A stretch of DNA of 64,000 nucleotides from Sanguibacter antarcticus (GTDB lineage Bacteria; Actinomycetota; Actinomycetes; Actinomycetales; Cellulomonadaceae), in the NCBI RefSeq assembly GCF_002564005.1, contig NZ_PDJG01000001.1, positions 2,232,001 to 2,296,000 on the forward strand. The letters are read 5' to 3'. The notes under the pieces are model-generated. The model was not told the DNA's origin and did not search any database. It saw only the letters and a program-made list of their open reading frames with translations. The translations under genes and the position numbers were made by a program. Positions within the stretch are counted from its first letter, which is position 1. Every line of letters starts with the position of its first letter. Below are positions 1 to 64,000 of this stretch, one piece after another.

Positions 1-624
1 GTCGGGTTCACGCTGCCTGGCAACACCCCCGACCTGCTGGCCCGCATCCCCGAGACCGTCTGGGCCCCGGCCCTGGACGCTCACGACGAGGTCCGTGACG
101 GCGCCTGGATCGCTGAGCTCACCGACCTGATGGACCTGACCGCCTGGCCGGCAGGCATGCGCGTCATCGTTCGCAAGGAACGACCCCACCCCGGGGCCCA
201 GCTGCGCTTCGAGGACGTTGACGGGATGCGCATCACCGCGTTCGTGACGAACACGCCCGCCGGTCAGCTCGCTGACCTCGAGCTGCGCCACCGCCGCCGC
301 GCCAGATGTGAAGACCGCATCCGCATCGCCAAGGACACCGGTCTGCGCAACCTCCCCCTCAAGGCCTTCGCCCAGAATCAGATCTGGTGCGCGATCGTCG
401 CCCTCGCCAATGACCTCCTGGCCTGGATGGGCATGCTCGCCCTCACCGACCACCAGGCCCGCCGCTGGGAACCCAAACGCCTGCGCCTACGCCTGTTCAC
501 CATCCCCGCCGTCATCGCCCGCACCGGCCGGCGCACCTGGCTCCGCCTCTCCAACCGAGCGCCCTGGGCAGCGCTGGCCGCTCAAGCAGTCCAAGCCCTG
601 CGAGCCCGACCCGCACCCGGCTGA
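1..624 (+). CDS. IS1380-family transposase, C-terminal part (5' end outside window)
   Basis: The reading frame is open from the first base and encodes residues 258-464 of the transposase found complete at 920-2314. It includes the region with the last catalytic acid (CEDRIR motif) and the same C-terminus. An internal ATG at 130 is not the start; the gene simply begins before the window. It shows no frameshift, so the left copy may also be intact. The enzyme would be a DDE transposase that moves this element by cut and paste. Confidence 0.9.
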   Translation, partial: VGFTLPGNTPDLLARIPETVWAPALDAHDEVRDGAWIAELTDLMDLTAWPAGMRVIVRKERPHPGAQLRFEDVDGMRITAFVTNTPAGQLADLELRHRRRARCEDRIRIAKDTGLRNLPLKAFAQNQIWCAIVALANDLLAWMGMLALTDHQARRWEPKRLRLRLFTIPAVIARTGRRTWLRLSNRAPWAALAAQAVQALRARPAPG

Positions 625-794
625 GCGCCAGCACACCCTTGACTCAACGACCCCCGCGCGACCACCCGGACCTGGAACCGGCGCCCAACCCGACGACACG
701 GGACCATCTGTCATACCCACAAGGCAGAATCACACCCGAGCAGGCGCCCTGACGCCCAAACGACCCACCTCATGAGCCCGATGAAAGATCGAGG
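1..794 (+). mobile_element. Right part of an IS1380-family element, cut by the window edge
   Basis: These 794 bases repeat positions 1691-2484 with a single visible difference (C at 741, T at 2431). The element therefore continues about 892 bases to the left of the window. Its right end reads ...ATCGAGG, the same terminal repeat as the complete copy next to it. It is separated from that copy by only the four bases CTAG. Apart from the truncated transposase gene it holds only the short 3' non-coding tail. Confidence 0.93.
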
Positions 795-798
795 CTAG
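795..798. repeat. CTAG target-site duplication between the tandem IS1380 copies
   Basis: The four bases CTAG lie between the right end of copy 1 (794) and the left end of copy 2 (799). The same four bases follow copy 2 at 2485-2488. Duplications of 4-5 bp are usual for the IS1380 family. One shared CTAG between two elements suggests that one inserted exactly at the edge of the other. Confidence 0.85.
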
Positions 799-2484
799 CC
801 TCGGGCTTTCATGGCGGGGTGGGTCTCAGTAGGTGTCATGACGCAAGAAAGTGCTCCTGACCTGGAAGAATACGGTTTGTTGAGGACCGATTCTGACTAG
901 TTCGAGGAGCACCTTCAAGGTGAAGACTACCGTCGCGTATCCCCGTCTGAACATCGTCACGTCGGCGACGTCCGCGGTTGGTCAGGCTGGTGGGGTGCTG
1001 TTGACCGAGACGGTCCGGGCGACGGGTCTGGATCGGGCGTTGTCGACGGGCTTGGCGCGGTGGCGTAAGCCGACGGCGTTCCACGACCCGGGCAAGGTGA
1101 TCGTGGACCTGGCGGTCGCCCTGGCGTTGGGTGGGGACGCGTTGGCGGACGTCGCGGTGCTGCGCGCCGAGCCCGGTGTCTATGGCGCGGTCGCCTCGGA
1201 TCCGACGGTTTCGCGCACGATCGCGGCGTTGGCCGCTGATGCCCCGGCAGCGTTGGCGGCGATCAACACCGCCCGAGCTGCGGCCCGTTCGGCGGCCTGG
1301 CGCCTGGCTGGTGAGCGCGCCCCCGACGCGGGCGCCAGCGCGGTGGACCCTCTGGTCATCGACCTCGACGCGACGCTGGTCACGGCGCATTCGGAGAAGG
1401 AGAACGCGGCGCCGACGTTCAAGCGCGGGTTCGGGTTCCATCCCCTGTGCGCGTTCGTCGACCACGGCGGCGCCGGGACCGGGGAACCGCTGGCGATCAT
1501 GCTGCGGCCGGGCAATGCCGGGTCGAACACCGCCGCCGATCACATCGCGGTTCTCCGAGATGCTCTGGCTCAGCTCCCTGGTCATGGCGGGCGGACGCGG
1601 GGCAGTAAGAAGATCCTGGTCCGCACCGACGGCGCAGGCGGAACCAAAACCCTCATCGAATGGCTCACGACCCACCGCCTGGGCTACTCGGTCGGGTTCA
1701 CGCTGCCTGGCAACACCCCCGACCTGCTGGCCCGCATCCCCGAGACCGTCTGGGCCCCGGCCCTGGACGCTCACGACGAGGTCCGTGACGGCGCCTGGAT
1801 CGCTGAGCTCACCGACCTGATGGACCTGACCGCCTGGCCGGCAGGCATGCGCGTCATCGTTCGCAAGGAACGACCCCACCCCGGGGCCCAGCTGCGCTTC
1901 GAGGACGTTGACGGGATGCGCATCACCGCGTTCGTGACGAACACGCCCGCCGGTCAGCTCGCTGACCTCGAGCTGCGCCACCGCCGCCGCGCCAGATGTG
2001 AAGACCGCATCCGCATCGCCAAGGACACCGGTCTGCGCAACCTCCCCCTCAAGGCCTTCGCCCAGAATCAGATCTGGTGCGCGATCGTCGCCCTCGCCAA
2101 TGACCTCCTGGCCTGGATGGGCATGCTCGCCCTCACCGACCACCAGGCCCGCCGCTGGGAACCCAAACGCCTGCGCCTACGCCTGTTCACCATCCCCGCC
2201 GTCATCGCCCGCACCGGCCGGCGCACCTGGCTCCGCCTCTCCAACCGAGCGCCCTGGGCAGCGCTGGCCGCTCAAGCAGTCCAAGCCCTGCGAGCCCGAC
2301 CCGCACCCGGCTGAGCGCCAGCACACCCTTGACTCAACGACCCCCGCGCGACCACCCGGACCTGGAACCGGCGCCCAACCCGACGACACGGGACCATCTG
2401 TCATACCCACAAGGCAGAATCACACCCGAGTAGGCGCCCTGACGCCCAAACGACCCACCTCATGAGCCCGATGAAAGATCGAGG
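799..2484 (+). mobile_element. Complete IS1380-family insertion sequence (1686 bp)
   Basis: The ends are imperfect inverted repeats: the left end begins CCTCGGGCTTTCAT, and the right end read in reverse begins CCTCGATCTTTCAT (12 of 14 identical). CTAG flanks both sides. The element carries one transposase gene, and its 1.69 kb length is typical of the family. The copy is nearly identical to the left neighbour, which points to recent movement. It is inserted inside a small gene whose 3' remnant follows at 2485. Confidence 0.93.
920..2314 (+). CDS. IS1380-family transposase
   Basis: A 464-residue DDE transposase starting at GTG. Likely catalytic acids are the aspartates in VIDLD (residues 148-150), Asp237 in the VRTDG strand, and Glu361 in the CEDRIR motif that precedes IAKDTGLRN. 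That pattern matches the DDE_Tnp_1 fold of IS1380 proteins. The length is normal for the family and the frame is unbroken, so it is probably active. It binds the terminal repeats at 799 and 2484 and makes the 4-bp staggered cut. The C-terminal 207 residues are identical in the truncated left copy. Confidence 0.93.
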   Translation: MKTTVAYPRLNIVTSATSAVGQAGGVLLTETVRATGLDRALSTGLARWRKPTAFHDPGKVIVDLAVALALGGDALADVAVLRAEPGVYGAVASDPTVSRTIAALAADAPAALAAINTARAAARSAAWRLAGERAPDAGASAVDPLVIDLDATLVTAHSEKENAAPTFKRGFGFHPLCAFVDHGGAGTGEPLAIMLRPGNAGSNTAADHIAVLRDALAQLPGHGGRTRGSKKILVRTDGAGGTKTLIEWLTTHRLGYSVGFTLPGNTPDLLARIPETVWAPALDAHDEVRDGAWIAELTDLMDLTAWPAGMRVIVRKERPHPGAQLRFEDVDGMRITAFVTNTPAGQLADLELRHRRRARCEDRIRIAKDTGLRNLPLKAFAQNQIWCAIVALANDLLAWMGMLALTDHQARRWEPKRLRLRLFTIPAVIARTGRRTWLRLSNRAPWAALAAQAVQALRARPAPG

Positions 2485-2488
2485 CTAG
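2485..2488. repeat. CTAG target-site duplication, right side of IS1380 copy 2
   Basis: CTAG directly follows the right terminal repeat and matches 795-798, which defines the right boundary of the element. Confidence 0.85.
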
Positions 2489-2723
2489 CGCCAGCCAGTA
2501 CGTCGACCTGGGCCGCCAGGCGTCCAACGCATTCACCTACGATCTCGTTGTCGCGTCGCACACCACGGGAAACACCACGCACCAGACCGGCAACAAGCAC
2601 TGGGACGAAGGCTACAAGAACAACTCCGGGGCCACCGCCTACACTGGCTCGTACGTGCAAGACCCGGTCAAAGTTACGGCCGGCATCGTCATCAAGTCTG
2701 CGGGGGTACATTGCGCTTTCTGA
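2485..2723 (+). pseudogene. 3' remnant of a small secreted-type protein gene cut by IS1380
   Basis: The frame ending at the TGA of 2721-2723 is open back through the IS junction and meets a stop inside the IS (2472). About 78 residues of a real protein C-terminus therefore remain, without a start. The remnant is rich in Thr, Asn, Gly and His (for example THQTGNKHWDEGYKNNSG), has a Cys near the end (VHCAF) and few charged helices. This composition suits a small exported protein or peptide. It overlaps the start of the lipoprotein gene and stands directly before a four-gene export locus. By position it could be the cargo or bacteriocin-like product, but I do not recognise the family. The 5' half should lie left of the window, beyond the tandem IS pair. 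Confidence 0.6.
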
Positions 2724-3325
2724 TCCACAACAGCAGACTTCCAGCGTCATGCCAGAACTCTCCATGGGGAGCCCTGGCAGTCGTTGCAGTGTGCGTGGCC
2801 ACAGCAACATTCCTCGTCGGCTGTTCAGGAGACGCACCACCAGAGACCGTAAAATACGAGGATCCAGGGTGGATGGCGGAACAGGCCCAGCTGCAGGATG
2901 AGTATCGCGCCAACATGCAGTCATGTGTAGAAGCTGCAGGGTGGTCCGTGACGATCACACACGAAGGAGGTGTCGTTGAGCCGTTCAACGGTCAGACGGA
3001 GATGGATCGATACGCAATTGACCGAGACGCTTGTCGAGAGTCTTTGGGTCTCCATACCGACGGGGCTGCGCTAACAGCCGACCAGTACGAACTCATTTAT
3101 GGTCGTCAGGTCCAGACTCGTGAGTGCTTGGTTGCACAGGGCTACACTATGGCGACCCCTCCCTCGAAGGAGGCGTATGTCGAGGCAGCCCTAACAGGTG
3201 ATTCCAATTCTACGGCAGCCTGGAGCCCTTATCTTGACTCTGCATTTGAGAAGCTAGCAGAGTCCGAGTACAATAGATTGCAGGAAGAATGCCCAGAACC
3301 CTGGTGGCCCTCAGCCCCGTCGTAG
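2711..3325 (+). CDS. Putative lipoprotein of the export locus
   Basis: 204 residues with a TTG start preceded by GGGGG (2702-2706). The N-terminus has a hydrophobic stretch (residues 20-35) ending in the lipobox LVGC with Cys38, so it should be a lipid-anchored surface protein. The mature part is acidic and has several Cys residues (about 5). No known domain is recognisable. It overlaps the truncated gene upstream by 13 bases and lies 28 bases before the adaptor gene, which suggests one transcript. GC content is visibly lower than in the rest of the window. A role as an immunity protein or accessory factor for the exporter is inference from position only. Confidence 0.7.
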   Translation: MRFLIHNSRLPASCQNSPWGALAVVAVCVATATFLVGCSGDAPPETVKYEDPGWMAEQAQLQDEYRANMQSCVEAAGWSVTITHEGGVVEPFNGQTEMDRYAIDRDACRESLGLHTDGAALTADQYELIYGRQVQTRECLVAQGYTMATPPSKEAYVEAALTGDSNSTAAWSPYLDSAFEKLAESEYNRLQEECPEPWWPSAPS

Positions 3326-3353
3326 CCCATCGTCGGCCCTGGGGTTGTAAGGG

Positions 3354-4439
3354 ATGAGGGCTGGGCGTCGCATAGGCTGGGTTGTGTGGGTAGTACTACT
3401 TGCCGTGAGCGTTGCCCTCGGCGTCGTCGCTGGGCGAACGGTTCTCGGTCCCGCGGCGGCGCCAGATGGGGTTGATGCGGCACGCGTTGAGACCTACACG
3501 GTGACCTCCGGGACACTCGGGCGCTCGGCGACCTACACGGCAATCGCGACGTGGGGAAAGCTCCCCTTTGGGACGACGGCTGCCAATGGCACATTGACAA
3601 GCTTCGAAATTGTGAGCGGCGAGACTGTCGACTCTGGGTCACAACTGTTCGCAGTGGATTTGCGCCCTGTCATCGCACTCTCGGGCGCTGTGCCCTCGTT
3701 CCGTGACCTGACGCTCGACTCCGAGGGCGCGGACGTTAGTCAGCTCCAGACCTTCCTTCGAGAGAGCGGCTACCTGCGCGTGAGCGCTGATGGGGAGTTC
3801 GGTTCGCTCACCGAGTCCGCCGTCAAGAAGTGGCAGAAGCATCTGGGTATCGAAGCCGACGGCATCGTGCGCGCAAGCGATGTGATCTTCGTTCCGAACC
3901 TGCCTGCCCGCGTCCTTCTCTCAGAGGAGGTCGTCGTCGGCACGCGCCTATCCCCCGGTGACGCTGTGGGGTGGGCCCTCGGCCCAGCACCGACGTTCGA
4001 TATCCAGCTCGAAGCCGGTCAACGGGGGGCTGTACCAACGGCGGGAGGCAACGCAGAGGTGATCAGCGGTGCGACGCGGTGGAAGGCGGTTCTAGGTCAA
4101 CCGTCCATTGACGCAGAGGGGCGCACCCTCATCTCCGTGACCGCCCCTGACGGTTCCCCGGTGTGCGGGGAGACGTGCGCCGATGTTGCAACCTCGGGGG
4201 AAGGCACCGTCTTCTCCGTTGAGGTGGTGACCTTGAGCGAAGCCACTGGCGCAATAGTTCCGGTGTCCGCGATCACGACCCAGCCCGACGGGTCCTCAGC
4301 GATCGCCCTCGAGGATGGCACCAGCACGCCGATCACCGTCATCACATCCGACGGAGGCCGTGCAGTGGTCGAAGGGATCGAGATCGGAGCGAACATCCGC
4401 CTCTTCGCACCATCGACCTCCACCAGCACCGATGAGTAG
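3354..4439 (+). CDS. Membrane-fusion-like protein with peptidoglycan-binding domain
   Basis: 361 residues. One N-terminal membrane anchor (residues 9-33) is followed by an extracytoplasmic part. Residues about 118-176 form a PG_binding_1-type repeat (LDSEGADVSQLQTFL to the LGIEADG segment). The regions before and after, with the SGETV and GDAVG turns, resemble the lipoyl/barrel segments of HlyD/MacA-type adaptors. Actinobacteria often pair such proteins with MacB-like permeases. It would link the permease to the cell wall. The stop codon overlaps the ATG of the ATPase gene, so the two are translationally coupled. Confidence 0.8.
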   Translation: MRAGRRIGWVVWVVLLAVSVALGVVAGRTVLGPAAAPDGVDAARVETYTVTSGTLGRSATYTAIATWGKLPFGTTAANGTLTSFEIVSGETVDSGSQLFAVDLRPVIALSGAVPSFRDLTLDSEGADVSQLQTFLRESGYLRVSADGEFGSLTESAVKKWQKHLGIEADGIVRASDVIFVPNLPARVLLSEEVVVGTRLSPGDAVGWALGPAPTFDIQLEAGQRGAVPTAGGNAEVISGATRWKAVLGQPSIDAEGRTLISVTAPDGSPVCGETCADVATSGEGTVFSVEVVTLSEATGAIVPVSAITTQPDGSSAIALEDGTSTPITVITSDGGRAVVEGIEIGANIRLFAPSTSTSTDE

Positions 4440-5091
4440 CTCAAGTCAGGGAGTGCTACAGGTTCGCGAGCTCGGTTTCGCCTATAGCTCCAGGGGCTCC
4501 ACGGTACTTTCGGGCGTAAGTATCGACTTCGAGGCCGGCGCTATCACGGCGCTGACTGGACCGTCCGGTTGCGGGAAGTCCACGCTCCTCTACATCGCAG
4601 GGCTCATGCTCCGACCCACAGAGGGAGCGGTGCTGTTCCAAGGCACAGACGTGAGCGCCCTGCGCGATTCCGATCGATCACAGATCCGCAGGAACAACAT
4701 GGGATTCGTCTTCCAAGACGCCCTGCTCGACCCCAGCAGAACTGTTCTGGACAACGTCCTCGAGCCCGCTGTCTTCGCAGGCGTACCGCGCCGCCACCTC
4801 TCGGGTCGAGCTCACGACCTTCTCGAGGCCTTCGGCGTCTCCCACCGCGCCTCTCACCGGCCGGGTCAAATCTCAGGAGGGCAAGCACAGCGAGTCGCAC
4901 TGTGCCGTGCGCTCCTGCTGGAACCCACCGTCATTCTGGGAGATGAACCAACGGGCAACCTCGACGCCGATTCCACAGAAGTCGTCTGGGAGACACTCGA
5001 TTCAGCAGCGAACCAAGGCGCCACGGTGATCATCGCCACGCACAACGCCCGACTGGCGACGAGAGCCCACGCCCACATCGCACTCTCATGA
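4432..5091 (+). CDS. ABC transporter ATP-binding protein (MacB/LolD-like, bacteriocin-export type)
   Basis: 219 residues from the ATG that overlaps the previous stop; a longer upstream frame (from 4315) is a shadow of the adaptor gene. Walker A GPSGCGKST at 43-51, Q-loop Gln95, signature ISGGQ at 147-151, Walker B VILGDEP at 167-173 and H-loop His204 are all present, so it should hydrolyse ATP. The size and motifs fit the MacB/LolD/FtsE class. In actinobacteria and lactic bacteria this class includes the putative lactococcin-972-type export ATPases. It energises the permease encoded next, with which it shares a 4-nt ATGA overlap. Confidence 0.9.
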   Translation: MSSSSQGVLQVRELGFAYSSRGSTVLSGVSIDFEAGAITALTGPSGCGKSTLLYIAGLMLRPTEGAVLFQGTDVSALRDSDRSQIRRNNMGFVFQDALLDPSRTVLDNVLEPAVFAGVPRRHLSGRAHDLLEAFGVSHRASHRPGQISGGQAQRVALCRALLLEPTVILGDEPTGNLDADSTEVVWETLDSAANQGATVIIATHNARLATRAHAHIALS

Positions 5092-6221
5092 CCCCATCAA
5101 CGAAGCGGCCTGCGAGACCGTTGACCGTCGCCGCTCGTGAGGCTCTCGCTGCAGCCCGATTCCAACGGTCGACAACAGCAATGTCAGTCATCGTCAGCGC
5201 AATCGTGACACTCACCGTCATACTCACCACCGGCCAGTCCGCAGCATCCCGGCAAGCTGTCCTGAACACCATCGACACCCTCGGGACCACCCTCATCGTG
5301 GTGAGCGACAACTCCACCGAGGGCATTCTCGGCCCAGACTTCGTCGACTCAGCAGGGAACCTGTCTACCGTCGAATGGTCGTTCGGGCTCTCCGACGTGA
5401 CCGACGCACACAACTCAGCTCTCGGCGCAGGCGCAACGCCAATTCCCGTTCGAAAGTACATCGGCACCCTCCCCGACGAGGTGACCCTCTCAGCAGGCAG
5501 GATGCCTATAGCGGCGGGTGAGATGTGGCTTGGAACCACAGCGTTCGAGAACGCACGGATGGAATCCCCGTCGGGAACGATACGTGCAGATGACACGAAC
5601 TACGCCGTTGTCGGCTCGTTCGCGGCCCCTACCGCAATCAGCCAGTTCGACGAGCTCGGCCTGATCAAGACGTCCGACACAGAAAGAGCAGGCCTGGGCA
5701 TCAGGTACGTATACGTCAGCGCGACGGAAGCAGCCTCAGTCGATGAGGTCATCAGCTCCCTAATTGCAATGGTTCCGACTCAAGACGTCGCTAGCATCTC
5801 GGTTGAAGCTGCCGCCGGCGCTATCGCCCTTAGAGAAGCTCTCGGCGCTCAACTCGACGCCGACGCTCGGTCCATGCTCGTCCTCGTACTCGTGGTCGGT
5901 TTCATCTTGACGATGGTCATCACTTATGTGAGTGTGTCCTCCCGACGGCGGGACATCGGCCGGCGCCGAGCGCTCGGCGCAACCAGATCCCAAACCGTGG
6001 CCCTCATCCTCTTGCAAGGGTTGGCGACCTCAACGATCGGGGCCCTTACCGGCACCGGCGTGGGGCTGCTCATAGTGCATGTACTGATCGGCGCAACCCC
6101 CGGAGCTCCCTTCACCGCAAGTGTCTGCCTGCTAGCGATTCTCGTCTCTGGAATCGGCTCGATACCACCTGCCGTCCTGGCAGCATTTACCGACCCAGTC
6201 CGCATCCTGCGTGTGCCTTAA
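5088..6221 (+). CDS. FtsX/MacB-like ABC transporter permease
   Basis: 377 residues with four predicted membrane spans: one near residues 30-50, then a roughly 210-residue external domain, then three near 262-282, 308-332 and 338-362. That is the classic MacB/FtsX layout, in which the transporter pushes substrates through mechanotransmission rather than a wide channel. The cytoplasmic stretch RRRDIGRRRALGATR between spans two and three is typical of the family. It is the last gene of the export operon (ATGA overlap with the ATPase). 83 bases of nothing obvious follow before the ISL3 element. Confidence 0.88.
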   Translation: MTPSTKRPARPLTVAAREALAAARFQRSTTAMSVIVSAIVTLTVILTTGQSAASRQAVLNTIDTLGTTLIVVSDNSTEGILGPDFVDSAGNLSTVEWSFGLSDVTDAHNSALGAGATPIPVRKYIGTLPDEVTLSAGRMPIAAGEMWLGTTAFENARMESPSGTIRADDTNYAVVGSFAAPTAISQFDELGLIKTSDTERAGLGIRYVYVSATEAASVDEVISSLIAMVPTQDVASISVEAAAGAIALREALGAQLDADARSMLVLVLVVGFILTMVITYVSVSSRRRDIGRRRALGATRSQTVALILLQGLATSTIGALTGTGVGLLIVHVLIGATPGAPFTASVCLLAILVSGIGSIPPAVLAAFTDPVRILRVP

Positions 6222-6304
6222 CATCTGGCTGCTTCACCACCTGCCGGACGTCCGTCGCGTAGAGCAGCGTCACCGCATCGCTCAGATGAGACTGTCTCGT
6301 ACCG

Positions 6305-6312
6305 GGTTTAGT
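6305..6312. repeat. Left 8-bp target duplication of the ISL3 element (GGTTTAGT)
   Basis: GGTTTAGT directly precedes the left terminal repeat and recurs exactly after the right one at 7735. ISL3-family elements make 8-bp duplications. Confidence 0.92.
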
Positions 6313-7734
6313 GGCTCATCGCAAACGAGGGTGTAGCAGGGTGGGCGCGTCGTTGCGGGATGAGGGTCGAGGTCTTCCGATGATGGAGGTTCCTACGCCG
6401 CCCACCTGAAAGACCTCGACGTGTCTGACGCTACCTTCACGCGCCCCGATCTGACCACATTCTGCCGTCTTGACGAGCTGGGCCTGGAGGCGATCGGGCA
6501 GCGCCTGGAGCCTGATCGGGCTGTCTTGGCGTGCCGGATCACCGAGCCGGACAACTGGTGCCGGCGGTGCGGGTGCGAGGGGATCTTTCGAGACAGTGTC
6601 ACTCGTGAACTCGCGCACGAACCTCTGGGTTGGCGGCCGACCACGCTCGTGCTCACGGTGCGCCGCTACCAGTGCACGGGCTGCTCTCATGTGTGGCGCC
6701 AAGACACCAACGCCGCGGCCGAGCCGCGTTCGAAGATCTCCCGCCGCGGCCTGCGCTGGGCGCTGGAAGGCCTGGTCCTCCAGCACCTCACGGTGGCCCG
6801 GATCGCCGAAGGCCTCGCGGTCGCTTGGAACACCGCCAACGCGGCCGTCTTGGCAGAAGGTCGCCGTCGCTTGATCGCCGACCCCCGCCGTTTTGAGACG
6901 GTGACGACGATCGGGGTTGATGAGCACGTCTGGCGCCACACCCGCCACGGCGACAAATACGTGACCGTCATCATTGATCTCACCCCGATCCGGGGCGGGA
7001 CCGGCCCCTCCCGGCTCCTGGACATGGTCGCCGGCCGCTCCAAGCAGGTCTTCAAGACCTGGCTCTCTGGCCGCCCCCAGGACTGGCGCGACGGGGTCGA
7101 AGTGGTCGCGATGGATGGGTTCACCGGCTTCAAGACCGCCGCCGCCGAAGAGCTCCCCCAGGCGGTCGCGGTGATGGATCCGTTCCACGTCGTCCGTCTC
7201 GCCGGGGACGCCTTGGACCGTTGCCGGCGCCGCGTTCAGCACGACCTGCACGGCCACCGCGGCCGCCGAGACGACCCGCTCTACCGCGCCCGCCGGACCT
7301 TGCACACCGGCGCCAGTCTCCTCACCCAGAAGCAGACTGCCCGGATCGCGGCACTGTTCGCCAGTGACGAGCATGTTCAGGTTGAGGCGACCTGGGGCAT
7401 CTACCAGGCGATGGTCACCGCCTACCGCGAACCCGACCGCGCCAGAGGCAAAGCCCTGATGGAAACCCTGATCACCTCGGTCACCTCCGGCGTTCCGGCC
7501 GCCCTGACCGAGATCATCACCCTCGGTCGAACACTCAAGAAACGAGCCATCGACGTCCTGGCCTACTTCGACCGCCCCGGCACCAGCAACGGACCTACCG
7601 AAGCCATCAACGGCCGTCTCGAGCACCTGCGCGGCTCGGCCCTCGGCTTCCGGAACCTGACGAACTACATCGCCAGATCGCTGCTCGAAGCCGGCGGCTT
7701 CAGACCGCTCCTACACTCTGGATTGCGATGAGCC
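6313..7734 (+). mobile_element. Complete ISL3-family insertion sequence (1422 bp)
   Basis: The left end starts GGCTCATCGCAAACGAG and the right end read in reverse starts GGCTCATCGCAATCCAG; the match continues through GTGTAG for about 27 bp of imperfect inverted repeat. Both ends are flanked by the perfect 8-bp duplication GGTTTAGT. The single gene is an intact ISL3 transposase. Intact repeats, duplication and frame indicate a recent insertion. Confidence 0.95.
6421..7731 (+). CDS. ISL3-family transposase
   Basis: 436 residues from GTG. An N-terminal zinc-binding segment uses Cys47, Cys50, Cys85 and Cys88 (CRRC and CTGC). A helix-turn-helix around 112-145 follows (HLTVARIAEGLAVAWNTAN). The DDE_Tnp_ISL3 catalytic residues are Asp167 in GVDEH, Asp232 in AMDGF and Glu394 in NGPTEAINGR. 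Length and motif order match the family, and there is no frameshift. The stop codon lies inside the right terminal repeat, as is common for compact elements. Confidence 0.96.
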   Translation: MSDATFTRPDLTTFCRLDELGLEAIGQRLEPDRAVLACRITEPDNWCRRCGCEGIFRDSVTRELAHEPLGWRPTTLVLTVRRYQCTGCSHVWRQDTNAAAEPRSKISRRGLRWALEGLVLQHLTVARIAEGLAVAWNTANAAVLAEGRRRLIADPRRFETVTTIGVDEHVWRHTRHGDKYVTVIIDLTPIRGGTGPSRLLDMVAGRSKQVFKTWLSGRPQDWRDGVEVVAMDGFTGFKTAAAEELPQAVAVMDPFHVVRLAGDALDRCRRRVQHDLHGHRGRRDDPLYRARRTLHTGASLLTQKQTARIAALFASDEHVQVEATWGIYQAMVTAYREPDRARGKALMETLITSVTSGVPAALTEIITLGRTLKKRAIDVLAYFDRPGTSNGPTEAINGRLEHLRGSALGFRNLTNYIARSLLEAGGFRPLLHSGLR

Positions 7735-7742
7735 GGTTTAGT
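7735..7742. repeat. Right 8-bp target duplication of the ISL3 element (GGTTTAGT)
   Basis: Exact copy of 6305-6312, placed immediately after the right terminal repeat. Confidence 0.92.
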
Positions 7743-8312
7743 GGGGGCCCAAAACAGACGCTCCGACGGCAGCCGCCGCAGGGTTGTGACAGTAGCGCTG
7801 GTCTCGTGCTCGACGCGTGGGATCAGGCCGATGAGGCTTGCCCCCTCCACGTACGTGTCACCAACGTCATGACCCAGAACAGCTTGCCGGCCACCTCGCC
7901 GGACTCGTCGAGTGGCTCGAGATCACCAGCCCCCAAAGTGTGCGAGACCACCTCACGGCCATCGGCATCATGCTCACCGAGAGATACCCCTGATCGAGGC
8001 GACAGCAGCCCTCTGTTCGCGAGCGTCCGTACGAGCGCTCGAGGAGACGCAGCAGTCGGTTCCCCGCTCGGCAACCCACAGGTCCGAGCAACGGGAGAAC
8101 GACGTGGTGCACGGCGACGCGTGGTCATCGGGATGGCCCCGCGCATGCTCGGTGACGATCGAGGTCATGACCGGGGGCGAAGCTGTTGCCGGTGTGGACC
8201 TCAGCACGTCAGGGTCCGTGCCCTGCCGTGAGCGCGCTGGACGGTCCAGCTTCCGTCGCCATCATCTGTCGTTAGAAACGGTTATGGGTTCATTCATTGC
8301 TACAGTCATGTC
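7743..8312. other. Intergenic stretch with decayed sequence between ISL3 and fic
   Basis: No intact gene is visible on either strand. It contains one probable gene remnant at 7862-7993 (listed separately). The other frames have no start-site or composition support. Directly before fic there is AT-richer DNA (8270-8310) with TACAGT at 8301-8306, a possible -10 box seven bases before the GTG start of fic, which would give a leaderless mRNA. Confidence 0.5.
7862..7993 (+). pseudogene. Possible C-terminal remnant of an unidentified protein
   Basis: The frame ending at TGA 7991-7993 reads ...HDPEQLAGHLAGLVEWLEI, then TSPQSVRDHLTAIGIMLTER, then YP. This is an amphipathic helical C-terminus with normal codon use for this genome. 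No start, upstream domain or ribosome site is present, so it looks like the tail of a gene lost during rearrangement next to the IS. The family is not recognisable from 40 residues, and it could be a chance open frame. Confidence 0.3.
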
Positions 8313-9578
8313 GTGACGACGGATGACCAGGCACGAACACCCACCGGCAGGCGGCGGGCAGCCGGTGCGCACCACGAACCACCGTTGAACCTGAGACGCC
8401 CAGGATGGCCGACATTCAGCAGCGAAGCTGTCCCCTGGGACCCCTCGACCGAGGCCTACGGCCCCCGAACCGGGCGAGCCCAGCACCGCGGCCCCTACGA
8501 AGCCGCGATCGCACCCACGATCGCCGACGCCCACGTCTACCTGTCGTCCGCGGCCTCCGCACTCGTCGCCGAGGCAACAGCGGAGATCGCCAGGTTCGAC
8601 GGCGAGGCCCTCGGAGCCACGACCTCCTTCGCGGCGCTCCTCCTGCGTACCGAAGCATCTTCGTCATCCCAGATCGAAGACCTCACATCGTCCGCGAAGG
8701 CCATCGCCCTGGCAGAGCTCGGCCGCAACGGCCGAGCCAACGCCGACCAGATCGTCGCGAACGTCACCGCCATGACGAGCGCCCTGGCGCACGCCGAGCG
8801 TCTCGACCCCGACGCGATCCTCGCCATGCACCAGGCCCTCATGGCCCGCCACCTGCCGAAGGATGCCGGCCGGTGGCGTACCCAGCAGGTATGGATCGGC
8901 GGGAGCAGCAGGTCCCCGCACAACGCCGCGTACGTCGCGCCCACCCACCCACGAGTCCCCGCAGCGATCGACGACCTCGTCGCGTTCGCCGGCCGGGACG
9001 ACATCGCCGTGCTCGCCCAGGCGGCGCTGACCCACGCCCAGTTCGAGTCCATTCACCCGTTCCCCGACGGGAATGGCAGAACCGGCCGCGCACTGCTGCA
9101 TGCCCAGCTGCGCAACGGTGGTCTGACACGGACCTCCATCGTCCCGGTGTCGGCCGGCCTCCTCTCAGACACGGCCCGATACTTCGCCGCACTGACCATC
9201 TACCGTTCCGGGGACATCGAACCGATAGTCACCGAGGTCGCAGAGGCTGTGTTCCCGGCCCTCGCGAACTCTCGTCAGCTCATCGCCGACGTGACCAGTG
9301 CCCGAGCCTCCTGGGGCGAGCAGATCCACGCGCGACGTGGCGCTTCCGCCTGGGGCCTGGCCGACCTGCTCACCACCAGGCCCGTGGTCGACACGAAGCT
9401 CACCGCGGCCGAGCTGGGCATCTCGACGGTCAACGCCCAGCTCGCAATCGACAGGCTCGTCGACGACGGGGTGCTCGAACAGATCGGCCACGGGCAACGT
9501 GACCGTGTGTGGCAGGCAGGTGAGGTCCTCGACGCGATGGAAGGGTTCGCGACCCGGTCCCGCCAGCGCGTTCACTGA
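8313..9578 (+). CDS. Fic family protein (AMP-transferase type) with C-terminal winged helix
   Basis: 421 residues from GTG. The Fic core motif HPFPDGNGRTGR begins at His248 and has every catalytic residue of the HxFx(D/E)GNGRxxR consensus. The segment SSQIED at 118-123 resembles the inhibitory helix motif (S/T)xxxE(G/N) of self-inhibited class II Fic proteins, with Asp where Gly or Asn is usual. An N-terminal Fic_N-like domain covers residues about 30-130, and the C-terminal 90 residues look like a winged helix (STVNAQLAIDRLVDDGVLEQ). Such proteins usually transfer AMP from ATP to a hydroxyl of a protein target. The target cannot be told. It stands alone, next to the IS patch. Confidence 0.9.
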   Translation: MTTDDQARTPTGRRRAAGAHHEPPLNLRRPGWPTFSSEAVPWDPSTEAYGPRTGRAQHRGPYEAAIAPTIADAHVYLSSAASALVAEATAEIARFDGEALGATTSFAALLLRTEASSSSQIEDLTSSAKAIALAELGRNGRANADQIVANVTAMTSALAHAERLDPDAILAMHQALMARHLPKDAGRWRTQQVWIGGSSRSPHNAAYVAPTHPRVPAAIDDLVAFAGRDDIAVLAQAALTHAQFESIHPFPDGNGRTGRALLHAQLRNGGLTRTSIVPVSAGLLSDTARYFAALTIYRSGDIEPIVTEVAEAVFPALANSRQLIADVTSARASWGEQIHARRGASAWGLADLLTTRPVVDTKLTAAELGISTVNAQLAIDRLVDDGVLEQIGHGQRDRVWQAGEVLDAMEGFATRSRQRVH

Positions 9579-9632
9579 CCGACGTCACACTGTCTCGTCC
9601 CGGGTGTGACGGAGGGCCTGTTCGACCCTCTC

Positions 9633-9650
9633 CGTGAACGCCCGTTCACG
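9633..9650. repeat. 18-bp inverted repeat between fic and the convergent membrane-protein gene
   Basis: CGTGAACG, CC, CGTTCACG: a perfect 8-bp inverted repeat with a 2-nt centre. It lies between convergent genes and has no T-run, so it may be a weak terminator or a protein-binding site. The 200-base interval around it shows no other feature. Confidence 0.45.
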
Positions 9651-9778
9651 ACACACCCGCGCTGCTCAAGGTCGAGGTCGGCGTGTTGTGCACCATGGAT
9701 CGTGTTCGAGACCTATGGGCCGTCAGGGTCGTCCACGGACGATCGCCGCCGTGTCACCAACATCATGCCCCACACCAC

Positions 9779-10456
9779 CTAGCCGAGCCTGAGCACGACC
9801 GTCGTCGACTCCAGTCCCGGCGCGCTCACCACGGCCTGATAGGTGCCGGCACCCGGCGCCGGGAGGTCTGCCGTGCACCCGGGAGCAGAGCGACCGGTCC
9901 CCCAGGTCACCGTCTCGACGTCCTGGTTCCCCGGTGCGAGCAAGAGCATCCGGGAGCCCGCCGTGTCACAGTCGGCGCTCGACCAGATCCGGTCGGACCC
10001 TGACGTGATGACGATCTCGCGCGTCGCGAGCCCCGCGTCGATCGTGCACGGGTTCTCGCCCGTGTGCGTGATGCTCACCTCGAACGACGCCGTCCCACCG
10101 AGCGCATAGCTCGTCGCGTCAGGTGTCAGGGTCAGCTGGACGTCAGCCGAGGTGCAGTCCACAGGGACGTAGGTTCCGGTCGCTTCCGGGGTCGGGTCCA
10201 CCTCGACGGTGTCGTCCGACTCGACCATCCCGCCGACCCACCCGCCGAGCGCGCGGACACCCACGACGAGCGCGACGATCACACCCGCGAGCAGCACGAG
10301 CACGATCAACCAGCGCAGGAAGAGCGCACGACCGCTCGGCCTCGACGGCCGTGCTGGCCGTGCTGGCCGCGGAGCAGGCCGTCGGCCGCCTTGCTGTGCT
10401 GGCCGGCGTGGGCGTGGGCGTGGGCGACCGGTGCTCTCACGTTCCATGCCGCCCAT
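9779..10456 (-). CDS. Conserved single-span membrane protein, unknown function
   Basis: 225 residues. A basic, Pro/Arg-rich cytoplasmic tail of about 45 residues precedes one membrane span (residues 48-68), then an acidic linker and an extracellular beta-rich domain with four to five Cys. This plan is common among actinobacterial cell-envelope proteins encoded beside mutY. No catalytic motif is visible. A second ATG three codons in (MERES) is an equally good start. It is divergent from mutY and convergent with fic. Confidence 0.7.
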   Translation of the reverse strand: MGGMERESTGRPRPRPRRPAQQGGRRPAPRPARPARPSRPSGRALFLRWLIVLVLLAGVIVALVVGVRALGGWVGGMVESDDTVEVDPTPEATGTYVPVDCTSADVQLTLTPDATSYALGGTASFEVSITHTGENPCTIDAGLATREIVITSGSDRIWSSADCDTAGSRMLLLAPGNQDVETVTWGTGRSAPGCTADLPAPGAGTYQAVVSAPGLESTTVVLRLG

Positions 10457-10675
10457 CTTCGTCTACCAGACCGGGTCTGCACCCCGACGGCACGCCGGAG
10501 ATCGTCGCCGTGGTGCGCGCCCGGACGCTCGCCGACTGGTGCGTGTCGAGGCGACAATGGTCCGGTGCCTCCAGCTCGCGCCCTCACCACACCGCCCGTG
10601 CCCCCAGCAGTCTCCGGCCGACCTGCTCCGGCTGCGACAGGGCCCGCATCGGCCTCGACGCTCCCACCAGTCACG

Positions 10676-11581
10676 ATGCAGGAGGTCCTCGCCGACTGGT
10701 TCGCTCAGACGGCGCGAGACCTGCCGTGGCGTGCACCCGACCGGTCGCCGTGGGGCGTCCTCGTCAGCGAGGTGATGGCGCAGCAGACCCCCGTCGCCCG
10801 GGTCGCACCCCTGTGGACCGCGTGGATGGAGAGGTGGCCCACCCCGTCCGACGTTGCGTCCGCACCGACCGCCGACGTGCTGCGCGCGTGGGGAACGCTC
10901 GGCTACCCGCGTCGCGCCCTGCGGCTCCAGGAGTGCGCCCGGGCGATCATGGAGCGGCACGACGGCACGGTGCCCGAGGACGAGCCGTCGCTGCTCGCGC
11001 TCCCGGGGGTCGGGACGTACACGGCGGCCGCAGTCGTGGCGTTCGCCTTCGGTCGTCGGTCGGTGGTCGTCGACACCAACGTGCGCCGCGTGCTCGCGCG
11101 GACGCTCGGCGGCGACGCGCTGCCTGCGCCGTCGCTCACCTCGGCCGAGATGGCACGGGCCGCGTCGGTCGTCCCGTCCGACGACGCTGACGCGGCGACG
11201 TGGGCGGCGTCGTCCATGGAGCTCGGCGCCGTGGTGTGCACGGCGCGCGCGCCGCGGTGCGACGCGTGCCCCGTGAGCTGGGCTTGTGCGTGGCGCGCGG
11301 CGGGCTACCCGCCGGACGAGCACGGTGCGCGACGCAAGACGCAGGCCTGGGCAGGGACGGACCGGCAGGTCCGCGGCAAGGTCATGGCCGTCCTGCGGGA
11401 GGCGCACGGCCAGGTGGGCAGCGGGCAGGCGGGGAACGGGCAGGAGGCGCACGGCCGGGTGGCCCGCTCGCAGGTCGCTCTCGTGTGGCCCGACGCAGCA
11501 CAGCTCGACCGCTGCGTCGCCGGGTTGATCGAGGACGGGCTCGTCGAGCAGACGGGTGACGAGCTCCACCTGCCAGGCTGA
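10676..11581 (+). CDS. mutY: A/G-specific adenine DNA glycosylase
   Basis: 301 residues from ATG 10676; an in-frame GTG at 10565 would add a Pro/Ala-rich leader of 37 residues and is the alternative start. The protein removes adenine mispaired with 8-oxoguanine in DNA. Motifs: Glu32 in SEVMAQQT (catalytic acid), helix-hairpin-helix LPGVGTYTAAAV at about 109-120, Asp133 in VVDTNV (catalytic), and a [4Fe-4S] site of Cys188-x6-Cys195-x2-Cys198-x5-Cys204. The C-terminal NUDIX-like 8-oxoG recognition part is very short, as is usual in actinobacteria. A Gly/Gln-rich repeat (GQVGSGQAGNGQ) sits near residue 245. Confidence 0.94.
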   Translation: MQEVLADWFAQTARDLPWRAPDRSPWGVLVSEVMAQQTPVARVAPLWTAWMERWPTPSDVASAPTADVLRAWGTLGYPRRALRLQECARAIMERHDGTVPEDEPSLLALPGVGTYTAAAVVAFAFGRRSVVVDTNVRRVLARTLGGDALPAPSLTSAEMARAASVVPSDDADAATWAASSMELGAVVCTARAPRCDACPVSWACAWRAAGYPPDEHGARRKTQAWAGTDRQVRGKVMAVLREAHGQVGSGQAGNGQEAHGRVARSQVALVWPDAAQLDRCVAGLIEDGLVEQTGDELHLPG

Positions 11582-11697
11582 CCAGCACGAGCCGCAAGGA
11601 CGATGCGAACCCTCGGGTCAGTGCGGGTGCACAGGTCAGTACGGGTGCTACGGCTGCACAGAGCACACGTGGCAGCGGAGTCCTGCGCGATGGCAGA

Positions 11698-12564
11698 GTG
11701 GTCGTCGTGCCGACGACCGAGACGGATCTTCCTCCCGCACCGCAGAGCCCGTGGCGTCGCGCGATGCTTCACGTGCGCGGGCAGGCCTGCGGGCCGCCCC
11801 TCGAGCCGGGCCTCGACGTGACCGTGCACCTGCACCCGGACCGGGCTGCAGGCGAGGCGTTCCTCGTCCACGCCCTCGCACGCGACGGCGTCGGACGACC
11901 GCTGCTCGAGACGGGCACGGTCAGCGGCGATCCTGCCGTCCACGCAGGAGCTGACCGGTGGCAGTGGGAGCACGACGCGTTCGGGGGCGCGTACGACGAC
12001 TCCCCCGGTGCGCAGCGACCGAAGTACGGCTCGCTCAACCATCGACGCCGGCCTGCGGGCGGGTCGGTCCGGTTCGGGTCGTCGCACCTGCGGCTCGCGC
12101 CCCATGTGCTGGCGCGGACCACCTTCTGCTCCTCGGGCGGCTCGACGGACCCGACGACCCTCGGCACCGTCGAGCACATGCTGCCCTCGGTCCTCGCGGA
12201 CGCTGCCGACCTGGACGTGCTCGACGACTACGTCGAGGCGCACGTCCACGGAGCCCTGCGTCTCAACCGGGACATCGCTGCTCTCGTGCTCGACCCGAGC
12301 TTCCGCGGCACCGCGGTCGAGGACGCGGCGGGCTCGCTGCCCTTCCCGGTGGAGTGGCACCACGGGTTCGTCTTGTCGGTCGACGAGCTCGCGGAGCACG
12401 AGACCTACCGCGGAGCGGAGGTGGTCGCGCTGGGCCGGGCGGTCGCGCAGGGCGACGTGCTCGACGCCCGGATCATCGGCGACGCGGTGCGTGCCGACGG
12501 TCACGACCCGCTGATCCTCGAGAGGCTATGGCACTGCACGGCGAGGTTCGGTCGTCCTGCGTGA
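11698..12564 (+). CDS. DUF3626 domain protein
   Basis: 288 residues from GTG. The family hallmarks GLDVTVHLHPDR (about residues 38-49), WEHDAFGGAYD, RPKYGSLN and FGSSHLRL match the DUF3626 family as I know it. Its function is undescribed. The conserved His, Arg and Asp residues suggest an enzyme. It stands alone between mutY and argA, with no signal peptide or membrane span. Convergent with argA, with only 12 bases between the stop codons. Confidence 0.75.
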   Translation: MVVVPTTETDLPPAPQSPWRRAMLHVRGQACGPPLEPGLDVTVHLHPDRAAGEAFLVHALARDGVGRPLLETGTVSGDPAVHAGADRWQWEHDAFGGAYDDSPGAQRPKYGSLNHRRRPAGGSVRFGSSHLRLAPHVLARTTFCSSGGSTDPTTLGTVEHMLPSVLADAADLDVLDDYVEAHVHGALRLNRDIAALVLDPSFRGTAVEDAAGSLPFPVEWHHGFVLSVDELAEHETYRGAEVVALGRAVAQGDVLDARIIGDAVRADGHDPLILERLWHCTARFGRPA

Positions 12565-12576
12565 CGGCCTGGCGCG

Positions 12577-13104
12577 TCAGAGGTCGAGCAGCATGCGTGT
12601 GTTGCCGAGGGTGTTGGGCTTGACGCGTGCGAGGTCGAGGAATTCTGCGATCCCGTCGTCGTGGGAGCGGAGGAGCTCGGCGTAGACGGTCGGGTCGACG
12701 GGGGTGCCCTCGATGACGCGGAAGCCGTGACGGTGGAAGAAGTCGACCTCGAACGTCAGGCAGAACACTCGTCGGAGACCGAGGTCGCGAGCTCGCTCGA
12801 CGAGCCGGCTGACGATCTCGTGGCCGATGCCGGTCCCGAGGCGCCCGTCGTCGACGGCGAGCGTGCGGATCTCGGCGAGGTCCTCCCACATGATGTGCAG
12901 CGCCCCGCAGCCGACGAGGTCCGGGGCCTCCCGGCTCCCTGCGTCGGCGACGACGAACTCCTGCACGGTCTCGTAGTAGGCGACGGCCTCTTTGGCGATG
13001 AGGATGCGGCGTGCGGCATAGGGCTCGACGAGGCCACGGATGCTGCGGACGTCTCGGGGCAGTGCGGGGCGCAGCGTGTACGGGAGGACCGGTGCGGGAG
13101 TCAC
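12577..13104 (-). CDS. argA: Amino-acid N-acetyltransferase (N-acetylglutamate synthase, short actinobacterial type)
   Basis: 175 residues from GTG. It is a single GNAT domain without the amino-acid-kinase half of classical ArgA, as in the mycobacterial short enzyme. The acetyl-CoA loop is RLGTGIGHEI (about residues 84-93), and IRTLAVDD forms the preceding strand. It would make N-acetylglutamate, the first step of arginine synthesis. The promoter region holds a -10 box (TAGGTT on the coding strand, 13111-13116) only six bases before the start, suggesting a leaderless mRNA, and a GCATAT inverted repeat (13124-13143) that may be an ArgR site. Confidence 0.85.
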   Translation of the reverse strand: MTPAPVLPYTLRPALPRDVRSIRGLVEPYAARRILIAKEAVAYYETVQEFVVADAGSREAPDLVGCGALHIMWEDLAEIRTLAVDDGRLGTGIGHEIVSRLVERARDLGLRRVFCLTFEVDFFHRHGFRVIEGTPVDPTVYAELLRSHDDGIAEFLDLARVKPNTLGNTRMLLDL

Positions 13105-13110
13105 GCACTC

Positions 13111-13143
13111 AACCTAACGCAACATATGCACTCGGACGCATAT
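13111..13143 (-). promoter_or_regulatory. Promoter and operator-like repeat of argA
   Basis: On the minus strand TAGGTT (13116-13111) is a good actinobacterial -10 box with the GTG start six bases downstream. ATATGC (13124-13129) and GCATAT (13138-13143) form a perfect 6-bp inverted repeat with an 8-base spacer over the -35 area. The layout fits an ARG box bound by ArgR, but the assignment is inference. Confidence 0.5.
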
Positions 13144-13168
13144 TTTCTCACGGTGCGTGTCGGAGCCT

Positions 13169-14113
13169 CTACCCCAGCAGGCGCGTCGCCGTCTGCTCGT
13201 CGACGACGAGGTGCGTGACGGCTCCTGCCCGCAGCGCGGCCCGCAGCGGGACCACCTTGTTGTCGCCGGCGACGGCGCACACGCGCCGCGGGATCGCCCG
13301 CAGCTGCGCAGGGCTGGGGCCCGTGGCCCGCGCGTTGAGCGCGATGTCGCTGTAGGTGCCGTCCGCGCGCAGAAAGACGGTGCAGACGTCGCCGACAACG
13401 CCTTCGGCGTCGAGGGTCGCGACGTCCTGCGGCTCGAGGTAGCCGGCCGAGTACACGTGGCTGGGCAGACCGCCGGAGAGCGCACCGACGGAGAAGAGGG
13501 CGATGTCGGCTCGTCGTTGGACCTCGAGGACCCGTTGGACGGAGCGTTCACGCCACATCGCGTCCTTCGTCTCGGCGTAGTCGAAGAACGCGGGCACTGG
13601 GAAAAAGTGCATGTGGGCATCGAAAGCACGCCCGAACCCGGCGATGAGGTCGCTCGCATACTCGACCCCGCTCGTGCGCATGTTCGCTGCGCCGTTGAGC
13701 TGGACGACCGCGCTCCCCCGGGTCGGCTTGCGTGGCAGGTGCCGGGTGATCGCCCCGAGAGTCGTGCCCCACGCGAGGGCGAGGACCATCTCAGACTCGA
13801 ACCACGTGCCGATGAGCCGGGCCGTGGTCAGCGCCACCTGGTCGAGGCGCTCGTCGTGCGACGCCGAGTCCGTGACGGGCACGACGTAGGCCTCGATCCC
13901 GTAGATCTCGCGGATCCGCTGGCCCAGCCCCGGCGCCCGGGAGTGGGTCGGGCGGAGGTTGATCTCGACGAGGCCCGTCTCGCGGGCCTCCTTGACGAGC
14001 CGGGAGACGGTGGAGCGCGACGTCCCGAGCTGCTTCGCGATGGTCTCCATCTTCATGTCCTGGAGGTAGTACATCGAGGCGGCCCGCAGGACGTCCTGTT
14101 CGCGCGTGTCCAT
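13169..14113 (-). CDS. SorC/DeoR-type sugar-binding transcriptional regulator, likely glycerol regulator
   Basis: 314 residues from the ATG at 14113; the frame extends upstream into the promoter region without support. The N-terminal helix-turn-helix is METIAKQLGTSRSTVSRLVK (about residues 24-43), and the rest is the SorC sugar-phosphate effector domain related to GlcNAc-6-P deaminase. Members sense phosphorylated sugars. It is divergent from glpD-glpF-glpK, so it probably controls them in response to glycerol-3-phosphate or a related compound. Actinobacteria more often use other regulator types for glp genes. Confidence 0.85.
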   Translation of the reverse strand: MDTREQDVLRAASMYYLQDMKMETIAKQLGTSRSTVSRLVKEARETGLVEINLRPTHSRAPGLGQRIREIYGIEAYVVPVTDSASHDERLDQVALTTARLIGTWFESEMVLALAWGTTLGAITRHLPRKPTRGSAVVQLNGAANMRTSGVEYASDLIAGFGRAFDAHMHFFPVPAFFDYAETKDAMWRERSVQRVLEVQRRADIALFSVGALSGGLPSHVYSAGYLEPQDVATLDAEGVVGDVCTVFLRADGTYSDIALNARATGPSPAQLRAIPRRVCAVAGDNKVVPLRAALRAGAVTHLVVDEQTATRLLG

Positions 14114-14265
14114 CTGCTGCTCGTCTCGTCGGGGAGGCACCGTCCGCGGTCCTGGCGTCGCCGCAGGTCCGCACGCACCAGTGTGCACGTTTGTGCAGCC
14201 GGGTTGCGCGAACGTTCTGACAGTGTGACGTTTGATCCTGACACCACGCGAGTCGAAAGGTCCCC
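14114..14265 (+). promoter_or_regulatory. Divergent control region between the SorC regulator and glpD
   Basis: 152 bases shared by two divergent promoters. Visible elements are a direct repeat of TGTGCA (14183-14188 and 14192-14197), the palindrome GAACGTTC (14210-14217), and a further TGTGACGTTTG at 14224-14234, which shares ACGTTTG with 14188-14194. These are candidate SorC-type operators. GAAAGG (14255-14260) is the ribosome site for glpD. Confidence 0.45.
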
Positions 14266-16089
14266 ATGTCCAACTCCGGAACAACTTCCAGGCTCACTCC
14301 GCAGTCCCGAGCACAGTCGCTCGACGCCCTGCGTGCCAGTGCCGACGGCGAGCCGTTCGACGTCCTCGTCATCGGCGGCGGCGTCACCGGTGCAGGCATC
14401 GCGCTCGATTCCGTGACCCGAGGGCTGACGACCGCCATCGTCGAAGGACAGGACTGGGCCGCAGGCACCTCGAGCCGGTCGAGCAAGCTCGTCCACGGCG
14501 GGCTGCGCTACCTCCAGATGCTCGACTTCCACCTCGTCCACGAGGCCCTCACCGAACGCGACCTGCTCATCACCAAGCTCGCACCCCACCTCGTCAAGCC
14601 GGTGTCCTTCCTCTATCCGCTCGAGCACCGGATCTGGGAGCGCGGGTACGTCGGTGCCGGCGTCATGCTCTACGACACACTCGCCAGCCTCGCCCCCGGC
14701 AAGCGCGCGCTGCCGTTCCACAAGCACGTGACACGCAAGGGCATGAGCCGGCTGTTCCCCGACCTGCGGCACGACGCAGCCGTCGGCGCCGTCCGCTACT
14801 GGGACGCGTCCGTCGACGATGCCCGCCTCGTCTCCACCCTCGTGCGCACCGCAGCGTCCTACGGAGCGCACGCAGCAAGCCGCACCCAGGCCGTCGAGCT
14901 CACCAAGGACCCCAGCGGACGCGTCGACGGCGCCGTCCTCAAGGACCTCGAGACCGGCGAGGAGCTGCGGGTCAAGGCCCGCAACGTCATCAACGCCACC
15001 GGCGTCTGGACCGAGGAGACCGAAGCACTCGCAGGCGGCACAGGCGGGCTGCGCGTCCTCGCGTCCAAGGGCGTGCACATCGTCGTCCCCCGCGAGCGCA
15101 TCCGCGGCACAGCCGGCCTGATCCTCCAGACCGAGAAGAGCGTCCTGTTCGTCATCCCGTGGTCCCGCTACTGGGTCATCGGCACGACGGACACCCCCTG
15201 GACCCAAGAGCTCCAGCACCCGGTCGCGACCGCAGCCGACATCGACTACGTGCTCGAGCACGCGAACGCGGTCCTCGCCGACCCGCTCACCCGTGACGAC
15301 ATCATCGGCACGTGGGCCGGTCTGCGGCCGCTCCTGCAGCCGGGGACCAAGGAAGGCACGTCGTCGGCCAAGGTCTCCCGCGAGCACACCGTCGCGTCCC
15401 CCACGCCCGGGCTCACCGTCATCGCCGGTGGGAAGCTCACGACGTACCGCGTCATGGCCGAGGACGCCGTCGACTTCGCGCTCGGCGAGGGCGCCAAGGC
15501 CCGCCCGTCGATCACGGCGAAGGTTCCTCTGCTCGGTGCGGTCGGTCTCGACGTGCAGCAGAACTGGGGCCGCCGGCACGCCGCGACGTACGGCTGGACC
15601 CCGGCGCTCGTCGACCACCTGCTGCACCGGTACGGCTCGCTGCTCTCCGACATCGTCGAGCTCTGCGAGACCGACCCGGGCATGGCGACGCCGCTCGAGC
15701 ACGCGCCCGCTTACCTCCGTGCCGAGATCGCGTACGCGGTGAGCCACGAGGGAGTCCTTCACCTCGAAGACATCCTCCTGCACCGCACCCGGCTCAACTA
15801 CGAGGTCGCGGACCGCGGGCTGGGAGCCCTCGAGGAGATCTCCCGCATCGCGGCAGACGGTCTCGGGTGGGACGAGCAGACCCGGCTCGCCGAGGTCGCC
15901 GCGTACACCGAGCGGGCACGAGCCGAGGAGCAGGCCGAGCTCGCTCCGGACGACGCGTCGGCGGAGCAGGCACGCCTGTCGGCCACCGACGTCGCACCGC
16001 TCACCGAGCTCTCCGGCCATGTCGACGGAGGCCTCAAGCCAGGCTCGCCGACCGGGTCCCGCGGCGCGGCAGGTCCCGCAGGGACCTGA
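14266..16089 (+). CDS. glpD: Aerobic glycerol-3-phosphate dehydrogenase
   Basis: 607 residues with GAAAGG six bases before the ATG. The FAD dinucleotide fold is IGGGVTGAGIALD (residues 36-48), followed by the family segments AGTSSRSSKLVHGGLRY and WYVIGTTDT-like RYWVIGTTDT. The C-terminal DAO_C domain continues to about residue 560 and ends in a disordered Ala/Gly-rich tail. It oxidises glycerol-3-phosphate to dihydroxyacetone phosphate at the membrane and passes electrons to menaquinone. First gene of the glycerol operon; a 10-bp hairpin separates it from glpF, which may set relative expression. Confidence 0.96.
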   Translation: MSNSGTTSRLTPQSRAQSLDALRASADGEPFDVLVIGGGVTGAGIALDSVTRGLTTAIVEGQDWAAGTSSRSSKLVHGGLRYLQMLDFHLVHEALTERDLLITKLAPHLVKPVSFLYPLEHRIWERGYVGAGVMLYDTLASLAPGKRALPFHKHVTRKGMSRLFPDLRHDAAVGAVRYWDASVDDARLVSTLVRTAASYGAHAASRTQAVELTKDPSGRVDGAVLKDLETGEELRVKARNVINATGVWTEETEALAGGTGGLRVLASKGVHIVVPRERIRGTAGLILQTEKSVLFVIPWSRYWVIGTTDTPWTQELQHPVATAADIDYVLEHANAVLADPLTRDDIIGTWAGLRPLLQPGTKEGTSSAKVSREHTVASPTPGLTVIAGGKLTTYRVMAEDAVDFALGEGAKARPSITAKVPLLGAVGLDVQQNWGRRHAATYGWTPALVDHLLHRYGSLLSDIVELCETDPGMATPLEHAPAYLRAEIAYAVSHEGVLHLEDILLHRTRLNYEVADRGLGALEEISRIAADGLGWDEQTRLAEVAAYTERARAEEQAELAPDDASAEQARLSATDVAPLTELSGHVDGGLKPGSPTGSRGAAGPAGT

Positions 16090-16105
16090 GCACCACCACG
16101 AGTGT

Positions 16106-16129
16106 CCCGGGGACGAAGGCGTCCCCGGG
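16106..16129 (+). terminator. Hairpin between glpD and glpF
   Basis: CCCGGGGACG, AAGG, CGTCCCCGGG: a perfect 10-bp stem with a 4-nt loop, 17 bases after the glpD stop. There is no T-run, so it is either a partial terminator or an mRNA-stabilising stem between co-transcribed genes. Confidence 0.55.
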
Positions 16130-16177
16130 CGGGAATGACAACGCAGTCCACCCCCCACCCCCACAGTAAGGACCACG

Positions 16178-16912
16178 ATGGACGTCTCCATTGGCCAAGT
16201 CTTCATCTCAGAAGTCGTCGGCACCGCGATCCTCCTCCTCCTCGGCGTCGGCGTCGTCGCCAACGTCGTCCTCCCCAAGAACAAAGGCTTTGCGAGCGGA
16301 TGGATCGTCATCTCGTTCGGCTGGGGCCTTGCGGTCTTCGCCGGTGTCTACGCCGCGTGGCGCTCGGGAGCGCACCTCAACCCGGCCGTGACCTTCGGCA
16401 TCATCGCCAACGGTCAGGACGAGTTCGTCCCCGGGATCGCGGTCAACGCCGTCAACACCCTCGTCTACCTCGGCGGCGAGATGCTCGGAGCCTTCATCGG
16501 CGCCGTGCTGGCCTTCGCGGCCTACAAGAAGCACTTCGACGAGGAGGCTCCTGCCGCTGACAAGCTTGCGGTCTTCGCCACCGGACCAGCGATCCGCTCC
16601 ATCGGCTGGAACTTCGTCACCGAGGTCATCGGTACGTTCGTCCTCGTCTTCGTCATCCTCCAGTTCGGCAACACCCCCACCGAGATCGGACCGCTCGCCG
16701 TCGCGCTCCTCGTGGTCGCGATCGGCCTGAGCCTCGGCGGACCCACGGGGTACGCGATCAACCCAGCACGTGACCTCGGCCCCCGCATCGCCCACGCCCT
16801 CCTGCCCATCAAGGGCAAGGGAAGCAGCGACTGGTCCTACTCTTGGGTCCCCGTCGTCGCCCCCATCGTCGGTGGTGTCCTCGCCGGGCTCACCGCGACC
16901 GCTCTCGCCTGA
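16178..16912 (+). CDS. glpF: Glycerol uptake facilitator (aquaglyceroporin)
   Basis: 244 residues, six membrane spans, with both MIP signature loops: NPA at 68-70 (HLNPAVTFG) and NPA at 195-197 in AINPARDLGPR. The Asp after the second NPAR is the residue typical of glycerol-conducting GlpF rather than water-only channels. It lets glycerol diffuse into the cell for GlpK. TAAGGACCACG before the ATG provides the ribosome site. It lies between glpD and glpK in the same direction. Confidence 0.95.
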   Translation: MDVSIGQVFISEVVGTAILLLLGVGVVANVVLPKNKGFASGWIVISFGWGLAVFAGVYAAWRSGAHLNPAVTFGIIANGQDEFVPGIAVNAVNTLVYLGGEMLGAFIGAVLAFAAYKKHFDEEAPAADKLAVFATGPAIRSIGWNFVTEVIGTFVLVFVILQFGNTPTEIGPLAVALLVVAIGLSLGGPTGYAINPARDLGPRIAHALLPIKGKGSSDWSYSWVPVVAPIVGGVLAGLTATALA

Positions 16913-16979
16913 CCCCCTGCTCCACCTCACGCCCCATCCCCTGCTCTAGAACACAACGACGTGAAGGATACGACCCTCC

Positions 16980-18497
16980 ATGACTGCTAACTACGTCCTC
17001 GCCATCGACCAGGGAACCACGAGCTCCCGCGCGATCGTCTTCACCCACGAAGGCACCATCCACTCTGTCGGCCAGCTCGAGCACGACCAGATCTTCCCCC
17101 GCGCCGGCTGGGTGGAGCACAACCCCGACCAGATCTGGAGCAACGTCCGCGAGGCTGTCGGGCTCGCGCTGACCCGCGGGAACCTCTCGCACCAGGACAT
17201 CGCCGCCGTCGGTATCACCAACCAGCGCGAGACCGCGGTCGTGTGGGACAAGAACACCGGCAAGCCGGTCTACAACGCCATCGTGTGGCAGGACACCCGG
17301 ACCCAGAAGATCGTCGACGAGCTCGGTGGTTCCGAGGGCGCCGAGAAGTACAAGGCACGCGTCGGGCTGCCGCTCGCCACGTACTTCTCCGGGCCGAAGG
17401 TCAAGTGGATCCTCGACAACGTCGACGGGGCCCGCGCCGCAGCCGAGCGCGGCGACCTCATGTTCGGCAACACCGACACGTGGGTGCTGTGGAACATGAC
17501 CGGCGGTCCGGACGGCGGCGTCCACGTCACGGACGTCACCAACGCGTCGCGCACCATGCTCATGAACATCGACACCCTCACGTGGAACGAAGACATCGCG
17601 GCGGACATGACCATCCCGCTGTCCATGCTCCCCGAGATCCGTTCCTCGTCCGAGGTGTACGGCACGGGCCGAGACCGCGGCATGCTCCCAGGCGTCCCGA
17701 TCGCGGGCATCCTCGGCGACCAGCAGGCCGCGACCTTCGGTCAGGCGTGCTTCGAGGTCGGTACCGCCAAGAACACGTACGGAACCGGCAACTTCATGCT
17801 CCTCAACACGGGCACGGAGCCGATCGCGTCGAAGAACGGGCTGCTCACGACCGTCTGCTACAAGATCGGTGACGCACCCCAGGTCTACGCTCTCGAAGGA
17901 TCGATCGCCGTCACGGGATCGCTCATCCAGTGGCTCCGCGACAACCTCGGCATGTTCGAGGACGCCCCGGACGTCGAGTACTACGCGAGCAAGGTCGACG
18001 ACAACGGCGGCGCGTACTTCGTGCCTGCGTTCTCCGGCCTGTTCGCGCCGTACTGGCGACCGGACGCCCGCGGTGCGCTCGTCGGGCTCACGCGCTACGT
18101 CAACAAGAACCACATCGCGCGTGCCGCCCTCGAGGCGACAGCGTTCCAGACGCGCGAGGTGCTCGACGCGATGAACGCCGACTCCGGCGTCGACCTCACC
18201 GAGCTCAAGGTCGACGGCGGCATGGTCGCCAACGAGCTGCTCATGCAGTTCCAGGCCGACCAGCTCGGGGTGCCCGTCATCCGCCCGCAGGTCGCGGAGA
18301 CCACCGCGCTCGGCGCAGCGTACGCAGCCGGCATCGCCGTGGGCTTCTGGAACGGCGAGGAGGACGTCCGGAACAACTGGGCCGAGGGCAAGCGCTGGAC
18401 GCCGAACGTCGACAGCGACGAGCGCGACCGCCAGTACCGCCTGTGGAAGAAGGCCGTGACGAAGACGCTCGACTGGGTCGACGAGGACGTCGTCTGA
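16980..18497 (+). CDS. glpK: Glycerol kinase
   Basis: 505 residues, the standard FGGY-kinase length. The N-terminal phosphate-binding segment is [12 protein letters not shown] (residues 9-20). [13 protein letters not shown] and the C-terminal signature around [15 protein letters not shown] are present. It phosphorylates glycerol with ATP to glycerol-3-phosphate, the substrate of GlpD. Starts at ATG after GAAGGATACG. It is the last glp gene, followed by a strong hairpin terminator. Confidence 0.97.
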
Positions 18498-18547
18498 GGA
18501 CACAGCACCACCTGGTAGCCAGCACGAGCTAGCACGCGGCACGACGA

Positions 18548-18581
18548 GGGCCCCTGCAGACCAACAGGTCTGCAGGGGCCC
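18548..18581 (+). terminator. Terminator hairpin after glpK
   Basis: GGGCCCCTGCAGACC, AACA, GGTCTGCAGGGGCCC: a perfect 15-bp stem with a tetraloop, 50 bases after the glpK stop. No T-run, as is common in high-GC genomes. It should end the glp transcript. Confidence 0.8.
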
Positions 18582-18638
18582 GCTGCTGTCGGCACGCACC
18601 CGGGCCGACGCTCGTCCAGGCACTGGGAGGATGGAGGC

Positions 18639-19961
18639 ATGAGTAACGCTTCCTCCACCGTGTCCTCGACCGTGAGCTACACCGTCCCTGGGATGCACGT
18701 GACCGACCGTCAGGTGATCGTTCCCCTCGACTGGTCCAGCAGCACGGACAGCCGCACCCTCACGGTGTTCGTCCGCGAGCTCGTCGCCCCCGCCCGGCGG
18801 CACGAGGACCTGCCGCTGCTCGTCTTCCTCCAGGGTGGCCCCGGTGGCAAGGGGCCGCGGCCGACAGGGCCGGACGGCTGGGTCGGCCAGATGCTCGAGA
18901 CCCACCGCGTGGTGCTGCTCGACCAGCGCGGGACCGGCCGGTCGTCTGCCGTCCGCGGCGCGCACATGGCTGCGCTCGGCTCAGCCGTCGAGCAGGCGGA
19001 CTTCCTCGCGTGCTTCCGCGCAGACTCGATCGTCGCCGACGCGGAGCACGTGCGCACCACTGTCTACGGCGGGCGACGCTGGGAGTCCCTCGGTCAGTCC
19101 TACGGCGGGTTCATCACGCTCACCTACCTGTCCCAGGCGCCGCAGGGCCTCGCCGCCTGCTACGTCACGGGCGGGCTGGCGAGCATCTGGCCGGACGCGC
19201 ACGAGCTGTACCGGCGCACGTACCCGCGCACGGCCGCGAAGAATGCCCGCTTCCGCGAGCGGTTCCCGCTCGATGCAGAGCGGCTCGCGGCCGTCGCCGA
19301 CCGGATCTCGGTGGGCGACGTGCGACTCCCGGACGGCGACCTGCTCACCGTCCGCCGACTCCAGACGGTCGGCGCCGACTTCGGCATGAAGAACGGCTTC
19401 GAACGCGTCCACTGGATGCTCGACGAGGCGTTCGACCCCGGCTCGGAGGACCTGTCCGACACCTTCCTCGCGCACGTCGCCGCGGAGACGTCGTATCTGG
19501 CGAAGCCGCTGTACGCCGTCCTCCAGGAGTCGATCTACGCCTCCGGGAAGGCGACGACAGGCTGGGCCGCAGAGGCCGTGCGTGCCGAGCACCCGGAATT
19601 CGACCCCGCGGCCCGCCCGCTGCTGTTCACGGGCGAGATGATGTACCCGTGGATGTTCGAGGAGATCTCCGCGCTGCGGCCGTTCCGCGCGGCAACGGAC
19701 GAGCTCCACCGCCGAGACAGCTGGAGCGACCTCTACGACCTCGACGTGCTCGCAGCGAACGAGGTACCTGTGGCAGCCGCCGTCTATCACGACGACATGT
19801 TCGTCCCGGCAGACCTCTCCCTCGAGACGGCTGCCCACGTGGGCAGCACGTACGCCTGGGTGACGAACGAGCACGAGCACGACGGGCTGCGCGTCGGTGG
19901 TGCGCTGCGCCACCTCACCGACCACGTCCGGTCGATGGGCGGGCCGCTGCGCGACGCATGA
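18639..19961 (+). CDS. Alpha/beta hydrolase, proline iminopeptidase-like (S33 family)
   Basis: 440 residues from ATG. The oxyanion segment LQGGPGGKGP is at about 64-73 (HGGPG-like), LLDQRGTGRS at 93-102, and the nucleophile elbow GQSYGG at 152-157 with Ser154. The acid and histidine are probably in YHDDMFVP and NEHEHDG near the C-terminus. These are hallmarks of the S33 prolyl aminopeptidases, which release N-terminal proline from peptides in the cytoplasm. The length fits the longer actinobacterial members. A single-gene unit that ends in a large bidirectional hairpin. Confidence 0.85.
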   Translation: MSNASSTVSSTVSYTVPGMHVTDRQVIVPLDWSSSTDSRTLTVFVRELVAPARRHEDLPLLVFLQGGPGGKGPRPTGPDGWVGQMLETHRVVLLDQRGTGRSSAVRGAHMAALGSAVEQADFLACFRADSIVADAEHVRTTVYGGRRWESLGQSYGGFITLTYLSQAPQGLAACYVTGGLASIWPDAHELYRRTYPRTAAKNARFRERFPLDAERLAAVADRISVGDVRLPDGDLLTVRRLQTVGADFGMKNGFERVHWMLDEAFDPGSEDLSDTFLAHVAAETSYLAKPLYAVLQESIYASGKATTGWAAEAVRAEHPEFDPAARPLLFTGEMMYPWMFEEISALRPFRAATDELHRRDSWSDLYDLDVLAANEVPVAAAVYHDDMFVPADLSLETAAHVGSTYAWVTNEHEHDGLRVGGALRHLTDHVRSMGGPLRDA

Positions 19962-19998
19962 CGGCGCACCGGGAACCGGTGCGCCGTCATGCGTCGCG
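19950..19998. terminator. Bidirectional 23-bp hairpin overlapping the hydrolase stop codon
   Basis: A perfect inverted repeat of 23 bp (19950-19972 and 19976-19998) with a GAA loop. The left arm contains the last three codons and the TGA of the hydrolase. It separates convergent genes and could terminate both transcripts. Confidence 0.8.
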
Positions 19999-20046
19999 TC
20001 AGATGGTGCGTCGTGTGCTGCGGTAGTCAGCAGCGCTGGGCCGAGG

Positions 20047-22305
20047 TCAGCTCGAGGCGGGCTCGGTCTCTGCTGCGGTCTCGGCCGTGGCGACCGGAAG
20101 GTGCGCCGAGCGCTCGAGCGACGACCCTTCGATGTCGACGTTCGGCATGATCGTGTCGAGCCACCGCGGCAGCCACCACGCGCTCTTGCCGAGCAGCGCC
20201 ATGGCCGCCGGGATCATGGTCATCCGGACGATGAGCGCGTCGAAGGCGATCCCGACGCCCATCGCGAAGGCGATGGGGCCGATGGTCGTGTTCCCGGAGA
20301 ACACGAAGCTCGCGAAGACCGCGATCATGATGAGCGCAGCGGCGAGCACGACGCGGGCGCCGTGCGCGTAGCCGGACCGGACCGCGGTGAGCGCGTCGGC
20401 CCCGTGGACGTGGTCCTCGCGCATGCGCGAGACGAGGAACACCTGGTAGTCCATGGCGAGGCCGAAGAGGACACCGACGAGCAGCACCGGCATGAAGCTC
20501 AGGAGCGGAGCGGGCGTCGCGACGAAGAAGACGTCAGCGAGCCAGCCCCACTGGTACACGGCGGTCGTCGCACCGAACGCTGCCGCGACGGTGAGCAGGA
20601 AGCCGAGGACTGCGGTCACCGGGACAAGGATCGAGCGGAACGCGACGAGCAGCAGGACGATCGCGAGGCCGACGACGATCGCGAGGAAGAGCGGGAGCGC
20701 GTCCCCGAGCTTCTCGGTGACGTCGATGTTCGCGGCGGCAGCGCCCGTGACCCAGATGTCGGTCCCGGTGGCCTCCTCGAGGTCGGACCGCAGCGCCCGG
20801 ATGTCGTGGACGACGTCCGCGGTCTCCTCGGCATTGGGCCCGGTGGCGGGGATGACGACGATGAGCGCCGTGTTCGCGTCCTCCATGCCGTTGGGCGTGG
20901 GCGGTGCGACGTAGGCGACGTTCTCGACGCCGCCGACGGCCTGTGCGACCTGGGCGGCGCTGTCGAGGAGGGCCCCCGGGGTGGCGGCCGCGTCGACGAG
21001 CACCACGAGGGGGCCGTTGATGCCGGCGCCGAAGCCCTCAGCGAGCATGTCGTACGCCTGGCGCGAGCTCGAGTCGGCGGGCTCCTGACCTGCGTCGGGC
21101 AGCCCGAGGCGCATCGAGAGCGCCGGGACGGCGATGATCCCGAGCACCACGGTGGCGCCGATGAGCGTCAGGACGGGCCGGGTGGTGACGAACGTTCCCC
21201 AGTGGTTCTCGGCACGCTGCGAGCGCTCGGCCCGCAGCGCGGCGCGGCCGCGCGGGACGAGCCGGGTGCCGGCGAAGCCCATGAGCGCGGGCAGGAGGGT
21301 GACGGCGATGAGGACGGCGACCGCGACGGTGGCTGCGGCGGCGAACCCCATGACGGCGAGGAAGGGCACCCCGGTGACGAAGAGCGCGGAGAGCGCGATG
21401 ACGACGGTGAGGCCGGCGAAGACGATGGCGCTGCCTGCTGTCCCGACGGCGCGGCCTGCGGACTCTGCGGGGTCGACCCCTTCGGCGAGCTGCTGGCGGT
21501 GGCGCGAGAGGAGGAAGAGCGCGTAGTCGATGCCGACGGCGAGGCCGAGCATGAGCGCGAGGGTGAGTGTCGCGGAGGAGATCTCGACGACGGCAGAGAG
21601 GCTGAGGACGCCGCCGACGCCGGTCGCGACGCCGAGGAGGGCTGTGAGGATGGGCATGCCGGCGGCAAGGAGCGACCCGAACGTCACGAAGAGGACGACG
21701 AGCGCGACGAGGACGCCGATGGCCTCTGTGCCGGAGAGGAGGTGGAGCGGGTCGGTGTAGGGGCCTCCGGTGAGCGCGACGGTGTGGCCGGACTCGACGA
21801 GCGTGGCTTCGACGTCCTCGATCGCGTCGAGGGTCGCCTGCGGGACGTCGTCGGTCGGGACGGTGAAGGTCACGTCGACGTAGAGGGTCGAGCCGTCGGG
21901 TGAGACGGTCTGGGTCTCGGCGGGGTTGGACACCATGTCGACGTCGGTCTCGGCTGCGAGCGCGGCGATCGGGGTCACGGTCGTCTGGAACGTGGCGGGG
22001 TCGAGGAAGCTCTCGCCGTCTGGTGCCTGGACGACGACCCTGGTGCTGGCTGGGCCCTCGGTGCTGGCTTCGGCTCCTGAGCCGGTTCCTGCTCCGACGC
22101 CGGTGGCGGCGTCGCCGAAGCGGCTCTCGAGGAGCTCTTGCGCCGTGGCGGACTCGGTGCCGGGGATGCTGAGCGCTTCGGTCATCTTCAGTCCGGAGGC
22201 GACGGCTGCGCCGCCGATCGCGGCGATGGCCACGACCCAGACGATGAGGACGGTCCAGCGACGCGTGAACGAGAAGCGTCCTACGCGGTAGAGGAACGAG
22301 GCCAT
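20047..22305 (-). CDS. MMPL/RND family transporter
   Basis: 752 residues from the ATG at 22305, preceded by GAAGGACC; the longer upstream frame is not coding. Two MMPL halves, each with a periplasmic loop and about six spans (12 in total). Each half has the family motif: GIDYALFLLSRHR in the first and AMDYQVFLVSRMRE in the second, whose Asp-Tyr pair carries the proton. Such proteins export lipids or drugs using the proton gradient. The substrate is unknown. A TetR gene is divergently placed, with palindromes between them. Confidence 0.92.
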   Translation of the reverse strand: MASFLYRVGRFSFTRRWTVLIVWVVAIAAIGGAAVASGLKMTEALSIPGTESATAQELLESRFGDAATGVGAGTGSGAEASTEGPASTRVVVQAPDGESFLDPATFQTTVTPIAALAAETDVDMVSNPAETQTVSPDGSTLYVDVTFTVPTDDVPQATLDAIEDVEATLVESGHTVALTGGPYTDPLHLLSGTEAIGVLVALVVLFVTFGSLLAAGMPILTALLGVATGVGGVLSLSAVVEISSATLTLALMLGLAVGIDYALFLLSRHRQQLAEGVDPAESAGRAVGTAGSAIVFAGLTVVIALSALFVTGVPFLAVMGFAAAATVAVAVLIAVTLLPALMGFAGTRLVPRGRAALRAERSQRAENHWGTFVTTRPVLTLIGATVVLGIIAVPALSMRLGLPDAGQEPADSSSRQAYDMLAEGFGAGINGPLVVLVDAAATPGALLDSAAQVAQAVGGVENVAYVAPPTPNGMEDANTALIVVIPATGPNAEETADVVHDIRALRSDLEEATGTDIWVTGAAAANIDVTEKLGDALPLFLAIVVGLAIVLLLVAFRSILVPVTAVLGFLLTVAAAFGATTAVYQWGWLADVFFVATPAPLLSFMPVLLVGVLFGLAMDYQVFLVSRMREDHVHGADALTAVRSGYAHGARVVLAAALIMIAVFASFVFSGNTTIGPIAFAMGVGIAFDALIVRMTMIPAAMALLGKSAWWLPRWLDTIMPNVDIEGSSLERSAHLPVATAETAAETEPASS

Positions 22306-22400
22306 GGGGGTCCTTCGGGTCAGCCGGGGTCGCCGGTGGACGGAGTCGGCGGCGGGTGCCGCGCGTGCCGCGCCTCGTTGCACGCACGGTGCCAGGATAG

Positions 22401-22431
22401 GCAACGCGCGTCGCCTACGCAACACGTGTTG
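22401..22431. promoter_or_regulatory. TetR-type operator pair between mmpL and tetR
   Basis: CAACACGTGTTG (22420-22431) is a perfect 12-bp palindrome. About 17 bases upstream, GCAACGCGCGTCGC (22401-22414) is a near palindrome with one mismatch and the same CAAC start. Two adjacent operators in the gap between the divergent genes fit autoregulation and control of the exporter by the TetR protein. Confidence 0.6.
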
Positions 22432-22474
22432 GGAAAGTCTCGCTGGATGGTCGCTTCGCTGCCACAATGGAGCG

Positions 22475-23140
22475 ATGGACCTGCGGACCGACCCCCCACC
22501 AGCAGCTCAGCCGGAAGCGCGCACAGACCCGCGCATCGCGCGGACCCGTCGCCTCCTCCATGATGCGCTCCTGTCGCTCGCGCGCGAGCGGGACCTCGAC
22601 ACGATCGCGGTCGCCGACATCGCGGACCGGGCCACCATCAACCGGAGCACCTTCTACCAGCACTACCCGGACAAGGAGACCCTCCTCGCCGACGCGCTCG
22701 ACGAGCAGGCCCGCCTCGCCGGCGCTGACCTCTCGGCGCTCCTGCCCCTCGACGAGTCGGACCAGCCGCCCGCGCTCCTCGTCCGCTACCTGGAGCACCT
22801 CGACGAGAACGCCGCCCTGTACCGGCGGGCGCTCGGCGAGACCGGTTCTCCTCTGACGACAGCCCGGCTCCGCCGGCGGATGACGACGATCGTGACGACC
22901 GGGCTCGAGGGCCACGGATTCTCTCCCGGGGAGGAGGACCTCCCGGTGGCCATCGCGGCGGCGTCCATCACCGGCTCGCTCATCGGGGTCCTCACGGCCT
23001 GGCTCGAGATGACTCCTCGCCCGTCGACCGAGCGCGCCGCGTCGTGGGTGTGGCAGATGCTCGTCCCTGCGCGTCAGCACGACCCGTTCTCCGCCGAGCG
23101 CACCGGAACCGCCCGGTGCGGGTCTCCGTGCGGGACCTGA
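22475..23140 (+). CDS. TetR/AcrR family transcriptional regulator
   Basis: 221 residues from the ATG at 22475; the open frame upstream of it is not supported. The N-terminal helix-turn-helix VADIADRATINRSTFYQHYP (about residues 43-62) is typical of TetR proteins, followed by a ligand domain with a TetR_C-like profile. It is divergent from the MMPL transporter, and the operator-like palindromes between them suggest that it represses the exporter and itself until a ligand binds. Confidence 0.92.
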   Translation: MDLRTDPPPAAQPEARTDPRIARTRRLLHDALLSLARERDLDTIAVADIADRATINRSTFYQHYPDKETLLADALDEQARLAGADLSALLPLDESDQPPALLVRYLEHLDENAALYRRALGETGSPLTTARLRRRMTTIVTTGLEGHGFSPGEEDLPVAIAAASITGSLIGVLTAWLEMTPRPSTERAASWVWQMLVPARQHDPFSAERTGTARCGSPCGT

Positions 23141-23171
23141 CCACCCCGGCAGCTCGCGACCGCGCATCCCG

Positions 23172-24647
23172 CTACCGAGGGGCGTGCTTCTCCAGGAAGC
23201 TGTAGACCTCGGTGTCGTCGACCCCGGGGAAGGATCCTGCGGGGAGGGCCGAGAGCACGTGCTGGTGCATGTGCGCGCTCGGCCAGGACTTCTTCCCCCA
23301 CCGCTGGACGAGATCGGGTGCGGCTCTGCGGCAGCACGCTTCGCCGGGGCACGTGGACGACTGTCGCAAGGTGGTCTCCCGTCCACGGAACCACTTGACG
23401 GCCGCGAAGGGCACCCCGACGGTGATCGAGAACTCTCCGCCCGCGGTGCTGCCCGTCTGCGTCGAGCACCAGTAGGTGCCGGTCGGGTTGTCCGTGTACT
23501 GGTAGAACTCCGTCGCACGGTCGCGCCGCGCGAACGCGCTGCGCGCAGCCCACTTGCGACACACTGGCTGCCCTTCGATCGCTCCCGTGACGTCGGCTGG
23601 GAGCCGGAGGCCGTCGTTCTCGTAGCCGCGATACAGGGCGCCGTCGTCCCCGACGCGCAAGAAGTGCACCTGGATGCCGAGGTGCTCCGTCGCCAGGTTG
23701 GTGAACCGTTGCGCCGCCGACTCGTGGGTGACGCCGAACGCGTCACGGAAGTCCTCGACGGCGAGGTCTTTCTCCTGCTTGCGGGCCTGGAGCCAGCTCA
23801 CGGCTGCCGAGCGCGGGATGAGGCACGCGGCCGCGAAGTAGTTGATCTCGAGGCGCTGACGGAGGAAGTCCGCGTACGAGCGTGGGCGCTCGTGCTCGAG
23901 AACCCGGTGGGCGATCGCCTGGAGGGCGAGCGACCGCAGCCCGTGGCCGCCAGGGATCGAGGCCGGCGGGAGGTAGATGCGACCGTTCGCGAGGTCGGTG
24001 ACCGTCCGGGTCGAGTGCGGCAGGTCGTCCACGTGCAGGAGCGTGAAGCCGAGCTGCTCCGCCATCCGTGCGACCGTGCGGTGCGTGAGCGCCCCGACCG
24101 TGTAGCCCGCCGTGCGGGCGAGCTCTTCTCCGATCTCCTCGATGTGCGGGAGGTAGTTGTTGCGCTGCTGCATCGCGAGGCGCAGCTCGGTGTTGGCACG
24201 CCGGGCCTCCTCGGGAGTCGCGATCGCCTCGGACGCCCGCCGCGCGAGCTCGCGGTGCAGGCCCACGAGATTCTCCAAGACGGGCACGGGGAGCTTCTGG
24301 CTCGGGCGGACGTACGGCAGCGCGAGGCTCGAGTAGAGCGTCCCGCGCTGAGCGTGCTCGAGCTCGATCTCGAGCGCGGCCCGGCGAGAGGGCGGGCTCT
24401 CGCTGAGGAGGTCCGCGAGCGTCACGCCGAGCGCGCCGGCGATCGTCGTGAGCAAGGAGATGCGTGGTTCTCGCTTGCCGTTCTCGACGAGCGAGAGCTG
24501 GCTCGGCGCAGCCCCTGTCGCCTCGGAGAGCGCGTCCAGCGTCAGGCCGCGCTCCGTCCGGTAGTGGCGGATCCGTCGCCCGAGGGTGAGGAGGTCGGTC
24601 GCCGGCGACGAACCGGACGGCTCTGCAGGAGGCTCCAACGGCGTCAT
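23172..24647 (-). CDS. XRE-family regulator with ImmA/IrrE and ScfR C-terminal domains (RamB-like)
   Basis: 491 residues if started at the ATG at 24647; another in-frame ATG at 24695 would add 16. The N-terminal HTH_3 (about residues 22-78: LTLDALSEATGAAPSQLSLV) is followed by a linker and an ImmA/IrrE-like segment with a degenerate zinc motif (IAHRVLEHERP). The C-terminal part has conserved Cys (STCPGEACCRR) typical of short-chain fatty-acyl regulators. RamB of Corynebacterium has this plan and controls acetate and glyoxylate genes. The gene is divergent from pckG, so control of gluconeogenesis by acetyl- or propionyl-CoA status is likely. Confidence 0.85.
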   Translation of the reverse strand: MTPLEPPAEPSGSSPATDLLTLGRRIRHYRTERGLTLDALSEATGAAPSQLSLVENGKREPRISLLTTIAGALGVTLADLLSESPPSRRAALEIELEHAQRGTLYSSLALPYVRPSQKLPVPVLENLVGLHRELARRASEAIATPEEARRANTELRLAMQQRNNYLPHIEEIGEELARTAGYTVGALTHRTVARMAEQLGFTLLHVDDLPHSTRTVTDLANGRIYLPPASIPGGHGLRSLALQAIAHRVLEHERPRSYADFLRQRLEINYFAAACLIPRSAAVSWLQARKQEKDLAVEDFRDAFGVTHESAAQRFTNLATEHLGIQVHFLRVGDDGALYRGYENDGLRLPADVTGAIEGQPVCRKWAARSAFARRDRATEFYQYTDNPTGTYWCSTQTGSTAGGEFSITVGVPFAAVKWFRGRETTLRQSSTCPGEACCRRAAPDLVQRWGKKSWPSAHMHQHVLSALPAGSFPGVDDTEVYSFLEKHAPR

Positions 24648-24660
24648 GGTTTGACGGTAC

Positions 24661-24670
24661 GGGAATTCCC
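24661..24670. promoter_or_regulatory. Palindrome GGGAATTCCC in the ramB-like/pckG divergent region
   Basis: A 10-bp perfect palindrome 14 bases before the regulator start at 24647. It may be an operator or chance; the region 24648-24786 carries both divergent promoters. Confidence 0.3.
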
Positions 24671-24786
24671 TCGAATCTTCACGCATCACGAGCATTGAAG
24701 GTGAACCTCAGGGGAGGCAGGCTGAAAACCACGCCGCACTTGCCCCGAGAGCGGTCCACGACACCTCGACCACGGAGGCCCCGACG

Positions 24787-26670
24787 ATGAGCATCCTTGC
24801 GGACCCGACGTCCACCCGCCCGACCACCCCCGCCTCCGACGCCGCCCTCGCCGTGCGCTCCTGGGTCACGTCGATCGCCGACCTCACGCAGCCCGACGCA
24901 GTCGTGTGGTGCGACGGCTCCGCCGAGGAGCGCGAACGGCTCACGGCGCTCATGGTCGAGTCCGGGTCGCTCATCGCCCTCGACCCCGAGCTGCGACCGA
25001 ACAGCTACCTCGCCCGCTCGGACCCGAGCGACGTCGCACGCGTCGAGGCACGGACGTTCATCTGCTCCGAGCGCGAGATCGACGCCGGCCCGACGAACAA
25101 CTGGCGCGAGCCCGCCGTCATGCGCGCCGAGCTGCGCGGCGTCTTCGACGGGTCCATGCGCGGGCGGACCATGTACGTGGTGCCGTTCTCGATGGGGCCT
25201 GTCGGCGGACCGATCTCCCAGGCCGGGATCCAGCTCACCGACTCCCCCTACGCCGTGGTGAGCATGAGCATCATGACGCGCACGGGGTCCGACGTGCTCG
25301 CGCTCATCGACGCCGGGGCGCCGTTCGTCCCTGCCGTCCACTCCGTCGGCGCTCCCCTGTCGACCGACGACGCCGGCGTGAAGACGCCCGACGTGCCGTG
25401 GCCCTGCAACGACCTCAAGTACATCGTCCAGCTCCCCGAGACCCGCGAGATCTGGTCGTACGGTTCCGGGTACGGCGGCAACGCCCTCCTGGGCAAGAAG
25501 TGCTACGCGCTGCGGATCGCGTCCGCCATGGCGCGCGACGAGGGCTGGCTCGCCGAGCACATGCTCATCATCCGCGCGACGTCCCCGCAGGGCCGCGCCT
25601 ACCACCTGGCCGCCGCGTTCCCGTCGGCGTGCGGGAAGACGAACCTCGCGATGCTCCGCCCGACGATCCCCGGATGGACCGTCGAGACGATCGGCGACGA
25701 CATCGCCTGGATGCGCCCCGGCCCCGACGGCCGCCTGCGGGCCATCAACCCCGAGGCCGGCTTCTTCGGCGTCGCGCCCGGCACCGGGCACCGCACGAAC
25801 CCGACCGCGATCGCGACGATCGCCCGGGACACGATCTTCACCAACGTGGCCCTCACCGACGACGGCGACGTGTGGTGGGAGGGCCTCACCGACGAGGTCC
25901 CCGAGCACCTCACGGACTGGCGCGGACAGGACTGGACCCCCGCGAGCGGGACACCGGCCGCGCACCCGAACTCGCGCTTCACCGTCGCTGCCGACCAGTG
26001 CCCCACCATCGCCGACTCCTGGGACGACCCGGCCGGCGTCCCCATCGACGCGATCGTCTTCGGCGGCCGCCGCGCCACGAACGTGCCGCTCGTCGCGCAG
26101 GCCTACAGCTGGGAGCACGGTGTCTTCATGGGCGCGACGATCTCCTCGGAGCAGACCGCCGCAGCCGAGGGGACCGTCGGCGAGCTGCGCCGCGACCCCT
26201 TCGCGATGCTCCCGTTCTGCGGGTACAACATGGCCGACCACTGGAGCCACTGGCTCGACGTCGGCGCCGGCCTCACGCCCGAGAACCGCCCCGAGATCTT
26301 CCAGGTCAACTGGTTCCGCAAGGGCGAGGACGGCTCCTACCTGTGGCCAGGCTTCGGCGAGAACTCCCGCGTCGTCGAGTGGATCGTGCGCCGCGCCGGC
26401 GGCGAGAAGGTCGGCGCCGTGCCCAGCCCCGTCGGGCTCGTCCCCGCGCCCGGCGCCCTCGACCTCGACGGGCTCGACCTGCCCGACGACACCGTGACCG
26501 CGCTCTTCGACGTCGACCCCGGCTCCTGGCTCACCGAGGCCGACCTCACCGAGGCGTTCTTCGAGCGGTTCGGCGACCGCACACCGGCAGCGCTCACAGA
26601 TCAGCTCGACGACCTGCGGGCACGGCTGCAGGTATGGCTCCACCCGGTGCAGCGAGCGGCCCGCGCATAG
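24787..26670 (+). CDS. pckG: Phosphoenolpyruvate carboxykinase (GTP)
   Basis: 627 residues, close to the usual length of GTP-type PEPCK (about 605-625). The nucleotide-phosphate loop is [13 protein letters not shown] (about residues 278-290). The substrate segments NNWREP and [16 protein letters not shown] are also typical. It converts oxaloacetate and GTP to PEP, the entry to gluconeogenesis from acetate, amino acids and other C2-C4 sources. It is divergent from the RamB-like regulator. A short hairpin follows the stop. Confidence 0.97.
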
Positions 26671-26683
26671 CCTGGTGCCCTGC

Positions 26684-26702
26684 CCCCGCAGAGCCTGCGG
26701 GG
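26684..26702 (+). terminator. Hairpin after pckG
   Basis: CCCCGCAG, AGC, CTGCGGGG: a perfect 8-bp stem 14 bases after the pckG stop. It lies between pckG and the aldehyde dehydrogenase gene, so it probably reduces read-through. Confidence 0.6.
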
Positions 26703-26731
26703 ACCGATGACAACGACGTCAGAGGAGCAGC

Positions 26732-28255
26732 ATGACCATCTACGCAGCGCCAGGAACACCCGACTCCCTGGTCACCTTCCGGTCCCGGTACGAGCACTGG
26801 ATCGGCGGCGGGTGGGTCGCCCCCGTCACAGGCCAGTACTTCGACGACATCTCCCCCGTGAACGGCAGACCCTTCGCCGAGGTGGGCCGCGGGACAGCCG
26901 AAGACATCGAGGCCGCGCTCGACGCAGCACACCGAGCAGCACCCGCCTGGGGAAAGACCACCAGCACCGAGCGCGCGGCCGTGCTCAACGCGGTCGCCGA
27001 CGTCATCACCGCGAACCTCGAGATGCTCGCCGTCGCAGAGACGTGGGACAACGGCAAGCCGATCCGCGAGACCCTCGGCGCAGACCTGCCGCTCGCCGCC
27101 GACCACTTCCGCTACTTCGCGTCGCTCATCCGCTCCCAAGAGGGCGAGTTCACCGAGGTCGACGGCGACACCATCGCCTACCACTACGCCGAGCCGCTCG
27201 GCGTCGTCGGGCAGATCATCCCGTGGAACTTTCCCATCCTCATGGCGACGTGGAAGCTCGCTCCCGCGCTCGCGGGCGGCAACGCCGTCGTCCTCAAGCC
27301 TGCCGAGCAGACCCCCGTGTCGATCCTCGTGCTCATGGAGCTGCTCGCCGACGTGCTGCCGCCCGGGGTGGTCAACGTCGTCAACGGGTTCGGTCTCGAG
27401 GCGGGCAAGCCGCTCGCGTCGAGCCCACGCATCCGCAAGATCGCCTTCACCGGAGAGACGACGACCGGCCGGCTCATCCTGCAGTACGCGAGCGCGAACA
27501 TCATCCCGGCCACCGTAGAGCTCGGCGGCAAGAGCCCCAACCTCTTCTTCGAGGACGTCGCAGACAGGCACGACGACTACTACGACAAGGCTCAGGAGGG
27601 CTTCGTCCTGTTCGCGTTCAACCAGGGCGAGGTGTGCACGTGCCCGAGCCGGTCGCTCGTCCAGGCGTCGATCTACGACTCGTTCATCGGTGACGCGATC
27701 GAGCGCACGCGCACGGCGATCCAGGGCAACCCGCTCGACACCGAGACCCAGGTGGGCGCGCAGGCGTCCAACGACCAGCTCGAGAAGATCCTCAGCTACA
27801 TCGACATCGGCAGGCAGGAAGGCGCGGCCCTGCTGCTCGGCGGCGAGCGGGTGGACCTCGGCGGCGACCTCACCGGTGGCTACTACGTGGCGCCGACGAT
27901 CTTCGAGGGCAAGAACTCGATGCGCGTGTTCCAGGAGGAGATCTTCGGTCCAGTCGTCGCGGTGACGAGCTTCACCGACTACGACGACGCCATCGCGTTG
28001 GCGAACGACACGCTCTACGGCCTCGGCGCCGGCGTGTGGTCGCGCAACGGGAACCTCGCCTACCGGGCAGGGCGGGACATCAAGGCCGGGCGCGTCTGGG
28101 TGAACAACTACCACGCGTACCCGGCCGGGGCCGCGTTCGGTGGGTACAAGAGCTCAGGCATCGGGCGGGAGAACAGCAAGGCTGCCCTCGCTCACTACCA
28201 GCAGACGAAGAACCTCCTCGTCTCCTACTCGGAGAAGCCCGCGGGCTTCTTCTAG
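26732..28255 (+). CDS. NAD-dependent aldehyde dehydrogenase (acetaldehyde/ExaC type)
   Basis: 507 residues with AGGAGCAGC before the ATG. The catalytic Cys lies in [11 protein letters not shown] (about residues 297-307), the double-Cys version found in acetaldehyde dehydrogenases of the ExaC/AldB group. The general-base Glu is in ELGGKSPN. It oxidises acetaldehyde or similar aldehydes to the acid. The DUF779 gene directly downstream is its usual partner, which supports this subgroup. Confidence 0.93.
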
Positions 28256-28285
28256 GCCGACGAGCAGATCGACGGGAGGACGGCC

Positions 28286-28684
28286 ATGATCGAGGCCGAG
28301 GTGGTCATCGACGGCGAGACCACGTCACGCGTCGCGCTGACGCAGACGGCAGTCGACCTGGTGCGCATGCTGTGGGGCAAGCACGGCCCGCTCATGTTCC
28401 ACCAGTCGGGCGGGTGCTGCGACGGCAGCTCCCCCATGTGCTACCCGGCCGGAGACCTCATCACGTCGGACGCTGACGTGCTCCTGGGCCGGTTCGACGT
28501 GGCACCCGACGGCGAACCGGCCCAGCCTGTCGACTTCTGGATGTCACGCGAGCAGTTCGCGCACTGGCGGCACACGCACCTCACGGTCGACGTGGTGCCC
28601 GGGCGTGGGTCCGGGTTCTCTGTCGAGGCGCCTGAAGGGGTGCGCTTCCTCGTCCGGTCACGGCTCGTCGACCAGGACGGCTGA
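28286..28684 (+). CDS. DUF779 domain protein
   Basis: 132 residues. The Cys-rich segment HQSGGCCDGSSPMCYP (about residues 37-52) is the hallmark of DUF779. It starts 30 bases after the aldehyde dehydrogenase gene, the conserved neighbourhood of this family. The clustered Cys and His may bind metal or react with aldehydes, but the function is unknown. The size is typical. Confidence 0.9.
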   Translation: MIEAEVVIDGETTSRVALTQTAVDLVRMLWGKHGPLMFHQSGGCCDGSSPMCYPAGDLITSDADVLLGRFDVAPDGEPAQPVDFWMSREQFAHWRHTHLTVDVVPGRGSGFSVEAPEGVRFLVRSRLVDQDG

Positions 28685-28762
28685 GGGCCCGCGTCTCGTC
28701 TGGCTGAACGTCCCTCGCGAGCGCCGCAGATAAAATTTCACATACCGGGGTTCATCAAACGC

Positions 28763-28789
28763 TCAACAGAAGGCCGTCGGCGCCGATGG
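28763..28789 (+). promoter_or_regulatory. Sigma-28/WhiG-type promoter of the chemoreceptor gene
   Basis: TCAA, 15 bases, then GCCGATGG. The flagellar sigma-28 consensus is TAAA-N15-GCCGATAA. The spacing is exact and nine of twelve consensus bases match. It lies 43 bases before the chemoreceptor start. This would place the receptor in the late flagellar/chemotaxis regulon. Confidence 0.65.
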
Positions 28790-28831
28790 GACACCAGACC
28801 GACAGACCTAGATCTCTTTACGGAGCCGTTC

Positions 28832-30445
28832 ATGACCCCCCCGACCCGCCGCGCACTCCTCTCGATCCAGGACCTGAGCGTCCGGGTCAAGATCCTGGGA
28901 GCCGTCACCGCAGCGACCGCCGTCGCGATCAGCGTCGGCACCATGGGTCTGGCAGCCCTCTCGGAGTCCGCTGCGACGTCCGAGCACATCTACGAGGAGA
29001 ACGTCCTCGGCGTCGCCTATGCCGACGAGATGGACCTGGCGATCTACGACATGCGGATCTCCTCGCGGGACGCCGCCCTCGCCGTCGACGACGACTCGGC
29101 ACGCGAGAAGCTGACGGAGCTCGACGCTGCGAAGGTGGCCTTCGACGAGGCCGAGGCGAGATACGTCTCCACCGCGCTCGACGCCGCTCGGACACAGACG
29201 CTCGCCGAGCTCGACGCGACGATCGACGAGTACATGGCCGTCCAGACCGACGTCCTGGGCCCGCTCGCCCTGACGAACGACGCAGCCGCCTGGACCGACG
29301 CCAACGAGGACCAGGCCCGCCCCCTCACCACGATCATGGACGAGAAGATCACCACCCTCGTCGAGACGGAAGAGAACCTCGCGCACGAGAGCGCGATCGC
29401 CTCGGCCGACAAGTACACGGCCCAGCGGACCACCTCGATCGTGATCCTCGTCCTCGGCTCGCTGGTCGCACTCACCCTGGGATGGTTCGTCGCCCGAGGG
29501 ATCGCGCGCAGCGCGGCCACCGTGCAGCGCGTCGCGGAACACATGGCCGAGGGCGACCTCACGCACACCACAGGCATGACGTCGCAGGACGAGCTCGGCC
29601 GCATGGGTGCGGCGCTCGACCGCGCATCGGTCCAGCTGCGTGAGGTCATGGGCTCGGTCGTGCAGTCGTCCGACGCCGTCGCCGCCGCCTCGGAAGAGCT
29701 GTCCGCGACGTCCCACCAGATCGCCGCCGGCGCCGAGGAGACCGCGGCCCAGGCCGGCGTCGTCTCCGCTGCTGCGTCGCAGGTCTCCGGGAACGTCCAG
29801 ACGGTCGCCGCAGGCGCCGAGGAGATGGGCGCCTCCATCCGCGAGATCTCCCACTCGGCGAACGAGGCCGCGCGCGTCGCCTCGGAGGCCGTCTCAGCCG
29901 CAGAGTCCGCGACCACCTCGGTCGCCCAGCTCGGCACCTCGAGCCAGGAGATCGGCGAGGTCGTCCGTGTGATCACCACCATCGCCGAGCAGACGAACCT
30001 GCTGGCCCTCAACGCCACGATCGAGGCCGCCCGCGCCGGGGAGTCCGGCAAGGGCTTCGCGGTCGTCGCGTCCGAGGTCAAGGAGCTCGCCCAGGAGACG
30101 GCCCGCGCGACAGAGAACATCGCTCGCCTCGTCGAGACGATCCAGAGCGACACGTCCGACGCCGTCGGCACCATCGCACGCATCTCTGCCGTCATCACGT
30201 CGATCAACGACTACCAGCTGACCATCGCGTCCGCCGTCGAGGAGCAGACGGCCACGACCAACGAGATGAGCCGCAACGTGGCCGAGGCCTCGACCGGGGT
30301 CGGCGAGATCGCCGCGAACATCACGAGCGTGTCCGAGGCCGCCGACTCCACGACCCAGGCGCTCACGCAGACCTCCGCCGCCGTCGGCGAGCTCTCGCTC
30401 ATGGCTTCGGACCTGCGCACGTCCGTCTCGACCTTCACGTACTGA
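28832..30445 (+). CDS. Methyl-accepting chemotaxis protein
   Basis: 537 residues with GGAG nine bases before the ATG. First membrane span at about 20-43, a four-helix-bundle sensor of about 150 residues outside the membrane, second span at 201-221, a HAMP domain to about 275, then a long coiled-coil signalling domain. The hairpin tip [20 protein letters not shown] is near 388-407, the CheA/CheW contact. The ligand is not predictable. A sigma-28-like promoter precedes it, so the organism is probably motile. Confidence 0.96.
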
Positions 30446-30561
30446 GGCACAGGGACACGACGGCATCAGGCCGCCCGCCGCTCGTCTGAGCCGTGGGCGC
30501 CGGGTGCCGTCTTCCTGTTCCCGGTGGAGCCTGGCGGGGACACAGGAACGACGACACGAAG

Positions 30562-30579
30562 TTTCAGAGTATTGTGAAA
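30562..30579 (+). promoter_or_regulatory. Operator-like repeat over the -10 box of the exporter operon
   Basis: TTTCA, 8 bases, TGAAA forms a perfect 5-bp inverted repeat. It encloses TATTGT (30570-30575), a good -10 box with the GTG start at 30583 seven bases further. The layout suits autorepression by the first gene product and a leaderless mRNA. Confidence 0.5.
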
Positions 30580-30582
30580 TGT

Positions 30583-31119
30583 GTGAAGCCTTCAACACGC
30601 AGTACCGTCCGAGCGAGCGTTCCTCCCCCGTCGACGACCGACGACGCCCCGGCGTCCGCCACCGAGCTCGCCGACTTCGTCGAACAGCTCGGCATCGGGC
30701 TCGAAAGCTCCGGGCTCCCCCGGGCAGCCGGGCGGATGCTCGCGTGGCTCATGGTCTGCGACCCGCCCGAGCAGACCGCCGACGACCTCGCGACCGCGCT
30801 GGTTGCGAGCCGCGGCGGGGTGAGCACCACCGTCCGGCTGCTCGTGCAGATGCAGCTCGTCGAACGCGTCGGCCGGGCCGGAGAACGCCGCTCCTACTAT
30901 CGCGTGGTGCCCCACGTGTGGGACCAGGCGATGACGGCGCAGTCCGCACCGATCACCCTGATGCGCCAGGTCGCGGACCGCGGCCTGGCGATCCTCGCCG
31001 ACGCTGGTCCGGGCAGGCGCGAGCGGCTGGCCGAGATGCGCGACTACCTGACGTTCATGGAACGGGAGATGCCTGCACTCCAGCGCCGCTACCACGCCGA
31101 GAAGGGCACGAACCGATGA
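30583..31119 (+). CDS. GbsR/MarR-like winged-helix regulator of an ABC exporter
   Basis: 178 residues from GTG 30583, chosen for its distance from the -10 box; GTG 30574 is possible. The winged-helix segment is about residues 50-110 (TADDLATALVASRGGVSTTVRLLVQMQLVERVG, interrupted here for length after 20: TADDLATALVASRGGVSTTV). The C-terminal helix pair probably serves for dimerisation. The combination resembles GbsR-type MarR proteins. Its stop overlaps the ATG of the ABC ATPase (ATGA), so it is the first gene of that operon and its probable local regulator. Confidence 0.8.
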   Translation: MKPSTRSTVRASVPPPSTTDDAPASATELADFVEQLGIGLESSGLPRAAGRMLAWLMVCDPPEQTADDLATALVASRGGVSTTVRLLVQMQLVERVGRAGERRSYYRVVPHVWDQAMTAQSAPITLMRQVADRGLAILADAGPGRRERLAEMRDYLTFMEREMPALQRRYHAEKGTNR

Positions 31120-32054
31120 ACCAGGCCGACGCGATCCGCACGAGCGGACTGACCAAGACGTTCGGCGACCTGGCAGCCGTCAACGGCCTCGACCTGGAGG
31201 TCCGCGTCGGAGAGATCTTTGGGTTCCTCGGCCCCAACGGAGCAGGCAAGTCGACGACCATCCGGATGCTCTTGGACCAGATCCGGGCCACGTCGGGGAC
31301 CGCGCAGGTCCTCGGCCTCGACATCCGGGACGGCTCGTTGGAGATCCGACGCCGGATCGGTTACCTCCCCGGCGACCTCGCGCTCTACCCCAAGCTCACC
31401 GGCCGGCAGACGCTCACGTACTTCGCCCGGCTGCGCGGCGGGGTCAGCCCGGCCTACGTCGACGAGCTCGCCGAACGCCTCGGCGCCGACCTCACGCGCA
31501 AGGTCGGCGAGTACTCGACCGGGAACCGGCAGAAGATCGGCCTCATCCAGGCCTTCATGCACAAGCCCGAGCTCTTGGTCCTCGACGAGCCGAACGCCGG
31601 CCTCGACCCGCTCGTGCAGCAGACCTTCCACGAGATGCTCCGTGAGGTCCGCGACGACGGCCGCACCGTGTTCCTGTCCTCCCACACCCTGTCGGAGGTC
31701 GAGCGGGTCGCCGACCGGGTCGGCATCATCCGCCACGGGCGGCTCGTCGTCGTCGAACGCGTCGACGAGCTCAAGCGCACGGCGGTCCGACGGCTGGACT
31801 TCGAGTTCGCCGCCCCCGTGCCAACCGACCTGTTCGCCCAGGTGGAGCAGGTCCACGACGCAGACATCGACGGCGTCCACGCCCGCGTCTCGTACGACGG
31901 CTCGGTCAACCCGGTGCTCCAGGCCGCGATGACCCACGAGGTGGTCAACCTCAGCTCCAGGGACGCCGACCTCGAGGAGATCTTTCTCACCTACTACCGC
32001 GACACCACGACCCCCGAGGTCGCCGCCAGCACAGGAGCCGACCATGTTCGGTGA
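31116..32054 (+). CDS. ABC-2 type exporter ATP-binding protein (DrrA-like)
   Basis: 312 residues from ATG 31116. Walker A GPNGAGKST at 39-47, a diverged signature STGNRQK in place of LSGGQ, Walker B LLVLDEPNAGLDP, and a C-terminal domain of about 90 residues as in DrrA-type exporters. It drives the two membrane proteins that follow. Overlaps the regulator by 4 bases and the first permease by 11. Confidence 0.92.
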   Translation: MNQADAIRTSGLTKTFGDLAAVNGLDLEVRVGEIFGFLGPNGAGKSTTIRMLLDQIRATSGTAQVLGLDIRDGSLEIRRRIGYLPGDLALYPKLTGRQTLTYFARLRGGVSPAYVDELAERLGADLTRKVGEYSTGNRQKIGLIQAFMHKPELLVLDEPNAGLDPLVQQTFHEMLREVRDDGRTVFLSSHTLSEVERVADRVGIIRHGRLVVVERVDELKRTAVRRLDFEFAAPVPTDLFAQVEQVHDADIDGVHARVSYDGSVNPVLQAAMTHEVVNLSSRDADLEEIFLTYYRDTTTPEVAASTGADHVR

Positions 32055-32823
32055 GCTGCTCGTCAACGAGGTCCACCGCCGGAAGGTCGGCGCCGGCACC
32101 CTCGCCCTCGTCCTGGCCGCGTTCGGGGCGCTCGCCCTGGCGATCGCCGACTCGATCGGTGGCCTCATGCAGCAGATCACCGACGGGTTCCCCGACGCCC
32201 TGACGACGTTCATCGGCGCTGATGCCCCCGGTGGGTACGTCGTCGGCGAGATGTTCAGCCTCATCTTTCCCGTCGCGGTCGTCGTGTTCGCCGTGCTGGT
32301 GGGCGCCGGCTCGCTCGCCGGCGAAGAACGAGACGGCACCATGGCGATCGTGTCCGCGCAGCCGGTCACCCGCACCCAGGTGCTGTGGGCGAAGGCCACC
32401 GGGGTGGTCCTCTCGCTCGTCCTCGTCGTCGGTCTCAACTGGGTCGTCATGGCGGCGTTCGTCACCGCAGACGCCACAGAGCTGACCCTGGCCGGGCTGA
32501 CCGGGGGCACGCTGCATCTGCTCTTCCTCGGGCTGACCATGGCGTCCCTCGCCTTCGCGGTCGCCGCCGCGACCGGCCGCCCGGGGTTGGCCGGGGCCGT
32601 CGCCGGCGGCATCGCCGTGGTGGCATACCTCATGGCGACGATGCTTCCCGTCGCCGGCTTGGAGAGCTGGGCACGGCTGAGTCCCTGGTACTACTACCTC
32701 GGACGTTCCGACCCGCTCACCCACGGCGCCGACCTCGCCGACCTCGGTCTGCTCGCCGCCATCACGACCGTCTGCACGACCGTCGCGGTGCTGACGTTCC
32801 GCACCCGCGACCTGAAGGGCTGA
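32044..32823 (+). CDS. ABC-2 type exporter permease, first subunit
   Basis: 259 residues with six predicted spans. The segment GSLAGEERDGTMAIVSAQPVTR is the usual ABC-2 cytoplasmic coupling region between spans two and three (quoted here only by its core GEERDGTM). It starts inside the end of the ATPase gene. With the next gene it should form the membrane channel of a drug- or lipid-type exporter. Substrate unknown. Confidence 0.87.
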   Translation: MFGELLVNEVHRRKVGAGTLALVLAAFGALALAIADSIGGLMQQITDGFPDALTTFIGADAPGGYVVGEMFSLIFPVAVVVFAVLVGAGSLAGEERDGTMAIVSAQPVTRTQVLWAKATGVVLSLVLVVGLNWVVMAAFVTADATELTLAGLTGGTLHLLFLGLTMASLAFAVAAATGRPGLAGAVAGGIAVVAYLMATMLPVAGLESWARLSPWYYYLGRSDPLTHGADLADLGLLAAITTVCTTVAVLTFRTRDLKG

Positions 32824-32826
32824 GAG

Positions 32827-33684
32827 ATGACGACCACCGCAGCACCGTCGACCCACGCGCCGGTCCCCGTGCCTCCCCCGCCGAGAGCCGCTGTCTGGCG
32901 AGCCGTGTACCTGCGCGCTCTCGCCGACAAGACCACGATCGTCGGGGTCCTGGCCGTCTACGCGTTCGCCGTCGCGATCGGCGTCGGCGCCCTGTGGCCC
33001 CCGATGAAAGACACCTTCGTGTCGATCGCCGACGACTTCCCGGCAGCGTTCGACGCCCTCCTCGGCGGGCTGTCGCTGGCCACGCCCGTCGGGTGGATGA
33101 ACGCCGAGCTGGCGTCCATCATGGGGCCCGGCTTCCTCATCGCCACAGCCATGATCTCTGCCGCCTCGGCCACCGCCGGGGAGGAGCAGGCCCGCACCCT
33201 GGGCCTCGTGCTCTCCACCGGTGTTCCCCGCACGACGTTCCTCGCCGCCAAGACGACCGCCATGGTCACCCACGTCCTCGTCGTGGGCGCAGCGACCGTC
33301 GCCGGCATGCTCGTGGCCAACCCGGTCGGCAACCTCGGCATCCCGACGTCCGCCGTCGTGGCCGCCGCTGCGCAGATGGTCCTCATCGCCCTCGTCTACG
33401 GCGCGCTCACCCTCCTGGTCGGTGCGATCACCGCCGACAAGCGGATGTCGCTCGCCATCCCGGGACTGATCTTCGCCGTGTCCTTCATGGCTGCGACCTT
33501 CCTCGGCCTGGCGGACTCCCTCGTGTGGCTCTCCAAGCTCAACCTCTGGTACCCCTACCTCGCCAACACGGCGCTCGCCGACGGCTTCCACCTCGGCTTC
33601 GCCCTGCTCATGGCGGCCCTCGCGGTCGGTCTCGGAGCGCTCGCCTTCGTGGCCTTCGCCCGGCGCACGGACCTGCGCGGCTGA
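32827..33684 (+). CDS. ABC-2 type exporter permease, second subunit
   Basis: 285 residues. A Pro-rich cytoplasmic N-terminus of 20 residues precedes six spans. The core GEEQARTLGLVLSTGVPR is equivalent to the coupling segment of the first permease, so the two are paralogues. It starts three bases after the previous stop. Last gene of the exporter operon. Confidence 0.87.
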   Translation: MTTTAAPSTHAPVPVPPPPRAAVWRAVYLRALADKTTIVGVLAVYAFAVAIGVGALWPPMKDTFVSIADDFPAAFDALLGGLSLATPVGWMNAELASIMGPGFLIATAMISAASATAGEEQARTLGLVLSTGVPRTTFLAAKTTAMVTHVLVVGAATVAGMLVANPVGNLGIPTSAVVAAAAQMVLIALVYGALTLLVGAITADKRMSLAIPGLIFAVSFMAATFLGLADSLVWLSKLNLWYPYLANTALADGFHLGFALLMAALAVGLGALAFVAFARRTDLRG

Positions 33685-33707
33685 GCGCGCACCAGCACAC
33701 TAGGACC

Positions 33708-35501
33708 GTGCATGTCGTCGTGGTGCCCGCAGGAGAAGCATCGCTGACCCTCCACGACATCGACGTGGCGCCTCTCGGAGACACGGGCGTCGACGCCGGG
33801 GCTGTGCAGGTGCGCACCAGCGCGGTGGTGCCCGCCGCCGATCTCGCAGCGCTCGTCCACGAGCGCGAGTCGGCAGCGGAGCCGCCTCGCTGGGTGTGGT
33901 CTGACACCGCGGCGCTCTATCCTCCGCTCCTCGCGGAGGGCGTGAGCGTCGCGCGCTGCTGGGACCTGCGGCTGTGCCACACGATCCTGCGCACCAGTGC
34001 GCTGACTGCGGACAGCACGCTGGCGACGGCGCCGCCGAGCGGCTGGGACGAGGCCCGGGTCGCGTCGCCGGTCCAGGACGGGTTGTTCGACCTCGCCCCG
34101 AGCGTGCCGCTCGATCCGGTGGCTGAGATGCGTCGTCAGCGTGAGGCGCTCGCGGGCGCGACGGCGCTGGACGGCTCGTCGGCGTCTGCGCGGCTCGGGC
34201 TGCTCCTCGCGGCGGAGTCTGCGGGTGCGCTCGTGGCGGCCGAGATGACGTTCGCGGGTGTCCCGTGGGATGCCGCGGAGCACGACAGGATCCTGGCCGA
34301 CGCGCTCGGGCCTCGTCCGTCTGCGGGGTTCCGTCCGTCCCTGCTGGAGGCCAAGCTGGCCGAGGTGCGGGAGGCTCTCGGCGTCGACGACCTCAATCCT
34401 GACTCGCCTGCCGAGCTGCTGCGCCAGCTGCGCTCGGCCGGGCTCGCCGTGGCCTCGACCCGGTCGTGGGAGCTGCGCGGGGTCGAGCACCCGGCGATCA
34501 AGCCGCTGCTGGAGTACAAGAAGCTCTCGCGCCTGCTCACGGCGAACGGGTGGCACTGGCTCGACACGTGGGTGGCCGACGGGCGGTTCCGGCCTGTGTA
34601 CGTGCCGGGCGGGGTGGTCACGGGGCGGTGGGCCTCCGACGGGGGCGGTGCGCTCCAGCTTCCGCACCAGGTCCGCGGCGCGGTGCGCGCCGACCCGGGG
34701 TGGACGCTCGTCGTCGCGGACGCCGCGCAGCTCGAGCCCCGCATCCTCGCGGCGATGTCCGGCGACGAGGCGATGGCCCGCGCAGGCCAGGCCGCGGACA
34801 TGTACGAGGGGATGGTCGCGACCGGTGCCGTCGAGACGCGTCAGCAGGCCAAGTACGGGATGCTCGGGGCGATGTACGGCGGCACGCAGGGCGAGTCGGG
34901 CCGGATGCTGCCGCGCATCACGAAGGCGTACCCGCAGGCGCTCGCGCTCGTCGAGCATGCCGCGCGCGCCGGGGAGCGCGGCCAGGTGGTCTCGACATGG
35001 CTCGGGCGTAGCTCGCCGCTGCCCGGCGGGGCGTGGCGTGCCGCTCAGGAAGCGGCAGCAGACCAGGAAGCGACCGCGGCGGACCAGGACCGTGCGCGCG
35101 GCCTCGCTCGCGGCTGGGGCCGCTTCACGCGCAACTTCGTCGTCCAGGGCACCGCGGCCGAGTGGGCGCTGTGCTGGATGGCGCTGCTGCGGCTGCGCCT
35201 GCGCGCGCTCGACGGCCCCGCAGTGCCGGGCGCGGCACCGCGCCCGGCAGGCGGCCCGCACCTCGCCTTCTTCTTGCACGACGAGGTCATGGTCCACAGC
35301 CCGGCGGGTCAGGCGGACGAGGTCGCACGCATCGTCGAGGAGACCGCCGCCGAGGCCGGGCGGCTGCTCTTCACGGACGCACGCGTGGAGTTCCGGGTCA
35401 CCGTGGCGACCGTCAGGTCCTACGCCGACGCGAAGGGCGTCGCGACCGACCTGCCGCTGCCGGCGCTGGAGAACGACCTCGAGGGCGACGCCGAGGTGTA
35501 G
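33708..35501 (+). CDS. Stand-alone family A DNA polymerase with degenerate 3'-5' exonuclease domain
   Basis: 597 residues from GTG 33708; the much longer open frame upstream is a shadow of the permease genes. Motif A is VADAAQLEPRI with Asp338, motif B is QAKYGMLGAMYGG, and motif C is LHDEVMVH with His524, Asp525 and Glu526. All polymerase catalytic residues are therefore present. The N-terminal 200 residues correspond to the 3'-5' exonuclease fold, but I do not see the usual DxE and DYxxx acids. There is no 5' nuclease domain. Actinobacteria carry this second PolA-like protein beside true PolA; its role is probably repair or tolerance. Confidence 0.85.
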   Translation: MHVVVVPAGEASLTLHDIDVAPLGDTGVDAGAVQVRTSAVVPAADLAALVHERESAAEPPRWVWSDTAALYPPLLAEGVSVARCWDLRLCHTILRTSALTADSTLATAPPSGWDEARVASPVQDGLFDLAPSVPLDPVAEMRRQREALAGATALDGSSASARLGLLLAAESAGALVAAEMTFAGVPWDAAEHDRILADALGPRPSAGFRPSLLEAKLAEVREALGVDDLNPDSPAELLRQLRSAGLAVASTRSWELRGVEHPAIKPLLEYKKLSRLLTANGWHWLDTWVADGRFRPVYVPGGVVTGRWASDGGGALQLPHQVRGAVRADPGWTLVVADAAQLEPRILAAMSGDEAMARAGQAADMYEGMVATGAVETRQQAKYGMLGAMYGGTQGESGRMLPRITKAYPQALALVEHAARAGERGQVVSTWLGRSSPLPGGAWRAAQEAAADQEATAADQDRARGLARGWGRFTRNFVVQGTAAEWALCWMALLRLRLRALDGPAVPGAAPRPAGGPHLAFFLHDEVMVHSPAGQADEVARIVEETAAEAGRLLFTDARVEFRVTVATVRSYADAKGVATDLPLPALENDLEGDAEV

Positions 35502-35522
35502 ACCGCGGGCGCCTGTCCGTCG

Positions 35523-35539
35523 ACCGACCTCAGGTCGGT
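35523..35539 (+). terminator. Short hairpin after the polymerase gene
   Basis: ACCGACCT, C, AGGTCGGT lies 22 bases after the stop. It is an inverted repeat that folds with a 5-nt loop and has no T-run. Weak terminator candidate. Confidence 0.45.
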
Positions 35540-35973
35540 GATCTCGGTCACCACTCACCTCGGCCCGCTCTCTGCGGTGGGGCCGCTGCCGGATGTGATC
35601 TTCGCCGCTCGCCGCGCCCCGTCGCCCTGGCGTTCTCTGCGTGTTCACCATGGCTGCTGTGCATCTGCACCACGATCGCGTGCTCGCCGGTTTCAGCGAC
35701 GTCTCCGCACGTCGGGGCATCGCCTGGGGGCTCCCGACCGTCCGGCGTCACGGCTGCGCGCCGGCATCGTCGTACCTCGCCCCGCGGTCGCCGCGACGAC
35801 GTCCGAGCCGCGCACGGTCGGTGCGCCGGGTACGGTGACCTTGCGGGCGGCGATGCCCCGACGGTGAGGCGACGGGCCTCTCCCAGGCTCTGTCCAGGCA
35901 CTGTGGCGGACGAGATGGCAGAATTGCCAACGCTCCGCGGTGCTCACGACGGCAAACGGATTGGGAAGTGCCT
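35540..35973. other. Gene-free stretch upstream of oleA
   Basis: No convincing gene on either strand: the open frames have Arg/Pro-rich shadow composition and no ribosome sites. The part nearest oleA holds the inverted repeat TGGCA, GAAT, TGCCA (35916-35929), a possible operator for the olefin genes. GGGAAG (35963-35968) is the ribosome site for GTG 35974. Confidence 0.5.
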
Positions 35974-36996
35974 GTGAACGGCAATGCAACATCAGTGCAT
36001 CGGAACGTGGCGCTGCTGTCGCTCGCGACGACGTTGGCCGACCGTGTGACGACGTCAGCCGAGATCGACGAGCGGCTGCGCCCGGTCCTCAAGCGGCTGC
36101 GGCTCCCCCGCGGTCTCCTCCAGCGTGTCGCAGGCGTCTACGAGCGACGCAACTGGGCCGACGGGCAGACCTTCGACGGTGCAGCGGTCCAGGCCGGTGA
36201 GAAAGCGCTCGCAGAGGCAGGCATCGAGCCCAGCCAGATCGGCCTCATCATCAACACGTCCGTGACGCGCAAGCACCTCGAGCCGTCCGTCGCCGTGCGC
36301 ATCCACCACCAGCTCAGGCTGCCGTCCTCCGCGGTGAACTTCGACATCGCGAACGCGTGCCTCGGGTTCGTCAACGGCATGTCGCTCGCCGCCCAGCTCA
36401 TCGACGCCGGCCAGATCCAGTACGCGATGGTCATCAACGGCGAAGACGCCGACGAGATCCAGGACAACACGATCCAGCGCCTCGGCCGCGAAGGCATCAG
36501 CCGCACCGACTTCATGAGCGAGTTCGCGAGCCTGACCCTCGGGTCCGGCGCTGCGGCTGCCGTGCTCGGCCCGGCCGACATGCACCCGGGAGGCCACCGC
36601 ATCCTCGGCGGCGTCACCCGTGCTGCCACGCAGTTCAACGACCTGTGCGTCGGGAGCGTCGAAGGGATGTTCACCGACGCGAAAGCGCTGCTCAAGGGCG
36701 GCATGGAGCTCGTCGTCGCCGCATGGAAGGAAGCCAAGAAGGACTGGAACTGGTCCTCCATGGACCGCTACATCCTTCACCAGGTCTCGGACGTCCACAC
36801 GAACGCGATCGTCAAGGCTGCCGGCCTCGACCGCTCACGGGTGCCCGTGACGTACGCGAAGTACGGGAACGTCGGCCCCGCGTCGATCCCCATCACGCTC
36901 TCCGAGCAGTCCTCGACCCTCAACCCCGGCGACCGGGTCCTGCTCATGGGCGTGGGCTCTGGCCTCAACACGGCCATGATGGAGATCGCCTGGTGA
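35974..36996 (+). CDS. oleA: OleA: thiolase-fold acyl-CoA condensing enzyme for olefin synthesis
   Basis: 340 residues from GTG 35974, which has GGAAG five bases upstream (GTG 35968 would add two). The nucleophile is Cys129 in IANACLGFVNG. The His is in ILHQVSDVH and the Asn in YGNVGPASIP, giving the Cys-His-Asn triad of the FabH/OleA fold. HLEPS near residue 101 matches the position of the catalytic glutamate supplied across the OleA dimer. OleA joins two fatty acyl-CoAs head to head into a beta-keto acid. The identity rests on the oleBC and oleD genes that follow; alone it would be called a FabH-like synthase. Confidence 0.92.
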   Translation: MNGNATSVHRNVALLSLATTLADRVTTSAEIDERLRPVLKRLRLPRGLLQRVAGVYERRNWADGQTFDGAAVQAGEKALAEAGIEPSQIGLIINTSVTRKHLEPSVAVRIHHQLRLPSSAVNFDIANACLGFVNGMSLAAQLIDAGQIQYAMVINGEDADEIQDNTIQRLGREGISRTDFMSEFASLTLGSGAAAAVLGPADMHPGGHRILGGVTRAATQFNDLCVGSVEGMFTDAKALLKGGMELVVAAWKEAKKDWNWSSMDRYILHQVSDVHTNAIVKAAGLDRSRVPVTYAKYGNVGPASIPITLSEQSSTLNPGDRVLLMGVGSGLNTAMMEIAW

Positions 36997-39752
36997 TGCG
37001 GCGCCTCCCCGAGGCGGCAGCCACCACGGCGCCGGCCTCCCTGCCTCCGCGCGCCCACGACGGGACGCCGCTCGACGGCATGGACCCCGCGTTCTCCCGC
37101 CTCGTCACCGCACCGGAGTCGGGCAGCGACGACACCTCCCGCACCTGGCACGTCCTCGACAACGGTGCGCGCCTCGCCGAGCTCGGGGTGACGCCTGTCG
37201 GCACCATCCTCTGCGTCCACGGCAACCCCACGTGGTCCTACGTGTGGCGCAGGCTCGTCTCCGCCGCGACGGGCGCCGCCGCCGACGGCGCCGCGCGCGC
37301 CTGGCGAGTCGTGGCCGTCGACCAGCTCGAGATGGGCTTCTCCGAGCGCACCGGCGTCCAGCGCCCGCTCGCACGCCGCGTCGCGGACCTCGGTGACCTC
37401 ACGGACGCCCTCGGGCTCGACGGCCCGGTCGTCACCCTCGGCCACGACTGGGGCGGCGTGGTCTCGCTCGGCTGGGCCGTCGACCACCCCGAGGTCCTCG
37501 CTGGGACCATGCTCCTCAACACCGCGATCCACCAGCCAGAGGCGTACCCGATCCCCGCGCCGCTGCGGCTCGCCCTCGCCGGCCCCGTGCTCAGCGCCGG
37601 GACGGTCACCACCCCGGCATTCCTCGAGACGACGCTCGCGCTCGCCCACCCACCGCTGTCCGCCGCCGTCAAGGCCGGCTACCGCGCGCCGTACCGCGGG
37701 GCCGAACGACGCGGGGGCATCGGTGGCTTCGTCGCCGACATCCCCGTCGACGCCTCGCACGAGAGCCGCCCCGAGCTCGACCGGATCGCCGAGAGCCTGC
37801 GCGCCCTGACCGTCCCGGCCCTCATGCTCTGGGGACCGCGCGACCCGATCTTCTCCGACCGCTACCTCGACGACCTCGTCGCCCGCCTCCCGCACGCGGA
37901 CGTCCATCGCTTCGAAGGCGCCGGGCACCTCGTCGCCGAGGACGTCGACTACGCGTCGGCAGTGCTCACGTGGCTCGACGACCAAGACGCCGCGACCCCT
38001 GCCGCACCTCCCGTCCTGGACGTCGCCCAGGCGCGGCCCATGTGGCACCAGCTCGACGCGCTGCGCACCAGCTCCGAGACAGCGCTCGTCGAGATGGCCC
38101 CACCGTCCGGGCCCGCGCCACGCGTGGTGTCCTGGCGCCTCCTGGCCCGCCGGATCGACGAGATCGCCGCAGGGCTCTCGCGCACCGGCGTCAGTCACGG
38201 CGACCGGGTCTCGCTCCTCGTCCCCCCGGGCGCCGACCTCACCGCGGTCCTCTACGCGTGCTTGCGGATCGGGGCCGTCGTCGTCGTCGCGGACGCTGGT
38301 CTCGGGCTGCGCGGCATGACGCGCGCGGTGCGCGGCGCACAGGCGCAGCACGTCATCGGTGCGCTGCCCGGTCTCGCCGCCGCGCGCGCGCTCGGCTGGC
38401 CCGGGCAGAAGATCTCCACGACCGTCCTCCCTCGCGCGACCGCTCGAGCCCTCGGGGTCACCTCGTCGCTCGCCGACATCGTCGACCTCGGGACGCACGT
38501 CCTCGCCACCGAGACCCACGGAGGCGCGACAGCGCTGCCGACAGCGCCCGTCGCGTCCGACCCCGCCGCCATCCTCTTCACCTCCGGGTCGACCGGACCG
38601 GCCAAGGGTGTCGTCTACACGCACGCACAGCTCTGCGCGGTCCGAGACACGCTCGCCGCGCACTACGGCATCCGTGTCGGCACAGGGCTCGTGGCAGGCT
38701 TCGCGCCCTTCGCGCTCCTGGGACCCGCCCTCGGGACGCGCTCGGTCACCCCGGACATGGACGTCACCTCCCCGAAGACGCTCACCGCGCCGGCCGTCGC
38801 CGCGGCCGCAGCCGCCGTCGACGCGACCGTCCTCTTCCTCTCTCCCGCCGCGATCGCGAACGTCGTCACGACGGCCGACGACCTCTCCAAAGACGACTAC
38901 ACCGCACTCGCGGGCGTGCGGACGTTCTTGTCCGCCGGGGCCCCCGTGCCAGAGCCGCTCCTCGCCGCCGTGGGGCGCCTCATGCCCGATGCCACCCCGC
39001 ACACGCCCTACGGGATGACCGAGGGCCTGCTCATGACGGACACCACGCTCGACGGCATCCGTGCAGCGGCCCTCGCGACCGACGGTGCGCTCGGAGCCGC
39101 CGGCGTCTGCGTGGGCCAGCCCGTCGACGGCGTCCAGGTCCGCATCTCCGCGCTCGACGAGACCGGCCAGGCCACGGGAACGCTCACCGAAGAGTCCGGG
39201 GTGACCGGCGAGATCGTCGTGTCTGCGCCGCACGTCAAGGACCGCTACGACCGGCTGTGGCTCACGGAACGGGCGAGCCGGCTCGTCGTCGCAGCGCCGG
39301 GCGCTGCTCGCACCGAGACAGGGTGGCACCGCACCGGCGACGTGGGCCACATCGACGCCGACGGACGCGTGTGGGTCGAGGGCCGCGTCGCGCACGTCGT
39401 CGTGACCGCCGACGGCGTCGTGACACCGGTCGGCGTCGAGCAGCAGGTCGAGGGCATCACGGCCGTCGGGCGTGCCGCGCTCGTGGGCATCGGCCCGCGC
39501 GGGACGCAGCAGCTCGTCGTGATCGTCGAGAACCCCTCTGCTCCTCGCCGTGCAGCGCTGGCCGACCCCGAGCTGGCTGCGGCGGTGCGCGCGGCCGTCG
39601 GCAGCGACGTGCGCCAGGGTCGACGCATCGCGGCCGTGCTCGTCGTGGCACAGCTGCCGACCGACGTGCGGCACAACTCGAAGATCGACCGTGCACGGCT
39701 CGCCCACTGGGCCGAGGGCGTGCTGTCCGGCGGACGGATGACGGCCCCGTGA
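36996..39752 (+). CDS. oleBC: OleBC fusion: beta-lactone decarboxylase plus beta-lactone synthetase
   Basis: 918 residues from the ATG that overlaps the oleA stop by one base (TGATG); an in-frame GTG lies one codon earlier. Residues about 50-325 are an alpha/beta hydrolase of haloalkane-dehalogenase type: HGNPTW at 75-80, nucleophile Asp151 in GHDWGG, and His in GAGHLV. This is OleB, which splits CO2 from the beta-lactone to give the alkene. Residues about 345-918 are an AMP-forming ligase-type domain with TSGSTGPAKG (about 528-537) and TPYGMTEG. This is OleC, which closes the beta-hydroxy acid to a beta-lactone. Fused OleBC is known from actinobacteria such as Micrococcus. Confidence 0.93.
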   Translation: MRRLPEAAATTAPASLPPRAHDGTPLDGMDPAFSRLVTAPESGSDDTSRTWHVLDNGARLAELGVTPVGTILCVHGNPTWSYVWRRLVSAATGAAADGAARAWRVVAVDQLEMGFSERTGVQRPLARRVADLGDLTDALGLDGPVVTLGHDWGGVVSLGWAVDHPEVLAGTMLLNTAIHQPEAYPIPAPLRLALAGPVLSAGTVTTPAFLETTLALAHPPLSAAVKAGYRAPYRGAERRGGIGGFVADIPVDASHESRPELDRIAESLRALTVPALMLWGPRDPIFSDRYLDDLVARLPHADVHRFEGAGHLVAEDVDYASAVLTWLDDQDAATPAAPPVLDVAQARPMWHQLDALRTSSETALVEMAPPSGPAPRVVSWRLLARRIDEIAAGLSRTGVSHGDRVSLLVPPGADLTAVLYACLRIGAVVVVADAGLGLRGMTRAVRGAQAQHVIGALPGLAAARALGWPGQKISTTVLPRATARALGVTSSLADIVDLGTHVLATETHGGATALPTAPVASDPAAILFTSGSTGPAKGVVYTHAQLCAVRDTLAAHYGIRVGTGLVAGFAPFALLGPALGTRSVTPDMDVTSPKTLTAPAVAAAAAAVDATVLFLSPAAIANVVTTADDLSKDDYTALAGVRTFLSAGAPVPEPLLAAVGRLMPDATPHTPYGMTEGLLMTDTTLDGIRAAALATDGALGAAGVCVGQPVDGVQVRISALDETGQATGTLTEESGVTGEIVVSAPHVKDRYDRLWLTERASRLVVAAPGAARTETGWHRTGDVGHIDADGRVWVEGRVAHVVVTADGVVTPVGVEQQVEGITAVGRAALVGIGPRGTQQLVVIVENPSAPRRAALADPELAAAVRAAVGSDVRQGRRIAAVLVVAQLPTDVRHNSKIDRARLAHWAEGVLSGGRMTAP

Positions 39753-40717
39753 AGGTGCTCGTCACGGGAGCGAGCGGGCTCCTCGGCGGTGCCGTCGCAG
39801 CAGGCCTGCGCGACGCCGGTCACGAGGTCAGGACGTTCCAGCGCCGCCCTTCCGGGGTACCTGGGGTCGAGGACGTCCTCGGCTCCGTGACGGTTCCGGA
39901 CGACGTACAGCGCGCGGTCGCCGGGGTCGACGCCGCGGTGCACCTCGCCGCGAAGGTGTCGTTCGCCGGTGATCCTGCCGACTTCGAGCGGGTCAACGTC
40001 GAGGGCACCCGCACGCTCCTGGACGCGCTGCGCACCGCCCACGTCGAGCGGCTGGTCTTCGTGTCGTCCCCGTCTGTCGCGCACGCAGGCTCGTCCATCG
40101 TCGGGGACGACGCGACAGCTGCCGACCCTGAGCACGCGCGAGGGGACTACGCCCGCACCAAGGCGAAGGCCGAGCTGCTCGCCCTCGCGGCAGACTCCGC
40201 CGACCTCCGGGTGGTGGCCGTGCGCCCGCACATCGTGTGGGGGCCGGGCGACACCCAGCTCGTCGAGCGCGTCGTCGAGCGGGCACGCGCCGGACGGCTG
40301 CCCCTGCTCGACCACGGTGCTGCACTCATCGACACGACCTACATCGACAACGCCGCGTCGGCGATCGTCGCCGCGCTGCACCGGGTCGATGCTGTGCACG
40401 GCAACGCCTACGTCGTGACGAACGGCGAGCCACGGCCGGTCGCCGAGCTGCTCGCAGGGATCTGCGCGGCAGCCGGCGTGCGTGCTCCGGCATGGCGCGT
40501 GCCCGCTGGTCTCGCGCGCGCGGCGGGTTCGGCGATCGAGGCCGTGTGGCGCGTCCGCCCGGGCGAAGACGAGCCGCCGATGACCCGCTTCCTCGCGGAA
40601 CAGCTCTCCACCGCCCACTGGTTCGACCAGCGCCGCACCCGCACCGCCCTGGAGTGGGAGCCGCAGGTCAGCGTAGACGAGGGCCTCCGCCGCCTGGCGC
40701 ACCACTACCGCCGCTGA
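39749..40717 (+). CDS. oleD: OleD: NAD(P)H-dependent beta-keto acid reductase
   Basis: 322 residues from the GTG that overlaps the oleBC stop by 4 bases. Extended short-chain dehydrogenase: the Rossmann loop VTGASGLLGG starts at residue 5. The catalytic Ser lies in FVSSPSVAH and the Tyr-x3-Lys in DYARTKAK. It reduces the OleA product to the beta-hydroxy acid, the OleC substrate. Last gene of the olefin operon. Confidence 0.92.
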   Translation: MKVLVTGASGLLGGAVAAGLRDAGHEVRTFQRRPSGVPGVEDVLGSVTVPDDVQRAVAGVDAAVHLAAKVSFAGDPADFERVNVEGTRTLLDALRTAHVERLVFVSSPSVAHAGSSIVGDDATAADPEHARGDYARTKAKAELLALAADSADLRVVAVRPHIVWGPGDTQLVERVVERARAGRLPLLDHGAALIDTTYIDNAASAIVAALHRVDAVHGNAYVVTNGEPRPVAELLAGICAAAGVRAPAWRVPAGLARAAGSAIEAVWRVRPGEDEPPMTRFLAEQLSTAHWFDQRRTRTALEWEPQVSVDEGLRRLAHHYRR

Positions 40718-40800
40718 GGCCAGCTAGCGGAGCACGCCCGCTGCTGAGGCCAGCCAACGGACCACGGCTGCCGCTGAGGTCGGTGGTTTCAGTCGATGTC
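40711..40800. repeat. Three imperfect 30-bp direct repeats after oleD
   Basis: Units begin at 40711, 40741 and 40771 with CCGCTGAGGC, CTGCTGAGGC and CCGCTGAGGT. The first two agree over about 25 bases; the third only at the start. The first unit contains the oleD stop. A second short direct repeat, TGCCGAACTCG, occurs at 40813 and 40832. No function is evident. Confidence 0.5.
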
Positions 40801-40865
40801 GGCATCTCAGTCTGCCGAACTCGACTCCGGGTGCCGAACTCGGCGGGGGCACGGAGACTGGGGAC

Positions 40866-41741
40866 GTGAATCCTCTGAACCTTGTCCGGTCTCGGCTCAG
40901 CGACGGGCTGTTTCAGATGGTCGCCGGAGACGACGGCCCCGCCGCACGCGAACGTATCCACACGACGCCCGGGGAGCGGTGGTTTCCCGCCGGGAGCCCG
41001 ATCCATCGCGTGCACGGCGACGCGTCGATGTACGTCGGCGGCATCCGGGCGCTGCTCCTGCAGTCGCTCCACCCGCTCGCGATGGCGGGCGTCGACGACT
41101 TCTCCGACTTCCGTACCGACGTGTGGGGCCGCCTCGCCCGCACGAGCACCTTCCTCGCTGACACGACCTTCGGGACCGCCGAGCACGCCGAGCGCGCGGT
41201 CCGGATCGTGCGCGCCGTGCACAAGCGCATCGTCGGGACGGCACCCGACGGTCGCCCCTACGCGGCCAGCGACCCTCACCTGCTCACCTGGGTGCACGTC
41301 GCCGAGGTCGACAGCTTCCTCACCGCACACCAGGCGTTCGGCGCGCACCCGCTGACCGTGGCCGAGTGCGACACGTACGTCGAGCAGGCGTCGCTCGTCG
41401 CGACGAAGCTCGGGGCGAGCGACGTCCCGACGTCTCGCGCCGCTCTCGCTGCGTGCCTCGAGGCGTTCCGCCCCGAGCTCGAGTCGACTCCCGCAGCGCT
41501 CGACGTGGGGAAGTTCCTCCTGCGCGACGCGCCCCTGCCATGGGTGGCCAAGCCGCCCTACGCGATCCTGTGCCGCGGGGCCGTCTCGACGCTGCCCCGC
41601 TGGGCGCGCGAGCCGCTCGACCTCTCCGACTCGCCGTGCCTGGACCGGACCGTCGGGCGGGCAGCAGGACAGGTGAGCACCCGCGCGCTGCGCTGGCTCA
41701 ACAACGCTCAGCCCGTCCCGGCGGAGGCGACGCACCTGTAA
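40866..41741 (+). CDS. MpaB-like oxygenase family protein (DUF2236)
   Basis: 291 residues from GTG. The family features are the N-terminal HRVHGD and MYVGGIRALLLQSLHPLAM segments (MYVGGIRALLLQSLHP) and the HLLTWVHV segment, with His residues that ligate heme in the latex-clearing-protein/MpaB fold. Proteins of this group can cleave isoprenoid chains, but most actinobacterial members are uncharacterised. It follows the olefin operon by 148 bases; a link to alkene metabolism is only inference. Confidence 0.8.
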   Translation: MNPLNLVRSRLSDGLFQMVAGDDGPAARERIHTTPGERWFPAGSPIHRVHGDASMYVGGIRALLLQSLHPLAMAGVDDFSDFRTDVWGRLARTSTFLADTTFGTAEHAERAVRIVRAVHKRIVGTAPDGRPYAASDPHLLTWVHVAEVDSFLTAHQAFGAHPLTVAECDTYVEQASLVATKLGASDVPTSRAALAACLEAFRPELESTPAALDVGKFLLRDAPLPWVAKPPYAILCRGAVSTLPRWAREPLDLSDSPCLDRTVGRAAGQVSTRALRWLNNAQPVPAEATHL

Positions 41742-41757
41742 CGACGAACCGGTGCCG

Positions 41758-42267
41758 TCAGGCGTGCTCGACCATCCCGCGGACGAAGACCGCCTGGCCG
41801 ACGTGCTCGAGGTCGTCGGCGAGGATGCTCAGCACACGGACGCCGACCGTCACGGGCGGGTCGTAGGACTCGTCGATCACGCGGACGAGGTCCGCCTCGG
41901 TCATCCCCGCGAGGATCTCCCGGGTGCGCTCGACGGTCGCCTCGTGATACCCGACGAGCTGTTCGGAGGTGACTCCGCGGACCGCCGCGACCTGCTCCTG
42001 CGTGTGACCGTATCCCGTCTCCGTCGGGTCGAGGTCGAGGCCGAACCGGTCGGCCCAGCCTGAAGCGGTCCACACCTCTGGGGTGCCCGCGAGCGCCGCC
42101 ATCTGGGCGTCCTGGACGCGCGACGTGTGCCACAAGAGCCACGCCACGGAGTTGGCGTCCTCGGCGGGCCGCACGTCGAGCTGGTCGGTCGTGAGCGAGT
42201 CAGCGACCTCCCGGACTCCTTCGCGGACACGGTCGAAGCCGTCGGACAAGATATCGAGAGCGGTCAC
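41758..42267 (-). CDS. DinB-fold protein (DUF664, mycothiol-dependent type)
   Basis: 169 residues from GTG 42267, which has GGAGGA seven bases upstream; the longer frame to 42300 lacks such a site. A four-helix DinB-like domain with candidate metal-binding His residues in LLWHTSRVQDAQ, GYHEATVERT and LEHVGQ. Actinobacterial members use mycothiol in thiol transfer or isomerisation reactions. Convergent with the MpaB-like gene. Confidence 0.8.
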   Translation of the reverse strand: MTALDILSDGFDRVREGVREVADSLTTDQLDVRPAEDANSVAWLLWHTSRVQDAQMAALAGTPEVWTASGWADRFGLDLDPTETGYGHTQEQVAAVRGVTSEQLVGYHEATVERTREILAGMTEADLVRVIDESYDPPVTVGVRVLSILADDLEHVGQAVFVRGMVEHA

Positions 42268-42380
42268 AGGTGTCCTCCGAGACGATCCGTCGTCGAGCAC
42301 GCCAGGTGAGACCGTGCTCGACGCTCAGACTGTCACGAGCGCTCGTGAACGCAACTCCACCGCGGGCGCCGGGCAGCTGG

Positions 42381-42611
42381 TCACGCGCTGAGGAGCATCT
42401 CGTCGTCTCCGGGGACGGTGTTCCTCGGCATCGAGTGTCCGGGCACGGACGGCCCACCTGTGCGGGGGCTGATCTCCCGGAGCGGCACTGCGACAGGGTC
42501 GAGGCCGAACTCGCACCGGACGGTCGACTCGCTGCGGCCCTTGGCCACGGCGAGGGCCGCGACGAGCACGGCGATGATCTCGTCCGCGGTCCTGTCAGGT
42601 GTGGTGGTCAT
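42381..42611 (-). CDS. Small hypothetical protein
   Basis: 76 residues with GGAG nine bases before the ATG. The first 35 residues are helical (ADEIIAVLVAALAVAKGR); the rest is polar and Pro-rich. It resembles the small acyl-CoA carboxylase epsilon-type or DUF-like peptides only loosely, so no function is proposed. No membrane span or signal peptide. Confidence 0.5.
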   Translation of the reverse strand: MTTTPDRTADEIIAVLVAALAVAKGRSESTVRCEFGLDPVAVPLREISPRTGGPSVPGHSMPRNTVPGDDEMLLSA

Positions 42612-42671
42612 CTAAGTGCTCCGTCCTTGTGATGCAGGACTGATCGGCGCGACATCGGCGTTCGTGAGGAA

Positions 42672-42806
42672 TCTGACGGACTGTCAGACGGCGCCGGAGA
42701 ACGTCGGACTCAGCACGCCTGCGGGCCTCCGGGGGTGCGCCCGCTGGCCCGACGCTCCGACCAGCGCGGATGCCCTCTGGAGTGTCAGAGGCACGATGCT
42801 AGGTTG
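42672..42806 (+). promoter_or_regulatory. Control region of the SWIM/MoxR/VWA operon
   Basis: TAGGTT (42801-42806) is a -10 box five bases before the GTG of the first gene, suggesting a leaderless mRNA. Further upstream TCTGAC, GGACT, GTCAGA (42672-42688) is a perfect inverted repeat, and the half-site GTCAGA recurs at 42784-42789. These may be regulator sites. Confidence 0.45.
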
Positions 42807-42811
42807 TCGCC

Positions 42812-44134
42812 GTGTCCACACCTTGGAGCCCTGAACAAGTGCTCGCGGCTGCGCCCGACGCCGCGTCCGTCGCCGCCGGGCGCAAGCTGTCGGGCCCCGC
42901 GTCCTGGACCGAGACCGGGGCGAGCGCGAGCCCGCACGCGCTCTGGGGACTGTGTGCGGGGTCCGGAAAGAAGCCGTACCAGACGGTGATCGACCTCGCG
43001 GTCCTCGCGTTCAAGTGCTCGTGCCCGAGCAGGAAGTTCCCGTGCAAGCACTCGCTCGGGCTCCTCCTCCTGTGGTCGAGCGGAAACGTGCCGGACCAGG
43101 ACGCACCGAGCGCCTTCGCGGCGGAGTGGCTCGAAGCACGCGAGAAGCGGGCCGCCCGCCCCGCCGCAGCAGCGGGGGCTGCGCCCGCGGACCCCGCGGC
43201 CGCGGCCCGGCGCACCGCGCGGCGGGGGGAGCAGGTCTCTGGCGGCGTCGCGGACCTCGACCTGTGGCTGCGTGACCAGGCCCGGACCGGGATCGCCGGC
43301 GCGGACCATGCCGGGTACGCCCTCACCGAGCCTGTCGCAGCGCGGCTCGTCGACGCTCAGGCGCCAGGCCTGGCCGGAGCCGTCCGGCAGCTGTCCAGCG
43401 TCGCCGCGTCCGGGGACGGCTGGCCCGGACGGCTGCTAGAAGACCTCGCGCTGCTCCGGCTCCTCGTCGTGGCCCACCAGCGGCTCGACTCGCTGCCCGC
43501 AGACCTCGCAGCCACGGTCCGCACCCGGATCGGCTACCCCGTCCGTACGGAGGATGTCCTCGCCGGTACACCGGTGCGCGACCGGTGGGACGTCCTCGCG
43601 CTGCACGACTCGACCGAGGACCGGCTCACGGTGCGGCGCGTCCACCTCCGGGGCACCGCGAGCGGACGCAGCGTGCTCGTCCTCTCGTTCGGCGCACGGC
43701 AGCAGCCGCTCGACGCGTCGCTCGTGCCGGGGACCACCCTCGACGCCGACGTCCACCTCTACCCCGGCTCGGCAGCGGTGCGGGGCATCGTCGGGACGCG
43801 GTACGCCGAGCCGGACATGCTCGGTGACGCTGCGGGCGAGAGCATCGCCGACGCGGTGGCCCGGTGGGCCGGCGCCGTCGCTGCCGACCCGTGGACCACG
43901 GAGATCCCCGTGGTGCTCGACGCCGTGACCGTCCTTCCGTCGGGCGGCGGGGGCACCACCGGCTGGCGGGTCGTCGACCCGTCAGGGACGACGTTGCCCG
44001 TGCACGCGAGCAGCAGCCTCTGGGTCCTGCTCGCTGTCGCGGGCGGTCACCCGGTGACCGTGGTCGGCGATCTCGAGCACCACACGCTGCACGCACGGTC
44101 GGTGCGTACCGTCGACGGGCTGGTGACACTGTGA
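42812..44134 (+). CDS. SWIM zinc-finger protein (YehQ-like N-terminal part)
   Basis: 440 residues from GTG. The SWIM motif is Cys69-x-Cys71-x6-Cys78-x-His80 in FKCSCPSRKFPCKH, a zinc-binding module for nucleic acid or protein contacts. A low-complexity Ala/Pro linker follows at 110-135, then a domain of about 300 residues with no recognised motif. It opens a five-gene operon in which every junction overlaps by 4 bases. In E. coli the SWIM protein YehQ lies in a comparable set (yehL, yehM, yehP, yehQ). Confidence 0.85.
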   Translation: MSTPWSPEQVLAAAPDAASVAAGRKLSGPASWTETGASASPHALWGLCAGSGKKPYQTVIDLAVLAFKCSCPSRKFPCKHSLGLLLLWSSGNVPDQDAPSAFAAEWLEAREKRAARPAAAAGAAPADPAAAARRTARRGEQVSGGVADLDLWLRDQARTGIAGADHAGYALTEPVAARLVDAQAPGLAGAVRQLSSVAASGDGWPGRLLEDLALLRLLVVAHQRLDSLPADLAATVRTRIGYPVRTEDVLAGTPVRDRWDVLALHDSTEDRLTVRRVHLRGTASGRSVLVLSFGARQQPLDASLVPGTTLDADVHLYPGSAAVRGIVGTRYAEPDMLGDAAGESIADAVARWAGAVAADPWTTEIPVVLDAVTVLPSGGGGTTGWRVVDPSGTTLPVHASSSLWVLLAVAGGHPVTVVGDLEHHTLHARSVRTVDGLVTL

Positions 44135-45855
44135 CTGTCGATCTGGACGACACCCTGGACCCGTGGGACGGCCTGGTCACGGCTGCCCTGCTCGGGGCGG
44201 CCCGACGCCCGGTGGACCCGTCCGCCCTTCCCGGGATCGTGGGCGCCGCCGGCGCACGTCTCCCCGAGACCGACCCTGCCGCCCGGCTGCTGGACGCCGC
44301 GGCGCTCATGACCGCGGCGCGCCGGGCAGCGCTCACCCCCAGCAGGCTCCCCGCGCCCACCACGGAGGACACGACCGGAGCCGACGACGCGACCGACGTG
44401 CGTCGCCGTCGCCCGGCGTCGATCTCGCCCGACGACGTGGCACCGCCGGTCTCCCGAGCGGCCGCACGACGCCTCGACGACCTCCTCTCCGGCTCCCGAC
44501 GTGACGCCGACGCCCTGCTCGTGCACTGGCTGCGCACCGCAGCCCAGCGCGGTCTGCGCGCACCCGCCGACCGGCTCCCGGCCCTGCTGGACTGGGCTGC
44601 GCGGACCACGACCCCCGCCGACCTGCTCCCCGTCCTCGGGGAACGTGGCCGCTGGCTCGCCACGCACCAGAAGCGCTGGCGGCGCACGCTCACCGTCGAC
44701 GACGGCCCCGGCACAGACAGCACGGACAGCACCGACGCCACCGACGGCGCCGACCTCTCCACCGACGCGCCCGTCCAGGCGCCGTCCGACCAGACCTGGA
44801 CGCACGGCACGCCCCACGAGCGCCAGGTGTGGTTCCGTGCGCTGCGCCGCGCCGCCCCGGAGAGCGCGCGCACGGCGCTGCTCGCTCTCGACTGGAACCG
44901 CCAGGACGGCGAGACCCGGCTCGCGCTCGTCGTAGCCCTCTCGCAGGGGCTCTGCCTCGCGGACGAGGAGGTCCTCGACCGGGCGCTCGCCGACCGGCGC
45001 AAGGACGTGCGCGCGGCAGCAGCTCGTCTGCTCGTCCAGATCCCTGACGGCCGGTTCCAGACGCAGGCCGCCGCCCGCGCTCTGGCGTGCATCCGGGTGG
45101 AGCACCCGCCGCGGCCGAGCCTCGTGGCGCGGCGTCCTGCTCCGCGCATCGTCGTGACGCTCCCTGACGCGGACGACCCCACGCCGTGGCCCGCCGGGAT
45201 GCTCGAGACGCCGCGCGGCACGGGCGCACGCGCCTGGTTGCTCAGGCACCTCGTCGAGGCGGCACCGGTGCGGCTCTGGTCGCAGCACACCGGCCTGACC
45301 CCAGACGCGCTCGTGGCGCTCCCCGTGGCCGACGACCTGTCCGAGGAAGTGCACCTGGGGTGGGCTCAGGCTGCCGTCCGGGACGGCGACCAGACCTGGG
45401 CGCGAGCGCTCGCACCGACGACCTTCGGCAGCCTCTACATCGATCTGCTGCGCCTGCTCCCGCTCGAGGAACGCGTAGCCCACGTCGTCGCGACGCTCGT
45501 CGCAGACACCGTCGACGGACCGAGCGGCCGGCCCGCGAAGGCTGGTTCCGACGAGCCGACCACCGGCCGTCGGCTCATCGACGCCAGCTCGGCGCTGGCG
45601 TCCGTCGCCGGACCGTGGCCTGCAGAGATGACCGCCGCCGTCGTGCGGTGGCTCGCGACGAGCCCCGCCCACGGCTGGGACCACGGGGCCATCACGCGCC
45701 AGGCAGCGAGAGACCTGCCCGACGACGCTGCGACCGAGGCACGCGTCCGCGCCGCCGCCGCGGACGTCCCCCCTGACAACCCCCGGCACCAGACGATCCT
45801 GTCTCTCGCCGACACCCTCCTGTACCGCCGCCAGATGATCGAGGAGCTCCAGTGA
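44131..45855 (+). CDS. DUF5691 protein of the MoxR/VWA operon
   Basis: 574 residues from the GTG that overlaps the previous stop (GTGA). Ala- and Leu-rich with many short amphipathic helices, as in HEAT-like solenoids. The N-terminus WDGLVTAALLGAARRP and the helices around residue 230-300 are typical of DUF5691 proteins, which occur beside SWIM, MoxR and VWA genes. No catalytic motif is visible. A scaffold role for the neighbouring proteins is a reasonable guess. Confidence 0.75.
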   Translation: MTVDLDDTLDPWDGLVTAALLGAARRPVDPSALPGIVGAAGARLPETDPAARLLDAAALMTAARRAALTPSRLPAPTTEDTTGADDATDVRRRRPASISPDDVAPPVSRAAARRLDDLLSGSRRDADALLVHWLRTAAQRGLRAPADRLPALLDWAARTTTPADLLPVLGERGRWLATHQKRWRRTLTVDDGPGTDSTDSTDATDGADLSTDAPVQAPSDQTWTHGTPHERQVWFRALRRAAPESARTALLALDWNRQDGETRLALVVALSQGLCLADEEVLDRALADRRKDVRAAAARLLVQIPDGRFQTQAAARALACIRVEHPPRPSLVARRPAPRIVVTLPDADDPTPWPAGMLETPRGTGARAWLLRHLVEAAPVRLWSQHTGLTPDALVALPVADDLSEEVHLGWAQAAVRDGDQTWARALAPTTFGSLYIDLLRLLPLEERVAHVVATLVADTVDGPSGRPAKAGSDEPTTGRRLIDASSALASVAGPWPAEMTAAVVRWLATSPAHGWDHGAITRQAARDLPDDAATEARVRAAAADVPPDNPRHQTILSLADTLLYRRQMIEELQ

Positions 45856-46949
45856 CCATCACCCCCGCCGTGCCTCTGCTGCGCCCGCACGCCGAGCAGG
45901 CGTTCGCCGACGAGCTCGGTGCGCTCGCCGCGCTCGACGACCGTCCGCGCCCGCCCGCCTGGTCTATGTCTCCGTGGGCGGTCGTGACCTACCTGCTCGG
46001 TGGGGTCCTGCCCGACGGGACCGTCATCACCCCCAAGTACGTCGGTCCGCGCCGGCTCATGGAGGTGGCCGTCGCCACGCTCGCGACCGACCGCGCCCTG
46101 CTGCTCCTCGGGGTCCCCGGCACCGCGAAGACCTGGGTGAGCGAGCACCTCGCCGCTGCCGTCTGCGGGGAGTCCACGCTCCTCGTCCAAGGGACGTCCG
46201 GCACCGCGGAAGAAGCGATCCGGTACGGGTGGAACTACGCGCGCCTGCTGGCGGAGGGCCCGACACCCGAGGCGCTCGTGCCCTCGCCCGTGCTCACGGC
46301 GATGCGGGACGCGAAGATCGCCCGCGTCGAAGAGCTCACGCGCATCCCGTCCGACGTCCAGGACGCGCTCATCACGATCCTGTCCGAGAAGTCCCTCCCG
46401 GTCCCTGAGCTCGGCACCGAGGTCCAGGCCGCAAAGGGCTTCAACGTCATCGCGACCGCCAACGACCGCGACCGCGGCGTCAACGAGCTCTCCTCGGCGC
46501 TGCGGCGACGGTTCAACACCGTGGTCCTCCCGCTGCCCGCGAGCGAGCAGGAAGAGGTCGACATCGTCACCCGGCGCGTCGAGCAGCTGGGCAGCGCGCT
46601 CGAGCTTCCCGAGGTCCCCGCCGCAGCCGAAGAGATCCGTCGGGTCGTGACCGTGTTCCGCGAGCTGCGCTCCGGTCGCACCCTCGACGGGCGCACGAGC
46701 CTCAAGACCCCCTCCGGGACGCTCTCGACCGCAGAGGCGATCTCCGTGGTGACCAACGGGCTCGCCCTCGCCGCGCACTTCGGCGACGGCGTGCTGCGGT
46801 CCGGCGACATCGCCGCCGGGATCATCGGTTCTGTCATCAAGGACCCCGTCGCGGACAAGGCCATCTGGTTCGAGTACCTCGAAGCCGTGGTCCGAGAGCG
46901 CGACGGCTGGAACGACTTCTACGGGGCGTGCCGAGAGATCAGCGGATGA
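45852..46949 (+). CDS. MoxR-family AAA+ ATPase (YehL-like)
   Basis: 365 residues from GTG (4-base overlap). Walker A GVPGTAKT at 87-94, sensor-1 Asn204 in ATANDRDRG, and arginine fingers RRR at 218-220. The Walker B position reads IARVEELTRI, with Glu160-Glu161 where most MoxR proteins have Asp-Glu. MoxR ATPases work as chaperones with VWA-domain proteins; the VWA partner is the last gene of this operon. Length matches E. coli YehL. Confidence 0.9.
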   Translation: MTITPAVPLLRPHAEQAFADELGALAALDDRPRPPAWSMSPWAVVTYLLGGVLPDGTVITPKYVGPRRLMEVAVATLATDRALLLLGVPGTAKTWVSEHLAAAVCGESTLLVQGTSGTAEEAIRYGWNYARLLAEGPTPEALVPSPVLTAMRDAKIARVEELTRIPSDVQDALITILSEKSLPVPELGTEVQAAKGFNVIATANDRDRGVNELSSALRRRFNTVVLPLPASEQEEVDIVTRRVEQLGSALELPEVPAAAEEIRRVVTVFRELRSGRTLDGRTSLKTPSGTLSTAEAISVVTNGLALAAHFGDGVLRSGDIAAGIIGSVIKDPVADKAIWFEYLEAVVRERDGWNDFYGACREISG

Positions 46950-49354
46950 CCGAGGTGCTCGCCGCGCCCGGGACCGACGCGGGCGCCGTCCCACCGCCCG
47001 GCGCCGACGAGACAGGCGCGCCGCAGGTCGAGGTCATGGGTGTGCGCCACCACGGACCAGGATCGGCCCGCGCGGTCGTCGCCGCGCTGGACCGGCTCCG
47101 CCCGGACGTGATCCTCGTCGAAGGTCCGGCAGACGCGGACCCGCTCGCGGCCCTCGGCGACCACCCGGGCCTGGTGCCTCCCGTCGCGCTGCTCGCCTAC
47201 GAGACCGGGTCCCCGTCCGTCGCGGCGTTCTGGCCCTTCGCGGTCTTCTCCCCCGAGTGGCAGGCTCTCGTCTGGGCCGCGGCGCACGACGTCCCGGTGC
47301 GGTTCTGCGACCTGCCGACCTCCGCGGTCCTCGGCGGACCGGGCCCGGACACTGCGGAGGCCGAGACCCCCCTCGGCGACGAGACGTCCCAGGAGCCCGC
47401 GCCGTCGGAGATCCCCGCGCCCTCCGAGGTGCCCTCTGCGCCCGAGGGCGCCGACCTCTCCGAGACCTCAGCCGCCGGCGTGCGTCGCGACCCGATCGCC
47501 GCTCTCGCCGCAGCAGCGGGCTACACCGACCCAGAGCGCTGGTGGGACGACGTCGTGGAAGCACGGCGTGACGCCCCGACACCCTTTCCCGTCCTCACCG
47601 AGGCGATGGCCGAGCTCCGGGCCGCTGCGGCGCCGCTCCCCGACGACGAGCAGCAGCGCGAGGACCGTCGTGAAGCCTTCATGCGTCAGACGCTGCGGGC
47701 CACGCTCAAGGGCGGCGCGCGACGCGTCGCGGTCGTGTGCGGCGCGTGGCACGCACCGGCGCTGGACGGCAAGCTCCCACCAGCGGCCACCGACGTCCGG
47801 ACGCTGCGCGGGCTCCCCCGCCGCGCCACCTCCGTGACCTGGGTCCCGTGGACCTCCTCCCGGCTCGCCCGCGCCTCCGGCTACGGCGCAGGCATCACCT
47901 CGCCGGGCTGGTACCACCACCTGTTCGTCAGCGACGACGACGTCGTCGCGCGATGGCTCGTCAAGGTCGCACGCGTCCTGCGCGAGCAGGACCTCCCCGT
48001 CTCCTCCGCGCACGTCATCGAAGCAGTCCGCCTCGCGGACGCGCTGGCGTCCATGCGCGGGCGGCCCGTCGCCGGGCTCGAGGAGGTGACCGAGGCGACG
48101 CGAGCGGTGCTGTGCGACGGCGACGACACGCTCCTGGGGCTCGTCACCGGCCGGCTCGTGGTCGGCGAGATCCTGGGAGAGGTACCAGACAGCGTCCCGA
48201 CCGTGCCTCTCGCCGCCGACCTGCGCACCGTCTCGCGCCGGCTGCGACTGCCGCAAGAAGCCCTCGAACGCACCGTCGAGCTCGACCTCCGCAAGCCCAA
48301 CGACCTCGCCCGGTCACGTCTCCTGCACCGCCTGACGCTCCTCGGCGTCGGATGGGGGACCCCGGCAGCCTCGCGGACCCGCAGCACCGGTACGTTCCGC
48401 GAGACCTGGTCGGTCCAGTGGCGTCCCGAGCTCTCGGTCTCGCTCGTCGAAGCGTCGCTGTGGGGCACGACGATCCTCGCCGCAGCCACCGCACGCGCGG
48501 TCGACACCGCCGTGCACGGGACACTGCCGCAGATCACCGCGCTCGTGGAGCAGTGCCTGCTCGCCGACCTCCCCGACGCGCTCGCCCCGCTGCTCGACCA
48601 GCTCGACGTGCGGGCCGCCCACGACGAGGACATCCTGCACCTCGCCGGTGCGCTGCCCCCGCTGGTGCGAGCCGAGCGGTACACCGACGTCCGCGGCACA
48701 GACACCGCCGGGCTGGCCCGGGTCGCTGACGCGCTCCTCGTCCGTCTGTGCGCCATGCTGCCGGCAGCCGTGACCAACCTCGACGACGACGCCGCCCGCG
48801 ACCTGCGCACCGCGCTCGACGCCGTCCACGAGGCTGTCGTCCTGCGCGACGTCGACGGTGCCGGGCGGGCCCTGTGGTTGCGCAGCCTGCTCGTCGTCGC
48901 CGACCGCTCAGAAGGCCCGCACCCGGTCTCCGGCGTGCTGGGCGGGCGAGCCACCCGCCTGCTCCGCGACGTCGGACACCTCACCCCTGCCGAGTCCGCG
49001 GTCCGGCTCGGGCGGTCGCTGTCCGTCGGCACCCCGGCGCCGACCAAGGCCGCCTGGATCGAAGGGTTCTTCGACGGTGGCGGGCTGCTCCTCGTCAACG
49101 ACCCCGAGCTCCTCGGTCTGCTCGACGCCTGGATCACCGACCTGACCGAGGACGCGTTCGTCGATGTCCTGCCCCTGCTCCGACGCACGTTCGGGACCTT
49201 CGCCGCACCGGAACGACGCGCCGTCGGCGACGCAGCCCGTCGACGCACAGGCTCCACGCCCGCCGTCCCGACGACGTTCCGTGCCCTCGACCTCGACGAG
49301 GCGCAGGTCGGCCCGGCGATCGCGACGGTCGCCCTCATCCTGGGAGCACCATGA
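46946..49354 (+). CDS. DUF5682 protein (YehM-like)
   Basis: 802 residues from ATG 46946, which overlaps the moxR stop by 4 bases; six extra in-frame residues upstream lack support. The N-terminus has the family signature MGVRHHGPGSARAV and VILVEGPADADPL (about residues 31-63). An acidic low-complexity stretch follows around 135-180. The large helical remainder has no known motif. It is the largest protein of the operon. The HH, Glu and Asp in the N-terminal signature could be catalytic, but this is untested. Confidence 0.82.
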   Translation: MTEVLAAPGTDAGAVPPPGADETGAPQVEVMGVRHHGPGSARAVVAALDRLRPDVILVEGPADADPLAALGDHPGLVPPVALLAYETGSPSVAAFWPFAVFSPEWQALVWAAAHDVPVRFCDLPTSAVLGGPGPDTAEAETPLGDETSQEPAPSEIPAPSEVPSAPEGADLSETSAAGVRRDPIAALAAAAGYTDPERWWDDVVEARRDAPTPFPVLTEAMAELRAAAAPLPDDEQQREDRREAFMRQTLRATLKGGARRVAVVCGAWHAPALDGKLPPAATDVRTLRGLPRRATSVTWVPWTSSRLARASGYGAGITSPGWYHHLFVSDDDVVARWLVKVARVLREQDLPVSSAHVIEAVRLADALASMRGRPVAGLEEVTEATRAVLCDGDDTLLGLVTGRLVVGEILGEVPDSVPTVPLAADLRTVSRRLRLPQEALERTVELDLRKPNDLARSRLLHRLTLLGVGWGTPAASRTRSTGTFRETWSVQWRPELSVSLVEASLWGTTILAAATARAVDTAVHGTLPQITALVEQCLLADLPDALAPLLDQLDVRAAHDEDILHLAGALPPLVRAERYTDVRGTDTAGLARVADALLVRLCAMLPAAVTNLDDDAARDLRTALDAVHEAVVLRDVDGAGRALWLRSLLVVADRSEGPHPVSGVLGGRATRLLRDVGHLTPAESAVRLGRSLSVGTPAPTKAAWIEGFFDGGGLLLVNDPELLGLLDAWITDLTEDAFVDVLPLLRRTFGTFAAPERRAVGDAARRRTGSTPAVPTTFRALDLDEAQVGPAIATVALILGAP

Positions 49355-50547
49355 CCATGCACACACAGCCCCTCGACGAGGCCGGACGCCGACGCCGGTG
49401 GCGCCTGCTCCTCGGCCAGGCAGGCGACCCCGGCTCCACGCTGACCGGTGCCGACGCCGCCATGGACGGCGCGCTCGCGGCGCTCTACGACGACGACTCC
49501 GCAGGGAGCGGCCGTAGTGCAGGCCGCGGCGGGCAGCGGTCGGCCGGGCTCGGCGGGTCTGCGCCTCGGGTGGCCCGCTGGCTGGGCGACATCCGGACAT
49601 ACTTTCCCAGCACCGTGGTCCAGGTCATGCAGCGCGACGCGGTCGATCGGCTCAACCTCACGCATCTGCTGCTCGAGCCCGAGCTGCTCGGTGCCGTCGA
49701 GCCCGACGTCCACCTCGTCGGGACGCTGCTCTCCCTCAACGGAGTCATGCCCGAGACCACCCGGGCCACCGCGCGCCAGGTGGTCGCGACCGTGGTGCGC
49801 CAGGTCGAGGAACGTATCGCTGCCGTCACCCGCTCCGCAGTGACCGGCGCGCTCAACAGGTCGGCACGGACCCACCGTCCTCGAGCGTCCGACATCGACT
49901 GGGGTGCCACCATCCTGGCCAACCTCAAGCACTACCTGCCCGAGTACCGCACGGTCGTCCCCGAGCGGCTCGTCGGCTACTCCCGTGGGCAGAACGTCGT
50001 CGCACGTGACGTGGTCCTCGCGATCGACCAGTCCGGCTCGATGGCGGAGTCCGTCGTGTACGCGTCGGTCTTCGGGTCGGTGCTCGCCTCGATGCGGTCG
50101 CTGCGGACCTCCGTCGTGGTGTTCGACACCGCCGTCGTCGACCTCACCGACCAGCTGGCCGATCCCGTCGACGTGCTCTTCGGCACACAGCTCGGCGGAG
50201 GCACCGACATCAACCGGGCGATCGCCTACAGCCAGGGCCTCATCACCCGACCGGCGGACTCCCTCTTCGTCCTCATCAGCGACCTCTACGAGGGCGGCGT
50301 GCGCGACGAGATGCTCCGTCGCGTGAGCGCCATGACCGCCGCCGGGGTCCAGGTCGTGGTGCTGCTCGCGCTGTCCGACAGCGGCGCGCCCTCCTACGAC
50401 CGGGAGAACGCCGCAGCCCTCGCGGCGCTCGGCATCCCCGCGTTCGCCTGCACACCGGACGCGTTCCCCGAGCTGCTCGCCGTCGCGCTCGCCAAGGGCG
50501 ACGTCGGCGCGTGGGCGCAGTCGGCGACCGGCGCACAGACGGGCTGA
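49351..50547 (+). CDS. VWA-domain protein (YehP-like)
   Basis: 398 residues from the ATG that overlaps the DUF5682 stop (ATGA). The C-terminal von Willebrand A domain (about residues 215-390) has the metal-site motif Asp226-x-Ser228-x-Ser230 (DQSGS) and the later GGTDINRA threonine. The N-terminal half is helical with a Gly/Ala/Ser linker at about 45-65. It should bind a ligand through Mg2+ and act with the MoxR ATPase. A 23-bp hairpin follows, closing the operon. Confidence 0.9.
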   Translation: MTMHTQPLDEAGRRRRWRLLLGQAGDPGSTLTGADAAMDGALAALYDDDSAGSGRSAGRGGQRSAGLGGSAPRVARWLGDIRTYFPSTVVQVMQRDAVDRLNLTHLLLEPELLGAVEPDVHLVGTLLSLNGVMPETTRATARQVVATVVRQVEERIAAVTRSAVTGALNRSARTHRPRASDIDWGATILANLKHYLPEYRTVVPERLVGYSRGQNVVARDVVLAIDQSGSMAESVVYASVFGSVLASMRSLRTSVVVFDTAVVDLTDQLADPVDVLFGTQLGGGTDINRAIAYSQGLITRPADSLFVLISDLYEGGVRDEMLRRVSAMTAAGVQVVVLLALSDSGAPSYDRENAAALAALGIPAFACTPDAFPELLAVALAKGDVGAWAQSATGAQTG

Positions 50548-50575
50548 GCCAGGCTGGGACGGGCTGAGACGGGCT

Positions 50576-50629
50576 GAGACGACGACCGGACGTGACCCAG
50601 GCAGTCGGGTCACGTCCGGTCGTCGTCTC
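50576..50629. terminator. Bidirectional 23-bp hairpin after the VWA operon
   Basis: A perfect 23-bp inverted repeat (50576-50598 and 50607-50629) with an 8-nt loop between convergent transcripts. It follows a short run of GACGGGCTGAG repeats (50538-50580). It should terminate both the VWA operon and the dehydrogenase gene. Confidence 0.8.
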
Positions 50630-50704
50630 CGGCCGACGGTCGGCTCAGGCCGGTGGTCGCCGGCCGGCCGGGTCGATCAGCGGAGGCTGATCAGCCGAGG
50701 TCGA

Positions 50705-51469
50705 TCAGCTGAACCAGGTACCGCCGTTGACGTCCATGAGCGTGCCCGTCTGGAACGAGGCCTGCTCGGAGACGAGGAAGAGCGTCGCCGCGGCGACGTC
50801 GCTCGGGCGGCCGGCGCGGCCGACCGGGGTCCCGGCGACGGCGGCCTTCTGGCCGGCCTCCGGGGTGAAGGTCGCGTGGAACGGGGTGTCGCCGATGAAT
50901 CCGGGCGCGATCGCGTTGACCGTGATGCCCCGACCACCGAGCTCCTTGGCGAGACCGCGGGTGAAGCCCTCGATCGCGGACTTCGACGCCGCGTACGCGA
51001 CCGCTCCGGCGCCGCCACCGTTCTGACCGGCCTGCGAGCCGATCGTGACGATCCGGCCGCCGTCGGGCATGTCGCGCAGGGCTGCCCGCGTGACGTAGAA
51101 CGCCGAGGAGAGGTTCACGTCCATGACCGCGTGCCAGTGCTCGTCGGTCATCTCGACGAGCGGGACGCGTGCCACGAGGCCACCGGCGTTGTTCACGACG
51201 ATGTCGATGCCGCCGCCGAGCACCTCGACGGCCTGGGCCACGACGCTGTCGACGGATGCGCTGTCGGTCGCGTCGAGCGCGAACGCCGCGCTGCGACGTC
51301 CGAGGCTGGTGATCTCTTCCGCGACGTCGGAGCCGTCGTGGCTGCGGTACGTGATGACGACGTCTGCGCCGGCGCGGGCGAGCTGCAGCGCGATCTCCTT
51401 GCCGATCCCGGTGCCTCCCCCGGTGACGAGGGCGCGGTGGCCTGTGAGGTCGATCGTCAGGTCTGTCAT
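50705..51469 (-). CDS. Short-chain dehydrogenase/reductase
   Basis: 254 residues. Cofactor loop TGGGTGIG (about residues 16-23), NNAGG (93-97), and catalytic Tyr-x3-Lys in YAASK. A classical SDR; Arg-Ser after the second strand (TYRSHDG) suggests NADP. The last minus-strand gene of the hexuronate locus; it has its own promoter region with the TAACGTTA motif seen before the TRAP genes, so it is probably in the same regulon. The substrate is unknown. Confidence 0.88.
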   Translation of the reverse strand: MTDLTIDLTGHRALVTGGGTGIGKEIALQLARAGADVVITYRSHDGSDVAEEITSLGRRSAAFALDATDSASVDSVVAQAVEVLGGGIDIVVNNAGGLVARVPLVEMTDEHWHAVMDVNLSSAFYVTRAALRDMPDGGRIVTIGSQAGQNGGGAGAVAYAASKSAIEGFTRGLAKELGGRGITVNAIAPGFIGDTPFHATFTPEAGQKAAVAGTPVGRAGRPSDVAAATLFLVSEQASFQTGTLMDVNGGTWFS

Positions 51470-51490
51470 AGATTGTCTCCTGGTACGAGG

Positions 51491-51502
51491 TGTAACGTTA
51501 AA
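51491..51502. promoter_or_regulatory. TGTAACGTTAAA operator-like site
   Basis: The 8-bp palindrome TAACGTTA sits 22 bases upstream of the dehydrogenase start (51469) and recurs at 60105-60112 upstream of the TRAP operon. The AACGTT core is common in LacI-type operators. Confidence 0.5.
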
Positions 51503-51544
51503 CTGCTTCCCCTTGATCTTACTGACAATCGCGCGGAAAACACG

Positions 51545-52300
51545 TCAGCGGGCCATCCAGCCGCCGTCGACCGCGAGGATCTGGCCGTGCACGTAGGCCG
51601 AGGCCGGTGCGGCGAGGAAGACCACGACGTTCCCGATGTCCTCTGGCGTGCCCCAGCGCCCGGCCGGGATCCGCACCGACAGCTGCTCGAGGCGCGCGGG
51701 GTCCGCGAGGAGCGCCTCGTTCATGTCGGTCGCCATGTACCCCGGTGCGACGGCGTTGACGTTGACGCCCTTGCCGGACCACTCGTTGCACAGCGCCTTC
51801 GTCAGCTGGGCGACGGCGCCCTTGCTCGCGGCGTAGGCAGGGACGGTGAGGCCGCCCTGGAAGCTGAGCAGGGACGCGAGGTTGATGATCTTGCCGTCGC
51901 CCCGCTCGATCATGGGCCGACCGAAGAGCTGGCAGAGCTGGAAGACCGAGCGCAGGTTGACGGCGATGACGTCGTCCCACACGTCGAGCGGGAAGTCGAC
52001 GGCGGGGTGGCGCGCCTGCGTCCCAGCGTTGTTCACGAGGATGTCTACCTGGTGCTCGGCGAGCACCGACTGCGCGACGGCCTCGATCCGCGCCGGGTCA
52101 GAGAGGTCGAGCGCAGCGAAGTGCACCTGACGTCCCAGCCCCTCGGCGTAGGCCGAGAGCTCGGCGGGGATGCCGCTGCGACCGAGGACGACGACGTCGG
52201 CCCCCGCATCGAGGAGAGCGGTGGTGATGCCGTGGCCGAGACCGCGACCACCGCCGGTCACGACAGCCGTGCGTCCTGCGAGGTCGAATGCGGTGCTCAT
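51545..52300 (-). CDS. KduD-like short-chain dehydrogenase
   Basis: 251 residues from the ATG at 52300; its first four bases overlap the end of the alcohol dehydrogenase gene. Cofactor loop TGGGRGLG, catalytic YAASK, and the KduD-type stretch LASLLSFQGGLTVP. It probably oxidises or reduces a deoxy-keto sugar acid. It is the second KduD-type enzyme in the locus beside 54439-55230, so it may act on a different epimer. Confidence 0.88.
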   Translation of the reverse strand: MSTAFDLAGRTAVVTGGGRGLGHGITTALLDAGADVVVLGRSGIPAELSAYAEGLGRQVHFAALDLSDPARIEAVAQSVLAEHQVDILVNNAGTQARHPAVDFPLDVWDDVIAVNLRSVFQLCQLFGRPMIERGDGKIINLASLLSFQGGLTVPAYAASKGAVAQLTKALCNEWSGKGVNVNAVAPGYMATDMNEALLADPARLEQLSVRIPAGRWGTPEDIGNVVVFLAAPASAYVHGQILAVDGGWMAR

Positions 52301-53331
52301 GCGTCTGCCTGTCCGTCGAGAGGGGTGAGCAGGACCTTGAGGCAGTCCTGTCCGGTGGTCGCTGCCTCGAACGCCGCGACGGCGCCCGTGATCGTGAAGG
52401 CCTTGGTGGGGAAGCGCTCGAGGCCGAGGGCCCCGGAGGCGATGAGCTCGATGGCCCGCGTGACGTCCTGCGTCGTGTAGACGCGTACGCCCACCATCGA
52501 CTGCTCCTTGAAGCAGACGGCCTGGAGGTCGACCGGGGTCGGCTGCTTGTAGACGCCGACGATGACGATCCGGCCGAGGACGCGCGTGGCGGCGGTGAGC
52601 TCGCTGGCGACGGACGGGTGGGCTGCCGAGTCGAAGGTCGTGTCCGCACCTTCCCCACCGGTGAGGTCGGCGAGCACCGACGTCATGGTCGAGCCGTCGG
52701 GGACGACCGTGAAGCCGAGCCCCTCGGCCACCGAACGGCGCCACGGGCTCGGCTCGGTGATGACGACGGTCCCGGCGCCCTCGTGCCGTGCGACGAGCGC
52801 GACGAGGACCCCGATCGGCCCAGCCCCGAAGACGGCGACGGTGTCTCCGGGCTGCATGCCAGACCGCGCGACCGCGTGCACCGCGACCGCGAGCGGCTCC
52901 GCTAGCGCTGCCGTGCGGGCGTCGACGCCTGCGGGCACGGCGTGGAGGACCTCGGGCGGCAGCGCGACGAAGGGCGCCATCCCACCGGGGGCGTCGATGC
53001 CGTAGAGACCGAGGCGGCTGCACACGTGGGCGTTGCCATGGGTGCAGGAGAGGCACGTGCCACAGGAGATGAGGGGTTCGACGACGACGAGTGTCCCGAC
53101 GTCGAGGCCGGTGGCGCCGGGGGTCTCGATCCAGCCGGACATCTCGTGCCCGGGGACGAGGCCGTGCGCGGCACGCGGGTGCTTGCCGTGGTAGATCGAG
53201 AGGTCGGTGCCGCAGATCCCGTTGTAGGCGATCTTGACGAGCGCCCATCCTTCGGGGACCTCCGGGCGAGGGACCTCCTCGATCGAGAGGGTGTCGGTGC
53301 CGGTCCAGACTGCTGCGGTCATCGTGGTCAT
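52297..53331 (-). CDS. Zinc-binding alcohol dehydrogenase family protein
   Basis: 344 residues. The catalytic zinc site is Cys40 in GICGTD and His-Glu in PGHEMSG. The structural zinc Cys cluster is CGTCLSCTHGNAHVC (about residues 90-104), and the NAD fold is GAGPIG. Medium-chain polyol or sugar-acid dehydrogenase. It lies between a hydroxyacid dehydrogenase gene (1-base gap) and the KduD-like gene (4-base overlap), hence one transcript. Confidence 0.9.
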   Translation of the reverse strand: MTTMTAAVWTGTDTLSIEEVPRPEVPEGWALVKIAYNGICGTDLSIYHGKHPRAAHGLVPGHEMSGWIETPGATGLDVGTLVVVEPLISCGTCLSCTHGNAHVCSRLGLYGIDAPGGMAPFVALPPEVLHAVPAGVDARTAALAEPLAVAVHAVARSGMQPGDTVAVFGAGPIGVLVALVARHEGAGTVVITEPSPWRRSVAEGLGFTVVPDGSTMTSVLADLTGGEGADTTFDSAAHPSVASELTAATRVLGRIVIVGVYKQPTPVDLQAVCFKEQSMVGVRVYTTQDVTRAIELIASGALGLERFPTKAFTITGAVAAFEAATTGQDCLKVLLTPLDGQADA

Positions 53332-53332
53332 C

Positions 53333-54382
53333 TCATGCTCCTGTGCTGGTCGGGACGGTGCTGCTGGTCGAGACGGTGCTGCTCGTCGGTGCCGCTGCGC
53401 ATGCGCTGTTGCGCCCGTGCGCGCCGAGCACCTCGGGGTTGAGGATGTTGCGCGGGGCTCGTCCGGCGGCGACCTCGACGACGTTCTCGATGGTGCGGCG
53501 CTTGAGCTCGGTGTAGGACTCTTCGGAGTACCAGGCGAGGTGGGGTGTGAGGACCACGTTGTCGAAGTCGAGGAGGGGGTGGCCGGTGGGGACGGGCTCG
53601 GTCTCGTGGACGTCGATGCCTGCTCCGGCGATCGTCCCGGCGCGCAGCGCGTCGACGAGCGCGTCGGTGTCGATGACGCCTCCGCGGCTCGTGTTGACGA
53701 TGATCGCGTCCGGACGCATCGAGGTGAGCTCGGCGGCGCCGATCATGCCGCGGGTCTCGTCGGTGAGCGGCGTGTGCATCGAGACGACCTGCGAGCGTTC
53801 GAGGAGCTCGGCGAGGCTGACGGACCGGACGCCGTGGAAGGTCTCGGCGCCGGGTTCGGCACGGACGTCGTACCCGATGACCTCGTAGCCGAGGCCTGCG
53901 GCCTTGCGGGCCGTCGCGGAGCCGATGAGGCCGACGCCGATGACGCCGAAGACGCGGCTGCCGGTCTGGTAGAGGGGGCGTACGACGGCGAGGTCGAAGC
54001 TCCCTGCACGTACGCCGCGGTCGAGCCGGGGGATGCCTCGGGCGACGGCGAGCGTGAGGCCGATCGCGTGGTCCGAGACCGTCTCGGTGCCGTAGTCGGG
54101 CACGTTGCACACGGCGATCCCGCGGGCGGTCGCGGCGGGGATGTCGACGGAGTCGACGCCGACGCCGTAGCGGCCGACGACCTTGAGGTCGGGGAGCCCG
54201 TCCATGACCTCGGCGGTGATGGCGGCGTACTGGACGAGGATGCCGTCGGCGCCCGCGCAGTTGGTGATGAGCTCGGTGCTGTCACGGGACTGGGTGACGA
54301 CGAGCTCGGCGCCCGCGGCCTGGGCGACCGCGTGCTCGCTGTCGAACGAGTCGTGGTCGCACTCGGTGATGGTGATGCGCAT
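53333..54382 (-). CDS. D-isomer-specific 2-hydroxyacid dehydrogenase
   Basis: 349 residues from the ATG at 54382, preceded by GGAAGGACC; the longer frame upstream is not coding. NAD fold GVIGVGLIGSATARK (about residues 145-159), catalytic Arg in NTSRGGVID, Glu in HETEPVP, and His in LTPHLAWYS. The plan is that of the C-terminal-binding-protein-like subgroup. It interconverts a 2-keto and a D-2-hydroxy acid. The Ser/Thr-rich tail (last 25 residues) is unusual and may be disordered. Confidence 0.9.
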   Translation of the reverse strand: MRITITECDHDSFDSEHAVAQAAGAELVVTQSRDSTELITNCAGADGILVQYAAITAEVMDGLPDLKVVGRYGVGVDSVDIPAATARGIAVCNVPDYGTETVSDHAIGLTLAVARGIPRLDRGVRAGSFDLAVVRPLYQTGSRVFGVIGVGLIGSATARKAAGLGYEVIGYDVRAEPGAETFHGVRSVSLAELLERSQVVSMHTPLTDETRGMIGAAELTSMRPDAIIVNTSRGGVIDTDALVDALRAGTIAGAGIDVHETEPVPTGHPLLDFDNVVLTPHLAWYSEESYTELKRRTIENVVEVAAGRAPRNILNPEVLGAHGRNSACAAAPTSSTVSTSSTVPTSTGA

Positions 54383-54438
54383 GGGGGGTCCTTCCGGTGG
54401 GGAGACGACGTGGGGTGCGGGGGCGAGCGGGGTGCGCG

Positions 54439-55230
54439 TCAGCGCGCGAGCCACCCGCCGTCGACGGGAAGGACGGCGCCGTTGACGTAGTCGGCGGCGC
54501 GCGAGGACAAGAAGAGGACCGCTCCGGCGATGTCGGAGGCCTGGGCCCAGCGTCCGGCGGGGATGCGCGCGAGGATCGAGGCGTTGCGCTCTGCGTCGTC
54601 GCGGATGGCTTCGGTGTTCGCGGTCGCGACGTATCCGGGGGCGACGGCGTTGACGTTGATGCCTGCGCTGGCCCACTCGTTCGCGAGCGCTCGGGTGAGG
54701 CCCGCGATCGCGGACTTCGAGGCTGTGTACCCCGGCACGTTGATGCCGCCCTGGAAGCTGAGCATGGACGCGGTGTTGACGATCTTCCCGTGGCCTCGCT
54801 CGATCATGGCGCGGCCGATCTCGCGGGACAGGACCCATGCGGCGCGCAGGTTCACGTCCATGACGTGGTCGAAGTCGTCGTCGGAGTGCTGGGCTGCGGG
54901 TGTGCGGCGGATGGTTCCGCCGTTGTTCACGAGGATGTCGACCGGCCGTGCGGCGAGGTCCGCGGCCAGCGCGGCGACGGCGGCGCGGTCGGAGAAGTCC
55001 GCCTGGAGGGCGGTGAATCTCCGGCCGGCCGACTCGACCGCGGTCCGGACGTCGCTCTCGCCCTGTGGCATGGAGTAGCTCACGCCGACGATGTCAGCTC
55101 CTGCACCGGCGAGCGTGCCGGCGATCGCGAGGCCGATGCCCTGGTTGGCGCCCGTCACGACGGCGAGCTGCCCGTCCAGGGCGAAGAGGCCTTCTGTGAA
55201 GGCTGCTGGGCTGGTGACGTTCGTGGACAT
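54439..55230 (-). CDS. kduD: 2-dehydro-3-deoxy-D-gluconate 5-dehydrogenase
   Basis: 263 residues from the ATG at 55230; the frame continues upstream without support. Cofactor loop TGANQGIG, NNGG, catalytic YTASK, and the KduD signature ASMLSFQGGINVPGYTASK. KduD reduces the product of KduI to 2-keto-3-deoxygluconate in the breakdown of unsaturated uronates from pectin and similar polymers. Neighbour of the IclR regulator and kduI. Confidence 0.92.
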   Translation of the reverse strand: MSTNVTSPAAFTEGLFALDGQLAVVTGANQGIGLAIAGTLAGAGADIVGVSYSMPQGESDVRTAVESAGRRFTALQADFSDRAAVAALAADLAARPVDILVNNGGTIRRTPAAQHSDDDFDHVMDVNLRAAWVLSREIGRAMIERGHGKIVNTASMLSFQGGINVPGYTASKSAIAGLTRALANEWASAGINVNAVAPGYVATANTEAIRDDAERNASILARIPAGRWAQASDIAGAVLFLSSRAADYVNGAVLPVDGGWLAR

Positions 55231-55253
55231 GGTGCGGTGCTCTTTCCTGTGTG

Positions 55254-55274
55254 CGCCCGGCGGTGCGCCGGGCG
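55254..55274 (-). terminator. Hairpin between the IclR gene and kduD
   Basis: CGCCCGGCG, GTG, CGCCGGGCG: a perfect 9-bp stem one base beyond the IclR stop. No T-run. It may end the upstream transcript partially or stabilise mRNA. Confidence 0.5.
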
Positions 55275-56114
55275 TCAGTTCGGGTTGTACCCCAGTGCTT
55301 CGGAGATGGCGTCTGCGGTCGCGATCGCGTCTGCGGACATCGCCTCGACCTGTGCGTCGGAGTGCTCGAGGGTGATGGTGGAGATGGACACGCCGTACCG
55401 GACGCTCCCGGTGTGGTCGCGGACCGGGGCGGCGACGCACACGACGCCGGGGACGTTCTCCTCGCGGTCGCGGGAGTACCCGGTGCGGCGGACGTCGGCG
55501 ATCTCCGTGCGGAGCTGGTCGATCGTCGTGAGCGTGTGCTCGGTGCGGCGTGGCATCCCTGCTCGGGCGACGAACCGCTCGAGCTCGTCGTCCGTGTACG
55601 ACGCGAGGATCGCTTTGCCGATCCCCGAGGAGTGCATGGGGATCGAGTGACCGACACGAGAGGGCATCTGATAGGACTTGTCCGAGTCGGTCCGCACGAG
55701 GTAGAGGATCTCGTCACCGTTCGCGACCCCGACGTGGACGGTGCAGTGCACCTTCTCGACGAGGGCGTCGACGAACGGCTGGGCGATGAAGCGGATGTCG
55801 ACCCGTTCCAGCGCCCGGCCTGCGAGGGACAGGATCTTGGGGCCGGGGAGGTACCCGCCGTCTTCGTCCATCGCGATGAACCGCCGGTCGAGAAGGGTGG
55901 CGAGGATGCGGTGCGTGGTGGCCTTGGCCAGCCCTGTCGCCTCGACGATGTCGGTGAAGCGCGAGTGCGTGAACGCCGCCTCGAGGACGAGGAGGGTCTT
56001 GGCGCTCGCCCCTGCTGCGACGTGCGCTGGTGCGAGCATCGAGCCGGGGTCGCCGCTCGTGGCAGCCGTGCTGGTCGTACCCGTCGTCGCGCTGCCGCTG
56101 GTCCGCGTGGTCAT
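55275..56114 (-). CDS. IclR-family transcriptional regulator (KdgR-like)
   Basis: 279 residues. A disordered Thr/Ser-rich tail of about 35 residues, then the winged helix (TDIVEATGLAKATTHRILAT at about 53-72) and the IclR effector domain (about 110-275). IclR proteins bind small acids; KdgR, the pectin regulator, is in this family. Lying between kduI and kduD, it probably controls the locus and may bind the TGGAAC-type palindrome at 60072-60090. Confidence 0.92.
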   Translation of the reverse strand: MTTRTSGSATTGTTSTAATSGDPGSMLAPAHVAAGASAKTLLVLEAAFTHSRFTDIVEATGLAKATTHRILATLLDRRFIAMDEDGGYLPGPKILSLAGRALERVDIRFIAQPFVDALVEKVHCTVHVGVANGDEILYLVRTDSDKSYQMPSRVGHSIPMHSSGIGKAILASYTDDELERFVARAGMPRRTEHTLTTIDQLRTEIADVRRTGYSRDREENVPGVVCVAAPVRDHTGSVRYGVSISTITLEHSDAQVEAMSADAIATADAISEALGYNPN

Positions 56115-56147
56115 CGTCGTGTTCCGTTCCGCGCAGACCGTCGGTGG

Positions 56148-56987
56148 TCAGCGCATGTCAGCGATGGCGAAGCCATCCATGTCGTCGAAAGACTGATTCT
56201 CCCCGGCCATCGCCCACACGAACGAGTAGCTGGCGGATCCGACGCCGGAGTGCACGGACCAGCTCGGCGAGATGACGGCTTCACGGTTCCCGACGACGAG
56301 GTGACGCGTCTCGGTCGGTTCACCCATGATGTGGATGATCCTGGCGTCCGTCGAGAGGCCGAAGTAGAGGTAGGCCTCGGTCCGGCGGTCGTGGGTGTGC
56401 GCCGGCAGGGTGTTCCACATGCTCCCGGGGTGGAGGGTGGTGACCCCCATGACGACCTGGCAGCTCTGGACGCCGTTCTCGTGGATGTACTGGTTGAGCG
56501 TGCGCCGGTTGGACGTCAGCGCGTCGCCCAGCTCGCGGACGGTCCCGTGGCCGGCCTCGACGAGGGTGGTCGGGTAGGCGGTGTGAGCGGGGGCCGAGAC
56601 GAGGTAGTAGGCCGCGGGTCCGTGCTCGCCGCCGGCGTCGCTCGAGGCGAGCACGACGTCGCGGGCTCCGCGCCCCACGTACAGGCACGACCCCGGCGTG
56701 AGCGTGTGCTCGGTGCCGTCGACGGTGATCGTGCCGGGTCCACCGACGTTGACGATGCCTGCTTCACGGTGCTCGAAGAAGACGTCGCTGCGGATCTCCG
56801 GGAAGGTCGGCAGGGTCAGCGGCGCGGTGACCGGGCTGACGCCGACGAGCACGACGCGGTCGTGGTGGGTGTAGACCGCGTTGACCTCGTCGTCGACGAA
56901 GAGCCCTTGGGCGAGGTAGCGCCTGCGCAGCTCTGTCGTGTCCATGCCGGGGACGTGCTCCGGGCTCGTTGCGTACCGCTGTTCCAT
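56148..56987 (-). CDS. kduI: 5-dehydro-4-deoxy-D-glucuronate isomerase
   Basis: 279 residues, standard KduI length. The zinc ligands His and Glu lie in LPAHTHDRRTEAYLYF (about residues 194-209) and the last His in SVHSGVG. KduI isomerises the open-chain unsaturated uronate to the KduD substrate. It lies downstream of the TRAP genes and upstream of the regulator and kduD. Confidence 0.96.
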   Translation of the reverse strand: MEQRYATSPEHVPGMDTTELRRRYLAQGLFVDDEVNAVYTHHDRVVLVGVSPVTAPLTLPTFPEIRSDVFFEHREAGIVNVGGPGTITVDGTEHTLTPGSCLYVGRGARDVVLASSDAGGEHGPAAYYLVSAPAHTAYPTTLVEAGHGTVRELGDALTSNRRTLNQYIHENGVQSCQVVMGVTTLHPGSMWNTLPAHTHDRRTEAYLYFGLSTDARIIHIMGEPTETRHLVVGNREAVISPSWSVHSGVGSASYSFVWAMAGENQSFDDMDGFAIADMR

Positions 56988-57038
56988 GGTGGTCCTTTTC
57001 TGTGGTGGAGATGGCTGGATGACGGGTGGTGCTCGGGT

Positions 57039-57071
57039 GCCTGCCGGGCGTCGGTCGGACGCCCGGCAGGC
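57039..57071 (-). terminator. Hairpin between dctM and kduI
   Basis: GCCTGCCGGGCGTC, GGTCG, GACGCCCGGCAGGC: a perfect 14-bp stem 14 bases after the dctM stop on the minus strand. It may end part of the transporter transcript. Confidence 0.6.
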
Positions 57072-57084
57072 GTGAGCTCGTGGG

Positions 57085-58389
57085 CTAGTTCAGCCCGAGG
57101 ATGCCCGGGAGCCACAGCGAGAGCTGCGGGACGAACATGACGAGAAGGAGGATCCCGACGAGCGCGACGAAGAACGGCACGAGGTGCCGCACGACGTCTT
57201 CGATGCGCAGGTCGGCGACCTTCGCCCCGACGAACAGGACGGGGCCGACAGGTGGTGTGATCGTGCCGATGCAGAGGTTGAACACCATGACGATCCCGAA
57301 GTGCACGGGATCCACCCCGAAGCTCATGACGATCGGCAGGAAGATCGGGGCGAAGATCAGCACGGCCGGCGTCGGGTCCATGAAGCACCCGACGACGAGC
57401 AGGAGGACCGCGATGAGCAGGAGGATGAGCGTCGGGTTGTCGGTGAGCGAGAACATCGCGTCGGCGACCATGCCGGGGATCTTCGCGAACGACATGACCC
57501 AGGACATGATCGACGAGACCCCGATGAGGAACATGACGATGGCCGTGGTCCGCGCCGAGTCGAGGAGGATCACCTTGAGGTCGCGGACCTTCACGCTGCG
57601 GTAGATGAAGGACAGCGCGAGGGAGTACACGACCGCGATGCACGACGCCTCGGTCGGGGTGAAGAACCCGGCGAGGATGCCGCCGATCACCACGACGATG
57701 AGCGCGAGCGACGGCACCGCGTCGAGCAGGGTCTTGGCGCGCACGCCCCACGAGGGCATGTCGGTGATCTTCAGCTCGGGACGCTTGCGGGCGTAGAGGT
57801 AGACGATCACCATGCAGGCGCCGGCCCACAGGAGGCCGGGGACGTATCCGGCGACGAACAGCGCAGCGATCGACGTGCTGGAGACCAGCGAGTACACGAT
57901 CATGAGGTTGCTCGGCGGGATGAGCATCCCTGAGGGTGCGGACGCGATGTTCGTGGCGGCCGCGAAGTTGCGGTCGTACCCTTCCTTCGCCTGCAGCGGT
58001 GCCATGGTCGATCCGACCGCTGCGACCGCCGCGACCGCGGAGCCGCTGACGGCGCCGAACAGCGCGTTGGCCGCGACGTTCGTCTGGGCGAGCGACCCGG
58101 GCATGCCACCGACGAGCACCTTGGCGGCGTTGATGAGACGCAGGGCTATGCCTCCGTTGTTCATGATCACGCCGGCAAGCACGAAGAAGGGTATGGCGAG
58201 GAGCGAGAACGAGTTGATGCCTCGGAACATCTGCTGGGCCGAGGTAAGCATGCCGTTCTCGAACCCGAGAGCGGACACCATGGCGAGGCCGGAGGACAGA
58301 CCGACCGCCACGCTGATGGGTGCCCCGAGGATCAGGAGCCCGAAGATCCCGACGACGAGGATGAGTGCTGCGAGAGTTGCGACGTCCAT
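57085..58389 (-). CDS. TRAP transporter large permease (DctM)
   Basis: 434 residues with about 12 membrane spans. The N-terminus LLILGAPISVAVGLSSGLAM and the IPPSNLMIVYSL and GTITPPVGPVLFVG loops are typical of DctM. It is the sodium-coupled channel of the TRAP system. Its start is 16 bases after the DctQ stop. The context suggests an oligouronide or hexuronate substrate. Confidence 0.95.
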   Translation of the reverse strand: MDVATLAALILVVGIFGLLILGAPISVAVGLSSGLAMVSALGFENGMLTSAQQMFRGINSFSLLAIPFFVLAGVIMNNGGIALRLINAAKVLVGGMPGSLAQTNVAANALFGAVSGSAVAAVAAVGSTMAPLQAKEGYDRNFAAATNIASAPSGMLIPPSNLMIVYSLVSSTSIAALFVAGYVPGLLWAGACMVIVYLYARKRPELKITDMPSWGVRAKTLLDAVPSLALIVVVIGGILAGFFTPTEASCIAVVYSLALSFIYRSVKVRDLKVILLDSARTTAIVMFLIGVSSIMSWVMSFAKIPGMVADAMFSLTDNPTLILLLIAVLLLVVGCFMDPTPAVLIFAPIFLPIVMSFGVDPVHFGIVMVFNLCIGTITPPVGPVLFVGAKVADLRIEDVVRHLVPFFVALVGILLLVMFVPQLSLWLPGILGLN

Positions 58390-58404
58390 GAGTGCGAGTC
58401 CTCC

Positions 58405-58908
58405 TTAAAGGACGTCCGGCTCGGTGTCCTCGACGGCGCTCTCGGCGCCGACAAGGATCGCAACCAGGTGGTAGACGGTGTAGAAGCAGATGAGCACGCC
58501 GGAGATCGGCAGTGCGAGATAGAGCGGACCGACGCGCACGGGCAGGCCTGCGAGGCTCTGCTCCCAGGCGAGCTGAGAGACGCTCCACCCGCCGTACACG
58601 AGCACGAGCGCGGCGAAGGCGAAGATCATGAGCTGCATGAGGATCGCGACGACCCACCGGACGCGCGGCGGGAGCTTGTCGACGGCGAAGTCGACGAGGA
58701 TGTGCCCGCGCTCACCGAAGACCAGGGCTGATCCGAAGAGGCCCAACCAGATGAAGACATACTTGGCGAGCTCTTCTGACCATCCGCTGGGGCTGTCGAG
58801 CACCTGCCGGGCGAAGACCTGCCAGGCGACGTCGACGACGAGCACCGCGAAGAGCGTGACGCAGAACCATGCGAGTGCGCTGTCGAGCGCAGTCTTGACT
58901 GTTTTCAT
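58405..58908 (-). CDS. TRAP transporter small permease (DctQ)
   Basis: 167 residues from the ATG at 58908, preceded by GAGG; the frame upstream of it is not coding. Four spans, with the family motif SGWSEELAKYVFIWLG near the second span. It pairs with DctM in the membrane. 28 bases downstream of dctP. Confidence 0.92.
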   Translation of the reverse strand: MKTVKTALDSALAWFCVTLFAVLVVDVAWQVFARQVLDSPSGWSEELAKYVFIWLGLFGSALVFGERGHILVDFAVDKLPPRVRWVVAILMQLMIFAFAALVLVYGGWSVSQLAWEQSLAGLPVRVGPLYLALPISGVLICFYTVYHLVAILVGAESAVEDTEPDVL

Positions 58909-58936
58909 GAGAGTGGACCTCTTCGGTAGCGGGCGG

Positions 58937-59953
58937 TCACTCGGCCGCGGCGCGGACCTTGTCATAGAGGGTGCGTGCGACGTCGCTCGTCACCTTCTGC
59001 TCGATGAGGGGCTCGAGGGCTTCACGGAACGCGTCTGCGTCGACCTCGTTGAAGATGGCTCCGGCTTCCTCGGCTGCTGCCTTGCTCTTGACGACCTCGT
59101 CGACCCAGAGCTCGGCCTCTTCGTCGAGCGCGGCAGCGATCTCTTCGGTGAAGACGGCCCGGTCTTCTTCGGAGAGGGCGTCCATGGTGGCGGGGTTGAC
59201 GATGAGGTAGTCGGGGAACATGAGGTGGCGCGTGTAGGAGTAGTACTTGGCGATCTCGGCGTGCTTGAGGTTCGCGTAGATGGACTCGTTGTTCTCGGCG
59301 CCGGTGAGGACGCCGGACTGGATGGCGGTGTAGACCTCGCCCTGGCCCATCGGGGTGCCCGAGCCGCCCATGAGCTTCATCATCTCGATGTTGGTGTCGG
59401 ACTCGATGACGCGGATCTTCATCCCGGCGAGGTCGTCGGGCGTGTTGATCGGCTTCTCGGAGTTGTAGACGCTGCGCACGCCGCCGTGGAAGCCCGCGAG
59501 GACGGAGATGTTCTGGTCTTCGATGGACGCGAAGAGGTCTCCGGTGATCTCCGGGTCGTTGACCGTCGCGCGCTGGTGCTCTTGGCTGTCGAACGTGTAC
59601 GGGAGGTTGAAGACGACGAAGTCGGGGTTGAAGTTCTCGAGGAGCGAGCCTGCGACCATGGAGAACTCGATCGAGCCGGCCTGGACGAGCTCGATGGTGT
59701 CTTTCTGCCCGCCGAGGGTCTCGTTGGGGAAGACCTCGAGGTCGTAGCGACCGTCGGTGCGTTCCTTGATCCGGTCGCCCAGGTGGTCGAGGGCGACGTA
59801 CTGGGGGTGGGTGTCGGTCTGGTTGAACGCGATCTTGAAGGTCGTGGTCCCGCCGTCGCCGTCGCCCCCGTCAGAGCTGCAGGCTGCGAGAGACAGCGCC
59901 ATCGCGGAGACGCATCCGACCGAGAGAATCGAAACGGCCTTGTTTCGCTTCAT
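58937..59953 (-). CDS. TRAP transporter solute-binding protein (DctP), lipoprotein
   Basis: 338 residues from the ATG at 59953 with AAGGAG eight bases upstream. Signal peptide with lipobox LAAC (Cys25). The DctP fold includes the selectivity motif LAGMKIRVIES with the Arg that binds the substrate carboxylate. It captures an organic acid outside the cell for DctQM. First gene of the minus-strand operon. Confidence 0.95.
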   Translation of the reverse strand: MKRNKAVSILSVGCVSAMALSLAACSSDGGDGDGGTTTFKIAFNQTDTHPQYVALDHLGDRIKERTDGRYDLEVFPNETLGGQKDTIELVQAGSIEFSMVAGSLLENFNPDFVVFNLPYTFDSQEHQRATVNDPEITGDLFASIEDQNISVLAGFHGGVRSVYNSEKPINTPDDLAGMKIRVIESDTNIEMMKLMGGSGTPMGQGEVYTAIQSGVLTGAENNESIYANLKHAEIAKYYSYTRHLMFPDYLIVNPATMDALSEEDRAVFTEEIAAALDEEAELWVDEVVKSKAAAEEAGAIFNEVDADAFREALEPLIEQKVTSDVARTLYDKVRAAAE

Positions 59954-60071
59954 GTGGAGCTCCTTCTTTCGGCTCACCCGGGTGAGCAGAGTCGTAGTCT
60001 TCGTTGAGCCGACTCGTGGTCCACCAGACCTGGTAGTCCGGTGGCACCGGCGTCCTCGCCGGCCTGACAAA

Positions 60072-60112
60072 AATGGAACTGTGTTCCATTGGGTGGAACT
60101 GAGTTAACGTTA
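60072..60112. promoter_or_regulatory. Divergent control region with two operator-like palindromes
   Basis: AATGGAAC, TGT, GTTCCATT (60072-60090) is a perfect 8-bp inverted repeat of the kind bound by IclR proteins, with a further TGGAAC half-site at 60094-60099. TTAACGTTA (60104-60112) shares the TAACGTTA palindrome with 51493-51500. The region lies between the TRAP operon (start 59953) and the DUF4862 gene (start 60211), so both may be co-regulated. Confidence 0.6.
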
Positions 60113-60210
60113 TCTCACGCGCCAGGTCAACCCCTGGCACGAGAGGCACACCGATCGACGCTGATCCGTGACGTGCGGACAGCGGGTACAGCCCGACTTC
60201 CGGAGGAACC

Positions 60211-61206
60211 ATGACGATGCCGTCACCGACCGTCACACCGCGCACCACCCTGGGCGCCTACGCTCTCGGGCCGTCGCCCGACCTCGACGACGGCCGCGCC
60301 GACGCCGCGTTCTACGACGGTCTCGCCGAGCTGACCACCACTGACGGGCACGGCATCGACGCTCTCGAGCTCCCGCTCGACCCCGAGGGCTCACCCCGGC
60401 TGGAGCTCGGGTGGCTCACCCGGCACCTGCACCCGTCGTGGGACCTCATGGTCACGGCCGTCCCCCGCACCATGAAGCGCCTGAGCACCCAGCCCGCCTA
60501 CGGGCTCGCGTCCGCCGACGAGGACGCACGCCGGGCCGCTGTCGCTGACATCGCTGTCGTCCGGGACCTCGCACGAGCCCTCGCGGACGCCTCTGGCCGT
60601 GTGCGCGTCACCGCGATCGAGCTCCAGTCCGCCCCCGGGAGCACGCTCGGCTCACGCGACGCGCTCGCACGCTCGATCGACGAGATCCTCGCCTGGGACG
60701 TCCCCGGGGCGGAGCTCGTCATCGAGCACTGCGACGCCCCGGTCGACGGCCAGCAGCCGGTCAAGGGCTTCCTCACCCTCGCCGACGAGCTCGCGGTGAT
60801 CCGCGACCTCCCCGACACCGTGGGGATCGGGATCAACTGGGGCAGGTCCGCGATCGAGGGCCGCTCCGCAGCCACCCCGATCGAGCACACGGCCGCCGCC
60901 GTCGCCGCAGGGCGTCTGCGCTCGCTGATCTTCTCGGGCGCGTCCGACGTCACCACCCCGTGGGGACGCCCGTGGAGCGACGCCCACATCCCCGCCTACG
61001 TCCCCGGCACCGTCCTCGACATGGCGACCGGCTCGCTCCTCACCGCCGACGCGACGACAGCCACCCTGGCCGCCGCTGCAGGCCAGGCGCGCTACGTGGG
61101 AGCGAAGGTCACCGTTCGCCCGACCGACACCGACGTCCCCACCCGGCTCGCCGTCGCACGAGCCAGCCTCGACCTCGTCGCGTCCTCCGCCGCGGTGCTC
61201 CGATGA
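60211..61206 (+). CDS. DUF4862 protein
   Basis: 331 residues with GGAGGA before the ATG. A TIM-barrel-like order of segments (GIDALELPLD, VTAIELQSAP, ELVIEHCDA, IGINWGRS) matches DUF4862, which occurs with sugar-acid genes. The Glu-His and Asn-Trp pairs suggest an isomerase- or epimerase-like active site, but no reaction is known. Divergent from the TRAP operon and joined to the next gene by a 4-base overlap. Confidence 0.78.
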   Translation: MTMPSPTVTPRTTLGAYALGPSPDLDDGRADAAFYDGLAELTTTDGHGIDALELPLDPEGSPRLELGWLTRHLHPSWDLMVTAVPRTMKRLSTQPAYGLASADEDARRAAVADIAVVRDLARALADASGRVRVTAIELQSAPGSTLGSRDALARSIDEILAWDVPGAELVIEHCDAPVDGQQPVKGFLTLADELAVIRDLPDTVGIGINWGRSAIEGRSAATPIEHTAAAVAAGRLRSLIFSGASDVTTPWGRPWSDAHIPAYVPGTVLDMATGSLLTADATTATLAAAAGQARYVGAKVTVRPTDTDVPTRLAVARASLDLVASSAAVLR

Positions 61207-62141
61207 CCGCCGCGAGCGCCTCCCCCGAGACAGGGACGCCTCCCGTCCAGACAGGGTTCGTCGGACTCGGCGTCATGGGCGCCCCGATGGCGGGGCACAT
61301 CCTCGGTGCGCTCCCGGACGGGGCGCAGCTGCACGTGACCGCACGGCGCGCGGCATCGGCAGCCGACCTCGTCGCCCGTGGCGCGGTCTGGCACGAGGAC
61401 GCACGCTCCGTCGCTGCAGCCAGCGACGTCGTCGTCCTCATGGTTCCCGACCTCCCGGACGTGCGCACGCTCCTGGACGGCCCGGACGGGCTGCTCGCCG
61501 GGGTCTCGACCCCCACGCTCGTGGTCGTCTGCTCGACCGTCTCGCCCGGCGGCGTGCGCGCCCTCGACGTCGAGGTCCGCGAGCGCACGGGCGGTCTCGC
61601 TCGGCTCGTCGACGCGCCGGTGAGCGGTGGCGAGGAGGGCGCCCGCGAGGGCCGGCTCTCCATCATGGTCGGAGGCGACGAGGAGGACGCGCGCGTGGTC
61701 CGCGACGTCCTCGCGCCCACGGGGACGGCGGTCCACCTGGGCCCGCTGGGTGCCGGGCAGATCGCCAAGGCGTGCAACCAGATGATCGTCGCTGCCACGG
61801 TCGTGGCACTCGGCGAGGCGAGCGTCCTCGCGGAGCGTGCGGGCCTCGACGTCGCGGCGCTGCTCGACCTTCTCGGTGGAGGGTTCGCGGGCAGCCGCAT
61901 CCTCGAGGTGAAGAAGAAGCGCTTCGTCGAGCACGACCACAGCCCGTCGGGTGCCGCGCGGTTCATGGTCAAGGACCTCACCTTCGCGACGGACGAAGCG
62001 GTCCGCACCGGAACCGTGACCCCGCAGCTCGACACGTTGCGCACGGTCTTCACCGAGCTCACCGACGCTGGTCTCGGCGACCAGGACACGGCCGTCGTCC
62101 AGGCGTTCATCGAGGCAGGCACCCGGAGGCCCGAGAACTGA
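61203..62141 (+). CDS. NAD(P)-dependent beta-hydroxyacid dehydrogenase (GarR/GlxR-like)
   Basis: 312 residues from ATG 61203 (ATGA overlap). Cofactor loop GFVGLGVMGAPMAGHI (about residues 18-33), substrate motif DAPVSGGEEGA, and catalytic Lys in GAGQIAKACNQ. Tartronate-semialdehyde reductase-like. With DUF4862 it may handle a side product of uronate breakdown. Confidence 0.9.
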   Translation: MTAASASPETGTPPVQTGFVGLGVMGAPMAGHILGALPDGAQLHVTARRAASAADLVARGAVWHEDARSVAAASDVVVLMVPDLPDVRTLLDGPDGLLAGVSTPTLVVVCSTVSPGGVRALDVEVRERTGGLARLVDAPVSGGEEGAREGRLSIMVGGDEEDARVVRDVLAPTGTAVHLGPLGAGQIAKACNQMIVAATVVALGEASVLAERAGLDVAALLDLLGGGFAGSRILEVKKKRFVEHDHSPSGAARFMVKDLTFATDEAVRTGTVTPQLDTLRTVFTELTDAGLGDQDTAVVQAFIEAGTRRPEN

Positions 62142-63388
62142 TGATGAGCACCCCGTCGATCAAGCGCGTCCTCGGCCCGCTCACTCCCGGAGGCCTCCGG
62201 AACTTCACGGACAACCTCCGGGCCGAGAACACGGGCGCGATCTTGCTGCTCGTGGGCACGATCGTGGCCCTCGTCTGGGCGAACTCGCCGTTCAGCGAGT
62301 CTTACCGCGAGCTGAGCGCGCTGACCTTCGGGCCGTCGGCGCTCCACCTCGACCTCTCGGTCGCGCAGTGGGCGACGGACGGGCTGCTCGCGATCTTCTT
62401 CTTCGTCGTCGGGCTCGAGCTCAAGCGCGAGATGGTCGACGGCGAGCTGCGCCGCCCGGCGACCGCGATCGTGCCGATCCTCGCTGCTGTCGGCGGCATG
62501 GTGGTCCCCGCGCTCGTCTACACGGTCATCAACGCCGTCAGCTCCCTAGGAGAGCCGCACGGGTGGGCGGTGCCGGTCGCGACGGACATCGCGTTCGCGG
62601 TCGCGGTCCTCACGGTCTTCGGCAAGGGGCTCCCGACAGCGCTGCGGGCGTTCTTGCTCACCCTTGCGGTCGTCGACGACCTCCTGGGGATCGTCGTCAT
62701 CGCGATCTTCTACACGGCCGGAACGAGCCTGGTGTGGCTGGGGGCGGCGCTCGCCACGATCGTCGTGTTCGGTCTGGTCGCGCGGCGCCACGGCGGCGGC
62801 TCGCCGTGGTTGCTCGTCCCGCTCGCGGTCCTCACGTGGGGTCTCATGCACGCGTCGGGCATCCACGCGACGATCGCCGGCGTGCTCCTCGGGTTCTCGG
62901 TCCCGGCGCTCGCGCGCCCGGGTGAGCGGCAGAGCATCGCCGAGCGCTACGAGCACGTCTGGCGCCCGGTGTCGGCCGGCTTCGCCGTCCCGGTGTTCGC
63001 GCTCTTCGCGGCCGGGGTCGTCATGAGCCCGTCCGCTCTCGCCGACGCCGCGAGCAACCCGGCCGCACAGGGCGTGTTCTTCGGCCTGGTCCTCGGCAAG
63101 CCGGCGGGCATCCTCCTGGCGACGTGGCTCCTCGTGTCCTTCACGAAGGCGTCGCTCGACGACTCCTTGCGCTGGTTCGACATGGCTGCCGTCGCGTGCG
63201 TGGGTGGCGTGGGCTTCACGGTCTCGCTCCTCATCGGCGAGCTGTCCTTCGAGGCCGGGACCGTGAACGGCGAGGCCGTCAAGGCCGCTGTGCTCGTGGG
63301 TTCGGTCACCGCCGCAGCCGTGGGTGCGACGCTCTTGGCGTGGCGGAGCAGGACCCACCGGGCCGAGCAGGAGGACGCTGCAGCCTGA
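62141..63388 (+). CDS. nhaA: Na+/H+ antiporter NhaA
   Basis: 415 residues from ATG 62141, whose A is shared with the previous stop; ATG 62144 is the alternative. About 12 spans. The ion-binding Asp pair is in AVVDDLLGIVVIAIFY, and the segments FFFVVGLELKREM and PVATDIAFAVAVL are family hallmarks. It exchanges internal Na+ for protons, for pH and salt balance. It follows the dehydrogenase closely but serves a general function; it may aid a sodium-driven TRAP importer. Confidence 0.96.
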   Translation: MMSTPSIKRVLGPLTPGGLRNFTDNLRAENTGAILLLVGTIVALVWANSPFSESYRELSALTFGPSALHLDLSVAQWATDGLLAIFFFVVGLELKREMVDGELRRPATAIVPILAAVGGMVVPALVYTVINAVSSLGEPHGWAVPVATDIAFAVAVLTVFGKGLPTALRAFLLTLAVVDDLLGIVVIAIFYTAGTSLVWLGAALATIVVFGLVARRHGGGSPWLLVPLAVLTWGLMHASGIHATIAGVLLGFSVPALARPGERQSIAERYEHVWRPVSAGFAVPVFALFAAGVVMSPSALADAASNPAAQGVFFGLVLGKPAGILLATWLLVSFTKASLDDSLRWFDMAAVACVGGVGFTVSLLIGELSFEAGTVNGEAVKAAVLVGSVTAAAVGATLLAWRSRTHRAEQEDAAA

Positions 63389-63408
63389 CGGCGGGGGACA
63401 ATGCACCG

Positions 63409-63933
63409 GTGACTGATGCACCGACCTCGCCCCCTGCTCTCGACGGCGCCGTGCCGCCGGCCGCCGCCCTGCCGATCATCGCGTTCTACGAGCCCCGGAT
63501 CCCCCAGAACACCGGGAACGCGATCCGGCTCGCGGCGGTCACCGGCGCACCGCTGCACCTCGTGGAGCCTCTGGGCTTCGACCTCTCGGAGCCCAAGCTC
63601 CGCCGTGCCGGGCTCGACTATCACGACCTGGCCCATGTGGTCGTGCACCCGAACCTCGAGGACCTGCTCGCGAGCCGGCCGACGGCACGCGTCTTCGCCT
63701 TCACGACGAAGGCCACGACCCGCTACTCCGACATCGCCTACGAGCCGACGGACATCCTGCTCTTCGGCCCCGAACCGACCGGCCTCGACGACGCCGTCCT
63801 CCACCACGCGCGGATCACGGACGAGGTGAAGATCCCCATGCTGCCGAGCCGGCGCTCGCTCAACCTCACGTCGAGTGCGTCGATCGTCGTGTACGAGGCC
63901 TGGCGACAGGCTGGTTTTACCGGCGGTATGTGA
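63409..63933 (+). CDS. trmL: tRNA (cytidine/uridine-34-2'-O)-methyltransferase
   Basis: 174 residues from GTG 63409. SPOUT fold: YEPRIPQNTGNAIRLAA near the start, LLFGPEPTGLDD (cofactor loop), and the C-terminal knot segment IPMLPSRRSLNLTSSASIVV. It methylates the wobble ribose of certain leucine tRNAs. Typical length for TrmL plus an Ala/Pro-rich leader of 20 residues. 20 bases after nhaA. Confidence 0.93.
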   Translation: MTDAPTSPPALDGAVPPAAALPIIAFYEPRIPQNTGNAIRLAAVTGAPLHLVEPLGFDLSEPKLRRAGLDYHDLAHVVVHPNLEDLLASRPTARVFAFTTKATTRYSDIAYEPTDILLFGPEPTGLDDAVLHHARITDEVKIPMLPSRRSLNLTSSASIVVYEAWRQAGFTGGM

Positions 63934-63937
63934 ATAA

Positions 63938-63954
63938 ACCCGCTCGCAGCGGGT
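63938..63954 (+). terminator. Short hairpin after trmL
   Basis: ACCCGCT, CGC, AGCGGGT: a perfect 7-bp stem five bases after the stop, followed by GAAAAC. The last 50 bases of the window are noticeably AT-rich compared with all flanking genes and show no gene. Confidence 0.5.
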
Positions 63955-64000
63955 GAAAACAGACAGACATACCATAAGATACTGCAACCAAACGCTCATG

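Follow-up and report, generated by a model that had tools for sequence, protein, structure and literature searches.

Five plus-strand genes occupy positions 42812-50547 of a 64,000-nucleotide stretch of Sanguibacter antarcticus DNA, hereafter the window (Table 1), with open frames and start codons read from the sequence. The sequence-only reading had described a five-gene SWIM-DUF5691-MoxR-DUF5682-VWA operon, and we found its genes, its Pfam domains and a 4-base overlap at each of the four junctions (GTGA, GTGA, ATGA and ATGA). We regard it as confirmed that the five genes form a genuine operon. The Cys and His residues of the SWIM motif are each conserved in 72/74 alignment rows, and MoxR residues E160/E161, a pair common to YehL, in 81/81. 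The MoxR/VWA logic also held; Walker A and MIDAS are both conserved, the latter with D226, S228 and S230 in 80/80 rows. The window MoxR retrieved E. coli YehL at 230 bits and adjoins VWA, DUF5682 (YehM-like) and SWIM genes, the neighborhood that marks the YehL subfamily; NCBIfam matches to MadB and GvpN fell far under the cut-off. Seven MoxR subfamilies have been named, YehL among them (PMC3893208). The portions of the literature covered by our search assign no role to the YehL branch, and searches for DUF5682 and for DUF5691 returned no paper; two or more of the names yehL/M/P/Q appear together in 2 papers.

Table 1. Features of the operon and its upstream region, in window coordinates.
Feature	Position	Strand	Detail
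Palindrome TCTGAC-N5-GTCAGA	42672..42688	.	outside conserved unit
Candidate P1/PafBC-like promoter, GTGTCAGAG - 9 nt - TAGGTT	42782..42805	+	read from sequence
Gene 1, SWIM zinc finger, 440 aa	42812..44134	+	PF04434, E=9.6e-5
SWIM motif CxCx6CxH, residues 69-80	43016-43051	+	gene 1
Gene 2, DUF5691, 574 aa	44131..45855	+	PF18944, E=2.8e-112
Gene 3, MoxR AAA+ ATPase, YehL-like	45852..46949	+	PF07728, E=1e-37; E160-E161 occupy the Walker B position
MoxR Walker A, GVPGTAKT	46110-46133	+	gene 3
Gene 4, DUF5682, 802 aa, E. coli YehM family	46946..49354	+	PF18934, E=4.7e-265
DUF5682 N-domain, residues 24-310, TIKI/TraB-like layout	47015..47875	+	H35, E59, R242, G266, H269
DUF5682 HEAT-like solenoid, about residues 495-770	48428..49255	+	VIA-align
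Gene 5, VWA_CoxE, 398 aa	49351..50547	+	PF05762, E=1.9e-51
VWA MIDAS DxSxS (DQSGS)	50026-50040	+	gene 5

Scattering of the genes in related genomes would have argued against a unit, and we looked for it across 80 related loci of actinobacteria. Of these, 70 have the complete set of genes, in identical order in 70/70, making this one conserved unit. Among the 25 largest flanking families listed, none touches more than 24 loci, which also favors a unit. SWIM and DUF5691 are a single ORF in 23/80 loci. We scored a junction as overlapping when an in-frame start codon overlaps the preceding stop, counting only loci with both genes: the SWIM-DUF5691 junction gave 39 overlaps plus the 23 fusions among 70 loci, DUF5691-MoxR overlapped in 67/74, MoxR-DUF5682 in 53/79 and DUF5682-VWA in 48/80. 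The same gene order, which we call type I, is also carried on plasmids of Alphaproteobacteria, Bacteroidota and Deinococcota. Occurrence is patchy, with the operon in 1/6 genomes of the genus, 17/61 of the family and 8/119 of a draw from the phylum. One unverified record filed as phage has relatives; no viral contig was confirmed. There is also a sister type, type II, with the order DUF4132-MoxR-DUF5682-VWA-SWIM. DUF4132 lies directly 5′ of MoxR in 12/14 cases; in the remaining pair the distances are 222 and 1782 nt. Both types occur side by side in two genomes of the window's family.

The upstream region had been read as a palindromic regulator site preceding a leaderless promoter. The palindrome is present in the window, and the other 72 of 73 upstream regions all differ from it by at least three mismatches; because it is confined to the window, there is no support for a conserved regulator site. 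The leaderless promoter does find support, since TAGGTT (42800-42805) stands 6 nt 5′ of the GTG start of the SWIM gene. In the 14 loci matching the fuller promoter pattern, the window included, TAnnnT precedes the first in-frame start by 6-8 nt, and in Nocardia and others the promoter element lies farther upstream of the first gene.

The hexamer forms part of a candidate DNA-damage promoter. The P1 consensus is given as tTGTCRgtg - 8 nt - TannnT (PMC5656591), and the window motif is a degenerate version of it, agreeing at 7/9 letters (two lower-case ones are off), with a 9-nt spacer that is one base off; the strict core TGTCR-N11-TAnnnT is not matched in the window (0/1). In relatives, a LexA-independent P1 (PafBC-type) motif precedes the first gene. 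The core occurs before SWIM in 31/73 type I upstream regions, as against 14/7300 random windows, 2/3650 shuffles and 0/73 antisense regions. By genus-level group (one genus counted twice) it occurs in 18/29, versus 5/1108 flanking ORF starts from 88 families. It is missing in Nocardia (0/18), Kribbella (0/8), Amycolatopsis (0/6) and eight smaller groups, the window's among them. Before DUF4132 of type II, the core is found in 12/14 windows of 750 nt, with 1/14 in antisense and 66/2800 in random controls. Stress had been one of the roles suggested for the operon, and these counts favor that option.

The genome that holds the window has four TGTCRGTG-N8-TAnnnT sites (none for a reversed-pattern control), two of which precede recA and a radA-like gene; the strict TTGTCRGTG-N8-TAnnnT has no site there. 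The same genome carries a PafC-type gene together with a WYL partner. P1 is said to be recognized by ClgR too (PMC5656591), so PafBC is not certain as the regulator. Outside the actinobacteria, the D. radiodurans DUF4132 protein DRA0166 is reported to be controlled by DdrO and to rise with mitomycin C (PMC8533742). A search for SOS/LexA and RDRM boxes before five E. coli yeh genes and seven operons from outside the actinobacteria yielded nothing beyond three hits to a CTG/CAG pattern, which 2-12% of random windows also show; the seven operons had two such hits, at chance level and within coding sequence, and otherwise no matching box.

DUF5682 had been listed as one of two large helical proteins, and its AlphaFold2 model (pLDDT 86.8, pTM 0.84) is more than that: a HEAT-like solenoid follows an alpha/beta N-domain that, on the model, likely carries a hydrolase site. 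Eleven residues (R34, H35, P38, E59, D122, E205, R225, R242, M246, G266 and H269) are identical in 199/199 DUF5682 rows, which cover two types and several phyla and include some redundancy. Placed on the model, the invariant H35, E59, R242 and H269 form an H..E..R..H layout like that of the TIKI/TraB/Ere hydrolases, with a His after strand 1, a Glu on strand 2, an Arg on a helix and a His after a later strand. The spacing is also similar: in the window protein H-to-E measures 24 and R-to-H 27, and RRSP, a TIKI enzyme, has 28 and 29 (PMC6254334). In several type II rows R-to-H is longer owing to inserts. DUF5682 differs from these hydrolases in its large HEAT-like C-terminus, its AAA+/VWA partners and its lack of the first Glu of the E-x-H motif, with 199/199 rows having I or V at that place (position 33); E. 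coli YbaP, of the TraB family, has a Ser there. With this Glu of the 2His/2Glu set missing, we do not assign DUF5682 to TIKI/TraB and suggest only that it works like these enzymes.

An hhalign comparison of DUF5682 with TraB scored above 136/136 decoys (P=0.0011), covering the second motif only (35 columns, probability 21%), and the global alignment failed. Searches with the whole model were uninformative for the N-domain, as both Foldseek and VIA-align returned helical-repeat rows: Foldseek gave no match at E<=0.001 and a list filled by solenoids, and the helical-repeat chains aligned by VIA-align cover residues 461-773. A PDB sequence search found nothing below E=0.14, Pfam gave 13 DUF5682 members no other family below E=0.011, and neither TraB nor ChaN had a match in the genome that holds the window.

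We hypothesize that the operon encodes a single machine. A MoxR AAA+ ring and its CoxE-type VWA adaptor would bind and remodel a protein target, and DUF5682, whose HEAT-like scaffold would bear a TIKI/TraB-like hydrolase domain, would act on the target that the ring delivers. SWIM and DUF5691 (DUF4132 in the sister type) could be a zinc-finger/helical module recognizing the target or the nucleic acid that carries it. In Actinomycetota, the LexA-independent P1 (PafBC-type) DNA-damage promoter would switch the operon on, and if it does, the machine would therefore act in the DNA-damage response. Complex formation, hydrolase activity and the nature of the target are predictions from sequence and model, as is damage induction, for the window copy above all. 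We judge the chances of a damage-induced MoxR/VWA remodeling machine with a TIKI-like hydrolase to be about even.

One rival reading is a metal or cofactor insertion machine, in which MoxR and VWA open a target by twisting it so that metal can enter and DUF5682 is a client or metallo-chaperone, not a protease. The VWA is CoxE-type, NorQ alone is a bacterial MoxR in the set of seven solved sequences retrieved (the solved relatives being midasin and NorQ), and NorQD reportedly powers the insertion of metal (PMC13036017). However, this reading does not predict a DNA-damage promoter, and no metalloenzyme, judged by eye, recurs across genera among the 25 largest flanking families listed; we consider it unlikely. 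Slightly less probable again is that the DUF5682 N-domain is a structural relic or a ligand binder and that the machine is a pure ATP-driven remodeler. ChaN, the model for a binder, binds haem. The absent TIKI Glu and the weak, local similarity to the TraB profile fit this reading, yet the eleven residues held across two types and several phyla resemble a maintained active site. Least probable, and not supported, is a system for phage defense or conflict that DNA damage would arm, with logic akin to the vWA-MoxR-VMAP systems: phage conflict, raised by the sequence-only reading, agrees with the patchy spread, the plasmid copies and the coexistence of both types in two genomes, but PADLOC-DB 2.0.0 matched neither the five window proteins nor nine others at E<=0.001 (the sole window match was a weak P-loop to IetA, E=0.008, and the nine had none), Pfam placed neither a VMAP nor an effector domain above cut-off in the five (the bpMoxR model was also below cut-off), the flanking genes with Pfam matches (4/8 tested) were non-defense, and no viral contig was confirmed.

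Returning to the damage-induced remodeling machine, we offer a broader version of it more tentatively, as a doubtful but possible reading. It would be a previously unrecognized, DNA-damage-induced and ATP-driven protein-processing machine, in which a MoxR/VWA unfoldase feeds the TIKI-type hydrolase DUF5682 under SWIM/HEAT targeting. It would be distinct from Clp, Lon, FtsH and the Pup-proteasome and exist in two old types, the second including E. coli yehI-yehLMPQ. If true, this adds one more DNA-damage effector machine, found in several phyla. For the YehL branch, P1/PafBC becomes a candidate regulator in actinomycetes and H35/E59/R242/H269 of DUF5682 a candidate active site.

MoxR/VWA pairs are activators of particular target proteins. 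As in NorQ/NorD and CoxD/CoxE, a MoxR AAA+ and a MIDAS-bearing VWA share an operon here, but the window unit has no recognized target enzyme and has SWIM, DUF5691 and DUF5682 in addition. By alignment, the midasin AAA domain has DE at Walker B where the window MoxR has EE. The vWA-MoxR-VMAP ternary conflict systems, as described in PMC7159879, likewise join MoxR, vWA and further components in one operon, and differ in the VMAP and effector domains. The parallel proposed at the outset is E. coli yehLMPQ. The shared gene set stood, as yehL-yehM-yehP-yehQ groups MoxR, DUF5682, VWA_CoxE and SWIM genes, and YehM matches DUF5682 at E=2.4e-98. The E. coli set belongs to the sister type, however: DUF4132 (YehI) lies upstream in place of DUF5691, with yehK between, SWIM comes last, on the 3′ side, and carries two CxC..CxH motifs, and YehM falls in a DUF5682 clade separate from the window type. 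We also considered YehQ as a SWIM-DUF5691 fusion and ruled this out, as it has no DUF5691 match. The yehLMPQ-type operons thereby gain a two-type evolutionary frame, and the question of their function becomes directly testable.

The sequence-only reading had described a five-gene operon in which each gene overlaps the next by 4 bases, and this is borne out by the gene coordinates and by Pfam, which labels the five products, in order, SWIM, DUF5691, AAA_5 (MoxR), DUF5682 and VWA_CoxE (see Table). The window spans 2232001-2296000 of the genome, one contig of 3.52 Mb, which holds a single DUF5682 match and a single DUF5691 match. Eight neighbouring open frames were run against Pfam, and none of the four that gave a match looks functionally tied to the operon. 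The most likely account of the frame lying antisense to the DUF5682 and VWA genes is a shadow frame over G+C-rich coding sequence. The SWIM domain was reportedly defined in a 2002 paper.

Table. Coordinates of the operon, of features around it and of single related loci (L, locus; G000, the window's own genome)
Feature	Location	Strand	Observation
Operon	window 42812-50547	+	five adjoining genes
SWIM start	window 42812	+	440 aa here, 431 aa in matching database protein P0121; other caller begins nine codons later
Antisense open frame	window 47881-50613	-	910 aa
Upstream neighbour		opposite to operon	DinB_2/mycothiol-S-transferase (Pfam)
Downstream neighbours		opposite to operon	short-chain dehydrogenase, alcohol dehydrogenase, IclR (Pfam)
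P1-type site 4 (L144)	G000:C1:2673495-2673516		good match; not followed by a recognisable gene
VWA, Methylosinus plasmid	L094 11163-12388		matches split over three frames; gene as if decayed or mis-sequenced
SWIM, Rhizobium sp. Kim5 plasmid	L093 5090-6501		matches split over two frames; gene as if decayed or mis-sequenced
Extra gene between MoxR and DUF5682, Hymenobacter	L092 8374-8985		203 aa, no Pfam match
Extra gene between MoxR and DUF5682, Deinococcus	L095 8774-9010		78 aa
Fusobacterium vincentii locus	L096 4473-12443		partial SWIM-profile gene, unmatched stretch, then MoxR, DUF5682, VWA

A scan of genome contigs confirmed at least 558 relatives; the 80 best were kept, and every one of these has an actinobacterial title. 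Scattering of the genes among relatives, named beforehand as one possible refutation, did not appear: 70 of the 80 loci hold the complete set, with identical order and strand in 70/70. Seven of the ten incomplete loci end at a contig edge, and three (L014, L015, L061) are complete except for DUF5691, which single-sequence phmmer did not detect. The 4-base overlaps recur at every one of the four junctions among the 80 loci, and one ORF holds both SWIM and DUF5691 in 23 of them. None of the 25 largest flank families occurs at more than 24 of the 80 loci; the majority are limited to Nocardia or Kribbella, while a few generic families (by eye ABC ATPase, protein kinase and transporter) lie at varying positions near loci of several genera. 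The same order, which we call type I, is also found in plasmid-collection records from Hymenobacter (with SWIM and DUF5691 fused), Rhizobium, Methylosinus, Deinococcus and Methylobacterium. The Fusobacterium vincentii locus is possibly a third arrangement of the system.

The operon is an accessory system. DUF5682 occurs in 1/6 genomes of the genus, 17/61 of the family draw and 8/119 of the phylum draw, in 23 of 72,556 plasmid-collection records, some of them chromosome-sized, and in one of 50,697 phage records, itself unverified; ten pattern matches in viral contigs were not confirmed as DUF5682. The phage record (L099, MT835988.1, a faecal "Bacteriophage sp.") carries MoxR, DUF5682 and VWA genes. 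In the tree its DUF5682 clusters with that of Fusobacterium, so the contig is possibly of bacterial origin.

Within the family, the DUF5682 match is of the window type in five genomes (780-900 bits) and of a second type in 14, where unbroken matches score 326-365 bits; G019 and G041 have both. In all 14 second-type (type II) regions MoxR, DUF5682 and VWA are consecutive and are preceded, on their own strand, by a DUF4132-like ORF, which in 12 regions is the immediate neighbour of MoxR. All 14 also show a CxC..CxH motif 198-231 nt past the VWA match. The gap from the DUF4132-like ORF to MoxR is 1782 nt at L131 vs 24-222 nt at the other 13 loci. A profile built from the DUF4132-like proteins matches YehI (E=8.9e-46), and the single protein checked in Pfam has DUF4132 and HEAT repeats. 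As the E. coli K-12 run is yehI (DUF4132), yehK, yehL, yehM, yehP, yehQ, the type II order is the E. coli order. The proposed parallel to yehLMPQ holds, but E. coli follows type II, with DUF4132 in place of DUF5691. In a midpoint-rooted FastTree of 49 chosen DUF5682 rows, type I forms a group of 22 (support 0.69), and type II forms one of 25 (support 1.0) together with YehM-like proteobacterial rows, whose gene neighbourhood was inspected for E. coli alone; either group covers more than one phylum, and a Fusobacterium row and the faecal contig row branch beside type I. Given the two gene arrangements and this split, DUF5691 and DUF4132 look like alternative partners of one common core.

The LexA/RecA-independent P1 promoter has the consensus tTGTCRgtg - 8 nt - TannnT, and recA P1 activity is described as lost without pafBC (PMC5656591). 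Its core, TGTCR-N11-TAnnnT, lies ahead of SWIM in 31/73 regions (145 nt each), compared with 14/7300 random windows, 2/3650 shuffles and 0/73 antisense regions, and the form TGTCRG-N10-TA in 44/73 against 23/7300 random windows. Counted by genus-level group (g15 entered twice, g17 possibly Cellulomonas), the core is found in 18/29 vs 5/1108 first-start regions of 88 flank families, antisense frames included. TAnnnT stands 6-8 nt ahead of the first in-frame start in 14 loci, a placement that fits leaderless transcription. Ahead of type II DUF4132 the core occurs in 12/14 windows of 750 nt (antisense 1/14, random 66/2800). As a positive control, TGTCRGTG-N8-TAnnnT has four sites in the window's own genome and the reversed pattern none: one lies 57 nt ahead of the earliest possible recA start (product 66% identical to E. 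coli RecA), one 7 nt ahead of a gene with radA-like domains, one ahead of an ABC transporter, and the fourth is listed in the Table. The genome also has a WYL pair near tatC, one of the two with a PafC HTH domain. By analogy, Deinococcus radiodurans DRA0166, a DUF4132 protein described as DdrO-controlled and raised by mitomycin C (PMC8533742), would lend support to a damage link from another organism.

The window's own copy, GTGTCAGAG-N9-TAGGTT, departs from the strict core, which was not found in Nocardia (0/18), Kribbella (0/8), Amycolatopsis (0/6) or eight smaller groups including the window. Among the sequences listed, many from the three large genera carry a related form, for example TTGTCGGTG-N8-TAGATA or TGTCGGTG-N8-CATGCT. 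Upstream of SWIM in L024, L026, L045, L048, L052, L071 and several Kribbella loci, TGTCGG(T) is followed by a recurrent GGCATGCT or GGGATGCT instead of TAnnnT, perhaps a variant -10 of the genera concerned. No comparable box was seen ahead of seven non-actinobacterial operons. ClgR is also cited as recognising P1 (PMC5656591), and for Streptomyces venezuelae an initial search is reported to have pointed to a lack of conservation of the M. smegmatis PafBC motif (PMC9380542).

In an AlphaFold2 model of DUF5682 (91 sequences, pLDDT 86.8, pTM 0.84) the N-domain is alpha/beta and the C-terminus HEAT-like. Across 199 rows of both types and several phyla, partly redundant (E. coli YehM appears more than once), 11 of the 23 positions tabulated do not vary, namely R34, H35, P38, E59, D122, E205, R225, R242, M246, G266 and H269; the model places H35 past strand 27-32, E59 within strand 55-61, R242 within helix 233-255 and H269 past strand 260-265. 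In hhalign, residues 24-310 against eight TraB-family proteins bring the R..M..GxxH stretch into register (P=0.0011), a score reached by 0/136 decoy families; for the four partner families P lay at 0.2-0.74. This local match spans 35 columns at a probability of 21%. The distances from the catalytic His to Glu and from the conserved Arg to the second His are described as 28 and 29 for TIKI (PMC6254334); in DUF5682 they are 24 and 27, and several type II rows have longer inserts. Since the similarity is local, the first motif falls outside the alignment, no global alignment was obtained and DUF5682 lacks the first Glu of TIKI, we do not class it as a member of the superfamily and propose that it probably acts in the manner of a TIKI hydrolase.

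Starting from the observed promoter motif, we infer that DNA damage would activate the operon in a P1/PafBC-type manner, leading to expression and coupled translation of the five subunits. The SWIM/helical module would then pick a target, MoxR and VWA would remodel it, and DUF5682 would hydrolyse or process it. A literature search by the family names DUF5682 and DUF5691 found no paper in the collection covered, and the yeh gene names gave two. MoxR retains Walker A and has R-x-E-E at the Walker B position in 81/81 rows, including E. coli YehL, and VWA retains DxSxS in 80/80; a midasin AAA domain, in contrast to the EE of YehL-type rows, aligns with DE at Walker B. YehL itself is a named MoxR subfamily (PMC3893208), MoxR-VWA principles are covered in PMC9976466 and PMC13036017, and both ternary conflict systems (PMC7159879) and CRISPR-linked vWA-MoxR systems (PMC10910872) have been described.
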